Origin: Sipunculus nudus
Lineage: Eukaryota > Annelida > Sipuncula > Golfingiida > Sipunculidae
Assembly: GCA_026874595.1 (NCBI GenBank)
Contig: CM049311.1
Location: 67,212,453-67,276,452 of the forward strand
Length of the DNA: 64,000 nt
Direction of reading: 5' to 3'
The translations under genes and the position numbers were made by a program. The notes under the pieces are model-generated. The model had not been told where the DNA came from. It saw only the letters and a list, made by a program, of their open reading frames with translations, and did no database searches. This document shows, piece after piece, positions 1-64,000 of the stretch (its first letter is position 1; every line of letters starts with the position of its first letter).

Positions 1-134
1 AGAGAGGAATAATGGGTTAATTCTATATTAGACCTTTAATTAAACTTGCCTTAAACAAATAAAACGGTTTTAATTTGACTTGTACTTTTAGGTTTTTCTT
101 TCAGTTTAGTTTGATTGCTTGACTATCCAATTTA

Positions 135-372
135 TCAAAACCATGTGCTTGCTGATATGGAAAATATTTGGTCTCTTCGCAAAAAAATCCCTTTTAAGGG
201 AACACTAGAATCGGATTTGGAAATCAAATGGAGCACAATATCGAGAACACTGATCCAATTATTAGGTGCGGCCAGCTTGCTCATAACAACGCCCGATAAA
301 TCAAGCAGTTTTATTGTCGTGTTCAGTGTGAGGAAAAATTGGTCCATGAAAGTGAAACTGATCACATAGCGG
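135..372 (-). CDS. Candidate terminal exon, unknown product
   Basis: On the minus strand a pyrimidine-rich tract ending TTTTAATCAG (AG at 373-374) is followed by an open frame of about 78 codons starting RYVISFTFMDQFF and ending in a TGA at its left edge. The peptide is rich in hydrophobic residues (Leu, Ile, Phe) but shows no motif I recognise. No strong donor is seen inside, so it would be a last exon. A plus-strand frame of similar length covers the same bases (115-369) but lacks an ATG near its start and has an in-frame TGA just upstream, so the minus reading is preferred. It could still be chance. The signal-peptide exon at 772-814 is not in a compatible phase for direct joining. Confidence 0.25.
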
Positions 373-771
373 CTGATTAAAATATAAGTAAATAAACAAT
401 AAACAGCCGACAGGGTATTAAATGGAATAAATCATTAGGCGGGCCAGACGAACAACTGGATGCTCGTTAGCTGAAAGCGTTATATACATTCAGCAGGTGA
501 AAGCGCAAGTTTATAGAAGATTATCGAACGGGTTTTTATACCTAGAAAGAGATTGTATCAAACATGTGACAATCATATTGGCGTTCAATGCGCGCGTATT
601 AAAAGGCATTAGTTGCTACAGTTTAAATTGTCATCCACACAAAAGGTAATCGGCAGAAGTGATGACGGGCTGTCAGGCTGGCTAACGCACGGTGCACAGA
701 GGCTGGAAACGCTAGTATAGACAAAAAATTTGGTAATAGCATTCTAAAATATTCATTACAAATACACGTAC

Positions 772-814
772 CTGCTAAAGTGGCGAAGAAGAGAAAGTAG
801 ATTGGAGCTTCCAT
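772..814 (-). CDS. Possible first coding exon with signal peptide
   Basis: An ATG at 814 opens MEAPIYFLFFATLA, a short N-terminus with a hydrophobic IYFLFFATLA core typical of a secretory signal peptide. It ends after 14 codons plus one base at a good donor (GCAG, then GTACGTG). This suggests a secreted or membrane protein gene that runs left, partly outside the window. If unspliced, the frame continues to a stop at 623, giving a 63-residue peptide. A TATA-like TTATAAGC lies on the minus strand near 1075-1083, upstream. The product is not recognised. The call rests on the hydrophobic segment and the splice site only. Confidence 0.35.
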
Positions 815-2650
815 GCTCAGATGTCGTTCTTCAAATGTATTTTGACCGTTAGGTTTGGCGCTGCTAATCTCCGCTATGCTTGCTGTCGTTATACAACCAG
901 AGTACCGAGTGGCGTGGGTTCTGCACGAATGCTCGGTATAAGTAGTAGTACACCGAGACGCTCAAAGAAATGCCCTGACGGGGTCTTTGTGGAAAACAAT
1001 GGAATGTCCCGACTGGACTCTGACTAACTAGATTGGTTCTGCTATAAGCTTTGCAGGACCCCACGACAGCAGCTCTGCTTATAACTGTAATCAGTATTTT
1101 ATTGTCTTTTGTACCATTCCGGTGCCCCGCCTGAATCAGATCGTTAAAGCAGGCCTGTCACTAAGCTCAATTTCTCTGCATTAAAATATCAAACTGAGTA
1201 TGAGCACCTGATTGGCTAAATGCTCCAGTCTAATAACTAACGATTCGGCTTGCCAATAATCGTCACTCCCACACGGGTTCCGCTGGGTGGGCGGTAACTA
1301 AGAGATGTGATGCAATGTAGCAGTGGTACTGAGACGGGGCTTCCCACGAGTGTTCGGAGCACCAAATGCGGGCATGCAAGTTCCTACCAAGCAACGGGCA
1401 CACGCTTCAACTCCCACCTGATTGGCTGAATATTTGAATATCTTATTTGCTTCTATTTCAGCTCTGGGACGATTTGAAATGTCTCGCACCCACGTGCCCG
1501 TGCGATGTGTGATTTATAACCCCAATAGGTTAACTGAGAAAGGATCGCCTAGTCTGCTTCGATATCAGTTAGATACGTAAGACTTGTGGGCTGTGAGAAC
1601 CAGCCGCACTGTGTAAGCAAGCTACAAGCTTCACAACGGTTGAACTTAACTTCACTCGTGTGGGAAGTTCAGATTTAGAAACAGGTGTCGGAAAATTACG
1701 ACCTGCAAGTGAGGCTAACGTAAATTTTAGGAAATACTCAAGTGCTATTGGTCCGGGATACGCTAATAAATGTCAGCTTCAACTTTGATTTGTTGCAATT
1801 CTATATTTGTCCCGTTTATCGTTGCGTCGGCGTATGTTGAACCAACGGCTTGTCAGAAAAAAAGAGACAGTAAACAAAGCTGTATATAGGACACTGGGCA
1901 TACAGTTGGTGATTTATCAAAACTACCACAATGCACTGCGTCTCCAGCATCGCCGCTGCTTTTTGCTTATTATTGTAAGAGGCCGGTGAACTCAGTCTCG
2001 TTTTGCTTCTAACTTTCAATATATCTACGGGACCCAGGCAGCCGGTATGACTTTGAGCACAAGGAAAATAGAACTACTGTTTACAACACCGCAGGGGCAC
2101 CCACTATCTTCAAAAGAACGTTTGTATTCAGTACAAAACACGGCGGTACAGTCAAGTCTGAGGAAATCAGACCCGGGGTTTGTTTAAGTACCTGCACCCA
2201 CATTAAATTGTTAGGCAAACTTCACACAGGGGGACCATGATCTTCATAGCAAATGTATTCCAATCATGGTCAGGGTGACTATAGTTCAGACAATAGGCCA
2301 CGTCTTGCTCCTTGTACAATAAGTCAACTAGACAAAAACGTTTTAGCTATATGAGTTTTCCTAGCTTAAGGTCTAATACAGTATATGTATTACCTGACAG
2401 CGTTGTTGGCACGGGTCTTATATTATTGCGACAGGACAACTTTTTTAGGATATTCTTCTTCCAGCTGAAAGGAAGTGGTTATAAACACTTTTTAAGAACT
2501 ACCAGCTAGGGTTTCTTGTATATTTAATAAGCGATAAATATACTTTTTATGTATAAATCTAGATGATTTACAGGTTTATCAAAATGAACAAAAGCGTATG
2601 TTTAGTGGTACACACTAAAACTAATTTTTCCAATATTTTTTGTCATTTTG
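815..2650. other. Unique sequence without recognised gene
   Basis: Mixed-composition DNA with two CTGATTGGCT words (near 1206 and 1419) that resemble inverted CCAAT boxes. The open frames here (for example 864-1064 minus, 1298-1489 minus and 2312-2509 plus) have no splice signals or recognisable composition. The stretch upstream of the exon at 772-814 could hold its promoter. Confidence 0.3.
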
Positions 2651-2656
2651 TATATT

Positions 2657-2676
2657 AAACGAAAAGCTTTTCGTTT
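2657..2676. repeat. 20-bp perfect palindrome
   Basis: AAACGAAAAGCTTTTCGTTT is identical to its reverse complement and sits in plain AT-rich DNA. No longer inverted repeat surrounds it. Confidence 0.9.
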
Positions 2677-4430
2677 CAGGGTAACATTCACAGAATTAAA
2701 ACTTATAAACGACATAGGAAAAACAAAAACATAAAAAAAACAAAGATTTAAATTTTATATATTTTTGTTAACTTGATGCATACTTGCGCCAATGGCTCTT
2801 GTTTCATGCAAGGGGATATAAACCCGACCTTTGAGGGGTTTGAGGATCAAATTGCCTTTTGTCCTCCTGACTTTTCAGTAAACAAAACGCATAATATTTA
2901 AATAACTTGATAATTTTTGCAAACATTTTATTATTTCGCTATGCACCATTCAATAATGCTACTCATGTTTAGAAAATTGTGAGTATTGTATGTGTTAATT
3001 GCCTCATTACGTTGTCATAAAAGCCAATGTTTTTGAATGTTTAAATAAAATTTGAATCATGAGTAATATCGATGTGAAAAGTAAACAAAAGTTTTTTTCA
3101 TATAATAAAAGAATATATTTCAGATTATTTTGTTGGAGAGAAGAAAATCATGATGCCCTGGTAGAGTGATTTTGTCCTGCTTGTCATAAGGAGGAGGAGT
3201 TTTGTACTGAGTGGTTATTATTTCGTGGGGGGGGGGCTCTATCCATTCTCCTTTGGATCGTTCCACATAATTCTCAAACAAAGAGCCCATGCCAGGGCCA
3301 CATTTTCTTATATTTTAAGTCTGTAAGCTCACTTTAATGGTGCTATTGTAGGGTAGTTGATGGTAACCATGTCATAATAATGGTGTTCTATTACTGAGCT
3401 CCCTGGGTTTCACTAGTCTTTTGTATTGGGCTTGGATGAACCCTGCTGAGTGAAACTGTGTTGAGACTTCAGCATTTGCAGCTCAGGCGTTGAGCCAACG
3501 CCTTAATTAGAGAGACATTAACAGGATCAATATTATGCCTATTCTTTCACACTATCAGTCAGTTTTGCTTTATACAAAGTTTCCCAGCAGAACCATCCCA
3601 GCACAGTCTCATTTCCTCGCATACGGCTGTTAAATACCTTGTTTTGACGGTGTGGGTAGGTAAACACAGTCCACGTGTCTATGTTTACCACAACAAGGAC
3701 GCGTGACCGGAGATCCGTTTAGAGGGACAACAAGCGCTGTTTCAACCGGCGGGAACATGTATTTTATTTTTTTTGGCCAAGTCAGCAAAGGCATCTCCTG
3801 ATTGACACGAGTTGTGGCTCCGCGCTGCACACGGCCCGACGGACTGTGTTTATGTTGACATCTGCGATCGCGCCCGGTCCACTGTTTTTAACACTCGTTT
3901 ACAGGAGAAAGAAAACGCTTTCAAGGCAATATTCTGGCAATTAAAGGTTTATTTTAAAGGGAAGAAGCTATTTTTCGTGTTAACTCAACATGCTTTATAG
4001 GTGATTTGGCCTCTTTAAGTCCCGCGTGCTACTCCTAACATTTTCTTTGAAGTGAAAGAGGTCATTTCAGCTTAACTAGAATACGTAACCTAGGAAACAT
4101 AATTACATTTTTAGCAAGCTCCTTGCATTCCAGAAATTTATTATCCATTCTTGTAGATCCTATACTTGTGGTTATAAGTATTAAGACTTATGCAGGACCT
4201 GGATTCGGAACAAATTCTTAACTTTAATACCCCACTTATAATTAAGTGTATGGTAAATAATATCAGTGAGTATCAGTGCTTATCTTTCTAATAATTTTGG
4301 CTTTATAAGTAGTATTTGAATTATTATATTCACTCTCTTATGCATGTTGTTGCGCCAATGTTTTTATGGTCCTTTTACTGCATTGCTCGCATTTCATGCA
4401 TGCAGATACAAGTAAATAACGGATTATTAA
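2677..4430. other. Intergenic AT-rich stretch
   Basis: No gene recognised. It contains a G run near 3228-3237. A more GC-rich block (about 3640-3910) has TGTTTAC and CACGTG words and several CpGs, and could be regulatory, but no exon with paired splice sites is visible. Confidence 0.3.
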
Positions 4431-4433
4431 TAA

Positions 4434-4488
<55 letters not shown>

Positions 4489-4606
4489 TATAACTGTTGT
4501 TGTTGGTGTTGTTTTTCTTCATCTTCTTCATCTTCTTCTTTTTATTATTATTATTATTATTATTGCCGTTGTTGCTTTGATTTTATCATTATCATCATCA
4601 TCACAC

Positions 4607-4675
<69 letters not shown>

Positions 4676-4700
4676 TTTCATCATTATTATTATTATCTTT
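4431..4700. repeat. Compound (ATT)n microsatellite
   Basis: Two long ATT tracts (about 4433-4485 and 4600-4672) are joined by TTG/TTC/TCA triplet sequence. The 157-residue Ile/Tyr-rich open frame across it is a product of the triplet period, not a gene. Confidence 0.95.
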
Positions 4701-4789
4701 GGATGATCAGGATGGTCTTGGGTCTGCAGGTCTACACAGCTGTTACGGTTTACCTGTCGCCCCACTTCCAGTACAAAGCCGTCGATTAA

Positions 4790-6950
4790 TAACTGTATTA
4801 TAATGAAAGAGCAGTAACAATGGTACTGATGTCCTTTGAATTAATATTTTCTATGGTTATCCAGATTACCCCCAAAAATTCATGAACTGTTTCTAGGGTG
4901 TTATCCTAACCCTTCACAAAATTTTAACAACAACTTTTCAGAGCTGTTAGCGTAAATTAGTTGACAGACAAACCGAAGGAAAAGTAATATACCTCTCGCC
5001 ACCTTACTAGAATAAAGTGTCAACAAATTGTTCCTTAATAAACAACCTGGTGTTCTGCTACTTTTAAAAGATCAAAGGTGATTGAAGAAACATGGACACT
5101 GTATTTCGATGTTATAAAACGTCTAACGCATGTATCAAACATGTCTATGTTTCAGACATGAATGAAATTTAACCACATATTTTAATACGCCTTTTTTTTA
5201 AGAAAACAAAACTTTGGTTTATGTTCCCAGTGTTTTAGACATGTCACTATGAGGGACATTTTTTTCTATTTAATGCACGACACCGGAGTTTTGTAATATG
5301 TTACTTTTTTTGCGTACTTTCCCTTCATGTCTTTATCGATCATTGATCACCAATAAACGTATCGATTCTTGTAAAGTTCTGCGATAATCATATCAGTTCA
5401 GTATTTGATTTTATTATAATTAACAATATCTTGCAATTTTCCCTTTTTTTCTGGGTACACTTTGTTCTGATTTTCTCTCTCACATTGGAGTTTATATTTA
5501 ATTTCCTCTAGCACTTTTTCTCTTATAAGTATATATCTTTATCACATGACCTCACGTTACAGGTAAGGAAATTCGTCAAGAGTCCCGGAAATCGCACCTG
5601 ACGAACCCATTAAAATTTATAGCCTTGGGAAAAGCGCATGTGCTCTCGACATTATAGTTATTAGCTGCCTGCGGTTGTTCAGTTCAAAGCTTAAGATAAA
5701 TTCGTCAGGAGTTTTACCAGATACCTTTCATTAAACACAAGTCATCGCACAAGTCATCAGACAAAAAATAATAAAATTATAAACAGGGTATATCTTAAGG
5801 TAATCGGAGAACTGCACAGGCTTGTAATCAAGCATAATCCGTCCGCATAATATGCGGCCTAAAGGGCTGCCAGTAGAGAAGTTGAAGGCCGATTAGGAAA
5901 CCATGATCATCATAGACAGACTCCTTTTAATTTTAAGGTTGAACTATTACCAGTACAAATTTACCCCAGTTCGTATAGGTATATCTTATTTATATTATAT
6001 GAATACTATGAATGAAATTATGAAAATCAATATAAATATATATCATTACAAATATATAACGTGAGTTTGAAAACTCATATATGGCAGTTAAAAAGGCTAA
6101 GAGCCCGTGATTTGGTGTATAGCCTTGGAATGAGCTATCAATGAAATGCATTTATTTACTCATGGGATTAATCTCTTTGATGCGTACAAAACCTTAAATT
6201 CTAGAACAGCACAAACCCTGTTGCCGTTTGTATGTACAACTGCACAAATAGCACAAAAGGCACGTTAAAATATACCGTTAAATAAATGACTCACGATGAT
6301 CCTACATATGTAGACCCTTTTTGAAGCCTTTAGTCTTGGGTAAATTTAAAGTTTTGTCTTTTCCGTTTGATGATTACGGTTCTTTATAAATCACAATCAT
6401 TTATTTACGTTATGGGTAAAATTCTATTTTAAAATCACTATATATATAACATAATGGTATTTTGGATCTGCTCCAAAAAATAATAAAATACAGTCTCCTA
6501 CAGCCTGTGAGGTGTACACGTTACCAATACTGTTTAAATAGTCCCCGTCCCGTAATTTGACAGCGATTGGGAGACTATTCCGTCATCAAGTTTTAGTTTT
6601 TAGTTTCCTCATAATTAACTCAATAATCTTTCAATTATACATCTCATATTATGAAAATGTCGGATTAACTTTGCTCCAATTGGTCTCATTTAATTGTTAT
6701 GAAGGCTAGCCCGTAGTATGTTGATGAACATTTGTAAATAGCGGAGGTTTTGATCATTTTATATAATGCAAAACAAAGTGGCGAAAATGCATATTAGTAC
6801 CTTCGTACAGCTATAATATATATTCCATTATGTCTGGCGAGAATGAAGAAAAATATCAGCTCTGGACAGTTTTTCTTACTCTCATATAAAAGGTGGACGG
6901 TTCGTGTGTGTGTTTTAGTGGTTCTTATTTCGGAGTGGATCACATACTAC
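4790..6950. other. AT-rich stretch without recognised gene
   Basis: No exon or known repeat was recognised. The only clear structure is a short inverted repeat at 5843-5857 (CCGCATA, A, TATGCGG). Confidence 0.3.
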
Positions 6951-7100
6951 GCTACCAGGACAGCTGAGTGGTAAAACGCTCGGCCCTCTCCGCTGGCGAC
7001 CCGGTAAAAAGACTTCAGATAACCCCCTCTTTCAGATTACCCCCTTGTAATCTGAAATCGATTTCAGGTTACCCCACTACTGTTCATATGCCCCCCCCCC
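6951..7100 (+). repeat. tRNA-like SINE fragment plus palindromic block
   Basis: The segment about 6951-7002 (AGCTGAGTGGTAAAACGCTC... then GCGACCCGG) resembles the 5' half of a tRNA-derived SINE. A mirrored relative lies on the minus strand at about 8290-8460. It is followed by a block (7020-7078) made of GTAATCTGAAATCG and its complement, then a C run. The block recurs at 7905-8000 in the opposite orientation and, more diverged, near 29602-29665. Confidence 0.55.
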
Positions 7101-7485
7101 CACCTCGCTGATCGAGCTAATGTGATTACTTTTTGTGTACGTAGGAGCTCATCGCTCCTCAAGTGGTTCACTACACCAAATAGACATATTAAAAATACAT
7201 ATAACACGTTTTAAATGTATGTATAAATTGGTCCGCTACTACGACAAAATACTGGACCTTTCTTCAAATAAAAATCGTCAAATTTTCCTTAGATCAAATG
7301 TTATCGGGTTTTTATTTTGTCTTATTTTCGTTTCGAAATGAACACCATAATAAACTTTCTACCATTTTTTCAACGTACAAACCGTATGTCTGACTTCAAT
7401 GACCTCACTAAATCAGCCTGGATGATAGCTGCAGTATGCTTGTCAGTTGCTGTATTTCGTGGTCACAAAAAATAACATTTAAATT

Positions 7486-7498
7486 TTATATATATATA

Positions 7499-7551
<53 letters not shown>
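7486..7551. repeat. (TA)n microsatellite
   Basis: Alternating TA run with a short TGTG interruption. Confidence 0.95.
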
Positions 7552-7553
<2 letters not shown>

Positions 7554-7607
7554 ATGTAATTATCATACCAGTAATGTGCAGGACTGCATGTTTAATTTAT
7601 AGTTGAT

Positions 7608-7811
7608 GTATTTATAATCTAACCGGAGAGAGAATGTTTTGTACAATTTAATAATAATAATAATCATCTTTAATTTTACTACGTTATTATTATATATACT
7701 AGTAGTAGTAGTTAGTGTATTTATAATCTACCCGGAGAGATAATGTTTTTTACAATTTAATAATAATAATCATCATCGTTAATTTTACTACGTTATTATT
7801 ATAAATACTAG
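7608..7811. repeat. Tandem duplication of a ~109-bp unit
   Basis: Two head-to-tail copies begin at 7608 and 7717 with GTATTTATAATCTA. They share CCGGAGAGA, AATGTTTT and TTTTACTACGTTATTATTA in the same order. Differences are mostly in the (TAA)n length. Confidence 0.85.
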
Positions 7812-7904
7812 CAGGAGTTTTTGTTTTTGTTGTCAGGTTACTTAAGTTAATGTAAAAGATAAGTATCTAAATAATCATAAGTAAACATTTATCTATTTTT
7901 TCGG

Positions 7905-8110
7905 GGGGGGGGGTGTAATCTTAAATAGGTTTGGGTAACTTGAAACCGATTTCAGATTAACCCCCGGTATTCTGAAACAGGGGTAATCTGAAATCGCTAC
8001 ACCTGGTTCGATAGGGGTTTTAGTGGCCCGTCCAAGGTAGATAGTTTTCTCCGGGTCCTCCAGTTTCCTCAACACTAATCGACTTCCAAGCGCCACCATC
8101 CGAGCCATGA
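7905..8110 (-). repeat. Inverted copy of the GTAATCTGAAATCG block and SINE tail
   Basis: Reverse-complement relative of the 7020-7078 block. It is followed at about 8038-8078 by TTTTCTCCGGGTCCTCCAG, a module found in opposite orientation at about 8318-8358. The pairing brackets the duplicated region between 7.0 and 8.4 kb. Confidence 0.5.
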
Positions 8111-8284
8111 AGAGAGACTCGTATTATTTATTATAACTAGTTGTTCAATTCATGTAAAATATTTAAGGTTTATATTCACAGCAAACACGGCCTATGTCAG
8201 ACTACACCCTTATTATATAAACTTATTTAGTTACATGGATTGTACAAATATTTATTATAACTGATCAAGGCACTCTCAATGGCT

Positions 8285-8460
8285 CAGATGGTTGCGTTCG
8301 GTAGTCTGTAGAGATGGAGGAAACGGGAGAACCCGGAGAAAACCACCGACCTTGGACGAGCAACTACAACCAACTCTCATGGCCAAGCCGGGGATCGATC
8401 CCGGGTCCCAAGCGGAGGGAGCCGAGCGTTTTACCCCTCGACTGTCCAATATTCACTTAA
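8285..8460 (-). repeat. tRNA-derived SINE fragment
   Basis: Read on the minus strand, the segment contains GGTAAAACGCTCGGCTCCC and GGGATCGATCCC, which match box A-like and T-arm-like parts of a tRNA-derived SINE, followed by the AACCCGGAGAAAACCACC module. No functional tRNA fold is completed. Confidence 0.55.
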
Positions 8461-8479
8461 TATTGTATCAAATACCATT

Positions 8480-8788
8480 TTATTGCCCCAAAATCCTCGT
8501 TTTGTTCCCACCACATACGTTTTTATTCACGTTTCGATCCTCCGTCGGTAAAACCAGATCGTCTGTTAAATAAACATAATCTCTTGAACCTTTTATAAAA
8601 ATAAGGCAAAAAGGTCGATCCCATGCACGGTGTAAAGGTTGTCCCTTAGGTTCAAATTCATGTGTATATATCATGGTTGGCGCCAAAATGGCAGCCAGTC
8701 GAAATCGATAGTCATCCAACAAGGACATCTGGCACATTTCAGATGACCTATAGAGTTTTGTAAATAACAAAAGATTCTGTTGCTTCAT
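8480..8788 (-). CDS. Unrecognised open frame, 102 codons
   Basis: A true ATG at 8788 opens a 102-residue frame with mixed, protein-like composition (for example FRLAAILAPTMIY and EFEPKGQPLHRAWDRPF). No family, signal peptide or membrane segment is recognised. The frame partly overlaps the SINE fragment side of this region, which argues for chance. It is kept only because it is among the longest ATG-started, non-repetitive frames of the window. Confidence 0.2.
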   Translation of the reverse strand: MKQQNLLLFTKLYRSSEMCQMSLLDDYRFRLAAILAPTMIYTHEFEPKGQPLHRAWDRPFCLIFIKGSRDYVYLTDDLVLPTEDRNVNKNVCGGNKTRILGQ

Positions 8789-9011
8789 ATGCTTTCACCA
8801 CCAACAACTAGTGACCTTTTAATTTGCGATCAATCACCTTCGGTAATTTGTCTTAAAATGATTACCTTATTGTTTAATATACATGAGGAGTAAGTCGGAA
8901 ATCACATAAATTCTATGAATAATTATTTAAAGAAGGCATACAGGTAAACAGTGGCTTTAAAACCAAATATTTTATTGAGATTATTTAAATTATTTATTCA
9001 TTGATTTAAAT

Positions 9012-9012
9012 C

Positions 9013-9104
<92 letters not shown>
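9012..9104. repeat. (TA)n microsatellite
   Basis: About 90 bp of alternating TA with two single-base phase shifts. Confidence 0.95.
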
Positions 9105-9107
<3 letters not shown>

Positions 9108-10130
9108 ATTTTGAACCGCCTCGTCTGGAAACCATTCCCTGATCTGCCCCTGTTGTTGTTGGTGTTATTATCAAAGATTCACATTCTTGTTTTAAGTGTG
9201 TGCACTTACGTGTGTGTTCGGTGTTAAGGTTGGAAAATATGTCTTAAAACCCAAAAATGTCTCCTTTTATCGACCATGGAAGTAATGTGATTCTCTCAAA
9301 TTAGTTTATTTCTTTATTTAATTAAACATAGAGGTACGATCATGGCTGCGTTATCATTATTATACGATCACACTTTATGTACTTGACAATAAATCATACG
9401 GTAATACATATGCCCACATAATCACCGCTACTCCAAAATTGATCGAGTTCGGTTCACGTCTGTTCGCAATGTTCTCTAAAACCGCTTTGTGTACAATAGT
9501 GTGCCTTACATAATTTTTAAGGTTATTATGCCAGTAGTGAGATAGGCGATATGAGAATAAATAACGTTTAATGTACATATAATTTTGAGTGATTTTTCCG
9601 TTTTTACGGACTAGCACAGTCAAACTGCCTAAGGCAATGACCGGACTGCGTGCATCGTTGTCTTTCAACCTCAAACACTACAATTGTTCATATGAATAAC
9701 GCTTGTTTTCAGTGAGGGATTAGGGACTGTCGGGCCTTTCATTTGAACGAGACTCTCACCCACGTGCGTGGTCAGTAAAAGAGAAAAACACATGTTTCTC
9801 GCTTTATGAAATGGAGAGTTCAACCCAGGAGGAATAATGACAAAACCTAATTCAAGGTCCCAGTTTCACGAACAGGCGTGGGGTGGGGTGGAGTGGTGTC
9901 TGGGGTTTCAGGCCTCAAAATTTGTCTGATACGATGAAAAACAATTGCGGCGGTTGAAAATGAATACGGGCCCTCTGCATGGAGTCCCGTAGGGTCCGCT
10001 TCTGCTACTTAAGAGTTATGCATATTTCTGTTTCTTACATCAGGAACAGTTTCCTTGCAAGATGCATTTAATAAATCTTTCATGTGTTCCTCACATCAAC
10101 CTAATCTTTATACGTCCACCGATAGAATCC
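9105..10130. other. No recognised gene
   Basis: A 99-codon minus-strand frame (9375-9674) has no ATG near its start and no splice evidence. Otherwise unique AT-rich DNA. Confidence 0.3.
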
Positions 10131-10140
10131 AGTCAAATAT

Positions 10141-10552
10141 CATCGAAACCTGAATGCCCCCCTGTTACGGGGTGACATAAAAGCGGACCGAACTGTCTCG
10201 CTAGTGGAGCTTGCTTTTCTAGCGAAGCGGTTGGTACGCCGGACTTGTGCGTCACCGACACGGGTTCGAATCCGGGTTCGGCCCAATGTTTTCCCCCCGA
10301 GCAATTTGCATTCGTAACAAAATGGGGGCTCGTCCAACGTGACGGTAAACTTTGTAGCCCAGGGAATAAGCTCAACAAAGTGTGACTCCTGGGATAATTA
10401 GTCTTGTTCTGATAGCAGAACGCTCTTAAGAGGGGGTGTGTTACGGGGTCACATGATAGCGTACCAAACTGTCTCGCTAGTGAAGCAAGGGTTGGTACGT
10501 CGGACTTGTGCGCTACCAACATGGGTTCGAATCCAGGATCGGCCCAATGTTT
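10141..10552 (+). repeat. Tandem pair of tRNA-like SINE units
   Basis: Two head-to-tail units each read GTTACGGGGT..., AACTGTCTCGCTAGTG, a box A-like AGCGAAGCGGTTGG (first unit), and a T-arm/box B GGGTTCGAATCC followed by TCGGCCCAATGTTTT. The box B copies (about 10261 and 10525) are roughly 264 bp apart. The joining segment carries CCCAGGGAATAAGCTCA and GATAGCAGAACGCTCTTAAG. The same arrangement recurs at 55260-55740, so the composite unit, not just the SINE head, is the mobile or amplified module. It is not a functional tRNA gene, because the acceptor stem does not close. Confidence 0.75.
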
Positions 10553-10559
10553 TCAAAGA

Positions 10560-11790
10560 TACAAGCAGCTATACATAGAAACGTTTTCTGTTCACAAAAG
10601 TGTTGTGCTTCAGAGAGGTGCGTGAGTTTTTCTGCAGTCGAGCCAAATGTTTATACATACTAGTATCTTATGGAGAGAGTTTCCAACTGAAAACCTATAT
10701 TTTCTGTTAATTTTTAGAATAAAAAAAATGAGCCAACATTTCACATCTCAGTTAATAAATCTCCCCAACCCCGGTAATAAGCCCGGTATACCGGGTCTGT
10801 CAGCTAGTCTCTTATAACTGGAGAGCTCAGAATCGATTATTGTTGCCAGGAGAATTCCGCTTACTTTTTGGGGGGATAAAAAATAACTCTATTTATAGAT
10901 AGGCACAGCACATTTAGGAGACTTAGGTGAAATAATTATTTGAACCATAGAAATTTTTAAAAAAATTAATACAACTGAAATCACATTATTATTCCTTGAA
11001 AAATGAAAATTTTCTACATATATGTGGGTCTGCTCTTTAAGCCTGGAAAGGATGTTTCGTATTTGACGGATTTGATTGACAAAACATTTCTAAGTGCAAA
11101 TACGATAAAATTATTTTTCCGAATTATGTTTAAATGTCTGCACAAGGATCAAGTTAAGACCGACCTTGGAAATAGAAAAAAATAATACTTTATTCTTATT
11201 TAGATTTACACGACTATTTGTAGTTAACGTCCAAATGAGAATGTATGACCAACCCGTTTTCCCCTTTCCGTTAAGCTTGCTCTACCCGAGCTGTGGCCGT
11301 GAATACAAGACTCAGTTGGCATTTAAATTAGACTTGTAAGTCATATGGGGGAATGTACTGTAAACTTTATCAATCTTATTACATTTATATTTTGGTAAAC
11401 AGCCGATAATCTTAATATTAGGTTACAAGTGATGATTTAAGATGAAATAATACCAGAGCACTCACAAACCAAACTGAAAATCCGTCTCCATGGCAAGGAG
11501 TCATTTCCTGTATCTCGTACAAGTTTGCTATCGTCCAGTAACCCGTGATTGAATCCATGCGGTCTTAAATGCTACAAACATGCACTGGATATTAAAAAAT
11601 ATGCTGAGTTATGCTATTTTTTAGGGGTCTACCTCGACAAATTGTTAACAATCTCTTCTAGTCTTACTCTACTTCTTTCTATGGACGCCACACGTTGAAC
11701 ATGAGACAATTAAATATAAAATATAGAACTAGTGCCTACAACAGAGGTTTACGTGCGGTCTGGAAACTGCCCCATAATGCACATACACCT
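10560..11790. other. No recognised gene
   Basis: AT-rich DNA. The short plus-strand frames have neither convincing start context nor splice sites. Confidence 0.3.
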
Positions 11791-11794
11791 ATTG

Positions 11795-11998
11795 CAGGGG
11801 CGGATCCAGGATTTAAGAAAGGGGGGGGGGGTCCAACCAAGGAGGACTAATGAAAAACCTCAAGAAAGATCACCAGGTCTGGAAAGGGGGGGTCCAGCCC
11901 GCAAAACTTTGTCTGAAACCCTTAAAAAAGCTTGCAAGGGATGAAAAACGGGGGGGGGGGGGGGTGTCCGGACCCCCTGGATCCCTCCCCTGGATCCG
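11795..11998 (+). mobile_element. GGGGCGGATCC short element, copy 1
   Basis: Begins CAGGGGCGGATCCAGG and carries GTCCAACCAAGGAGGACTAA, AACCCTTAAAAAAG and long G runs, ending near TGGATCCG. It shares these landmarks in order with copies at 28688, 60908, 34796 (inverted) and 51133 (inverted, shortened). No ORF is carried, so it is non-autonomous. Confidence 0.8.
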
Positions 11999-11999
11999 A

Positions 12000-14744
12000 T
12001 TGTGTTGTCAGTGGCTGGAAGTTTCCCTTTGAGCAAGCAGATAGAGAACAGATTTATCAAGATGATAATATGCATGTGTAGGTCCAGTTATTTACTTGCT
12101 TCTTTTATAGCTCACAGAGGGAAACATCATTTGTCTATTTTTATTGGTAACAAGCTAGGTCATTTATGTGAAAATATTAAACTTTTGTACATACGATCGA
12201 ATGGAATGAATTGTCTTGCAAAGTTATGTTTCAGAAATCCGTAAAGAGAACCAGGCTAAAGGAAGCATTGTCCAGGACTTTGTGAATTTGAGATGGCATA
12301 ACTGACATTGCCAATTTTGATCAAAGTTTTGTTGATTATTTCATCACTCAGCCTACAGTTGAGTGATATGTTTTTTTTACATTGATTCACCAGCTGTTTT
12401 TCTTGATTGTGTTCATTGTTAACACTTTTTCCAATAATGTACTCTCTTCTTACGAAATAAATATTATATATAAAGATATATATATATATATAAAACGAAT
12501 TTGTTCCTTGCACATGATAGGTGTTGTTAGAACGTATGCAAAAAAGCTTACGGTTAGGGGTCAAGTAACAGCGTACCTATAGGCCATGAAGCTTTGTTAA
12601 AATTACGAAAATATGTGCATTCTCATCGGTCCTCGATGCAAGACGTTAATTCATTCAGACGCTGGAATGTCAGAGGGCCGAAATGGCGCTACACGAGCTC
12701 TGTCAGTAACAGTTTATATATTCATCAGTCATCCCAAGGATTTTATTACAATAGGAATTCCAACTCGGAGTCTAGCCGTGTCGAATGTTGCTGACGGGGG
12801 TAATAAAACTCGCTACTCAAAGGCACAGAGAGATGCCGCTGATAAGCCCGGTGCTAATTGATACAGCCCGAGAATCCCACCCCACCCCCCTTTCGGCGTG
12901 ACTCATTAATTCCCGGAGACCCAAAGCGTGAAAAAAACGCTGTCTTGTCAATTAAGTTAGTTTCTCCTAGAATTTATCTCCTCCAGTATCTAATGTAAAT
13001 ATTAGAACAATCCTAAGTTTTAAAAATATATTTTCATATTAACATCGTGTGGCAAGAGAACGTGTTTGAAGCCGTCGTAGCTAATGACGCCTTGGCTATA
13101 TCTGGGCAGCGGTTAACATGGGCGATAATACGAGAATAATGCGCGAGAATAACGCACCAGTGACCCAGCGGGCGGAGGCTCAGAGTTATCAATAACATTG
13201 AAATATATTAGCACATGAACTGCATGACATTTTGTTATCCACAGAATAGTATAAAACAAAGCTAATTATAAATACCTGTCAGAAGTGTGAAGACTTATGT
13301 GAACTAATATAATTCCAAAATCTTTCATGGAAAATAAAGTTTACACTTTCCAGTCGTCCGTCATGTATTACGGCAGGTAATGATGCAGAGTCACCGCATC
13401 TGTCTCATATCGCTCCAGTGATTCCTTAACACGAGACCTCTCTAAATATACCAGTTGTGCATAATTTTTAACAAGCAAACGATCTGCGCATTCATATTTC
13501 TTGTTTATGTTATTCCAGTGATTTACTGCTCAGTTACTGGAAATATCGCTCTCGGCCTGACGAGCTTCAGCGGTCTGGGTCAGTAACCTCCAACAGCCTC
13601 GCTATATCGAAGGTCGTGCCGCGGCTGCGCCTGACACCGCGGTACAAAAGGCGCAAAATAGGGTTAATGGGCATATCATGTCTTAATTGCAATTAGCGCA
13701 TGACTAACACGCGAGTCCTGGCAGAGCTTTTCAAAGTTGGAACTCCATTTGTCATAAATTCCTTGGTCATTCTAATAACATATGGATCAAGATAATACAA
13801 CCTTACTAATAATCATCCCCATACAGCTAAGTTAGATGGAGTTTCACAGTTACGGCTTTAGGTATAACACTCTGTATTTAAAATTATTGATCTATTATTA
13901 CATATTTATGAACCATTAGGCGAAGTACAATAACACCGGGCAAACTCTGTTGACTGCTCCTTCAAGTTGAACAAATATACACGGGCGGGATCGCATCTCC
14001 ACAGCGCGTATCAATCAGCCACTTTAGCCAGAGTTAGGCCTTTATTAATTTAAACAGACCAGGTATACTGCTCGGGGTCAGAACCCACCTAATCAGTACA
14101 TGACCGACTAAGAACGCGGAGCTTAATGGGATTTTAAAATTTTACCAACGCGCTATAAATCTGCCGATTCAGCACATTTCGTATAGAGGTGTGTTAGTCC
14201 TCACGTTAAAGGTATGATCTCCTCACTCGTTTATCATAGCCCATTCCACTACCCATTCCACTACCAAAGTGTCCACTCAAGTTGGGCATTAATTTCATTA
14301 TACTTTCTTCTACCTTTTTGTATAGTTTACTGGTCGAGTTTTCAATGGACTTAAATAAAATTACTAATACATATCAGTTATCCCGAGAGGTATCAACATT
14401 TGTCGCTTACTCGGATGAAGTCACCCTTGAGAAGCCGGTCTCACTTTGTTATTTACTGTTATCTTCAATATTAAGACATTGTCCCAACAGCGACGGTCAA
14501 CGGGTTTACGCATACATGTGAACAACGGCCTTGAAAACACAGTAACACCAAAAACTATTATGTTTTATATAGCATTGATTTAATAGCAATTTTTCCTTAC
14601 TGTTTCCTTCAGGTTTCTAGTTTCATGTCCCTATCTCTCGTCGTGACTTTTTTTATATTTGGTAAAACTCCTTGAACTTTTAATATATGTTAAATGTTCA
14701 ATCTATTATTGGCCACCCCGTGTTGGTGCCGACTATAAAAGAAC
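12000..14744. other. No recognised gene; possible regulatory CpG blocks
   Basis: Mostly AT-rich. A (TA)n patch lies at 12474-12492. More GC-rich blocks at about 13070-13190 and 13540-13690 hold CpGs and, near 13683, TTAATTGCAATTAG, a homeodomain-type palindrome. Nothing here has paired splice sites. Confidence 0.3.
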
Positions 14745-14767
14745 CGCTCTGTAAATCCCCTATTTTA

Positions 14768-14905
14768 ACAGGGTAACACATGATCTTGTGTTAAAGACGT
14801 ATAACACAAGCTAATGTTGTGTTAACACAAACTTGTATTAATTACAGATCATTGAGTGCATAACACAAGGCCTTGTGTTATTTAAACACAAGGCCTTGTG
14901 TTAAT
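14768..14905. repeat. Left ACACAAG/CTTGTGT palindrome cluster
   Basis: Contains repeated CTTGTGTTAA/TTAACACAAG words, including two copies of AACACAAGGCCTTGTGTT separated by about 5 bases (around 14861-14900), each a near-perfect hairpin. Confidence 0.85.
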
Positions 14906-15481
14906 TGGGTGGTCACAATGGACCCGTTCGGGCCTTTCCCCATTAATCCGTATCAATATTATAACACTGAAACAATTTCGTCAAGCGGTTAGTCAAAATC
15001 ACGATCGACTAAGTTGTTCGCCATTAGAGGCAGGAAAGATGAACTCGACTACTGGACGAGCGGAGATAGTCGAAAGGGCTAATTTGACCTCAGCCACTGA
15101 AGCGCGCCAACTTGTCTTGACTACTGCCCACTGTGCTGTCCAGCCACGCGATGTTTACTGTCACAGCCCTGCTTCAGAAAGGACAACAAATCTGTTTTGC
15201 CAGCTAAAATCAAGCCTTGTTCTTCTGAATTTGTGAGTATATTATATGTCATTGTAGATACCACTGCATGAGTTTAAAGGTTTTTCTTCTAAATGGTAAA
15301 AATGATCTAACTGAGCAACATTATTTTAGCCTTACGTGCCAATATCCTCTCAATATCGCTCAGATGGCACATAAAATGTATATAATGCACTAGACGTATA
15401 TTTTATACGTATAAAATTATTTCAATGTTCCCCGAAACCATCACTAAAACTTTGAATTATAATTAGCAGATTATTTTACAG

Positions 15482-15878
15482 ATGCCAGAGCTTGTGCCGT
15501 TCGATCTGCTGGTAACACAGCATCTTCTTGGTGAAAAAAATGACTCTATATTTAGAAGGTAAGTCATCAGGTATGATCGAAGACTATACTATTACTAGAT
15601 TTTTCTAATAACTATATATAGGCAAACATTAATGAGATTAACCTAGCATTTCTTCAAGTTGATTTCGAGGGGATATATGATCAACAGAAAAAAAATACAT
15701 TTGAATGATGATAGCCATATCAGTACATATTTATTTACAGACCAATTTTTTTCTCATTGTTATATACTGGATAATAAATATTGTTTTTTAAACGCCCTCT
15801 AAAAACATTTACACATAGTATATGTCACTGTGAATTATAATTCTCTAACTGATACTTCATTATACATACATATAAATA

Positions 15879-15970
<92 letters not shown>

Positions 15971-16381
15971 AATAACCATGAAAACAAAACATGTTAATAT
16001 AGAAATTCCCTTCCATTCGTTTATGGTTTCGGAGGAGGATGCAGAGGAGACTGAAGTGTGCATCAAGTATGAAGGTGATATTAACAAGGCTGGAAATGTC
16101 AGCATCATCATGGATGGGATGCAGGTTGCTGAGTGTGCAGACAGAAACATACAAACCATGAACTGTAAACAACATGGAACAAGGTATTTAATGATGTAAC
16201 TGACATTGTGAAATTTCACTTCGATCCATTCTGGGTGGACATTCATAACTATTTCTTATTTATAAATACATAATTTCTGGTGAAAAGCATGTTTATATAT
16301 TTATCCATTTTATGAGATCCATAATTTCTTTTATTTTCTTTGTACTGCAGATTTAATGGTTACCTAGACACTGATAAATAG
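15482..16381 (+). CDS. Three-exon gene, 106-residue protein of unknown function
   Basis: Exon 15482-15558 follows ATTATTTTACAG and begins with ATG (MPELVPFDLLVTQHLLGE...). Its donor is AGAAG/GTAAGT. Exon 15971-16183 follows TTATTATTCAG and ends ACAAG/GTATTT. Exon 16351-16378 plus stop (16379-16381) follows TTTGTACTGCAG and ends FNGYLDTDK. Both introns are phase 2 and the frame is kept across both, giving 106 residues. The middle part is acidic (VSEEDAEETEVCIKYEGD). It holds three Cys (VCIKYEG, AECADR, MNCKQHG) and no membrane segment. A possible upstream non-coding or longer first exon ends at 15232 with a strong GTGAGT donor in a compatible phase, although a stop (15098) blocks extension there. 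No family is recognised. The gene lies wholly inside the TIR element 14745-17180, with an (ATT)n tract in intron 1. Confidence 0.6.
15881..15967. repeat. (ATT)n microsatellite in intron
   Basis: About 85 bp of ATT triplets with one AATT slip, ending directly at the 3' splice site TATTATTCAG of the exon at 15971. Confidence 0.95.
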
Positions 16382-16741
16382 CAGCGTAATTTGCATTGGA
16401 CCAACAAGTAATACTTTCAATTACATTTTCATTTGCAAACAAATCCTAAAATACCTACCTGTAGCTGGTTTTCTTCCATGCTTAACTTTAAAAGTTACTA
16501 TTCAGCCACTGATTTTATTTTGTTCCCTGAACATATCAGCAACAGGACATATTGGCACATGCACTTGTAGACAATTACGTGACCTAACGCTTGTTTATAT
16601 ATCAAGTTCTGTAACATAAGTGTTGTACTTTATTCTTAATACAACAAACTCATTTGATAACAACATTTTTTTTTCTATTTTTTTATTCTGATGCACATGG
16701 TGTTTGGTTAATTGAGTCCTATATTAAAGTAAACCTTTTGT

Positions 16742-17170
16742 CAAAACAACACAAGTTACTTGTGTTAAATATAATACAAGAATATGTACGAATAACAAAA
16801 TATCTTGTGTTTATTTAACACAAAAATCTGTAACATCTAACACAAATTTGTTTTACCTTTAACAATAGTCTATTGTGTTAATTTAATACAAGATTGTTTT
16901 ACATTGTAACACAACTAGATTGTGTTATTACAACACAAGATTGTGATACCTTTAACACAAGTATCTTGTGTTAAATTAGTATCTTGTGTTTAATTAACAC
17001 AAGAACATGTTACATTTAACACAAGAGACGTGTTATATTTAACCCAATCTAATGTAAAACTGGGTTTGACACAAGTTCTTGTGTTGTTTTAACACAATGA
17101 TGCCGTTCATATAAGACACAAGCACTTGCGTTCGAGGAACACAAGTTTGTGTTATTTTTAACACAAGGGG
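16742..17170. repeat. Right ACACAAG/CTTGTGT palindrome cluster
   Basis: About 430 bp in which AACACAAG or CTTGTGTT occurs every 15-30 bp in alternating orientation, mirroring the left cluster. Spacing is irregular, so it is a motif cluster, not a strict tandem repeat. Confidence 0.85.
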
Positions 17171-17180
17171 ATTTAGAGTG

Positions 17181-18300
17181 CGGATGTGGGTAGATCTCAT
17201 TAGTTTCACTTAATTAAAGGATCAGGAATGTTCACTTTCTACTTTGATTAAATGAATAATTTACTTTCAAGATCACCCGATGTGTACTTTCTTTCTTTAG
17301 TTTCAGAACTGTGCTTAATGTATTAAAGACCGATATATTTAATCATGATAACGAATAAATGAGAGAACGGATGAACAAACGAAGAGTGAACGAATGAATA
17401 AATGAATGAATAAACGAACGAAGGCATGAACGAAAAAACGGACAAGTAAAAGGAAGGGACAACAACAACAAAAGAGATGGAACGAATAGCTGTAAGAATG
17501 AAGACATGCAAGAGCGGGTGGACGAACGGGCGAATGAAGGAAGGAACGGGCCAATGAATGAATGAACGAACTAGAAATCTGCATGCTTAGGAAAGCAAGC
17601 CTTCGCCATGTGTGCGTGTGCGTTGGAGAGGCCCATATTGTGGGATGCCCCCTAAACAGTGTTTGCATTCACTTCTTTGACCCATATTTCCAGGTTCATT
17701 CGTGCATAAGTGACAGTACATTTGTTAATATTCTCTGATGTGGTTCCTGTAACCGGATCGTGTGCCGGGATTCACGCCAAAATCTAATCGATTCTCCATT
17801 ATTCCATTCCCAGAATGTCCTGAAAATTTTGGAGATTTCTTTTATGATTGGGCGAATTATGATGTGAGCAAACACACAAACAGACACAAACATGAACGGG
17901 GGATGAACGAACACCCTCCCTAGTGAGGCAATGAATGAATGAACGACGGAAGGTACGAACGAAAAGACTATCGAACGAACTTAAGGGATTTATTGTTCCT
18001 AACCAAATAACTGCCATGACCCTTTAACTTTTATTGGCAAATCTTATACACGCAAATGCATATTCAGCAATGTTGTGTAAACACAAAATGTATATAGCCA
18101 TATTTTTCAGTTTTTAAGCCCCAAACATTTTCTCGGTATGAGTCTGGTTCACTGAAACACTGTATGTTCAGTGACATCGTTAAAATGCTAATAAATAATT
18201 TAAGCCACGTAGATAATACCCCTGACATGTAATTCCGTTAAGCCCTGGGAATTCAAATTGTAATTGTAACTCACGCTGCCTCCGCAAGGCTTACATTTTT
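17181..18300. repeat. Degenerate (GAAN)n low-complexity region
   Basis: GAAC/GAAT tetranucleotide repeats dominate 17350-17575 and reappear at 17925-17985. The minus-strand Phe/Ser/His-rich frames are their translations. The remainder is unique with no exon recognised. Confidence 0.7.
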
Positions 18301-18366
18301 ATGTGGGCTTCCCTTCAATAAATGTCTTCGTTTATAACTAGAGGACATGAAAGAAAATGCACATAC

Positions 18367-18551
18367 CTTCGCCCTAACTTTAAAAAGTTCATCTGGGAAC
18401 CGAATTCCAGACCGTATACAAGTTGACCTGGGTACACATCAGGAATTTCATAATTTTCTGTACTTGGATCAATGTACCATGTAATCATCCGTTTAAAGCC
18501 TTTGTAATGATCATGGTAGAAAATAGACTCGGGTGAAGACAAACCTCTTGG
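18367..18551 (-). CDS. Internal coding exon, unknown protein
   Basis: The minus-strand acceptor is textbook: a long T-rich tract ending TTTTTGCTTCGTCAG. The exon is 185 bp, open in one frame, and ends GGGCGAAG before the donor GTATGTGC. It encodes 61 residues plus two bases, starting PRGLSSPESIFYHDHYKGF, with ITWYIDPSTENYEIPD and YPGQLVYGLEFGSQ further on. The composition is rich in aromatic residues, Gly and Pro, as in a folded extracellular or enzymatic domain. I do not recognise the family. Neighbouring exons were not found, so the introns are long or the partners are outside the recognisable part. If read without splicing the frame extends to 18315-18620. Confidence 0.6.
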
Positions 18552-18917
18552 CTGACGAAGCAAAAAGAAACAAAAATTATGTAAAATAAACTTCCTTGCT
18601 GAAGATAAATATGTAAGCATATAAATCTTTTATGAATATTTATATTTAAAAGTGTACGTATGTATACGTAACTTAATGTCTGAATGCAGAAACTGACACC
18701 TTCATCACAGTCATTAAACTTCGGTTAATACTCAATAAAAGTTTCGGTGTCGAAAACCTGGGAAGTAAGAGAGAAATCAATACGCATCGGTATTTCAATA
18801 AAATAATTGTCATTAAGCGACATGTTGTTGGATGACGATATTGTATACTGTGCAGCTTTTACATCCGCTAACATAACAGCCACCTATATGACACGTTTAT
18901 TTATTTATATACATTCG

Positions 18918-19075
18918 AATCTGTCTAATAAGACCTGTCTTTTTAGGCCTCCCTTGAGTAAACCTAACGCATATACAATGGCCTGACCTGTCTAATAAGA
19001 CCATCTTTTACTAAACAGAACTATTGGCGAGTCCCATGGATGGTCGTATTACACAGGTTGCACTGTATGTAGTGA
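18918..19075. repeat. Fragment with CTGTCTAATAAGACC modules
   Basis: CTGTCTAATAAGACC occurs twice on the plus strand (about 18931 and 18990). An inverted relative (GGTCGTATTACACAGGTTG) closes the segment near 19060. This looks like the subterminal region of a dispersed molluscan inverted-repeat element. Confidence 0.45.
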
Positions 19076-19230
19076 AATCATATGGATGTTGTGCATCTTT
19101 GGGGAATACAGTTGGAAGAAAACACCTCCAGTGGAGTAAAGAGTAAATAGGATAAAATTATTGTGACGGAGCAAGAAAAGGGATTAATTAATGTATGATG
19201 ATAAGAGACGGGAAATGAAAATTATTTCAT

Positions 19231-19247
19231 CATTATTATTATAATCA

Positions 19248-19287
<40 letters not shown>
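19231..19287. repeat. (ATT)n microsatellite
   Basis: About 55 bp of ATT repeats. Confidence 0.9.
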
Positions 19288-19289
<2 letters not shown>

Positions 19290-19299
19290 TGTTCGTTAA

Positions 19300-19991
19300 A
19301 CATTTCCCAGCATGCTTTAATATAAATTTAGTAGATAATAATGGACTATAATGAAAATATTTCAATGAAGTTCACACAGGAATATTGGTGTATGAGATGT
19401 TGAACAAAATCAAAATGCATGTCATGCTAAACTTTAACCAAAAGTTCCCTTCTACTGATTGTGTTACTTTTGGCGCATACAGATTAAGTGACTTTGCCTT
19501 GTAAGTGGGTAACCAAGACTCGAACACAGGATGGAGCTTCCTTTATATTCTCGTAATTTCTTTATGTTTTGAGTCTCTTGATACGGTCGTCAGTGATATA
19601 GAGTTGTCATTAGTCTTGGCAGAAGTGGTCCCGATGGAGCGATCAAGAAAATGGGCGTTTTCTCTTGATCAGCACCAAGTCAGGGAAAAAATAAAGCTGG
19701 GACATAAACGAACCTGCGTAGACAAGGAATGGGAAAACGGCCCGTTGTAAAATGAGGGTACCCTACACCCAGACCAGTATCAGGATCATGTTTTTCAGAC
19801 CTTGCACGAATGTTCATAACCGATGGTCGCTCCCTGGAATACGGGATTAGCTGAGGCTCATGAAGAGACGCATCGTAACAGGAGAATTCTCCAAAATAAA
19901 TATAACTTTAAACTAAGTTCTTAATTTTATTTATGGAAGACATTTAAACAGCACACCCACTTGTATATTATTGTATATGATGATGATGATG

Positions 19992-20042
<51 letters not shown>

Positions 20043-21016
20043 TATGTATATATGAGGTTTTCAAAACTAGATACCGCTCAGTACATGCAGTCAGTAACAA
20101 CAGGTATTACAATAAGTCTAAGGCGATACACTATACGTATTATCGATAGAAATTGCCATCTGGCTCTCATTGCTCTGGGTGAAATTATAGGACCAAAACA
20201 AACATAGTTAAAAGTGAAAAGTATTTAATTTTAGACAATCTTTGAGAAATAAATTTGTGTGTAAGAGTTAAATATTTGCATGGGACTGCTGTATTAACAC
20301 AATACATACAAAAGGAAATATAAGATATTTTTACGCAGCCTATTTCAGATAACATACGATGATATTATGCCTGTAACCTATTCCACGTTATGTCCGTGTC
20401 CAATAACTGTGAAACTGGATGCAGTTCTGCTTATGCTCAATTCCTTGCAGTACGCATGGTACCTGAAGGCATTCGAATCGTTGTTCCGTTTATAATACCA
20501 ACATTTTGAAATACTTCAGTATTCGCGGAGCATGCGAAAATCATAATTTATTACTTTTGGCCGTGAGGCACTCTATTACAGAAGGAACCCGAGGTTTTGA
20601 GGGGCGAGTATATTGAAGTGGAAACCAGCGACCTGGAATGGCCGTGAGATGGAAGGGCGACTTACACGGGCATCGTGTTAATACACACCGAGACATCCAA
20701 TAATTGACGCCGAGACCAGAATGATAATACTTAAACACGGATAGACGTATAGGGTCAGGTGTAACCTACACCAGGTTCAAAGGTACACTTTATTACTGGT
20801 TTTCGTGGTTAGCGCTGTGTGGGAAGCATTATAGTGTGTCAGTTTAAGGTGGCTCCGAAGTTCACCAGGGTTTCTTTGTGTTGTCCTTATGTAGAGCAAA
20901 AACATAAAAAAAAACGCAAAGAACGGATAATTCAGGCTGCTCCCTACAACGGTAGACCCGCCTCCTGTAAACCAGGGCTATACCGCGGAACATGTGAGTT
21001 CAAGTACCAGAGGCAG
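19300..21016. other. No recognised gene; TA/GAT microsatellite at 19976-20050
   Basis: An 81-codon plus frame at 19505-19750 and a 65-codon minus frame at 20541-20738 have mixed composition but no splice or start support. The (GAT)n(TA)n tract at 19976-20050 is clear. Confidence 0.3.

Positions 21017-21062
<46 letters not shown>
21017..21062. repeat. (AT)n microsatellite
   Basis: Pure alternating AT. Confidence 0.95.
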
Positions 21063-21064
<2 letters not shown>

Positions 21065-21164
21065 AACTAGTTTTAAAAGTATTAAAAAAATGACTCATGG
21101 GTCATGACACTCAGCTAACCAGCATAACATTTTAGCACAATAACATTAATTTCATTATACTAGG

Positions 21165-21370
21165 TTGTTCAAGAGAAAAATAAAAATAAGGTCAAGGTCA
21201 CCAGTTTCCAAAATCGTCTATCAAGTGTGGGGACAAAATAGAAGTCCCTCAGATCCTAAAAATGGTCTAAAATTCGGCAAAATTGACCCTGTAGATCAAA
21301 GGCAAGTTCACAAAACTATTAGAACTCTTCTAAGAACTAGGCAGAAACAACTGATATGTCCAATTTAAAG
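21165..21370 (-). repeat. Old repeat with AGGTCAAGGTCA core
   Basis: Contains AGGTCAAGGTCACCAGTTT, the complement of the TGACCTTGACCTT core seen in diverged arrays at 34130-34620 and 57300-57350. Low identity suggests an old copy. Confidence 0.4.
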
Positions 21371-21899
21371 GAAAAATATGCAGTGCTTCAAACGTTATAC
21401 AGGTCATAATAGTCCTAAAACTACGCAGGTTGACAAAGGCTTCACAAAAATCACAGATGATGGGACTGAATACAAATTGTTTTCTCCGGAGGGGATAAGG
21501 GGGACATAATAAACACATAGGGTTCAGGACATAAGACATTAGAAACCAGAGCTGAGAAAAAGACTGTCATTTGGTAGTCTGAAAATATAAAAAAAGGAAC
21601 GAAAACAAAATAAAAATACAGGTGGAAACCCAAGAGTTCGGGAAGTGATAAAACTATAGTCCGTTCCAACACGCCTGTCCACCTGTTTTTTCATGATTAT
21701 TTTTTTTTTTTTTTGGATAATAAATGAACGTCCAAACTTTTTGATCTTAGGGCAGAAAGGGGAAAAGCGTAATTAACTATTATGGAAATAATAGCGTACC
21801 TTATGTCATTTTCCTGTAAACAATTTAAAAGCATTTTATGAGTAACAAGTCTCTTCTGTAGCGACATCGTGCCACTAATCTGTGAACGGGGCATATCAG

Positions 21900-22215
21900 G
21901 GATAAGTGATGACGTCATAATAGACGTGACGAACTAAAGAGGCGCCCATATTCATGGGACCAATAATCAAGAGCTGCCGACCCCTGTTTACAGCGAGACT
22001 TGTATTCTCCGTGTGCACGCGCTTCACTGTTACGTCACATTACTTTATATCCATATCCAAGGAGGATAAACAATGGCCACTTATTAGGGACGCCACAGAG
22101 AGCTTAGATGACGAGAGGGTTCACTTCGCGTTTTCTCATTGGTCGCCATTTGGCGTCACGGACGCTAGCGCCACCACGCGGTTGGGGGGGTTGCGGCTGA
22201 TTCTTTGTACATAAT
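21900..22215 (+). promoter_or_regulatory. CpG-rich, TATA-less promoter-like region
   Basis: Contains TGACGTCA (about 21910), GACGTGACG, CACGCGCTTC, an inverted CCAAT box (ATTGG, about 22138-22142), a YY1-like CGCCATTTGGCG and CCACGCGG. It ends about 30 bp before the ATG of the exon at 22220 in good context (CACCATGG). The layout fits a housekeeping-type promoter carried by the left arm of the inverted-repeat element. Confidence 0.45.
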
Positions 22216-22219
22216 CACC

Positions 22220-22607
22220 ATGGCTGCTGCTGCAACAAACCGCAGTGGGTCAGGTAAGATAGTGCTGACAAAATGATATAGCCCTAAAATTACAGTACTT
22301 TACCGATAAATAAGTAGTGGCAGAATCAAGTGTCCATGTATCATATGTATGGACTACCAAATAAGCCGGAGTCCCGTGGGAGTACAGTCTACAGATGTAT
22401 ACTATAGTATTATAATACTATCTTCAGAAGTTCAGTTGCAATCCTGTCTTCCACAGTTCCAGTTTCAGATATTTTTAATTTTATATGTTTCCTATATAAA
22501 TATTATATTTCAATAAATATTATGTTTATTGATGAATTCTTTGTGTTTTTATATTCAGAACGGATAAATTGTGACAGAACAAGTTTTTTTACCCATAAAT
22601 GTGACAT
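22220..22607 (+). pseudogene. Spliced gene start inside the 4.1-kb element, probably decayed
   Basis: Exon 22220-22253 starts in a strong context (CACCATGG), reads MAAAATNRSGS and ends TCAG/GTAAGA, phase 1. A T-rich acceptor (TTTTTATATTCAG) opens a second exon at 22559 that continues in phase as ERINCDRTSFFTHKCD, with a possible donor AT/GTGAGA at 22607. A third candidate follows AATCAAACAG at 23032 (KSIRIKNLDPVNLHGSER), then hits stops. Further on in the same frame, PNLTVCLDDKEDQDI and PFHGPQLWIVCRAG look coding but lie after two in-frame stops. The start looks genuine, while the downstream part is broken. No family is recognised. Confidence 0.4.
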
Positions 22608-22679
22608 GTGAGAGCCTATATTATAATTATAAAGATTAAAGTATAACTTGAACTATAATTATTAAAAGGAGACTGATAT

Positions 22680-22696
22680 ATCATGAAGTTATATTC

Positions 22697-22757
<61 letters not shown>

Positions 22758-22774
22758 TGAAGTTATATTTCAAC

Positions 22775-22805
<31 letters not shown>

Positions 22806-22872
22806 TGAAGTTATATCTCAACTATCTATCTATATATATATATATATATATCTCATGAAGTTATATTTCAAC

Positions 22873-22922
<50 letters not shown>

Positions 22923-22925
22923 ATA
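22680..22925. repeat. AT-rich tandem repeat with ATGAAGTTATAT units
   Basis: Four copies of ATCATGAAGTTATAT(T/C)(T/C)CAACTAT (first copy ends differently) are separated by (AT)n runs of variable length. Confidence 0.85.
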
Positions 22926-24179
22926 ACACTGCCCAGTCAAGGCATGTTTGGAAAATATTTGTATTGATTGTAAATTAAAAAAAATAATATTTACAATATA
23001 TTACCTAGATTTTTATGTTTTAATCAAACAGGTAAATCCATTCGCATCAAAAACTTAGACCCAGTGAATTTACATGGATCTGAGAGGACCTGATGCTGAG
23101 TTCCCAATCTGACTGTATGCCTTGATGACAAAGAAGATCAAGACATTAGGGCTCCATTTCATGGGCCCCAGCTTTGGATTGTGTGCAGGGCGGGGCTGAT
23201 AACATGTATACTAGAATGTGTGGAATAAAAATCAGGGGGGGGGGGGGGTAGGCTTGGTGTTGAAAAAAAATCTTTCAAATACACTGATATTTATGAAAAA
23301 AAACTTTTTCAGGTGGTGTACAAAATTGTACCATGAAAACATGAATGTGAAAAAATGTGTTCCTTGTAGACTTTAGAGTGTTAACTCTGACCAATTATTT
23401 TGACACCACTATGCAAATGTTCCTTTATTAGGTATTCAGTTATTTAGTGATACAGAAAAGATGATGCATCAACAATATTTTATAATATCCGCAATAAACA
23501 GAGTATAGCTGGGAAAAATATTATTGTATCAATTTTATATTGGTAAATTTAAGAATTTTATGTTCATTAAGTGGTTAACAAAGATTAACATTGAAACAAT
23601 ATTAATGGAAAATCCTATTATAAAATATTAATTCAAATATACAATATTTGAATAAGGTAAAGGTGTAAAGGTTACTGCACTAAAGGCATCTCTACAGAAA
23701 TTTGTACATACATACATTAATATCCATTTGAGTACATTCTTTACCTGTAACTTTCGTCCCATAGTGGTTATTATCATATTGTCAGCTTATCCTTTACTTG
23801 TATTTTACATAACTGGTTGTTATTTATTACTGAATACTGATTACTGAATATTGAATTCATGTATACAAATAGGTCTTTTCAGAACAGCAACTAATTTATT
23901 TTTTTAATAAATGTTAAACTGCAATAAATATTATACCAGTATATACACTTTGAGTCTTTGTATTATTAATATTGTTTGCAGATGAATATACATGTCACCT
24001 CAGAGGTTAGGCCTATATATTTTTTCAAAACTCTCAATTTGATTCAAAATATGAAAAATATAAAATTTGATGTAAAAGAGCCAGAAGTGAAGAACAGTGG
24101 GAGGGAGTGGTGTTGCAAGGCTCTAAAAAAGGTGTGTGAGTGGATACTTTTAAGGCCCCCACAGGCATGGGGTCGTACA

Positions 24180-24203
24180 ACCCCCCCCCCCCCCTCATCA
24201 TGT

Positions 24204-24248
<45 letters not shown>

Positions 24249-24580
24249 ATGTTGACGCCCTTCTCTCAGGTTAACTTTCACTCTTTCAGTCTTCAGTTTG
24301 TGCATAAATATACACTATGCATTTATTATATGAAAAATATAAATATAAATATACTACAATATATATATTACAATTGTATTGTATAATATATATATTTTAA
24401 ATATACATGTTTTAAATGCATATATTATGGTTTATTAAATATGGATATCTAAAAGATAATACATGTATTATATTCCACTTAAATGCATTTGCATAATACA
24501 CACCAATATTTATATATATATATATTTTAAAAAATATATATATATATATATATATATGATAATAAACATTCAATATCATA
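24180..24580. repeat. C run and (AT)n low-complexity tracts
   Basis: A 14-C run at 24181-24194 precedes (AT)n at 24217-24246. Further TA-rich tracts lie at 24360-24400 and 24508-24557. Tyr/Ile-rich frames here are artefacts. Confidence 0.8.
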
Positions 24581-25734
24581 TAAATATATTTCTTAGATAT
24601 TATAAATAAACATATCAGTAATATTATAAAATATAATAAATTTATCAATGTATATGCAGTAATTATATAAATATTTAAATAATGATATATGTCTATAAAT
24701 ATGTTTATTTTTATGGATCATATTATTAATTGTATATAATTGCTTATACCCATAGAATTCATTTTTATAACTTTTATTTTAATTGGCTTTAAACATTTCC
24801 TAATAGTTAATTTCATACACAATAATAATAATTATAATTATCTATTACTGTTCATAATAAAATATAGATTATTATTGTTATTATTATTGTAATTATTATT
24901 AATAATATTATTTTTATTATTATTACCAGTATCAACCATATATATAGTCTATGACTGAGTACGGTATAGGCCTAGGACTACGCTATACGCATAATGGCTG
25001 AATTAGCTTGCTCCAAAATCCAAGGATTAAGCATTTTTGTCTAAACAAATCTGTATAGTTTTACCAATCCTTCAAAATACATTCTGAATCTCTGAAACCA
25101 ATAATTATATAAAGTATAATTTTCCATGAATCAATTATCAAGCATGATAAAATCATATGACTTGTTCAAGCCTATAAAAAGTATAAGCTAAATAGCCTTA
25201 ATATAAGTTATGGGCTATACTGTATACACACCATCTATGGCAACGTCACCTCAGTGAGACCGGGATCAAGCCACATAAAGCATAACCAGGAAAACGTATT
25301 GATAATTTGTATCTAAAAGTTTTAATATAACCGTTCTATTTATGTGGTAGCACGCTGAAACGTAAGGAATCGCTGTGTTCTGTGAAAAGCTGACACACAA
25401 CACGTGAAGCGAGGTCCGCATGGCGTATGTTGTCATGACGTTTCTTGTCCTAACCCCCCCAACCGCGTGGCGGCGCTAGTGTCTCAAAATTCAATATGGC
25501 GCATGCGGAGTTAACCCTTTCGTCATCTAAGCTCTCTGGACGCCATGAACCACGGATATATTTGAGATATGTCAACCAGGCCGTAATAATATTTATATTT
25601 TGAGTGGGTAAGGTACAAAAAATTACGCTTTTGCCTCTTTATGCCATTGGTGTAAATATTATTTTGCAAGTTTGTCTTATGTAGAGATAAACGCCAAAAA
25701 ACAGGTGGACAGGGGTGCTGGAACGGATTATAGT

Positions 25735-26215
25735 CATGATCAATAAAACTTTGATGTCGCAGGACACGAAGTTAAATCACAGCTGAGAAACTAACACCTT
25801 GCTGTAAACTGAGTAAAAAAAATATTGGGGAAATTAGTACACCATTTTTTTTAAATTATAAAGTAGTCATGATAAACTTGTCACTAGCGCATTGATGGTT
25901 TATTTAGAACAGAGTTTTATCACAATATACAGCCACAGTATAGGGGGGATTTACCTGTTAATTTATCGAACTAAACCATTCCGATCGGGTCTGTCTCTCT
26001 GGCTGTATGTAACTCTGTATGTATGTATATATGTCCAGACCTGTAATTCAAAAACTAAAAAACTATATACATGTGCACTAGTTGTCTACGATCTCTTTGT
26101 ATTCCCTAAAGATGATCCATATCCGGAACCAACATTCTTGAAATTGCCACAATAAATAATATTAAACACTATTCCCAAAAGAGCAAAGAGGGGCTAGAGT
26201 GTGCAGTGTCTGTCT
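25735..26215. other. No recognised gene
   Basis: Flank between the inverted-repeat element and the CRE minisatellite. An 87-codon frame (25892-26155) contains a TATG/GTATGTAT low-complexity patch and has no splice support. Confidence 0.3.
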
Positions 26216-26222
26216 TATTCTA

Positions 26223-26755
26223 GTTTATGACGTCACTACTATTGTTATCTGTAGGTTCTGGTTTATGACGTCACTACTATTGTATTCTGTATGTTCTGGT
26301 TTATGTCGTCACTACTATTGTAATCTGTATATTCTGGTTTATGTCGTCGCTACTATTGTAATCGGTATATTATGGTTTATGACGTCACAACTATTGTATT
26401 CTGTATGTTCTGGTTTATGTCGTTACTATTATTGTATTCTGTAAGTTCTGGTTTATGTCGTCACTACTATTGTTATCTGTATATTCTGGTTTATGACGTC
26501 ACTACTATTGTATTCTGTATGTTCTGGTTTATGTCGTCACTACTATTGTAATCGTTATATTCTGGTTTATGTCGTCGCTACTATTGTAATCTGTATATTA
26601 TGGTTTATGACGTCACAACTATTGTATTCTGTATGTTCTGGTTTATGTCGTTACTATTATTGTATTCTGTATGTTCTGGTTTATGTCGTCACTACTATTG
26701 TAATCTGTATATTCTGGTTTATGTCGTCACTGCTATTGTAATCTGTATGTCCTTG
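26223..26755. repeat. 38-bp minisatellite with TGACGTCA core and 228-bp higher order
   Basis: About 14 units of GTTTATG(A/T)CGTCACTACT... ATTGTATTCTGTATGTTCTG, 38 bp each. Five units keep the perfect CRE palindrome TGACGTCA; others read TGTCGTCA, TGTCGTCG or TGTCGTTA. A variant unit (GACGTCACAACTATTG) occurs at 26381 and 26609, 228 bp apart, so six-unit blocks were duplicated. The repetitive Cys/Tyr/Val frames come from the repeat. Confidence 0.9.
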
Positions 26756-26759
26756 ATAA

Positions 26760-27735
26760 AAAGAGAGAAAAATATAGTTTTGCTGTTAGAAAATTATTAA
26801 CGATGAATAACAAAAGCCTCGGATGCAATATTTTTCAACAATTTTATTGTGATAAATATTTGTGTATATTTCGTTATTAAATGTATTTGTGTGTACTACA
26901 TATCTTACACATCATAAAGTAACGTGCACAGTTGGTTTTGTTTCTGTTGGGGTCGAATTTTTTCGCAGATATCCGCTAGTACATTTAGGATTGATTGTAT
27001 CGCTACTCAGAACCTTAACCTCTAGACTTAAGACCGCTGCATAATCAGCCTCTTAACTTAATATCCATATGGGTACGATTGTCTTGATTGTATGAGTGAT
27101 CTGAGTCATCAGAGACGAGAGCTCTAAGTGGCCGAACGATCGATCCACTGAAACTGAAAGCATACCATGTAGAAGTGATCGGCGAAGGAACATCAAAGTA
27201 GTGTAAAACCCGCGGGTGAAGTGTATATAATTCTCGTAACTTTAGGGATATTGTGAGTTCACTTTTATACGAGTGAGGGATGCAACTGCTGGCATTTAGT
27301 TCCATCGACTACAGGGGTGGATGGGAATTTTCTAGTTAGTTTAGGATGTATGTTGGGAAATTTCGGTGTTTTCTTTCAGACCTTCCCATTTGAATCTTAC
27401 TGTGTATTAGTGATGCTTATTTTCCTTGACTGCAATGCTTTCAGTGCTTGAATATTTTTGAATATTATACTATATTTCTGAAGCTTCGGTAACAGTACTT
27501 TTACCAGTGCAGGAGGTAACAAGTTTTTGCCGACGTTGGTTTGTCAGTAACTTCAAGAAAAGATTCTAAAGATTTTTAAAGAGGGTTAGGGTAACACTCA
27601 AGGAATCAACCATTAAATAAGTAGGTCATCGGTAGCACCATAATATGTTTTGATTTAGAAAGGTCTTTACCAATGTAAGATAATAAAATTAAATGGTCCC
27701 AGCCTAGGGCTAAGCGAAGTTTCTACTGTGCTAAA
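26760..27735. other. No recognised gene
   Basis: An 86-codon ATG-started minus frame (27045-27305) has mixed composition but no supporting signals. Confidence 0.3.
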
Positions 27736-27739
27736 TGTG

Positions 27740-27893
27740 CAGTGGTGTGACTAACTTGAGGTGTGATTAACTTGAGGTGTGAATATTTGAGGTGTGACTA
27801 ACTTGAGGTGTGACTAACTTGAGGTGTCACTTACTTCAGGTGTGACTAACTTCAGGTTTGACTAACTTCAGGTGCGATTAACTTGGGCCGCCT
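27740..27893. repeat. 16-bp minisatellite with AGGTGTGA word
   Basis: About nine units of ACTTGAGGTGTGACTA with small variations. Five units contain the exact T-box half-site word AGGTGTGA in one orientation. Confidence 0.9.
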
Positions 27894-27895
27894 TT

Positions 27896-28685
27896 TCCAG
27901 TGACCCTCTCTTTGGATTTCTTAGATCTCTGTAACATGCGAGTAATTACAAATGCCTAGAGGCACAAATAGTTCCCCGTCATGTGCTTAACTAATAAAGT
28001 GTGGCAACAGTGATGCCCAAATATCCCTAAACCTTGATAAGAACCCATTTAAGATTTTTAAAACTTGTAAAATACAAAATGGATTTTAAAGAAGTAAATG
28101 CATGAATAGCTATTCAGTCATCCTGGTGACCCTGTTATAACTGGGAGCAATGGGGATGCATTTTGTAAACTAGACAGATTTGAACAAGAGATACCGAGGG
28201 ACAGGTTTTAAAAAATAGATAGTTATCATGGTTGTGTCCAAGAAATATGCCTGCAAAATTACATACTAACAGCTCCTGCTGTCGCTGGGATATTTGGTAC
28301 TAGATTTAATAGATCATGTATGCAAACAGTTGAAATCGTAAAATTTTGTGACTGGTAGCATTTGTGTTTGCATGAAAAAGACATTTTGAAAATAAATCCT
28401 TTTTGTCACGCACATTTATTTTCGATTGTTGAAGATAAAGCTAAAACTCACTGATGGAGGACTCGAATCCGGACTTGAATTCGAGTCATTTTTTTCAGGA
28501 CTCGGAGGTAAGGACTCGGGAATTTAGTCCGAGTCCAACTCGAGTCCAGTTGAAGGAAACCTTTATCACACAGCAAAGACATTTATATACATGGACCAAC
28601 TATTAAAAGGTTATTTTAAAAAAATGTTTGTTCAGCAAACTTTAGCTCAGTATCTGTAGCTAAATGTATTTAAACATTCAAGTAA
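27896..28685. other. No recognised gene; GACTCGGA-rich patches
   Basis: Degenerate GGACTCG(A/G) words (28460-28550) resume after the short element at 28970-29040, suggesting the element inserted into an older low-complexity region. Confidence 0.35.
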
Positions 28686-28687
28686 AA

Positions 28688-28865
28688 CAGGGGCGGATCC
28701 AGGATTTTGGAAAAGGGAGGGTCCAACCCAGGAGGACAAATGAAAACCCTAAAAAAAAGGTCCTCAGGTCTGAAAAAGGGGGGGTCCAGGCGGCAAAATT
28801 TTGTCTGAAGCCCTTAAAAAAAGTTGTTTCTGATGAAAAAGGGGGGGGGTCCTGATCCGCTTCTG
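28688..28865 (+). mobile_element. GGGGCGGATCC short element, copy 2
   Basis: Starts CAGGGGCGGATCCAGG and ends GATCCGCTTCTG, with the family landmarks GTCCAACCCAGGAGGACAAA and GCCCTTAAAAAAAG between. TAAAA lies on both sides (left TAAAAC, right TAAAAA), a possible short target duplication. The terminal matches form weak inverted repeats (CAGGGGCGGATC against CAGAAGCGGATC). Confidence 0.85.
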
Positions 28866-31800
28866 TAAAAAATATATCTAAACTAAAATAATAATAAATG
28901 GAAAATTCCATTTTACATCTGGTTATTTTCCTTTTAACTTTCTTTTAACTAGGAGATTTTCATGAACTCGGACTTGGACTCGGGGTCCAGATGACTCGGA
29001 TCCGAAGAAGGGATCTTGGACTCGAACCTCAAGGACTCGGACAATCATTTCATCTCACAGATAATAAGCTCCCAGAGGTAGTGCCACCTTCAGGCAAAAC
29101 CACATAGCAGTAAAATGATTAAATATGTCTAAAAATTTGGTAATGTTTGGACAAGTGGTTCATGAAATAAAAGGTAAAAAATGAAAAAGTAAGTATGAAG
29201 GTAAATATGAAACATGTAAAGTCAGAAGGTCCCGCGATCAGCAAAATTCGAACTTCTGTGGAAACATCAGTCTTAAATTATTTCTATTCAACGTATACAT
29301 TGAATTCCCCAAGCTACAAAGTATGAAGGCTAAAGTATTATTATTTTCTGACTTATCTCATGAAAAGTCTCAGAGACCACTTGAGAGTCGCTAAACAAGG
29401 GTGGCGCTTCCTGCAGAGTATAATCACATGTGCTACTTATGACTGTAAACATTCATGAATAATACAGCAGTGGTTTAGAGAAATTTGGTATAAAAAAGCG
29501 ACAAGACGGAACGACTTACGGAAAGACGTGGACCATATTAGAAGTCATCAATTCTTCGGCGGGGGACTAATAAGTATATAAACATAAAGAACTGATCATA
29601 ATGGGTAATCCGAAATCGTAGGATTAGGGTTAAATTGATTTCAATTTACCCCCGGTTACTTAAGGCGGGTAAAGAGAAGGAGAGAAAGCATTTTTTTTTT
29701 TTTTTTTTTTTTTTTAAATCTCACATAAATTTGCAAAATCAATTAATTTTAAAGCACATTCCTACACATTACAGATAAACCAAATCAAAGTCAATAAAGA
29801 AATAATGGATATGAAGCAGATTTTATGATTTCAAAAAAAAAATGATGAATGAACTTAGAAAATCTGTGTAGAAATTTAAAAGCCCACACTTAGTCCTATA
29901 ACATAAAATCGAAACCGGTCGAGAAATAAAGGGGAAGATTTTTTTGTGAATAGTGGATGGACGCCGTAGGACCATAGCTTAAGCTCATCGGGCCTTGGGA
30001 AAAAATGAAAAAATCAGAAAAAAATGGTTCGAATTACGGATTTTTCATTTTAAGACACTGACAGGTCTCTATTCACACATGGAAATTAATGCGTGTCTTC
30101 TGTCGGAGGAGTCGGTATGTTTCATTCATCAAATGGGTAGACACTATACGTTTAACAAATAGGCTAAATTGGTACCTAAAAAAACTGAGCGTTTAACCGA
30201 ACGTAATGTTAACGATTTTCTAGGATGCACTCCCCCGACCGAGCTGGCTTCATCGAAAAACTGTTCCGTCATATTAGCTACAGCTATTTTATTCTTTCTT
30301 CATTTGAGAGTGCTTTTTCATGGCCGACAATTCGGGCATTCTCTAAACAGTGAGATGCTCCCTGGAACAATAACTTGTTTTGATGCTAACAGTTCCATGT
30401 TACGCGTGTTCCTTGCCAGGGGAAACTTTACTCTGTCTTAGCACTGTGTATGGAAGGAAAGTGCCCGTTTCTCTCGGCTTTATTTACATTTAATATAATT
30501 AAGAAATTGGCCAATCGGAGAGCCGCATAACAGCGGATGCGCGTCTGTCACATTGCCCCCTGGGAGAGATACGGGTGATTATTGAAGAGGTATAGTCTGA
30601 CGGTCCTGTTCCCAAGGTGACTGTCAGGTATAGCTTTTGACGTAAGAAATCTCTGGCTATTCTACAGCAATCCAATAAAAAATTCATCACTACACTTGCT
30701 CTTTAAACAGGTCACCAGACAGTCGTAACGTTATTTAACCTTGATGAAACGTTGAAACAAGTACATTGGTGTCACAGTTTGCAAAGGTCTATTTTATAGT
30801 GACTGGCGGATTTCCTTAAGTCGGACGTCCGTTACGAGGCCATTATGACAGGTTTAGCCTTTTAGTTGTAATTTTTATCCAGTTGGAGAAACGACCGTGA
30901 ATAGTCCTGTTTTCGAAAATAAGCACCCAGTTGCACGTCATTTGCGAAGGACGTTTAGAAACCATGATCTTATTTGTGGAAATCATTACTAAATTTAAAA
31001 ACTAAATTGATGTTGACGTGCGGAGGTAGAATCGGATCTGTAGCAATCACGTGATATCAGAAGGCATTTAGGACATGGGTATCAATAATGCCGCAGAAAA
31101 TGGAAGATATTGGGGTGATAGGCTTTCCTTTTCTAAGTTTTCCGGGTCTTCTGGTAATTGTTTAGTCTACCTTCCAGGTCATAAATGACCTGCTCATAAA
31201 CGATGCCGACCAGGAGGTTGTTCGATGAGGGATAATACTCGGGGTATTCGAGAGGGGTCGGTGGGTGATTAAATTCTTAAGACTGTACAGAACTATATAA
31301 ATTAAAGGTGACATATATAGAAAGCAAACTTAGAAAGCAGATGAAAGCCAAGGAATATTTTCGCTTTAAGGTTTCACAATTACATATTTGTGTGTAAGGC
31401 CAATAGTTTATTTTTTATGCATTTTACATAATCATCAAAAACGATTATGTCAGCACACTCAACGAAGTCTAATTATACCGATACAATGTTCTGATTCTGT
31501 CAGAGATATGAGAAAAACGGGGCACAAACATCAAAGAGCATTTAAACTTTAACTGGTGCAACGAACAAGTGACAACAAGCCTAAGATTGTTTGCAACCCA
31601 CAAGTGTAAAATTCGATTATTCTGCTCATTAATGTAACAATATACCCTGTTTTTTCTGTTTGTGATCGAAGCAAACGTTTAGAAAAAAATGAACTGTACA
31701 AACCCAGTTTTACATTTGCACATTTTCATTTACAACTGCACAAATAGGTGTCAATTGCATGTTAATATATACCCGGATTTTCCTGGCAGAGATAAGATAA

Positions 31801-31955
31801 AGACCTGATGAACACTTCAGGTCATCCCTCTTGTATCTTCTGTATTTTATTGTATATAGAGCTGAGAGGAAGCGGTTGTACTGAAAACATGACATACGCC
31901 GCGATAATCATTCTCTTTTTTAAAAGCAAAAGTGAGAGAAGAGACCAGTTACTAG
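28866..31955. other. No recognised gene; minor repeats
   Basis: Includes a diverged GTAATCNGAAATCG block at about 29602-29665, a poly-T run at 29691-29715 and a short module (about 29953-29998, GGACGCCGTAGGACCATAGC then CTCATCGGGCC) common in bivalve sequence. The 90-codon frame at 30169-30441 lacks an ATG and splice support. Confidence 0.35.
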
Positions 31956-31959
31956 AGAG

Positions 31960-32300
31960 ACATCTCACTCCTAGAATCTTGGGGCAGAGTTTTTCTCATA
32001 TCGTCTTGACCTATTCGATCGTCTCGAGCCAGCAGAACATTTCTATCCAGAGCCTCAGTGTGGTCTGAGCAAGGACGAATTCAACAGAAGATAACATATG
32101 TCAATGTACGTTGCATTCATTGACGTTATTCCCAGGCGTTCAAAGATGCCGGTTGGACCATCCATTTGAAGAAGGCAAACGTCCTGGAGAAAGACCACCA
32201 GCCCTCTCCATTGATGACTATGAACTTCGGCTTGTCCACCTACCTCGGCTCAACGATTACCAACAACGGAGACAATATTGGAAAGATATTTTCTATGGAA
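31960..32300 (+). mobile_element. Decayed LINE reverse-transcriptase fragment
   Basis: Frames piece together parts of a non-LTR reverse transcriptase. HFYPEPQCGLSKDE (about 32036-32077) matches the PESQCGFRK motif of the fingers region. Then, after a deletion, TIHLKKANVLEKDHQ (from about 32154) matches the LKKTNVLGQ motif, and SIDDYEL followed in another frame by YLGSTITNN (about 32238-32265) matches the thumb-proximal motif of this LINE group. The catalytic palm motifs between are missing, and at least one frameshift is present. It is dead and probably old. Confidence 0.6.
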
Positions 32301-32399
32301 AGCTATCTTCTTGGGGGAGAACTACCGGCTGCTCACAGCTGGGGGTAGAGAGATATCTGTTAAGGCACTGGGGATTGTTATCGCATCCTTTGAGCAGTT

Positions 32400-34125
32400 T
32401 TCTGACTGCACGAGATACAGACCAATACTTACAGACCGCTCAAGATAGGACGATGAAAGCGACAACAGACAAACGATCACTTTAGAGACTAAACACAGAT
32501 CACGTTTTCACCTTTGTGATAGTGCTTGTCATTTTCCGGATTGGTCTTTTTAGCCAAAACCGACAGTGCTCCATCCAAGTAAGAAACTAGGCGAACTATT
32601 GAATGAATCCTCCAGTTCAGTCTTGACTGACGGTGCCTACTTCTGATAGAACCTATCTGAGCTTCATCAGTGTCTTAAATAATAACCGGGATTTGACCAA
32701 TCAAATATAAGTTGAAATTTGGTCAAGCATATCCTAAGACAAACCTACGAAATACAACACGATCAGGAAAATCGCTCCACGACTTTCAACAGTTCTAATA
32801 ATAAACACCCAAGACTGCATAAAGAATTAAGGTTGCTCTTAATCCACGAGCCTCTTACGATTAATATAATAATGCCGGGGGGGGGGGATGTGATAAATCG
32901 AGAAATGAAGAGTGTGGGTATTGAAGGGGGTCGGGGGGATGAGACTCGCTCTTCAACATGTTATGAAAACCTTCTTCCAGACACCGCAAGGTGTGGGTAA
33001 GGCCAGTTCTTCTCATTCATCTCTAATTTATTATTCAGAACCTTTTTGGATTTAAATTTATCTAATAAGCTCCAGGAAGGACAGAAACCAAAACGTTCAG
33101 TTTTCACCTTTTTTATCGGCGTGGTCAAAGTGATTCAACACTGAATTTCAAGAAACTGCGAACGCATGGTATATCTGTTGTAACTGAATACATCTATTTT
33201 CATTTTCTTCAGCCGCTATACAAGAGCATTGTAAAATGCGGCGGATGACCGCTGCCGTAGTTGCGTAGATGGCCATACATTTCATCTAAAATCTTCATTC
33301 ATTTTAAATTTCTGTTCGATTGTAGTCTTATAATCATTCGTGTATTACAGTTATCTTTGTAATGAACGTGTAATGAAGAAAGATGAAGCACTCGTTATGC
33401 TGAACAGCCATTGACTGTAAGCTGGTCTTCTTAATGAGTTATTATCAAGCAAAAGCACGTTTACTGAGAAATGATAAAGTACAATTAATGACCATGTATT
33501 CTCAACACTAAAACAAGATTTACATGGAACCAATCTGCAAAATAAGTCGAAAATTAACAACAGATTTATTTTAGCGTAACTAATCTAAAACAGATTAAAT
33601 ATGAAACCACCGTGAAATTAATTACAAATTGAGATATGAACAAGGTTTTATAAATTATTCACTTATTAAAGGCGGCGGTCGCATTTGTTTTGTGGAAAGA
33701 AATGCTGAATCATGATTGTATATAATGTAAAACGTTAAATAAAACCTTTTTTCCTGAAACGTCCTTAAGCGATATGTTTTACTGGTGCCCTTAATTGTGA
33801 TTATCTTTCACATTCTTTCACATTTCGGCGTTTTATTATTTATTTAATGTTTTATTGTGCCATATTGAGCACATCTCTCATATTGCGGCTATCTTCAGTT
33901 TTGTATAATCAATTTGCATAGATATCATCATCGAGTTGCGTAGATTTAACATCACACCGTCCATTTAATACGCTGCATTCGTTCTGTAATTATGTCCCCC
34001 CCCCCCCCTCCTTTCCCTTCCATGGGAGACATGTTGTTTTAAGTCTGTCGTCCTCGTCTATAGGATATCTTGTGCACAGATATCTACCAACATCTCGTAA
34101 GATGACATCTCGTAACTTTCATTTT
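32400..34125. other. No recognised gene
   Basis: Unique AT-rich DNA with a G run at 32877-32887 and a C run at 33998-34008. No exon recognised. Confidence 0.3.
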
Positions 34126-34129
34126 CAAG

Positions 34130-34630
34130 GTCAAACCTGCCAACTGTAAAATTTTGGTGAACCCCATAACTTTTGAATTATTTCACATTTTGTCATCAAA
34201 TATGGTACAAGACGTTTCAACGAAGTTCTAAAAATGGTGACCCTGTCAAGGAACTTAAACGTCAAATCAGCCGAATTATTGTTATTGTCTTGTGAGCAGA
34301 ATAACTTATGAAGTATTGCGCTATTCTACCCAGATTCAACACACAAGTTGTTTCCACTGAGTTCTCAGAATAGTAAAGGTACGGGTGACCTTGACCTTGA
34401 TCTTCTAGGATTGTTGTGACCTCTTTAACTTTGGATATACTGAAGATTTTTTCTGCAAATTTGACACACCAGTTCTTTATGCTTCGATCTCGCAGGAGTT
34501 CGAAAACCAGTGACCTTGATCTTGATATAAAAGGTCAAATTTTCTTACATCTAGACTCGTTTATTGAGATGGTGTATATTTTTGCTCCTTTTGTTTTGGA
34601 ACCGCCATAGGGGGAGACATATATCTGTTT
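34130..34630 (+). repeat. Diverged molluscan repeat array with TGACCTTGA cores
   Basis: Two to three diverged units each carry a CATAACTTTTGAATT-like segment, an AATTTGACACACCAG/AGATTCAACACACAAG-like segment and a GTGACCTTGACCTTGATCTT core. The block ends with GGGGGAGACATAT, a frequent terminus of this repeat class in bivalves (recalled, not searched). Confidence 0.55.
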
Positions 34631-34795
34631 TTGCGCTGCAAAAATAAAGCCATTCTAGTTTCTTCCAAGTAACCGATGCTGCCCATAGCACGGTTTGCTA
34701 GGTGTCGCCACCTAGCGCGTTGCACATGACAAAGAATGTATGGAGCAATGAGAGCAGACTCCTGTTTAAAAATTATATTTAAAGTGGAACCTGTT

Positions 34796-34996
34796 CAGAA
34801 GCATATCGGCGGGGAAAGGGGGGGGGGGGATTGAGTGCAACGTTTTTTCAAGGGTTTCATACCAAATTTTGCGGCGTGGACCGCCCCCCTGTTTTAAGGA
34901 CCTCGGGACCTTTTCCCGTCGTGGTAATAGTCCTCATGGGTTAGACCCCCCCCCCCCCCCACCCCCGCCCTTATCGAAATCCTGGATCCGCCCCTG
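34796..34996 (-). mobile_element. GGGGCGGATCC short element, copy 4 (inverted)
   Basis: Reverse-oriented family member ending CCTGGATCCGCCCCTG, with long G and C runs inside and the AAGGGTTT landmark. The opposite end is CAGAAGC, with a degenerate GGATC. Confidence 0.8.
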
Positions 34997-35279
34997 CTGT
35001 CTCAGTAGGCACATCCATAATGTGGGCACCTCTATATAATGGGCAGTTTTTAGCAATCCCGATTATTCTCCTCCTTATTATTTGTGTTGTATAAGAATAG
35101 TCGGCCAGAGAGCCGTACTTTAGTTATATAATTTACCGCGAGGTGGAAGTACCTGCTCTAAGCTTTGAGACACAGCAAAGTATGATTTAACCATTACATC
35201 GACTGGGCCAGTATAAGTGGCCAGGTATAACGCCCGATTAAACCCTTCCTCCCTCTCACTCTTCCACTCCCTCCCCCTC

Positions 35280-35280
<1 letters not shown>

Positions 35281-35320
<40 letters not shown>

Positions 35321-35346
35321 CTCTCTCTCTCTATCTCTCTCGATAT
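35281..35346. repeat. (CT)n microsatellite
   Basis: About 65 bp of CT repeats with a few interruptions. Confidence 0.95.
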
Positions 35347-35349
35347 CTC

Positions 35350-36805
35350 GACATGTAAATTGAATAACATTCTGCAGTGATCGGTTTCAGTACACCAACC
35401 GTAAACAAAATCAACTAGCTTTTAAGGTTTTTTTATGTAAGTCAAGTAATTATTGTGTTGTATAATTCTCAACAGACACAAATAAATGTCATTTAATGAA
35501 AGTCTATACCTGAACAGCATAAATTGCCCATCAATTGGTATTGACAGTACTAAAATGTTCCGATAATTTCATTGCTACTTTTTTATACACGAATACTGCG
35601 AAACATGTCTCCAGTATGAATGTTATATGTTTTATGTGTTATGACGAGTAAAACCTTGCATAAATAATTCAATTTTTTTTATTTCAATAAAGAGCATAGA
35701 ACAGAGTTATTATGTTTTAAATATATATTTATTAATACATTCTATCCTCTATCCTAATTTTCTCTGTTTACCCGACTACATGCTTTTTGTGCATGACAAT
35801 TACAAAAGTGTAAAGAACAGATGATTTCGTCCCATGTTACTAAACCGGCGTTTGTTTCATGTGGACCAAAATCTCAGTTTGGTATTTTTTTTTTATTTTT
35901 TAATTGTGTTGTTTCTTTTCCAGAAAAACAATATTTGTCAGTTCTTTTAATGATAATTTTGCTATCTAATGAGGTCGATTGCATATACTCGTTCGAGACC
36001 GTGTGGTCGGCCATTTTGGCTTCGTCTCCCTCAAGCCATTATAACGACCCAAGATAATCCCCCCAACCATTTTTACCCTTGTTAAAATGACAAACAGAAA
36101 AAAAGATATATCTGAGGCTTTAGTGGAAAACTTGTCCAAAATCAAAACTCGAAGCAATATTATGAAAAAAGAAGAAACAATATATTTTCCCTCCACCTCC
36201 CCCGCCCCCTGTTCCATTTTGCTTTGTACAAATGGTTAACAAAAGGAAAAAAAAGGATTCATTTAAGATTTTCGTGGTAAAGTATTCCCAAGGGGAAACA
36301 TTTATATTCCCGTATATAAGTAATGTTACCGAGAAAAATATGCAGTGACACGGGTCGCCACGGGGAAAGGTTTAATTTGGATGCTGATCTGAATATTTTG
36401 ATTCCACCCGTTGGCGGAGGTACGCGCTCCCCGGTGTCTCCAGGGTTGTTAGGGTTGTAAAATAGATGACGTTAGACCCCTCTTCCCCCCCCCCCCCCCC
36501 CACCGAAAACATATACACGCACATATCCTCCATTTTGAGAAGATAAAAACGAATGTGTCCGTTTAGTGTATTAAGGTTTTTCATGTAACAACGACTGGCG
36601 CTCATAAATTACGCAAGCCAGACTTTAAGGGCAGCTCGTAGTGGAAAGGGTTAAAGGTCAGCAGTGTCACACCAGACAGCTGCGTATAATAACTAGGCCA
36701 GAAATAGATGGGATTTCTACATTAGTTTTATAGCTTTAGTCCAACACGGAGTGGGTGTACCATGCGCCCGACTCCGTGTGAGTGACGGCAGTATACTTTC
36801 TTCGG
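35350..36805. other. No recognised gene
   Basis: AT-rich DNA with a C run at 36486-36501. Frames here have no splice or start support. Confidence 0.3.
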
Positions 36806-36809
36806 TTAC

Positions 36810-36960
36810 CTTTATGACAGGTTTCCTTTACATACACGCTGGCATTCGAGGAACTGAAAGAATCCAGGGCCAGAGATCTGCAAAATCTCAACACCAGGTT
36901 TTGCCTCATTCTCTGGATCCAGTCTTTTTTTAGCGGGAGATCTTCTTTCAAGACGGGCAT
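36810..36960 (-). CDS. Possible first coding exon, unknown protein
   Basis: An ATG at 36960 opens 50 codons (MPVLKEDLPLKKDWIQRMRQ...) ending TCATAAAG before a good donor GTAACC, phase 1. The start is basic and amphipathic, followed by a Ser/Asn-rich stretch (DSFSSSNAS). About 65-75 bp upstream on the minus strand is CCTATATATTTAAA (about 37022-37035), a plausible TATA box, so this may be the gene start. There is no signal peptide and no recognised family. A plus-strand frame over the same bases is treated as its shadow. Confidence 0.35.
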
Positions 36961-37804
36961 ATCATAAAATTGACATTCATATACGCTATATCTGGTTTCG
37001 AAATATCGGGATTAATTACTTTTTAAATATATAGGGTAAAGCATTTCTATTCCTTCGATGCAGTATCTGTTATCATTCTATATATGTTTTTTGTATATAA
37101 ATCCACACTTTTTTATGGTGTAACAAAGCAAGAACTCTAGGCGTCCAAAAGTCCTGGCTATCTAATATTCTCTAGCGTGCCTTACAATATTTCATATATA
37201 AAGTCTTGTGTACGTTGTGCAGAGTAACGTTGATTGGATATTTCGAGCATTAATAAAACTGAGCTTTATGTGAAAGGTTGTTTTTCTTCCTCATATCAAT
37301 TATTTCACCGGAGGGTATCATACTTTACCTTTCCTCGACAGTTTATTTGGTAATATTTTAAAGTAAAGAACTCGTGCTGCTGTATTTCCTCTTCCTAATG
37401 GCACTGAGAATAATTGTATGAAATCCTATAGAAAAGTAACAAAGCTTGTCCGCCTGCTTTAATACCAACAACCCAAGAAGCTGAAGTTGTTTATTTTCTT
37501 GAATATGTGTTGTCGTCAGCGCAATATCTGCCTTATTTATGGGGCGCGGTCGGTCATGCTTAATTTTATAAAGTAACTGTATACCCCAATCATCCGATAG
37601 CGATTATATAAAAAAACTGTTACTATGTGTTCAGCTTATTACCTTATTTTAAGGATGTATAATAAACCTAAATATATATCGGTTAACTAAACGGTAAGCA
37701 CGTCAATCCCGGATATTCAAACTGCGATACTCACTATCTCACGGACAACTGCTCTTATTATGCTTTCTCTTTCATTGTTTATTAAAATCAAAATCTATAC
37801 AAAC

Positions 37805-37837
<33 letters not shown>

Positions 37838-38100
37838 TACATATATACATAATCATTTTAGTTAATCACAAACCTATACCATTCACTTGGAAGTTGGGCT
37901 AAAAGGAGTTTATTCATATATCAGTGTATTGGTAATTTTTAAAGCTATGCAAAAACTGATCCTTGAGCACAATATTAGTCATAGGTGATATATTTGCACC
38001 TTGTAATTTGACCTTGAGTTAATTGTCAAGGACCTAGGTTATCCCCATTATCGCTCTGGTGCGGGCGCCGGGGGAGGCTACCAGTGAGTGCATGTCATTA
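36961..38100. other. No recognised gene; (TA)n at 37808-37838
   Basis: Upstream side of the exon at 36810-36960, with a TATA-like CCTATATATTTAAA on the minus strand. Otherwise AT-rich unique DNA and a short TA tract. Confidence 0.35.
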
Positions 38101-38110
38101 ACAGACACCT

Positions 38111-38462
38111 AGTTAGTCTTTGATATGACTCAAGTTAGTCTTTGACATGACTCTAGTTAGTCTATGACATGACTCTAGTTAGTCTTTGACATAACTCTAG
38201 TTAGTCTTAGATATGACTCTAGTTAGTCTTTGATATGACTAAAGTTAGTCTTTGATATGACTCTAGTTAGTCTTTGGTATGACTCAAGTTAGTCTTTGAT
38301 ATGACTCAAGTTTTTGATATGACTCAAGTTAGTCTTTGATATGACTCAAGTTAGTCTTTGATATGACTCAAGTTAGTCTTTGGTATGACTCGAGTTAGTC
38401 TTTGACATGACTCTATTTAGGCTTTGATATGGCTCTAGTTAGTCTTTGATATGACTCGCTCG
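38111..38462. repeat. 22-bp minisatellite with TGACTCA word
   Basis: About 16 units of TAGTCTTTGATATGACTCAAGT or close variants (GACTCTAGT, GACTAAAGT, GACATGACT). Several consecutive units contain TGACTCA, the AP-1 consensus. A stray partial unit sits at 38570. Confidence 0.9.
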
Positions 38463-38469
38463 TGTGGCT

Positions 38470-39440
38470 GACAGGATGACCTCTGATTAAGCGATAGTTC
38501 GTTTGGCACTTCTAAAATATCAGTGTATGCTGTATAATAAACACACAATGTGCAATATAAATTGGCTTTGACATGACTCGCACGAGCGGTTCATAATATA
38601 AATATTGACCATTATTTTGCCCGATTAATGATTGTTGGGACTTATAATTTAAATAAGCTCTGTCATCGTTTATTTTGCGTCGTTTATCATATACCCTACG
38701 TATATGGGCCATGTTCCGTTTCGATTAATTCATGGTACGTAAAGTCCCTTGTCATGACGATTTGAATGTTATGAGTCAAATAGATCAAGATTTATACTTT
38801 GCCGAGACAGCATCCAAAACAGAGAATGCAAACATAAACGAACTGGAAAAGCTGTGGATGTAGAAGAACTTACCTTATTGAAATTAAGCACGTTCACGTG
38901 ATCGGTATACAACCAATTATTTTCAATTTTATAATTTACAAACATAAACAGGTAAACGTACAACATTTTAAAAGTAAAAAAAAGCAAATACCTATGACCT
39001 TGTCACTTTCACGTGATCAGTATGAAGTTAATATGGTTTTATTAATTAAAAAAAGAACGAATAGGTAAATGTTCAGTATTCAAACTCAAAGTGTATGAAT
39101 TACAGAAAACAAGTGTTATTAAAAATTAAAGATCACTAAGTGAACTTATTAAACCTGATGACCTTTGACATAATCACGGTATGTTGTCAGATATTTTGCA
39201 GGAAAAAAATACCGTTTTAGGGTGTCAGTCATGCTGAGCTACAGCGATCACCCTTCGTCCGTAATCGTAACCGTAATCGTAACTTCGTACTAAAAATCCA
39301 GGGAGGTTCTTAAAATATCTTGTTGGAAAACTGAAATGAGGTCATTGCGACCTATACTCCCCGAGTAATGTGCACCCCGGAATAATTAAAATTAAATACA
39401 AAAGCTCCAGTATCTGAATAATTAATAAATTATTGGATTG
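38470..39440. other. No recognised gene; CGTCCGT module at 39225-39290
   Basis: GAGCTACAGCGATCACCCTTCGTCCGT is followed by AATCGTAACCG repeats (written here in parts: CTACAGCGATCACCC, TTCGTCCGT). A relative lies at 48290-48355. This short core is widespread in bivalve repeats (recalled). Confidence 0.4.
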
Positions 39441-39449
39441 CTATGATTA

Positions 39450-40050
39450 TTGCCTTCTTTTTTTATCATTGACAGTTTCATAGGCTGCTTAAGATTTATG
39501 ACGCCACCTGTATTTTTCCTGAATTTTATATATTTTTCTCTATTTTTTAGTTTTTTAAATGACAGTAATTGTCTTTATAGACTGGTGTTTGATCGAGTTT
39601 CCAGGAACCTGTCGTGTTTATTGATCACAACTAGTTTGATCACTTGCTGAAGTCTGGTGGCGCTACCTGTATTTTTCAATATTTTCACTCCAACTCTATT
39701 TTTGAGACAGTCAAATCATAGCAGTTGTATTAGTTTCTTAGCTGTGACTTCATATAGTTTTACATGTTTCTGAAGACTATAGGTACTTCCTGTATTCTTT
39801 ACAATTTTAAAGCCCCATTTCCTCTCAAATTTAGGCTGCACATTTACATCAGTGTTGTCAGCTTCTAAACTGTGGGTTTATTTAATGTTCTGAAATTTGG
39901 TGGGTTTATTGATCATAATGTTTAACAATTTCATCTGTATTTTTCTGATTTTTCATACGTTTTCCGCTGCTTTTAGACCGGCAAATGACAGCTTTCATAT
40001 CAGTTTCTCAGCTGTGGTTTAATCTGGTATCCTTAAACCTCATATGTTGA
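39450..40050. repeat. Diverged tandem units with CCTGTATTTTTC
   Basis: Four degenerate units start near 39500, 39660, 39782 and 39928 with (C/T)(A/T)CCTGTATTTTTC-like words, followed by TTTTCAC/TTTTCATAC and later TCAG(C)TTCTNAACTGTG-like words. Spacing is 120-160 bp. Confidence 0.5.
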
Positions 40051-40054
40051 TTGG

Positions 40055-41850
40055 CCATGATAATTTATCAGTCCCATAAAACTGGTTGCAACACCTTAAC
40101 ACATTTTCAGTTGTGTTGGGCTATAACGATGTCTTTGTCCGACGTACTGTCGCCCGTTCTTCCGTTAACAGGGCACAAATCAGAACCATTTCACTTAGAA
40201 ACTCAAAAACCAGGGATGTTCCGGAGAATCTCCTCGTAAACTTGAAACTAAGTCAAAGTGATCTAAATTTCTTTTACACAACAAATCATGCTTTTAGCAT
40301 AATTAAAAAAGTGGACTTTCTAAAATATCGCATATATACCCGTCATATCTGACCCACAAATTGTTTGCACCATTACTTCATATAACCCTAGAAACTGATG
40401 ACTTTGGCCTTCCCGTCTGCAGACATCTCGTGTTTTTTTCCGTCAGCTCTGTCAATGGGAGCCCATTAGTAGACATCTGCATATTTTGCAAGAAAAAGGC
40501 TATTCATATTTACATATACATCCCTGTCACCACACAAAATTTGAACAAAACTGGTCAAACCAGTTATGCAGAAATCTTATTCTCCTCACGTATAACCTAT
40601 ATAGACGAGTCATGATTGGATTTAACTTCACATATGGAAGAACCCTGTCGTTTCTGAAGGTCAAAGGTCAAGATCACATTTGACGTTTATTTTAGTTTGC
40701 TTTTCAGATGAAAAAAAAATCATGTTGTTTGTAAAAAAATCCCGTTGTGAATGTTAGGCTTTAATTTCATGCAAGTCAGCTGAGCGTCATTACCAATTGA
40801 TCACTTGTTTGAAATACCAAATAAGAAAAGTTGAGTGTACAGTTATCATTTTAATATTAAATAAGTGCAAGAAATAGTAAAATGTGTGTTATGGAAACAG
40901 TTCTTTAGGAACCTATAAAACGAAGTGACTTTTCATGTGATTGGTATGTTGTCAGTCCTTAAGTGTTTAACAGCTTGAGTAATTTTAACCGCTTACTTTC
41001 TATATTTAGTGACCAAAAATGAAGTTCGGTTCTAATAGGATAGGCTTGTCAGCACACGTGTGGTTTCCAAGGCCCGCTAAGTATTTTATTATGTGTTACA
41101 ATGTAATGTTTTAGTGCAATCAGATCAAGTGGCTCACACATCTTCCTGCATCACCTGGTTTCACTAAAACACATCCCACGCTAACCGCTCATCTGGTCCT
41201 GTCATTAAAAGATCTTGATATGATAATATGATGATTAATGTCGGTTCCCATATATTAATTTAGCTGTAAAATAATACGATGTTGTTCAGGCATTTTAAGC
41301 ATATTCATTTTTACTGAGGCAGGGAAAAGACTAAAAAGCTTACAGAAGAGACTTTATAAGTTGGCCATAGAATCAACGGGACAACCTGATGTCGTGGTGT
41401 GCTAATTGTCAAGTTAAGTCTGGTTTAATTTATTAATTTGCTCTATTTATTGCATGTAGAATGGGTGCGGGGATGGATGGGGGAGGGGGGGGGGGGGGGG
41501 GGACTGGCTAGATTGACAATAGCAAGGTCGACGTACCCTTTGAGAGGATTTTTGCTTAGAAACGGAGGACTACCCATGAAAAAACATAGGCATTCTTTAC
41601 TGGTGATAAGTAAGTCCACAGCCCCAGGTTATGAAATCAACGTAATCTGTTCTTTTATTATTACGCGAATAATGGACCAGGTTCCATTTTATTACTATGT
41701 TAATTATGTGACTGGTACGGAACCTAATATCAACATATCACGTAGTAGTGCCGAGCATAAATTTTGTTACGGAGACAAAAAAATCAGATTCTGTAACACT
41801 AGGCAGCGTGAAATGTCTAGGGGAATGAATAAAGAAGTCAGTGTTTTTTT
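40055..41850. other. No recognised gene
   Basis: A long G run (41476-41502) lies inside an otherwise unremarkable 151-codon frame (41438-41893) that lacks an ATG at its start. The frame also enters the LTR-like segment and is judged spurious. Confidence 0.3.
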
Positions 41851-41852
41851 TT

Positions 41853-42540
41853 TGTTGACAAATAATGATAATTTATTCTTAAAACAGCCCTAACATTACA
41901 ATACACTAAATCGTTACAATTACACAGTAAAACAACAGTATAAGAGTACAATGTACAGTACCTGGATACCACCACTGTCACAGCGACAAGTCCTTTAGAA
42001 CGTAGAATCCAGATGAACAGTTCACATAAATCTTCTCAGAGAATGAAAGTCCAATTCAATCACAATTCAATCTGTTGTAATCCCAATGTGAAGTTCTTCT
42101 AATAATCCAAAAAGCAAACTGGAGACGGGCCGCACTAAATCTGCATAGAGTTCGTAGAATCCCTGACACTACTGCAATTATCAGATAGGTCCAAAACTGA
42201 CTCACGCTCTTCCGTGTCCACTGGAATATTTCTCTCTCCTGTCCTCGGCCCTAAAACACAGCCCCTTTCATCCGAAAATTCTAGAAACTTCTATTTCACG
42301 AACAGTCTAAAGAATCCAGCAATACATAATACACACGCCGCAAAGAACAATACATGACACGCGCTCATAGAGCGCCAACAGCCCAGAAAGTTCCCGAATA
42401 GCAAGAGCGCTGTGTTTCTACACGTGAGAGCTCAACCAATGCGGATTACACCGAGCCTGCAACATCCGGCCAGGCGAGGTTGCTACAGCAACGAGCCACG
42501 CCCGCGCTACATGAATCAAGTGTCAACAACATTTGTAACA
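41853..42540 (-). mobile_element. Probable solo LTR
   Basis: Read on the minus strand, the 688-bp segment begins TGTTACAAATG and ends ATTTGTCAACA, i.e. TG...CA termini with TGTT/AACA inverted ends. About 20 bp before the 3' end it has AATAAA (in AAGAATAAATTATC), as expected for the R region signal of an LTR. The segment has higher complexity and GC than its flanks and no long ORF. No matching second LTR or internal pol region is in the window, so it would be a solo LTR. A clean 4-6 bp target duplication is not seen; the left flank is a poly-T run that may have changed. Confidence 0.45.
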
Positions 42541-42559
42541 GACATCTGTAACAGTGACC

Positions 42560-43990
42560 AATTAACCAAGCGTGACGAAAATAATGCATACTTACAGATT
42601 CTTTTACGAAAGCGTTCTTTTGTACCTTCTATATTCTGATATGCCAGTCAAAGGATAAAGTTTACGTGAAATCATTGAAATAATTTATTAAAAAGGTGCA
42701 ATTGGGTTCAATATATATTATATTGAAATAAGAGAATCGACTTTTAATCTACTCTACATTGTTTGATATGAAATCTAATTCCCCCCCCCCCCCCCCCCAC
42801 ATGTTTAAACCAGGTAGTTTCTGCGTCCATAGCACACTGGATTTTTAGTTAATCAATTTTCTATTTTTCCCCCAAGAATTGTGTTTTAAGTTTATTATTT
42901 GCGACCAACGTTCTTGATATACAGATACATTGTGACAAATAGGACGCAGGTTGAACTCTATTTATAATTGATGCAGCTAAAGTAACAGACAGGTGTTTTC
43001 TTATAGTACCTCGTGTATCTGACCCGATGATGTAAAGTCCAGTTAAGAAAATAACATTCAAGTAACTTTAAGGGTACTGTCTGATTTGTGAAAGACCCTA
43101 TCCTGAACTTTGCGGACAGGTATGTTGATCGGGACATATGGAGATAGATCATTTGATGCACATCGATTTAACCAAACTTGTTTCAGTAATATTGTTGCAT
43201 GATATAAGTGGTCAGATAAGTTCTGATTGAAATAGGAAATTGTTTAGGATTTCCTAGTTCTTTCTTTAAATATCTGTGACCATAAATGTGACAATCTAAC
43301 GGAGAACCCACAGAGCACCCCCGCCACGAGATAATGACACCCTCACAAATTTTCGAACACCCCCCCCCCCTTAAGACACCCAGAACTAAATTCCTCTTTC
43401 AGAATATTATAATTTAATATATTAAAATAAATTAATTAAATTTTTAAAATATATATACCTTTGGCTAAATGATCAGCAGTATATTGTTCATAATTTGCAT
43501 TAGATTTAAATATTCAGAATCATGGGCTAACGTTTATGCCTATTAATTTAGGCAGTTGACACATACAATACCCTTAATGTGTTAAATATAAGACGCATGG
43601 TTGAAACATAATATGGAAAATGACACAAAACAATAAGCTGATTGATTGAATTATATCGAAATTTACAACTTGTTTTTCTTATTTATCTGTGTCACTTTTT
43701 TTCAAAGGATTACAAAGCACAGTCCTAGATCATTATACGTTATCCACATACTAGAATGATAACCATGGTTTCGAGATGCGACCCGTGATATTTGAATTCA
43801 AGATAAGAAAAACTGAGAGAAATCAACTAATCAGGGTTCGTAAAGGGACAAGTATCCCGAAGATAGCATCCAGTCAAAAGTTGCAGGATGAGGTAAATCG
43901 GTAAACTCCAAAGCGGAATAACGCTTTTATGTGGACCACGCCCAAATCCTCATTTGATAGCAGGATCCATCTATGCACGGATGTGATCGT
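42560..43990. other. No recognised gene; C runs
   Basis: C runs at 42781-42798 and 43361-43370. No exons recognised. Confidence 0.3.
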
Positions 43991-43993
43991 TAC

Positions 43994-44166
43994 CTGTCCT
44001 TTCACAGCCATGTCAATAACATCACAAAGGCATTCATCTTTAACAATAAATAATCCAATCAAATTGAATAATTTCGGGTGATAATTCACGTTGACAGTCA
44101 ATAATTCAGTAAACTCATGAAAATTTAATTTTGCTTGTCCCACGCATCGCAATAGAAGACGATTGA
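43994..44166 (-). CDS. Protein-kinase-like exon (N-lobe part)
   Basis: The minus-strand segment has an acceptor ATTGCTAG and a good donor GGACAG/GTAACG. It is open for 173 bp in the frame containing FHEFTELLT, then NYHPKLFNLIGLFIVKDECL and DMAVKG. The pattern resembles the alpha-C to beta-5 part of tyrosine kinases (E in the helix, HPN(I/L)VNLIG, then a hydrophobic strand and a hinge with D/EMA..G). HPKLF for HPNIV and the lack of neighbouring exons (no glycine-loop or HRD exon found) suggest a diverged or decayed gene piece. The acceptor pyrimidine tract is weak. Function is inferred only from this motif pattern. Confidence 0.45.
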
Positions 44167-44674
44167 CTAGCAATCGATTTTAGATTCAACTGGCTTGATC
44201 CTTTTGTTTTATTCCGGTGCATGGTCGCCGACAAGGACGCAATTCCGTCTCTGATTATAACATCGCTATTCAAGAAAATAACACTTGCTAAAAATATAAT
44301 GTTATAGTGCAGGGCATGAGTTTTCTTGTCACACGCGCCGCGCCCAGAGTCTTCTGTAAGAAACTTAGGTTTTATCTATCCTGGCGGTTGCCTTGGTGCA
44401 CGGCTGAGAATTACACACCGGGAAACCCGTGCCCATTTCAGTTATGAACCTATAACAATCTTTGCGGCATTTTTCCTTAATGACAGAGTCTATAATTAAT
44501 TAACCAGGGTTATGTGTGCCTCAATGGCATACTTAGTATTTAACCTCTTTACTTGCCTAATTGTCTGAAGCTGCTTGTTATGAAACAAATACACAATAAT
44601 TCATCATTTGAAGCTTCTATAGTTGATCATATATAAATACTGGACATATATTTAACATTCTAAACCATAACACC

Positions 44675-44702
44675 CCCCTCCCCCCCCCCCCCCCCCCCCC
44701 CC
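44675..44702. repeat. Poly-C tract
   Basis: About 25 C with few interruptions. Confidence 0.95.
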
Positions 44703-45278
44703 ATTTTTGCTTCCAACCTTCCTTTGTCTGAATAAAGCCCGAATGTTTCACGAGAAGAGTTGTCCGTACTAAACAAGAAATGCATGCAAAAACTTCCATA
44801 CAGACAAGACAGTCAAGGGCGGATTAAGGGGGTGGCTATGTGGACTACAGCCAGGGGCACCAGATATTTAGAGGGCCCCGAAATTAGTAAACAAAAAAGT
44901 GTAAAACAAATTTCATTGCTAGATTGAATTGAATGAGGATGAAGAATGCCGAATGCCGCAATACGATGTGTGTAGGTAAAACTTCTCAATTTGATTGTAG
45001 ATAAAAATAATCATTCGCGAAAACGAAAGAACTCCAGTCTTTTCTATCACATTTCATCTTTATATACTGAGATGTATGACTTGAGTTTTCATGACAGGCT
45101 ATATATTTAATACCCTTGCTGTAAGCTAATGTTACCTGATTAAACCCATGTAAATCAAGAGGTGTTTACATTTCAGACATGCAGTGAGTGGTTGAACAAA
45201 GTGATGGTTATTGCTTCATGCTCACTGTAACACAGATGAAAGTGGAGAGCTAGTGTTCAAACTGAACTAAGAAGTACA

Positions 45279-45415
45279 TCAAGTGTCAAATGAAGAACTT
45301 AATATGAAAAGTAGGCCCACAGGCGCTTGTTCAATAAAATCTTTTCCAGTAAATTTTACAGGAGCTCCAATTTTCGCAAAGAGTTCCCAATCGGATGAAC
45401 CTCTTGGCAAATAAC
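45279..45415 (-). CDS. Exon-like ORF inside the hAT-like element
   Basis: On the minus strand GATATCGTTTGCAG precedes an open stretch that, after two bases, encodes 44 residues beginning YLPRGSSDWELFAKIGAPVK, continuing FTGKDFIEQAPVGLLF, and ending at a TGA. It would be a terminal exon. The residue mix (W, D, G, P, F) is protein-like. No family is recognised. Because it sits inside a TIR element, it may be a captured host exon or the last exon of the element's own gene. Confidence 0.4.
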
Positions 45416-46198
45416 CTGCAAACGATATCATTTGAAAATTATACATATTGATTCAGTATAGCTGTAGAGAATCTTAAAGTAAGGCAGACACCCTCCAGGT
45501 CGACTAATTCACTCGATCAGTGTTTAACTATATCTCGATCTATGGCATTTTACATATCTCAGATTTACTCAGCGCATCTTTATGATTAAGTTATACTATA
45601 TATACTTTTTTTACTGTTATCTCTTTCTGTATATCTTATATTTGCATTATATCCCAACTTCAGTAATGTGAATACAAAATAGAAATTATAATATTGATCG
45701 TTATATTCTTAAACATTGTGTCACTGCATTTGCAAGTTATAAGAAACTCCGTTGGATAACACCATATTCAGCACGAATTATTCATGAACATTGGAAACTG
45801 TTTTTTTTTGGGGGGGGGCCTGGTCCATTGGTATCGTGCATTAAACAATACCTGATATCGCTGGTGAACGAGTACAATTGCTGTCCATAATCTTACAAGC
45901 TTGATCCTATTGTATGTATTTATTTTGAGGGTCAGGGTGCCCAGAAGAATAGATGCAAAGAAAGACGACAAAACGACTATTAGAAATCACTCTAGAGAAC
46001 GCATGCTGGATTCCTCCAGTTTATGTGGAATATACAGAAACAATTTGATCCTATTCATTCAACGAATTCATTTAATTCATTAATAATCATCAAAATTAAC
46101 AAGCACATGGACGTCGTTTTGCCGTAATTAAGTCTTCACATACAGACCTGCAACTGTTATTTACAAGGATATCAGCGAAAGAGTATTATTTTCCCAGG

Positions 46199-46252
<54 letters not shown>
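46199..46252. repeat. (TA)n microsatellite
   Basis: Pure TA run, inside the hAT-like element near its right end. Confidence 0.95.
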
Positions 46253-46255
<3 letters not shown>

Positions 46256-47082
46256 CCCTAAATAGTTCATTACTCTCGACGTCACTACTCTCAATGAACA
46301 TAAACGATACGTCATTTTTAATGAATGTGTATAAGTTCCAAGAATTTCGTTGATCTGAACGTGCCTTGTTATGCTGTTATATTAAGTATGTCGATATCAA
46401 AATCCAAATACTTGGTATTACGTCACACGTAATAAAATAGACGAAAGTTAATAACATTACGATTCGGTTTAACAGAATGTCTTGTTAAATTGTACAAACC
46501 TTTTCAATTTGATGGTAGGCCCCCTGCTTTAAAGACAGCCAGGGGCCTCATGAAAGTTTAATCCGTCCCTGAAGACAGGAAACCTTATGTGTCGAATATG
46601 ATGAATCCGAGCTAGCCTCCTTTCGTCACATCGACAGATTGCGTAACAAAACCTTGTATATTTGATTGGCTAAATCTCTTATATCTTAACCAATCCGTCG
46701 GGATTCTCACTTTCGCCGCAGAGAATGGAAACTCGGTTAAGGATAACACTAACCTAATACTTTATAATAGGCAAATATTTTGTGATATATGGTTTTCAAA
46801 TTTATTTATATAATTTATCCCTTAACAAAGTTTACATTTATATTTTTAATCCGCCATTTTACCCGTCCTTGCACTGGGACAGGTTCGCTAGATTTCGGCA
46901 GCTGGAAATGCTGACGTAGTTTTGGATAGATGTCGCTGCAACGACCCTTCGCAAATTTCCTTAGGTGTTATGTGAAATTAATGACCCCCTTAGAAAACAC
47001 TCGGCAACGTTCCCGCAAATTCAAATAAAAAAAAAGCTATTTCCGAGGCGTGACAGCTTTTAGTGCCACTACCACCGTCAAA

Positions 47083-47103
47083 ATGTATAATCCTCGCGGT
47101 CAG
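47083..47103 (+). CDS. Possible short first exon MYNPRGQ
   Basis: An ATG in context GTCAAAATG encodes seven codons and ends CGCGGTCAG at a donor GTAACGG, phase 0. About 220 bp upstream lies CCGCCATTTT (46851-46860), a YY1-type word common near TATA-less starts, and the stretch between is CpG-containing. No downstream partner exon was recognised, so this is a weak call. Confidence 0.2.
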
Positions 47104-47715
47104 GTAACGGTTGCTAATGTGAATTTTGAATCTGTTTTAAAATCTACTTTTCAGTTTTCACCTGTTTTTTTAGCTCGCCCCCCCCCCCCCCTCCCCCGGA
47201 TATACAGGTCTAAAAGATACTTAAGTGTGATATTCCATTAAGACGAAAACTATCCAGGATCGACTACTTAACGTTCTTTCCCTGCTACACGCCGAGGAGT
47301 GAACCAGAAAAAACACACCTTCCGCTGCAGAAACAATTACAAATCTAAGAAGAATATTTTAAGAATATATATTAAGACATTTTATCATTATCATACATTT
47401 AACATTTGCATTTTAAAAAATAACATAAAATGACAATCAGAATGGCCCACCTGTAATTGGGTATTAAGGATTTTGAAGATATTTGAAATCTTCACATTTG
47501 TCAGTGGTAATTTACAAGATCGATAAGGCTACTTGCTGCACAAAATAATTATTTTTTAAGAGAATTATTTTCCCTTTATTTTTCTCTTGCTCATAAATTT
47601 ATGTTTTGTCTTGATTGAAGTTTATTGCACATAATCCTCATTGCTAATTGCGCTTATACTTTTGGTTGATTGTGTGAGACAGAATTCATATTCAGTCTAG
47701 TGTTAATACGCAAAA

Positions 47716-47809
47716 TATGAAACACGGAATATGATACACCGAATATGGTCTGTGGAAACACGGAATATGATACACCGAGTATGGTCTGTGGAAACACGGA
47801 ATATCAAAT
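47716..47809. repeat. 36-bp tandem repeat, about 2.5 copies
   Basis: GAAACACGGAATATGATACA and CCGA(A/G)TATGGTCTGTG recur in order. Confidence 0.85.
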
Positions 47810-47959
47810 AACCAGTTTTGAATTCTTAAAAAAAAGCAATTTACCTAATCTTTACATACGGCACAGTCAGTGGAAAATAGGTTTAATATATAGCAAATTG
47901 TAATTCGAATGAGTTCAACTGGCCATGTTACATATGATAATATAATCATCATCTTATAA

Positions 47960-48170
47960 TTTTACATTAACCGATAGGGTAACAAGAAATGTAAAACCAA
48001 CTGATAACGATATAACTAATCAACTGATAATGCAATAATCACCTTTAACGTTATAAAAATAACTGATAATGTAACACTAACAAATAATGAAATACAAATC
48101 AACGGATAATGTAACAACATTTGTAATAACCGTTAATGCAAAACGAAATGAACCTGTAAAGTATTAACAC
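47960..48170. repeat. Degenerate AACTGATAATG repeats
   Basis: (C)AACTGATAATGTAAC-like words recur every 20-40 bp with strong divergence. It is followed at 48290-48355 by the GAGCTACAGTGATCACCC/CGTCCGT module. Confidence 0.5.
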
Positions 48171-48712
48171 ATTAGCGAACCTGACCAGTCCAAAGAACCA
48201 ATTTTGATTCCAATGATAACCCAATGCGTGAAACCTCCAACATGTGTCATTGACCTAGAAGTCCATTACATGCATTATTTTTTGTCATCTGAGCTACAGT
48301 GATCACCCTCGTCCGTCCGAACACAATTCGTAACCGTTTGACCAAAACTCGTATTCAGTTAATATAAGTAAGTCCTTGTAAATCTCCGTGTACACCTGAA
48401 CTTAGGTCCCTGTGGCCTAACCTGCAAGTTATGACTTGTTTGTTTTACTAATTAGAAAATCAGATTTGTGCATTAAATACGAAAATAAAACATTGTGCAT
48501 TAATGATCGGGTCTGGTTGTAAAATCAAGTTCGATGGTTGAAAGAAACAAACGAGCGATGATCTATTATTAATCGATTGATTTGAAATTACCATGGAATT
48601 TCCCTTATAGAATTATACCTAAAATAATGACCAGGTAACGTCAGTACGCTATGCAGAAAGATCAAGTAAATGGCCAGATCGGTGACACTTGTTTCGGGCG
48701 TGTGAACAATCC

Positions 48713-48756
48713 CTATAATCAAGGAGTTTACAGACTGTAAACTCCTTGCTATAATC
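48713..48756. repeat. 28-bp palindrome between 8-bp direct repeats
   Basis: CTATAATC (48713-48720) and CTATAATC (48749-48756) flank AAGGAGTTTACAG, A, CTGTAAACTCCTTG. Including the preceding C, the arms CAAGGAGTTTACAG and CTGTAAACTCCTTG are perfectly complementary around one A. The pattern equals two TIRs with almost nothing between and a hAT-sized target duplication. Confidence 0.85.
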
Positions 48757-48899
48757 TATCAGATTGAAGGTGATCCGTACAGTATAGCTATGTTAAAGTG
48801 TGTTTCCATGTGCGCGTATATATGCGTATTTGCTTGAACTGGCAGACATATGTATTTGTACAGTGGATCTAGCAGGTCCATCAACAAGATTTGGGGTAA

Positions 48900-48979
48900 G
48901 AGGTAATTTATCTGGTATATCATCCATACCATGTTAGTATTTTCATATGGTATGGATGATATACCAGATAAATTACCTC
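48900..48979. repeat. 33-bp perfect inverted repeat at the LINE 5' junction
   Basis: Arm 48900-48932 is the exact reverse complement of 48947-48979, with a 14-base loop. The right arm is LINE coding sequence (MDDIPDKLP region); the left arm is its inverted copy abutting the target duplication. Confidence 0.95.
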
Positions 48980-49953
48980 GATTTTATAAGCAGTTGTTAG
49001 AATCATGGAATATATTTAGAGAAAAGTGTGTTAATGAGGTAGTCATGAATCAGTCATTATGGATTGATAAAAACATTCGATGTGGAGGAAAGACAATATT
49101 CTATAAAGATTTTTATGAAAAAAATATAATTTCTGTGCAAGATATTGTTAGTAATTCTAATTTTTTAAGCTTCGAGGAAGCTAAATTAAAATATGGTTTG
49201 AAAAATGGATATTATCTAAGATATCATGCAATGTTGACTGCAATACCAAGTAACTGGAAACAATTTGTTTCAGACATTGGTAATGTAAAGGATATCAAAG
49301 AACGAAATGTACTTGATACTGTTATAGGCCAATTAGATTTGTATAAATGTAGGACAAGAGATTTTTATGAAACGGCAATATCCATTGAATATGAACCCCC
49401 GTCAGCAGTATCCAAATGGGAAAAGGTATATTGTGATTTGGATTGGGATTCTGTTTTCACGTTAGCTTTTAAATGAGTAAAAGATACCAGGATACAAACT
49501 CTTCAGTTTAAAATATTAACATAAATTTTTCCTTGTAATCTTAAGTTATTCCAGTGGCATATTGTTCATTCACCAAGATGCAACCATTGCTACGAGATGG
49601 ATTCAATAGAACACTACTTTACTGAATGTGATACTGTTAAAATATTTTGGAGCTCATTTCAGTCTTGGTGGCGAAATATAACTACTTGTTACTTTCATTT
49701 AAAAGGGAGAGATATTATATTTGGGGTGTTTGATGTTGAAAGCATCATGATCAAAGCTCTGAATTACTGTCTACTAATGGCAAAGAGATATATATATGCT
49801 GCGAAATATTCAGGAAAATGTTTATTCTTTTTAGAATACTTACAGGACCTTAAATACAGGTTAGAAACTGATATTTACATAGAAAACTGTAAATTAAAGA
49901 AAAATATGGAGAGTATAGATATATTAATGTATGTCTATTTGAATCTGTGAATG
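48931..49953 (+). pseudogene. LINE ORF2 C-terminus, two stops
   Basis: One frame runs from the foldback end to the stop after 49950. It encodes post-RT sequence of a LINE polyprotein: LPRFYKQLLESW (about residues 16-27), a middle alpha/beta stretch, VKDTRIQTLQFKILT just after the first stop, and a CCHC zinc-binding-like cluster CNHC...H...C with FW after it. TGA at 49474 and TAA at 49522 prevent a full product. The protein would normally supply reverse transcription and target-primed integration; only its tail is present here. Confidence 0.85.
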
Positions 49954-50039
49954 TTGTTGTGATGTAATTAGTTTCAAAATAAAACTCTTTAAAAAAAAAA
50001 AAATAAAAAAAATAAAAAAAAACAAGATTTGGGGTGACG

Positions 50040-50455
50040 TCATTTTCCTCCAGAATCCCTGAGCTGACGAAGACCCTATACGCACACACGCATATATTTA
50101 CGCTGACGGACACATAATAACAACACAGTTACAAAATCATATGAGCGGTTTTCAAGCATAAATACGCGGACAAGGAAAAACAGCTTTCAGCCTTAAAACT
50201 TTCAATGTCAAAGGGAAACCAGTAGTGCACTGTTGACCAATCACAAGATATAAACGTAGGCGGTTCTGAGGTGTATATCAACAGGGTATAACAAGTACAA
50301 TATAATTGTAATTCTTGGAAATTTCACTCTCTCACTCTCACAACAAAAAGCTGTATCCCTGATTAGTTGTCAGATATATTGTTTACATTAATAGCAGCTG
50401 TGAAGTTAGAATAATAATAAAACATATTTCAGATTTTAAACAAAATGACTCTTTT
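50040..50455 (+). promoter_or_regulatory. TATA-containing region upstream of a small ORF
   Basis: ACAAGATATAAACG (50242-50255) is a plausible TATA box. About 200 bp downstream is AAACAAAATGAC, a good start context for the ORF at 50445. Low confidence. Confidence 0.25.
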
Positions 50456-50567
50456 GATGAGGCCTGTCCTATGGTGTTTGTTTTCTGTTCATTATGCTGC
50501 AATCGTGATTCCCATACGATTCTACATTACTCATCTTAGCTCTGAACAAAATATTTCTCCGTCTTGA
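50445..50567 (+). CDS. Short ORF with signal-peptide-like start
   Basis: A 40-codon ATG frame reads MTLLMRPVLWCLFSVHYAA followed by IVIPIRFYITHLSSE and a TGA. The N-terminus has a basic residue then a hydrophobic core, as in a secretory signal. An acceptor-like ACATATTTCAG lies just before (50422-50432). It may be the first coding exon of a secreted protein, or chance. The terminal exon at 51853 on the same strand is a possible partner, but no donor in compatible phase was found. Confidence 0.25.
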   Translation: MTLLMRPVLWCLFSVHYAAIVIPIRFYITHLSSEQNISPS

Positions 50568-51132
50568 GTAAATTATCAGTCATCTTAAACCTAATAGGCA
50601 AAACGATTATTCGTAAACAAATTTAAGATTAAATATGAAATCATAAAACAGGTTACTGTTTTGAAAATAAACGAATGGACGAAAATTCATTCAGCATTTT
50701 CAGGATAGAGTAAAATGGACAGGAAATGAAAGTAACCTGAAAATGATAAAACAAATATTTAAACAGGGTAAAAAGTATATAAAGCAAGGCTGATTTGTCA
50801 GCTGATTTATTAACGCTTTATCTGTAACAATGATTGGGTCTGCCTGAGTACAGTTATTTCAGTTATTTATTAATTTCATCTTAAATACAGATATTTCTGC
50901 CACTATAAGCATGGCGTGTTATTGCTATTCTTGGCACTGTCACCGTAACATGTGCCTAATTCCATGTTTTACTTTTTAATCAAATAGAAAATCAATTTTA
51001 CTTTTATATGTTATTTAAAATATTTTAAACATTTTATATCGCTTCCTTATAAACTTTCGATAATTCAGATAATCATACTAAATCATTATCATAGTTATTA
51101 CGGTAATAATATTGATTATATAACAAATGATG

Positions 51133-51210
51133 CAGAAGGGTTTCAGACAAACTTTTGCGGCCTGGATCCCCCCCCCCCTCCCCCTTTCATAAATCCTGTA
51201 TCTGCCCCTG
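51133..51210 (-). mobile_element. GGGGCGGATCC short element, copy 5 (inverted, shortened)
   Basis: Keeps CAGAAGGGTTTCAGACAAA, GCGGCCTGGA, a C run and the end TCTGCCCCTG but lacks the middle landmarks, so it is internally deleted. Confidence 0.65.
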
Positions 51211-51278
51211 TTATGATAGTGGTAGACGTAGTGATTATAGTGTATAATAGTTGTGGTAACAGTATATAAAAGTGGTAG

Positions 51279-51759
51279 TACACTCTAAGAAAAGAGGGTT
51301 CTTGATGGTTCTTTTAAGAACTCAAATGGTTCTGGATAGAACCAAGATTCTTTCTTAAACTCTTTTCCCCGTGAATAGGTTCCAGATGAAACCTGGAGGT
51401 TCTTGCCACGACCGTAACTCAAAATGAAGTTCTAGATGGAACCTGTGCTTTGACCGAATACCCAGATGATTAGGACGCGCATGCGCAGCTTTATTTGAAC
51501 TAATGAAGTCAACGGTCGGGTTGTTCTGGTTGCTCGATATATAAGAAGAGGAAACACAGTGTATGAGGTAAGACTGATGTTTATATAAAATCTAATGTCA
51601 TGTGAAGGTTCAATATAGGTTCAATAAAAGAATCTTCGGGAGGTTCCAAAAAAGAACCCGGCTTGAAGGTTTTAGCTGGAACCTTAAAAGGTTCCCCACT
51701 CAGTCGACTCTGAAGAACCCTTTTGGGTTCTAGTTGGAACCCTTTTTTCTTAGAGTGTA
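51279..51759. mobile_element. 477-bp TA-flanked MITE of the GGTTCT type
   Basis: The body 51281-51757 begins CACTCTAAGAAAAGAGGGTTC and ends with its near-perfect complement (GAACCCTTTTTTCTTAGAGTG). TA flanks both sides, the duplication size of Tc1/mariner-type and related transposons. Inside, GGTTCT/GAACC words recur in both orientations, and a GCGCATGCGC palindrome (NRF-1 type) lies at 51477-51486. It has no ORF, so it is non-autonomous. Confidence 0.85.
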
Positions 51760-51852
51760 TTACTATCATTATCATCATTATCATAATCACATGTTATTAT
51801 TTTGATTTTTTATTGATATTACTTTAAGATGAGAATTCAATGCTTGTTACAG

Positions 51853-52005
51853 ACCACGACCATGGCGTTTACAGGACTTGCATGTATAGTCGCGGGACAC
51901 CAGGAATACAAACATTCCTGTATAGCCATAACCAGCTACAATAGCATGCACGAGATGTCAAGTAACCCCATCACCAAAATCAACACGATCAACTCCACCT
52001 CATAG
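51853..52005 (+). CDS. Probable terminal coding exon, unknown protein
   Basis: After GCTTGTTACAG the frame reads TTTMAFTGLACIVAGHQEY and continues through HSCIAITSYNSMHEMSSNP to a TAG at 52003. It is 50 codons and more GC-rich than its flanks, with protein-like usage. The Met (51862, context ACCATGG) could also be a start, giving a 47-residue product. Two Cys and a small-residue hydrophobic patch (FTGLACIVAG) are visible. No family is recognised. The upstream 500 bp are occupied by the MITE 51281-51757, which then lies in the preceding intron. Confidence 0.45.
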   Translation, partial: TTTMAFTGLACIVAGHQEYKHSCIAITSYNSMHEMSSNPITKINTINSTS

Positions 52006-52445
52006 TGGTATATTTGCAAAATTCGTCAGCTTAGTCGATTGTGCTTACTGATTGAATTCTGCTTTCGTAACCACTAGGTATCAAATGTATAATAGATCCC
52101 AGAAGCATATTTTAAATTAAGGACAAACAGGTACAGCATGCCAATATCCAATGCACTAAGATCACCCACACGCATCCTTGATAGTGGTGAAAATTATTTC
52201 GGGTTGTCACTGGACGTCGGTGGTCAATAACTGATAACCTTGGTTTTGAATACAGAGTAACGTGACACAGGGAAATGTCCATAACATTAGGGCGCAGAAG
52301 TTAAGGCGCAAGGGATTAAACCGTTATGTTATGAATAACCACATACACCTAACTTGTTAAACCAAGTCATAGGTCTCGTTAAAATAAATCATCATCACCG
52401 AATGATAAAACTTAATAACAGCATCATATAGTTTATTATATTGCA
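52006..52445. other. No recognised gene
   Basis: 3' flank of the exon ending at 52005. No clear AATAAA on the plus strand within 300 bp. Confidence 0.3.
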
Positions 52446-52450
52446 CATTA

Positions 52451-52806
52451 TCAGTGGCGGATCCAGAGGGGGGGAGGGGCGCCCGCGGCGCATGCCCCCC
52501 GTTGAGCTGAAACATCTCTCATTTTATCCATATCTTTTACCGTTAATTCGTGATCAATTTTCATTTTTAAGATTTTTTTATTCCCTAGCAATTATTTTAT
52601 TAAATTATCTACAGTTAATTACTTTTAATTTCGTAAGTTGAGGATATTTTGAACAGCTTTGTGATTTACTGGCATCCAATAATATTTTTAACCCCCTCCC
52701 ATAACCTCAACCATTAACCTGCAATTAACTTTAAGGAAACATGGTGAAATATGTGAAATAAAAAAATATTTGTCTTTTTCATGGACTGAAATGTTACGTA
52801 GTAGTA

Positions 52807-52843
<37 letters not shown>

Positions 52844-52919
52844 ATATATATTAAATTTACAAAACATCAAATCAAATATTAGCGTCACCATGTTCTATAA
52901 TAGCTGGATCCGCCACTGA
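52451..52919. mobile_element. 469-bp hAT-like MITE
   Basis: The left end TCAGTGGCGGATCCAG and right end CTGGATCCGCCACTGA are perfect 16-bp inverted repeats. The matching can extend outward through CACATTA/TAATGTG. The G- and C-rich subterminal sequence, including GCCCGCGGCGC near the left end, is typical of the group. The inside is AT-rich with a (TAA)n tract (52800-52842) and no gene. The CAGNGGCGGATCC ends relate it to the short GGGGCGGATCC elements. Confidence 0.75.
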
Positions 52920-55255
52920 TTAATGTGTTATACTAAAACCGGTTAAACTGTATATCATTTGATGAAACTTATACCATTGATTATAATACTGGCATTAGCG
53001 GGTGTAGTGTGCACAAAAGGCGCACTGCCAGACCGTAAAACGTGCGGTAATCTGCTTTATAAAATGGCAGAACAAATGATATCATTATAGCCACCGTGAG
53101 CCTTTCATGGTTAAGTTCCTGTGTCCAAGAAAATTGGAACTATTGTTCACTGTTTAAGGAATTTCCCGACAGGGAACGTTTGAAAGACCCTTATCAATAT
53201 GGGCAATATTTTTTTTTTTTTTTGTAATAAGATCAGTATGTATACAGGAAGTGCGCTAGGCGTATGCAACTATTTCAAGATTAAACGTCTATTCTTTTCC
53301 TTTACTAATATGATTTATCCTTTTTATGTTTAATTTATATATATATAATTATATATATATATACATATATATGAATATATAATAGATCGGGGGAAGGATG
53401 GAGGGAGGAAGAGATAATAGAATCATCTTAGAAGAATTCTCTAATTATATCAGAAACTAATTATATGTTTGTGAAATTACAGTATGAAAGATTTGTTTTA
53501 ATATTGAATAAATATTGCACTCTTTCATCATGATAGTGCTATATTAATTATCTTGAAAAGGGATTTATAAAGTATATCATATCTCAGTTACAAATTATCG
53601 ATCCTTTATGGGCAAAACATTTTAATTTCTTTTGAGAAACTGTGAAACTGGTATTATTGAACTATACATTACACAGACCACAGCTAATATGTTTGCAATA
53701 ATAAATACTTTTATCATCCATTCTTAATTTTTATATGGCTGACGGAACTATTCTTGTTCTAAATGTTAAAAATGTTACAAAAATAATGATACTCTAGCTG
53801 ATTAACGGCAGAATTTAGAAAATTCCTAGATTCGGGCTGGAACTTCACATACAATGAAAAGCCAGGTACATGTGTTTCCAACACGACAGATGTCGAGACA
53901 GTTCTGTTAATACATAAATTATTAACATGCATTAAACCATGTGCTTGTTGGAGGCCACGTGTAAATCACCATTTCGGGACGAGCGTTAAGTATCCCAATG
54001 TTTTTCACACGTTTCTCTATAAAATCGGCTTTTTTAAAACAACTGATCATGAAGATTAAGGAAAATTTATGAGGTACTTCGCACATCTGGTTGAAAATTT
54101 GTGTCCCGGCGTAAAAAGAAACTTTAACTTCCTTAAGGCTTCTTTATCAATTAGCGACGTCTCAGACCCGCTTTCATCAAGCCCTATAAACATGTTCGCC
54201 ATACGCGTGCTGCAATATCAGGCTTTTTGTTAAAACCAGCCATATATCACCCAAGAAGTTAAGAACTTGTCACAGTAAAAGTAGGGTAAGCCAGTTAGCC
54301 GAGAGAGAATAGTTTAGGCAAAACCCCCCTTGGTTCAATGTAAATGATCGTTTGAATATTTCACTTTTGTTTATATGTAATTTATCTTTATTTATGGTAT
54401 ATCGATCTTACAATATATTATATTTAGCGCTATTGAAATATGATGATCGATGCTTTATTATAAAATAGATAAGGTTATTTATGTATAATTTGGCAATAAT
54501 CAGTAATAAATAAGCAAAAGGGTAAGTATACAGAGAAGCAGTTTGTCACTTTTATGTATGCTTTCAACATTATATTTAGTGATCGCTGGATCATTATGTA
54601 AATAATTTAAAACTTTAAAATTTAAAGATTTAAAGATTTAAGGATGAAATATACAAATGCCGATAATAAAACAAGAGTTCAAGATTATTCCAATGTTATT
54701 CCAAATAGAAATACTTGCATAGATAAATGTCTTTGGAAATATTTCAGAAAATATTTTAACGTTGTTTTGAAGGGACGTCTAAAAAAATTATCAGAGAAAG
54801 TAACTGGTAGAAAAAGCGTATGATTGATTTGACGCTTAAAATGAGACATATTTTGTGTATACCCGAATATATGTCTGTAAACATGTGAATATCCGGGCCA
54901 CATGCGACTGGACGCAATAAAGGCCACGCTGGTTTTCAAAACACGCAATTATTGTATGTGTTCCAGGGGTGTCCTCGTTCCTTTGCGTGTTTGATGGTTG
55001 AGACGACGGAACACGTAAGCGTCTTTGGGAGCAGTTTTTTTTTTGCTGTTTTTTGTGTGCGTTTCGCACGTTTCTATGCATTATTAGGCGTTTCCTTGGC
55101 GTTCGTCTGCCATTGCACGAACTGATTTATCATATCCATTATATTTAAGCATATTATGTTCTCTTGAGTTTTCTGTTCGATTTGTGCGTCGTTATGTGAT
55201 TTGGTCAGTTGTTTAATATAATTTAACAACATGAACAAAAACAAGGCCAACTCGC
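52920..55255. other. No recognised gene; TA tract at 53336-53385
   Basis: Mostly AT-rich unique DNA. The minus frames at 54685-55081 have no ATG/splice support of note. Confidence 0.3.
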
Positions 55256-55259
55256 AAGG

Positions 55260-55740
55260 AAACTCTTTGTATCCCAGGGAATAAGCTCACCTAAGTGTGA
55301 CTCCTGGGATATTTTGTCTTGTTCTGATAGCAGAATGCTCTAAGAGGGGGTGTGTCACGGGGAGACATAAATGCGGACTGAACTGTCTCGCCAACAAAGC
55401 TTGCTTCGCTATCGAAGCGGTTGGTACGCCGGACTTGTGCGCCAACGACATGGATTCGAATCCCGGATAGGCCTAGTATTTTCTTTTGAAAAATGTGTCT
55501 TCATAACAAAACATGGTGGCTTGTCCAACGTGACGATAAATCTTTGTGGCCCAGGGAATAAGCTCACAAAATTTTCACTCCTTGGATAATTAGGCTTGTT
55601 TTGATAGCAGAACGCTCTTAAGAGGGGGTGTATTACGGGGCGACATAAAAGCGGACCGAACTGTTTTGTTAGGGTACGCCGGACTTACGCGCCACCGTTA
55701 TGGGTTCGAATCCCGGATCGGCCCAATGTTGTCCCCTGAA
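55260..55740 (+). repeat. Second tandem pair of tRNA-like SINE units
   Basis: Same composite unit as at 10141-10552: CCCAGGGAATAAGCTCA, GATAGCAGAA..GCTC, CACGGGG(A)GACATAAA, GCGGTTGGTACGCCGGACTT, then box B GGATTCGAATCCC (about 55452) and GGGTTCGAATCCC (about 55703), 251 bp apart. Confidence 0.75.
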
Positions 55741-55744
55741 CAAT

Positions 55745-56620
55745 TTGTCTTCGAAACAAAAATTTGTCTTCGAAACAATATATATATATGTGTGTATTTA
55801 TATTAAATCTAAGCGTCTGCAGACTGGTGAAATCGTAGACATTCATATTGAAACATACGTATTGTAAACAAGTACGTGTCGGTGGGAAAAAATTGAACGG
55901 AATCGTGGTGTTGGAGGGATGGCCCCGCGCCATGAAGTCCTGCGATTGTTTAAAAATGCCGCACAAAATCGTAGAAAAAAACTTGTACTTGCGAGAACTG
56001 CTTTAATTTAAGGACTTTTGCGTCCTCCGTGCTTTCTTTTCAAAATTAAATTGATTAGACATATCATATTACAATACACAGTGATAAATTTTGATTTAAC
56101 AGATGTTCAATCATGACAGGTATAGACGAAAGTTTGAATCTTGGTGGTCGTAAAACCGTAAGTAAAATAAATTTAGTTCTAAGCAGGTAATTCATCATAT
56201 CACTTTTTCTTATTAAAAAGGGCTCATCAAGGTCGGGGTTTTCATGGGCCGGGTTCGCCCGCTGGATACACTGGTATAGTTACTTGAAAATCGCACTGCT
56301 ATAAACTCTTTATTAAGTTTCCAAACGAAGTGAAATCACATTGGATCTATGCGGGAAAATATTGAAAATATTTTTGATACGTCAAGACACAAACAAACGG
56401 CATTTTAGAAGCATGGCCACAGCGATACTTTACAACGATTCAGTGCAAGCGTAAAAACTAATACAGACGCGACATGGGAAATATTTTCATTTTAGCATAA
56501 AATAAGATATGCTGAGATTAAATTAATGAAAAAAAAAAGATTTTAGATTATCAGATACGTAACAGCTGCTCTCTCCACCTTTGCGATCAATATTTTTTTA
56601 TTTGTATAAACACTTGCTCT
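55745..56620. other. No recognised gene
   Basis: Small duplication AATTTGTCTTCGAAACAA (55740-55778) and a short (TA)n. The rest is unique. Confidence 0.35.
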
Positions 56621-56639
56621 AGGTTTAGTTGTAGCAAAA

Positions 56640-57500
56640 GAACGACAAAAAAACTAGACGATAGGTAGAGCGCTTGTCGGAAGTTGAAATGCCAGACAGA
56701 CGTATAGACAGAACATATCGTCGGTTTTTTATCAATGGTATGACTTTCAGAGCGGTTCCTGAGAAGTTGTGGTCTAGAGAATGACATATTTCAGGCAAAA
56801 GTACAATCAAGCAGCCAAAGCGGACACTACAGTCAAGCAGACAGACATACTGAAACACTGACAAATCTGAGATAACAGATGTCTAGATAATCTTATGGAG
56901 AAGGTATAGAGGAACGGAACCATATGAGCTATAGTTTATGTAGGTAAGGTTTAAACTTTTGGAGATATGACCAAAAAAATAATTTGTTGTAGTTTTTTGT
57001 AGTGCAGTGCCCCCTAGTGGCTATTTTCCAAAAATGAAAATTCTCTTTCGAGATATTATTGTAAGACATAAGTTTCAAAAGGATTCCTGCAAAAATGTGG
57101 CCTGTAGAATGATATATGTAAGATGCAAGAACCAGCAAGCAGGCGAAATTGAGGACAACTGACCAACAGACATACATACTGACGAAGTGACACAAGGATG
57201 AGACTAGATTCTGTAGAATCAGGTTCTGAAGAAGACCCAGAGTGAGAAAATGAGCCTAGGTTTTTGAAGATAGGTCTAATACTGCCTAAGTTATGCCGAA
57301 AATACAATTTTTATGTTATGATGACCTTGACCTTTGACCTTTATTGACCAAAACCAAGAGGCTTCTGTAACTTTTGATTGTTAATCAACTGTGTAAGTTT
57401 GAAAGCGATTGCTGGAAAATTATAGCTTGTAGAACTGGAAGAGACAGACATACGCAACTGACTAAATCGAAGATTTTCGGCAAGCAATAATTATAGAAGA
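56640..57500. repeat. Diverged repeat units with GACAGACATAC and TGACCTTTGACCTTT
   Basis: Units near 56640-56910, 57040-57230 and 57340-57490 share (G/T)GTAGAATGA(C/T)AT-like and GACAGACATAC-like words. Between them (57323-57345) is GACCTTGACCTTTGACCTTT, a run of nuclear-receptor half-sites as in the 34130 array. Confidence 0.45.
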
Positions 57501-57824
57501 CAGAAAATATATAATCGTCACGCATAAACACCTATTACAATATAGTGATCGGCATCGTACAGTATTCCTTGAAGTCGATATACTGCATCCAAGACAGCTG
57601 ATGCTGTTTTGAGTTGAATTAAAATACAATTAATAATCACGCCTGATAATTATGAAAACTTTAGCCGGTGCTTTGTATGCTTTGTAAGTTTAATTGAGAC
57701 TGATATTCTCTTATGCGTGTGACAGATTTAACACATGATGACATGTAATAAACAGATTCCTATAATTAACGATAAATATCCGGCGTCTTTTCGATATGTT
57801 GTATTACTTAGATGCTGGTGCTAA

Positions 57825-57955
57825 TTAAGAGCGTCGTGACTTGACGAGGGACAGACACAGCTGACGGCCCTGGTCTTCATCAATCTGAGAGAGGCAGAGA
57901 CAGCTGATGATGGCGGACATCGGCACCTGGTCTCCTGGGACAGCATCGGCTCCAT
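57825..57955 (-). CDS. Probable terminal coding exon, unknown protein
   Basis: On the minus strand a C- and T-rich tract ending ACCTTTTTTCAG is followed by an open frame of 42 codons (GADAVPGDQVPMSAIISCLC...) ending KSRRS and TAA at 57825-57827. It is GC-rich relative to its surroundings and contains SQIDEDQGRQLCLSLVKSRR. A minus-strand ATTAAA lies about 135 bp beyond the stop, a possible poly(A) signal. No family is recognised. Upstream exons on the minus strand were not found; the next 500 bp are the (CTGT)n repeat. The exon call rests on the acceptor, composition and clean stop. Confidence 0.45.
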
Positions 57956-58044
57956 CTGAAAAAAGGTGGGGGGGGGGGGGGAGATCATTAGAGTTTAAAC
58001 ACGAGGTCGGAGTTGAGTTTGATCAAAACACTTTAATCTGAACA

Positions 58045-58145
58045 CATTTTATCTGTCTGTTTGTCTCTGTCTGTCTCTGTCCGTGTGTCTGTCTTTCTCT
58101 CTCTGTCTGTCTGTCTCACTCTGTCTCTCTGTCTGTCTGTCTGTC

Positions 58146-58222
<77 letters not shown>

Positions 58223-58375
58223 ATGTCTGTCTGTCTCTCTAACGCATTCTGAACATTTTCTGTCTGTCTGTCTCTGTCTGTATGTCCGTCTGTCTGTCTC
58301 TCTTTCTCTGTCGCTCTCTGTCTCGCTCTGTCTGTCTGTCTGTCTCTCTGTCTCTCTTTCTCTCTCTGTCTCTAG
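58045..58375. repeat. (CTGT)n/(CT)n compound microsatellite
   Basis: Long CTGT, TCTC and mixed tracts, with a short unique interruption near 58235-58258. The Leu/Ser/Cys and Arg/Glu/Thr frames on both strands are artefacts. Confidence 0.98.
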
Positions 58376-58554
58376 CATTACGGAATTTACAATCAAAGAT
58401 AACAATATACAAATACTACGGTGGCTGAGAAAGGACATACATCAACTTATTTAGAGTTCGTGCGCACGAGATTCAGCAGGAAATAAATATCACGTGGCTA
58501 TGCCAAAACAGTTGCATAAAAGGGAAGCCATAAGGGAATTCCCAAATTTATCCA

Positions 58555-58615
58555 TACGTTAATCGCGCATGCGCACGAACCCTTCCGGTTGTATAAATTC
58601 ATGTATAAAACATCA
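58555..58615. promoter_or_regulatory. NRF-1/ETS/TATA word cluster
   Basis: GCGCATGCGC (58565-58574), CTTCCGG (about 58582) and TATAAATT/TATAAAAC words fall within 45 bp, as in a core promoter. The transcribed partner is unknown. Confidence 0.35.
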
Positions 58616-59039
58616 CTGTGTCTAAAAGATGTGTTTCCAGTAATATGTGAATTATGGCCAACTGAACTTAAGTTTATGATCTATAGTTGAGAACATCCTT
58701 CAAGATATTCACCTTCCTGTTAACAGGATGGTAAATTATGTGCTTTAATGAAATGACATTATTTTCATGTACTTCTTCTCACCAACTTTGCACTGCAATC
58801 CACTGTGTTTGTATTTTTGTTGTATTACCTTTGCATCTCTTCGATCTCGGGGGAATAAAATGATTACTGTACAGATAACTCGGCCTTATTTAGTCAAAAC
58901 CACAGAGTAACATGCCACAGCATGAGCACGCATCTGATGTCAGTCATGTATAAACAATGACATCTGCGGTCATCACGCATCAGGCAGTTTGTTGCCGGTG
59001 ATTACCTGCTGTTTCACGAGAGCAGTCTGAGGCGGTGTG

Positions 59040-59435
59040 ACTATTTATCGTCCGGGCCGTCCGAGACCGTTCGCACCGACCGAGACCGCCCGAGCCTCCC
59101 GGAATTCCGTTCGAGGATCCAGAACTGGCCAACTGGTAGCAACGCAATTTGCACTTTGCCATAAGAATTTGTTATTTTGTATATTTTTGTCATCCCTATG
59201 CGTGTAATGGTACCCATCAAAAGATCCTGAGATAATTGCGAACTGCAAATAATATATAATATTATAATAATATATTCATCAATTAATAGGCCTACAATAA
59301 CTACTAATGTTGACCCGCAAAAAACATGTGATTATATACCCAAGGTAGTATTGGTACCTGGTGGTCGGTCCAAGACGGTCCACCTGTAGGCGGTCCCGTC
59401 CAATAGGTCTACCGGTCAAAGCGGTCCGGTCCATT
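59040..59435. repeat. Paired GGTC/GACCG-rich segments
   Basis: GTCCGGGCCGTCCGAGACCG at about 59050 and its loose inverted relative rich in CGGTCC/GGTCGGTCC at about 59362-59432 bracket a 260-bp AT-rich centre. This may be a small foldback element. Confidence 0.35.
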
Positions 59436-59439
59436 TATT

Positions 59440-60900
59440 AAAACATTATTAAAAGTAAAATTAAATTGTACCTTTTTTATGCTGCGTTTTTCTACATAAT
59501 TTTTTCATTACATATATATGTTCAAATATTTAACCAAATCGAAAACATGCAATAAATATAATATAATAATCTATACTTTAATCGTAGGTCTGGGTTTGAT
59601 TTTTAATGACAAATTTAAAATCACAATCTTTAATTAATTGTAAATATTTATACAACATTAGAATATTTTGTGTTACTGTGTTGGGCATGGTGGTTAGAAT
59701 ATGATCCAAATTGTGCAAGGCGAGCTGATTTAAAGAATTTGCTGGACGGGGATGGATGCGGGCTGACATTAGCTGATTAATTATTTAGTCGTTTAAGTGA
59801 GATCTGATATACCACATATATTTATCTAATGTTAATGATTTAATAAATAGAATATATATTTAATGTATTCAAAGTATAGAACTTGGTCTTATTACACTGT
59901 GATACACAATGATACAGAGGAAAAGTATCAGCATTGTGCAACACAGCAGGGGACAATGATCAAATGCTTAACATGTCACTTCAATTATAAGTTAATAACA
60001 AATAATGAACCTTTTACTGTTACTCAGAGGGAAAAACATACAAAATATCACGTATTGATTATACTATTAGAGCTGCCATTGCTTTTCAAACAGTTCAAGA
60101 AGCTAATGAGTCTTTCTTTGAGAGGTTGATTACCCCTTGTTCATAACAGTTTTCGTTGGTTGAAATTAAATCCTTAAAGTCATCTGATTAGCTTAAACCT
60201 TATCACATTAGATAAACAAATCCGGATATATTTATATTTTATAACCTAAATATACATGAAATAAATAAAATAAACTGTTACTCTGTTTACTATTTGGATA
60301 CTTCAAGACATTTCTTTTAAGAGGAATAAAAACTGAACCTGTTGGCTTATATTTACCAACATTTTTGTTATTTAACGAGGCGGCATGACAATAAATACTG
60401 AGCTTTTTTATTTAGAAAAGTGTCTTTATGCATTTAACTGATACTTTTTATGCTAGATCTAAACGGTATTTCGAGAAACCAGGAAAGGCTCGGATGGTAA
60501 ATAGTCTCACCCTTTTAGAACTAATATATAATAATTTTATTCAACTCAGATGGACCACTTTCGAGGTATACAGAGTTATACAAAACAATATAAGAACACA
60601 TTAAATGGCAAGATCGCAATTAATATAAAACAAATTTGGAGCAACTGTTGTTAATTGACATTATCATGAAGTTAGAAAATACAATATCACATGCTATTGC
60701 TTTTAGCCAGCAAAGTAAAGAGTAATGGCTATGAGGAATATCTGAAGTAATATACTTTAGGAAATGTGTAAGATGCAGTGTGTACTACAGTATTGAAGAT
60801 TAAGTGCGACTCTGTATGTGTGTGTGTGGGGGGGGGGGGGGGCAAAATGCTATAATGTCGGTTCAAAAAAACTAAAGCACATATAAACTTTTATCTTTGG
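59440..60900. other. No recognised gene
   Basis: AT-rich unique DNA with a G run at 60829-60842. No exon recognised. Confidence 0.3.
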
Positions 60901-60907
60901 ACTATCT

Positions 60908-61075
60908 CAGGGGCGGATCCAGGATTTAGGAAGAGGGGTCCAACCAAGGGGGACTAATGAAAAACCTAAAATAAATGTCCCCAGGTCCAGAAAAGAGGGG
61001 GGGGGGGGGTCCAGGCCGCATTATTTTTCTTAAACCCTTAAAAAAAGGTCCGGAGTCCCCCTGGATCCGCTTCTG
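60908..61075 (+). mobile_element. GGGGCGGATCC short element, copy 3
   Basis: Contains the landmarks CAGGGGCGGATCCAGG, GTCCAACCAAGGGGGACTAA, AAACCCTTAAAAAAAGG and GATCCGCTTCTG. TATCTC lies immediately on each side (60903-60908 and 61076-61081), so a 6-bp target duplication is likely and the body would be 60909-61075. Confidence 0.85.
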
Positions 61076-61169
61076 TATCTCTATCCATTGCTGGTGTACA
61101 CTATAGTGACACTGAATAACTAAATGTGCGATGGAGCATGTAGGTTCGAGTACACACATATATAAACAC

Positions 61170-61375
61170 ATACATATACACACAGATACATATCCTCAAG
61201 CATCATTATGTACATGTACATTGAAATACATTAACAACGCAAATAGTTGAACATGTGTCATAGATTTAAATAATGAACAAATTAAACCACTGGTTTCTGT
61301 AAGAAACTAGAGAATTACAATTTACCAAATACGTAGATATGGATGTGTTATCACACACATTATAACAAATGTATG

Positions 61376-61413
<38 letters not shown>

Positions 61414-61790
61414 CAAATACATACATTAACATGATAAAGTGTGTGTTAGGGGGTGGGGGTGGGGGCTCAATACCAACATCAGTGTAAAAAGAACAGCATA
61501 TGTTACCTGCTAACTATACATCAAGCTTACGCTTCATAACTCAATGCGAGGTGAAAAAAAGTACATATAGATATATATATACTCCAGTTCATATAAATAT
61601 ATGCATGCGCATAACATATACATACAGATCCTTAACGTAAGCATCGTTTTGTGCACATAACATAAATTTAAGTATTGATAAGCAAAAGAAACCACTGGGT
61701 TCTGTGTGAAAAAGGTGAACATACTTACGGTTTATCAGATACAGTGACATGCAACATGTTATCACAGGCATTATTATTAACATACACATA
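61170..61790. repeat. Old duplication of a ~200-bp segment
   Basis: 61170-61370 and 61600-61790 share in order CATATACA(C/T)ACAGAT, AAGCATC, AAACCACTGG(G)TTCTGT and TGTTATCACA(C/G)(A/G)CATTA, about 430 bp apart, with (AT)n (61378-61410) and G-rich DNA between. Confidence 0.6.
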
Positions 61791-61924
61791 CAGACATGTA
61801 CACTTGCAAAGAAGGATTTCACTGATTCCAAGGATAGAGCTGAAGTATAAAAAAATATATGTAAAAATGCCCATTTTGGTTTAAATTCATAAATGCTGTC
61901 ACAAAGTGTTTTTTTCTGAAGATT

Positions 61925-62740
61925 TAACATTATACATATTACCTCCTATTAGTTTTATCCAACATTTGATCATTCTTTTAATCAGGTTTTAAGAGGGCAT
62001 TCTACCTAATTTCCCGTTGAAATTTTGCTGTGATTCTACTTACCCCGAGTAAATTAAAAAAAAAACATTTTTCTGTGGTCCAAATTCTGGAACCCCCAGA
62101 TTTCAGTACCATATAGTAGGATTTGTATCTTTATTGCATCAAACAGTTCACAATTGCATTGTGTTTAGACTGTACATAGCTAACATAGCTGACCTGTTTA
62201 CTTACGGCTTTGTGGAACAAACCGTTAAAATTTAATGTGGTACCCAGAAAAGCATAGTCATCAACTACCTTCAGTGTGTCATTTCCAAAAAAAAGTTGTG
62301 TTCGGCCTGACTTTATCTTAAAGTAGATAGCCACTTTAGTCTTACGAGTATTAACTGTGAGGTACCATTTGTTCAAATAATTGTTTTCAGCAGTCAGAGC
62401 TGTCTGTAGTTCTTTAGCTGTCTCAGTCATTACAAATATGTCACCGGCATATAGTAATACATGTATTCTAAGAAATACTTCTATGCCATCATTACTGAGA
62501 CTACCTCTTATTTTGTTGGCAACAAAACCCAGACCTCTATAACTGCGACTTATAGAACACTCGAAGTCATTTATATATATAGCTATATAGCAATGAGTAA
62601 TGGCGACAGGTTTTCACCCTGACGCAAACCAATATTGCAAGTGAAGAAGTCAACATTTTCCTAATTTTTTACATTACTTAATTTTTTTGCATTGTTGTAC
62701 ATATTGTAAATTACAGCATTAATGCGTCTGATGTTCGTCT
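61925..62740 (-). mobile_element. Degenerate LINE reverse transcriptase, YADD changed to YAGD
   Basis: Reading leftward on the minus strand: NIGLRQGENLSPLL (about 62590-62640), matching the QGxxLSPLL motif; then after a frameshift INDFE; LLYAGDIF (about 62435-62455), where the catalytic YADD has Asp to Gly; ETAKELQ...LNKWYLTVNTRKTKV; VVDDYAFLGTTLN; and beyond 62131 ILLYGTEIWGFQ with LLGVSR, typical of the thumb and post-RT region. Stops and frameshifts occur, so it is inactive. The open part is 62131-62430. Confidence 0.8.
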
Positions 62741-62949
62741 TATTCACAGGTTACAACGTGTCCCATTATTTACCCCAAGAATCACCTTCCAGGGCATATA
62801 CAACCTCTTTAGAGCGGCAGATCAGGACACCTTCACGGTACTTGATAGGGCGGTGAAACATATGGCAGCAGGATCTGTCAGTGACACCCTTGTTTATTTA
62901 AGATTATGGCCACGACTGGCTTTTTGGGTACTCAAAATTAGGTCTTCCT

Positions 62950-63690
62950 CCTATACCACACATAATTTAGGGCATCGGAAGCTAACCTCTGGGGTTGAAG
63001 GAGCTTTTCCCAAAACCTCCATAAAATTTAGTTAGAAGGTTCTAGGTCCAACCCTTATGATCTGTGCCTATCTGACTTTCACAGTACTGCACAATAATGT
63101 TATTTGCCTATAGCTCACAGAATATATGTCTCAATGACCTAATTTCAAGATTCAATGGAGACTTGCCAAGGACCTCCCTGGATTTTACACTAGAAGGTTC
63201 TCGATCAAACAGCTAAGTTTTGTGCCCTGTGTGACTGTCTAGGTGCCAATAATATTGTTGTTTGCCAGTATCTCAAAGATATAGGTCACCATGACCTAAT
63301 TTCAGGTTTCAAAGGAGATCTGTGCAAGACTCCCATGGAAGAAATGTGAAATGATTTCACAAAAAAAAATGAATATTATTTGTACCCTGTCTGTCTGATG
63401 CTCAAAATTACTTTTTTGGACCGTAGCTCGCAGAATATAGGTCAGCATGACCTAATTACATGTTTCCAAGGACATTTGCCCAGGATCTCCCTGAATGTTA
63501 CGTCTGAAGATTTTGGGCTTAATGGATACAATGTGTGCTCCGTCTTACTGTCCTGCCTAAAATCATATTTTCGGCCCTTAGGTCGCAGAATATAGGACAA
63601 CAATTTCAGGTTTCACAGGAGATTTGCCTAGGACCTCACGGGGTGTACATTCTAATGTATCTGTTACGATTTGGGCCCTCTCAACGGACG
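62950..63690. repeat. ~156-bp tandem repeat, nearly five units
   Basis: The anchor TAG(C/G)TC(A/G)CAGAATATA recurs at 63111, 63268, 63424 and 63579 (spacings 157, 156, 155). Shared following words are GACCTAATT, GGA(G/C)A(T/C)TTGCC and GACCTCC(C)TG. A partial first unit starts near 62950. Two units contain AGGTCACCATGACCT and AGGTCAGCATGACCT. Confidence 0.85.
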
Positions 63691-63863
63691 AATGGACAAC
63701 CGGCCAAAAAAGCATCATAAATAATCTGTACACTAACAGGGAATTTTCAAATTTCTACCCCTTAGTTTTGTGGATACAAAATCAAGTTGTGATATTAGTA
63801 TTCTCTGTAAACAAGACAACATGTATTGTATATTTCAATTATTGTACTCTTTTCTCTTTTCAG

Positions 63864-64000
63864 TTAGTGAGGACACAGATCCAGACCCTAGCACTTCAAC
63901 ATTTGATCCCAGAGGACCAACAGAAAGAGATCAGCCAGACAACTATTACATGTCTGCAGTACAAGAACTTATAGGTGCTTGTGGTGAAACGGCCATTGGT
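63864..64000 (+). CDS. Coding exon running off the window, unknown protein
   Basis: A strong acceptor (TACTCTTTTCTCTTTTCAG in effect, ending at 63863) opens a frame that, after two bases, encodes 45 residues without a stop to the window end. It begins SEDTDPDPSTSTFDPRGP and continues ERDQPDNYYMSAVQELIG. The start is acidic and Ser/Thr/Pro-rich, probably a disordered linker, leading into a helical-looking segment. The frame is not the longest in this stretch, but it alone fits the acceptor and stays open. A donor at CTTATAG/GTGCTT is possible. No family is recognised. Confidence 0.55.

Follow-up and report, generated by a model that had tools for sequence, protein, structure and literature searches.

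A probable nested non-autonomous CMC transposon carrying a decayed non-transposase gene in the genome of Sipunculus nudus

The element at positions 14,747–17,180 of the 64-kb stretch of Sipunculus nudus DNA analysed here (the window) is best read, with a probability of about 0.85, as a nested non-autonomous CMC (CACTA/EnSpm-Mirage-Chapaev) transposon with a decayed non-transposase gene of a second lineage. The window element is one copy of an ordinary animal transposon type. From position 14,965 it would contain a deletion derivative of one lineage (B), reduced to its 5′ half, within the ends of another (A), the latter recognizable by CACTGTAAATCCCC termini and AACACAAG arrays. The chimera would have multiplied as a unit through the A-specific ends, with 2-bp target duplications that prefer TA.

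The element is bordered by CG on either side (Table 1). Its imperfect terminal inverted repeats, proposed in the preliminary description, were borne out: CWCTSTAAATCCCCT starts at 14,747 on the forward strand and at 17,180 on the reverse strand, and the 18-mer at 14,744–14,761, which includes the flanking CCG, shows two mismatches. No other 18-mer of the reverse complement of the window came within five mismatches of the left end, and in 400 shuffled versions of the end zones (local Markov model) the match was never as close as two mismatches. The termini of the family are CACTGTAAATCCCC and CACTCTAAATCCCC; the left end of the window copy differs by one change (CTCTG). The mirrored subterminal arrays described earlier were likewise confirmed. 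The element holds 20 of the 24 ACACAAG/CTTGTGT words of the 64-kb window, and the two subterminal zones contain 19 words, compared with a local Markov mean of 0.38 and a maximum of 4 in 2000 shuffles. Many of the words are paired as palindromic dyads, AACACAAG-N2/3-CTTGTGTT. In the family consensus, the half-site centres alternate between strands at distances of mostly 10–11 and 13 bp, with a period of about 23 bp. The arrays of the window element extend over about 130 bp (left) and 420 bp (right). The right array adjoins the terminal repeat and the ends are fixed across the family, so the words belong to an element with a fixed boundary rather than to scattered ACACAAG low-complexity DNA. Within the family, divergence in motif columns versus other array columns was 3.33% versus 2.87% on the left and 2.74% versus 3.80% on the right. 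The difference is not consistent, and motif conservation therefore lends no support to binding.

Table 1 Features of the transposon in the window (positions are those of the window)
Feature	Position	Strand	Basis or remark
Target-site duplication, 2 bp (CG), left copy	14745..14746	.	Window sequence; identical 2-bp flanks in 19/21 aligned copies
Target-site duplication, 2 bp (CG), right copy	17181..17182	.	Window sequence; aligned copies
Left terminal inverted repeat CTCTGTAAATCCCC; family form CACTGTAAATCCCC	14747..14760	+	
Right terminal inverted repeat CACTCTAAATCCCC	17167..17180	-	
Outer (A-lineage) left end	14747..14964	+	Consensus 79–82% identical to L080 and L082 left ends
Left subterminal array, AACACAAG/CTTGTGTT dyads	14772..14904	.	
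B-lineage segment carrying the gene remnant	14964..16144	+	72–74% identical to L066–L068 overall, 76–81% by piece
Relict left terminus CACTGAAACAATTTCGTC of nested B-lineage element	14965..14982	+	Cf. CACTGAAAACATAGGTTCGTC in L066–L068
Remnant of exon TDARVCAVLLGTQQLLGEKTDSIFKK, frameshifted in the window; donor GTAAGT kept	15482..15558	+	
(ATT)n microsatellite, intron-internal	15880..15967	.	
Last-exon remnant (VQEE..VCIKYEGDIxKAxNVSIIMDGMQVAECA)	16026..16144	+	C-terminal part (..LYVFNVxxP..) lost
Right subterminal array, AACACAAG/CTTGTGTT dyads, period ~23 bp	16748..17166	.	

A search of the 1.43-Gb genome (153 contigs) with the element as query gave 97 candidates, of which 40 were scored, with 133 matches. 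The genome holds dozens of copies, and in each main copy the longest piece shares 82–89% identity with the window. Thirty-five copies (L031–L065) were fetched, together with three distant matches (L066–L068). For alignment, 21 of the 35 copies with both ends in the fetched stretch were picked by eye; the 14 left out were partial, had the right end outside the stretch, or carried large insertions or deletions (L042, L048 and L057). The 21 copies lie 2.5–7.0% from their majority consensus, and the window copy 5.4%. An identical 2-bp flank was found in 19 of them (12 TA, 5 CA, 1 TG and 1 TT), the exceptions being L043 and L047, whereas control 2-mers 10 bp farther outward were identical in 5/21. 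L034 and L050 represent one event, because their flanks are common to both. A 3-bp direct duplication was seen in none of the 21 aligned copies. In other family copies, L041, L045, L049 and L055, the right end is missing from the fetched stretch; the homology of the last three ends near one place, around element position 1775, and they perhaps form a variant class. Inspection by eye of the 3.8-kb insert of L042 for a transposase showed three ORFs of 80 or more codons (86, 91 and 138), each on the minus strand.

Comparison with elements outside the family points to a composite structure. L080 and L082 have the same outer ends with another interior, matching the consensus at 1–217/221 and about 2272–2555, and L081 matches it at the left end only. 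None of these three showed a match to the transposase or second gene described below at E 0.001, and in L080 and L082 the flanking dinucleotides (CA/TA and AA/TA, respectively) form no clear 2-bp duplication. The B-lineage elements L066–L068 are 94–96.5% alike over 2.2 kb, have sharp CACTGAAAACATA ends with target duplications of TA, CT and TA, and carry GTTAGTC/GTTCGTC as subterminal words. At 14,965 the window reads CACTGAAACAATTTCGTCAAGCGGTTAGTC, matching the B-lineage end CACTGAAAACATAGGTTCGTCAAGCGGTTAGTC. The left-end homology to L080 and L082 reaches consensus position 217–221, B homology starts at 218, and L082 runs on from ..CAATATTATAA into its own interior. Because the homology on the left stops where B starts, an A-lineage element most likely received an insertion of a B-lineage derivative. 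The junction of the nest was located on the left side only. We infer that the 3′ half of the nested element was lost and that the chimera then spread, in that order.

The window contains several other repeats. Two minisatellites, at 38,111–38,457 (22-bp unit AGTTAGTCTTTGATATGACTCA, 16 copies) and 27,744–27,885 (16-bp unit GGTGTGACTAACTTGA, nine copies), include GTTAGTC/GACTAAC, the B-lineage subterminal word. A search of the window for CACTGAAAA, the terminus of a two-gene element described below, found none, and the sole TTTTCAGTG lies at 9706, far from these minisatellites. A third minisatellite (26,218–26,750) consists of 14 copies of a 38-bp unit, and a dispersed repeat is present in two copies of about 80% identity (10,163–10,554 and 55,353–55,733). 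Two segments are likely fragments of non-LTR retrotransposons, both with Pfam scores below cut-off: 62,134–62,613 on the minus strand (RVT_1, E 7.6e-7, 29.5 vs 29.6 bits) and 49,525–49,947 on the plus strand (zf-RVT, E 0.001, 20.1 vs 27.5 bits). Scanning the window with Rfam, at the gathering threshold, and for tRNAs detected nothing.

Between the arrays, a 106-codon spliced gene unlike any transposase had been proposed. The latter point holds, the sequence being the remnant of a second, non-transposase gene; the gene as drawn has splice-like signals but does not survive comparison with its relatives. Its third-exon codon at 16,029–16,031 is TAG in 20 of the 22 aligned rows, AAG in one, and TCG solely in the window copy, and L032, L039 and L046 are frameshifted besides. 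In L070 and L071, where the acceptor TTTTTAAG precedes GTTCAG, the homologous exon would begin (borders inferred from sequence) downstream of the stretch read as MKTKHVNIEIPFHSF, which therefore falls within their intron. MPELVPFD, the first eight residues, is read in a frame different from that of the exon TDARVCAVLLGTQQLLGEKTDSIFKK in the relatives, and the second exon is shifted in frame against its counterparts. Divergence from the family consensus is nearly the same in exon-like parts (3.9–4.1%) as in intron-like parts (4.2–5.0%), so there is no clear protein-level constraint within the family. The 106-residue protein matched no Pfam family, and PDB gave only E 1.2 or worse. In viral contigs, the exon-3 peptide had seven pattern matches with no relative by tblastn, and a DNA pattern had 22 matches, approximately the number expected by chance on a rough estimate. 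It is highly improbable that the 106 residues are a working, novel element-encoded protein, even though the frame of the window copy is open through 16,029–16,031. Judged from the sequence, the window copy yields no working protein, and its gene represents a degraded part of a gene with several exons.

By protein search, the exon was detected in the window family and in more distant places. Larger copies on contigs C4 and C5 hold further exons; the former has a B-lineage left end and the latter a B-lineage right end. The last exon (..VCIQYTG..LFVYNIEYPEKCKHSLSFF..) is intact in a copy on C7 (80.69 Mb), whereas the window family keeps its first part only. Between lineages, differences at codon positions 1, 2 and 3 numbered 6, 5 and 16 for A_C5/B_C4 and 32, 23 and 54 for A_C5/C_C7. 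These differences are mostly at third positions, and the ancestral gene was therefore working. In a search with the C7 gene (140 of 152 candidates scored), at least 12 loci shared the same 134-codon exon match and at least eight also the last exon. The second gene forms a further repeated subfamily at C13:48713194, C6:10235699, C2:52463089 and C3:27201772, the first two of which score identically. The second-gene exons tested against Pfam remained below cut-off, the best being DUF5537 (E 0.0003, 21 vs 28.4 bits) and ANK_LRRK2 (E 0.005). In its YPT..QY and ..YVFNVEYP.. motifs, the gene may resemble the SAMD3-like genes that are repeated in fish and invertebrates. Sequence of the gene accompanies the family's ends in many copies, as a search with both was expected to show if the gene travels with them. 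Whether the protein is single-copy and conserved outside these ends received a mixed answer: the gene is multi-copy and also lies within other ends, and these ends also occur without it.

One homologue belongs to an element of 12,111 bp at C7:34210591-34222701 (L079:6892 to L077:9202), which has CACTGAAAA.. termini with imperfect inverted repeats (five mismatches in 21) and a TG duplication. This element contains an 823-aa frame with, in order, DDF (294), ADN (387), CRTC (C-x2-C; 408), HFLIH (H-x3-H; 616) and FEAKH (639). CMC clade transposases carry C(2)C and H(3-4)H ahead of the last E (PMC12730594). The best Pfam matches of the frame, tnp2/Transposase_21 (PF02992; E 0.0009, 18.9 vs 28.6 bits) and DUF4218 (E 0.069), are below cut-off. 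A_C5, B_C4 and C_C7, searched with this frame, gave no match at E 0.001. Exons of the second gene lie downstream of this frame within the same termini; the last is 27–28% identical to those of other lineages. Relative to this homologue the third-position excess is weaker (46, 41 and 60 for A_C5; 52, 46 and 56 for B_C4; 54, 38 and 68 for C_C7). At least 12 loci share the exon match, and two fetched loci of the two-gene element are 99.87% identical over 9,192 bp; the element has therefore spread recently. It is apparently autonomous. In the titles and abstract openings surveyed, which are not exhaustive, no such second gene or two-gene arrangement was described in animals, and the passages of PMC4158355 and PMC3485254 consulted do not bear on the arrangement.

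These homologues bear on the origin of the gene, which the preliminary description attributed either to gene capture or to an unfamiliar element-encoded protein. An element-borne origin stands and the intact 106-residue product does not. A host gene may instead have been captured by the non-autonomous element (transduplication), the same host family being captured again by others. Such capture is favoured by the locus C7:80689404, whose last exon is intact and where the 823-aa transposase found no match within the 10.6 kb examined; it has a sibling at C7:38328156, 88% alike in the last exon, and both could be host genes. The third-position excess between lineages also implies that a working gene existed. 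However, one homologue is enclosed by the termini of an element in which the transposase frame is also present, two such loci are nearly identical, the exon matches recur at many loci, and the gene is found in B-lineage elements and at least one further repeated subfamily. Several independent captures are a less simple explanation than one element gene. Host capture is thus less likely, since homologues of the gene occur in other CMC lineages, one of them together with a transposase frame, and we give it about the weight of an outside chance.

The assignment of the nested element to CMC rests on several traits. CA..TG (CACT-type) inverted termini are present (CACTGTAAATCCCC and CACTCTAAATCCCC), and the 2-bp duplication of 19/21 copies falls within the range of 2–5 bp given for CMC in PMC12730594. 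A DDE transposase bearing C(2)C and H(3-4)H is missing from the window element; the motifs occur in order in the related 12.1-kb element, with Pfam tnp2 below cut-off. Of the traits of plant-type CACTA/EnSpm elements, subterminal arrays in both orientations are present and the 3-bp duplication is absent (0/21). Of those of animal TRC (SmTRC1-like) elements, the 2-bp duplication is present and the CCC core is absent, the termini beginning with CACTG. Against the CMC reading count that no AACACAAG-ended element with its own transposase was among the elements recovered, that Transposase_21 is below cut-off, that the duplication is 2 bp rather than 3 bp, and that L080, L082 and 2/21 copies lack a clear duplication. 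TA is the commonest duplication (12/21), as would be expected of a TA-targeting element of another superfamily, such as a Harbinger-type element with TA duplications or Tc1/mariner. However, the termini are CACTG..CAGTG/GAGTG, CA, TG, TT and CG duplications are used too, and the transposase frame of the related two-gene element is of CMC type; membership outside CMC is therefore improbable. The CMC/CMCT clade comprises EnSpm, Mirage, Chapaev, Transib and ESTA, and ESTA, described from fungi, has TA duplications (PMC12730594).

As a CMC transposon, the nested element can be compared with better-known systems. En/Spm of maize and Tgmt* of soybean are alike in their short CACT-type terminal repeats and asymmetric subterminal arrays in both orientations; Tgmt* has four repeats in 159 bp on the left and 24 in 732 bp on the right, against about 130 and 420 bp here. 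They also resemble the elements described here in encoding a second product beside the tnp2 transposase, there DNA-binding (TNPA), and in having deletion derivatives that are mobile in trans, as would be the case here (PMC2613891). Unlike En/Spm and Tgmt*, our family has a 2-bp rather than a 3-bp duplication, its second gene belongs to no named family above cut-off, and the window element has no working gene. SmTRC1 and other animal TRC elements are animal CACTA relatives with a Transposase_21-type transposase, 2-bp target duplications and further products from the same element; their termini differ from the CACTG ends found here in having a CCC core (PMC1636069).

In maize, TNPA binds the subterminal repeats of En/Spm and is needed together with TNPD for transposition (PMC2613891). 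By analogy, the second-gene protein may be TNPA-like and bind the subterminal arrays. The termini, the 2-bp duplications and the transposase frame of the related element suggest that a CMC transposase acting in trans would cut at the CACTG ends; an element-encoded accessory protein, like TNPA, would bind the arrays and bring the ends together. More speculatively, the CMC transposons of this genome might share a conserved TNPA-like second gene whose protein recognises lineage-specific arrays (GTTAGTC vs AACACAAG) and changes along with them; the window element would then be a natural end swap. We regard this as possible and rather doubtful; if true, the recognition arrays of one lineage would have been placed round the gene of the other.

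An odd-looking element is thus settled, in all probability, as a nested non-autonomous CMC transposon, and it illustrates how a reading frame that is open but dead can pass for a captured gene. The comparison has also brought to light a two-gene CMC element, amplified recently, whose second protein is a candidate for binding of the subterminal arrays.
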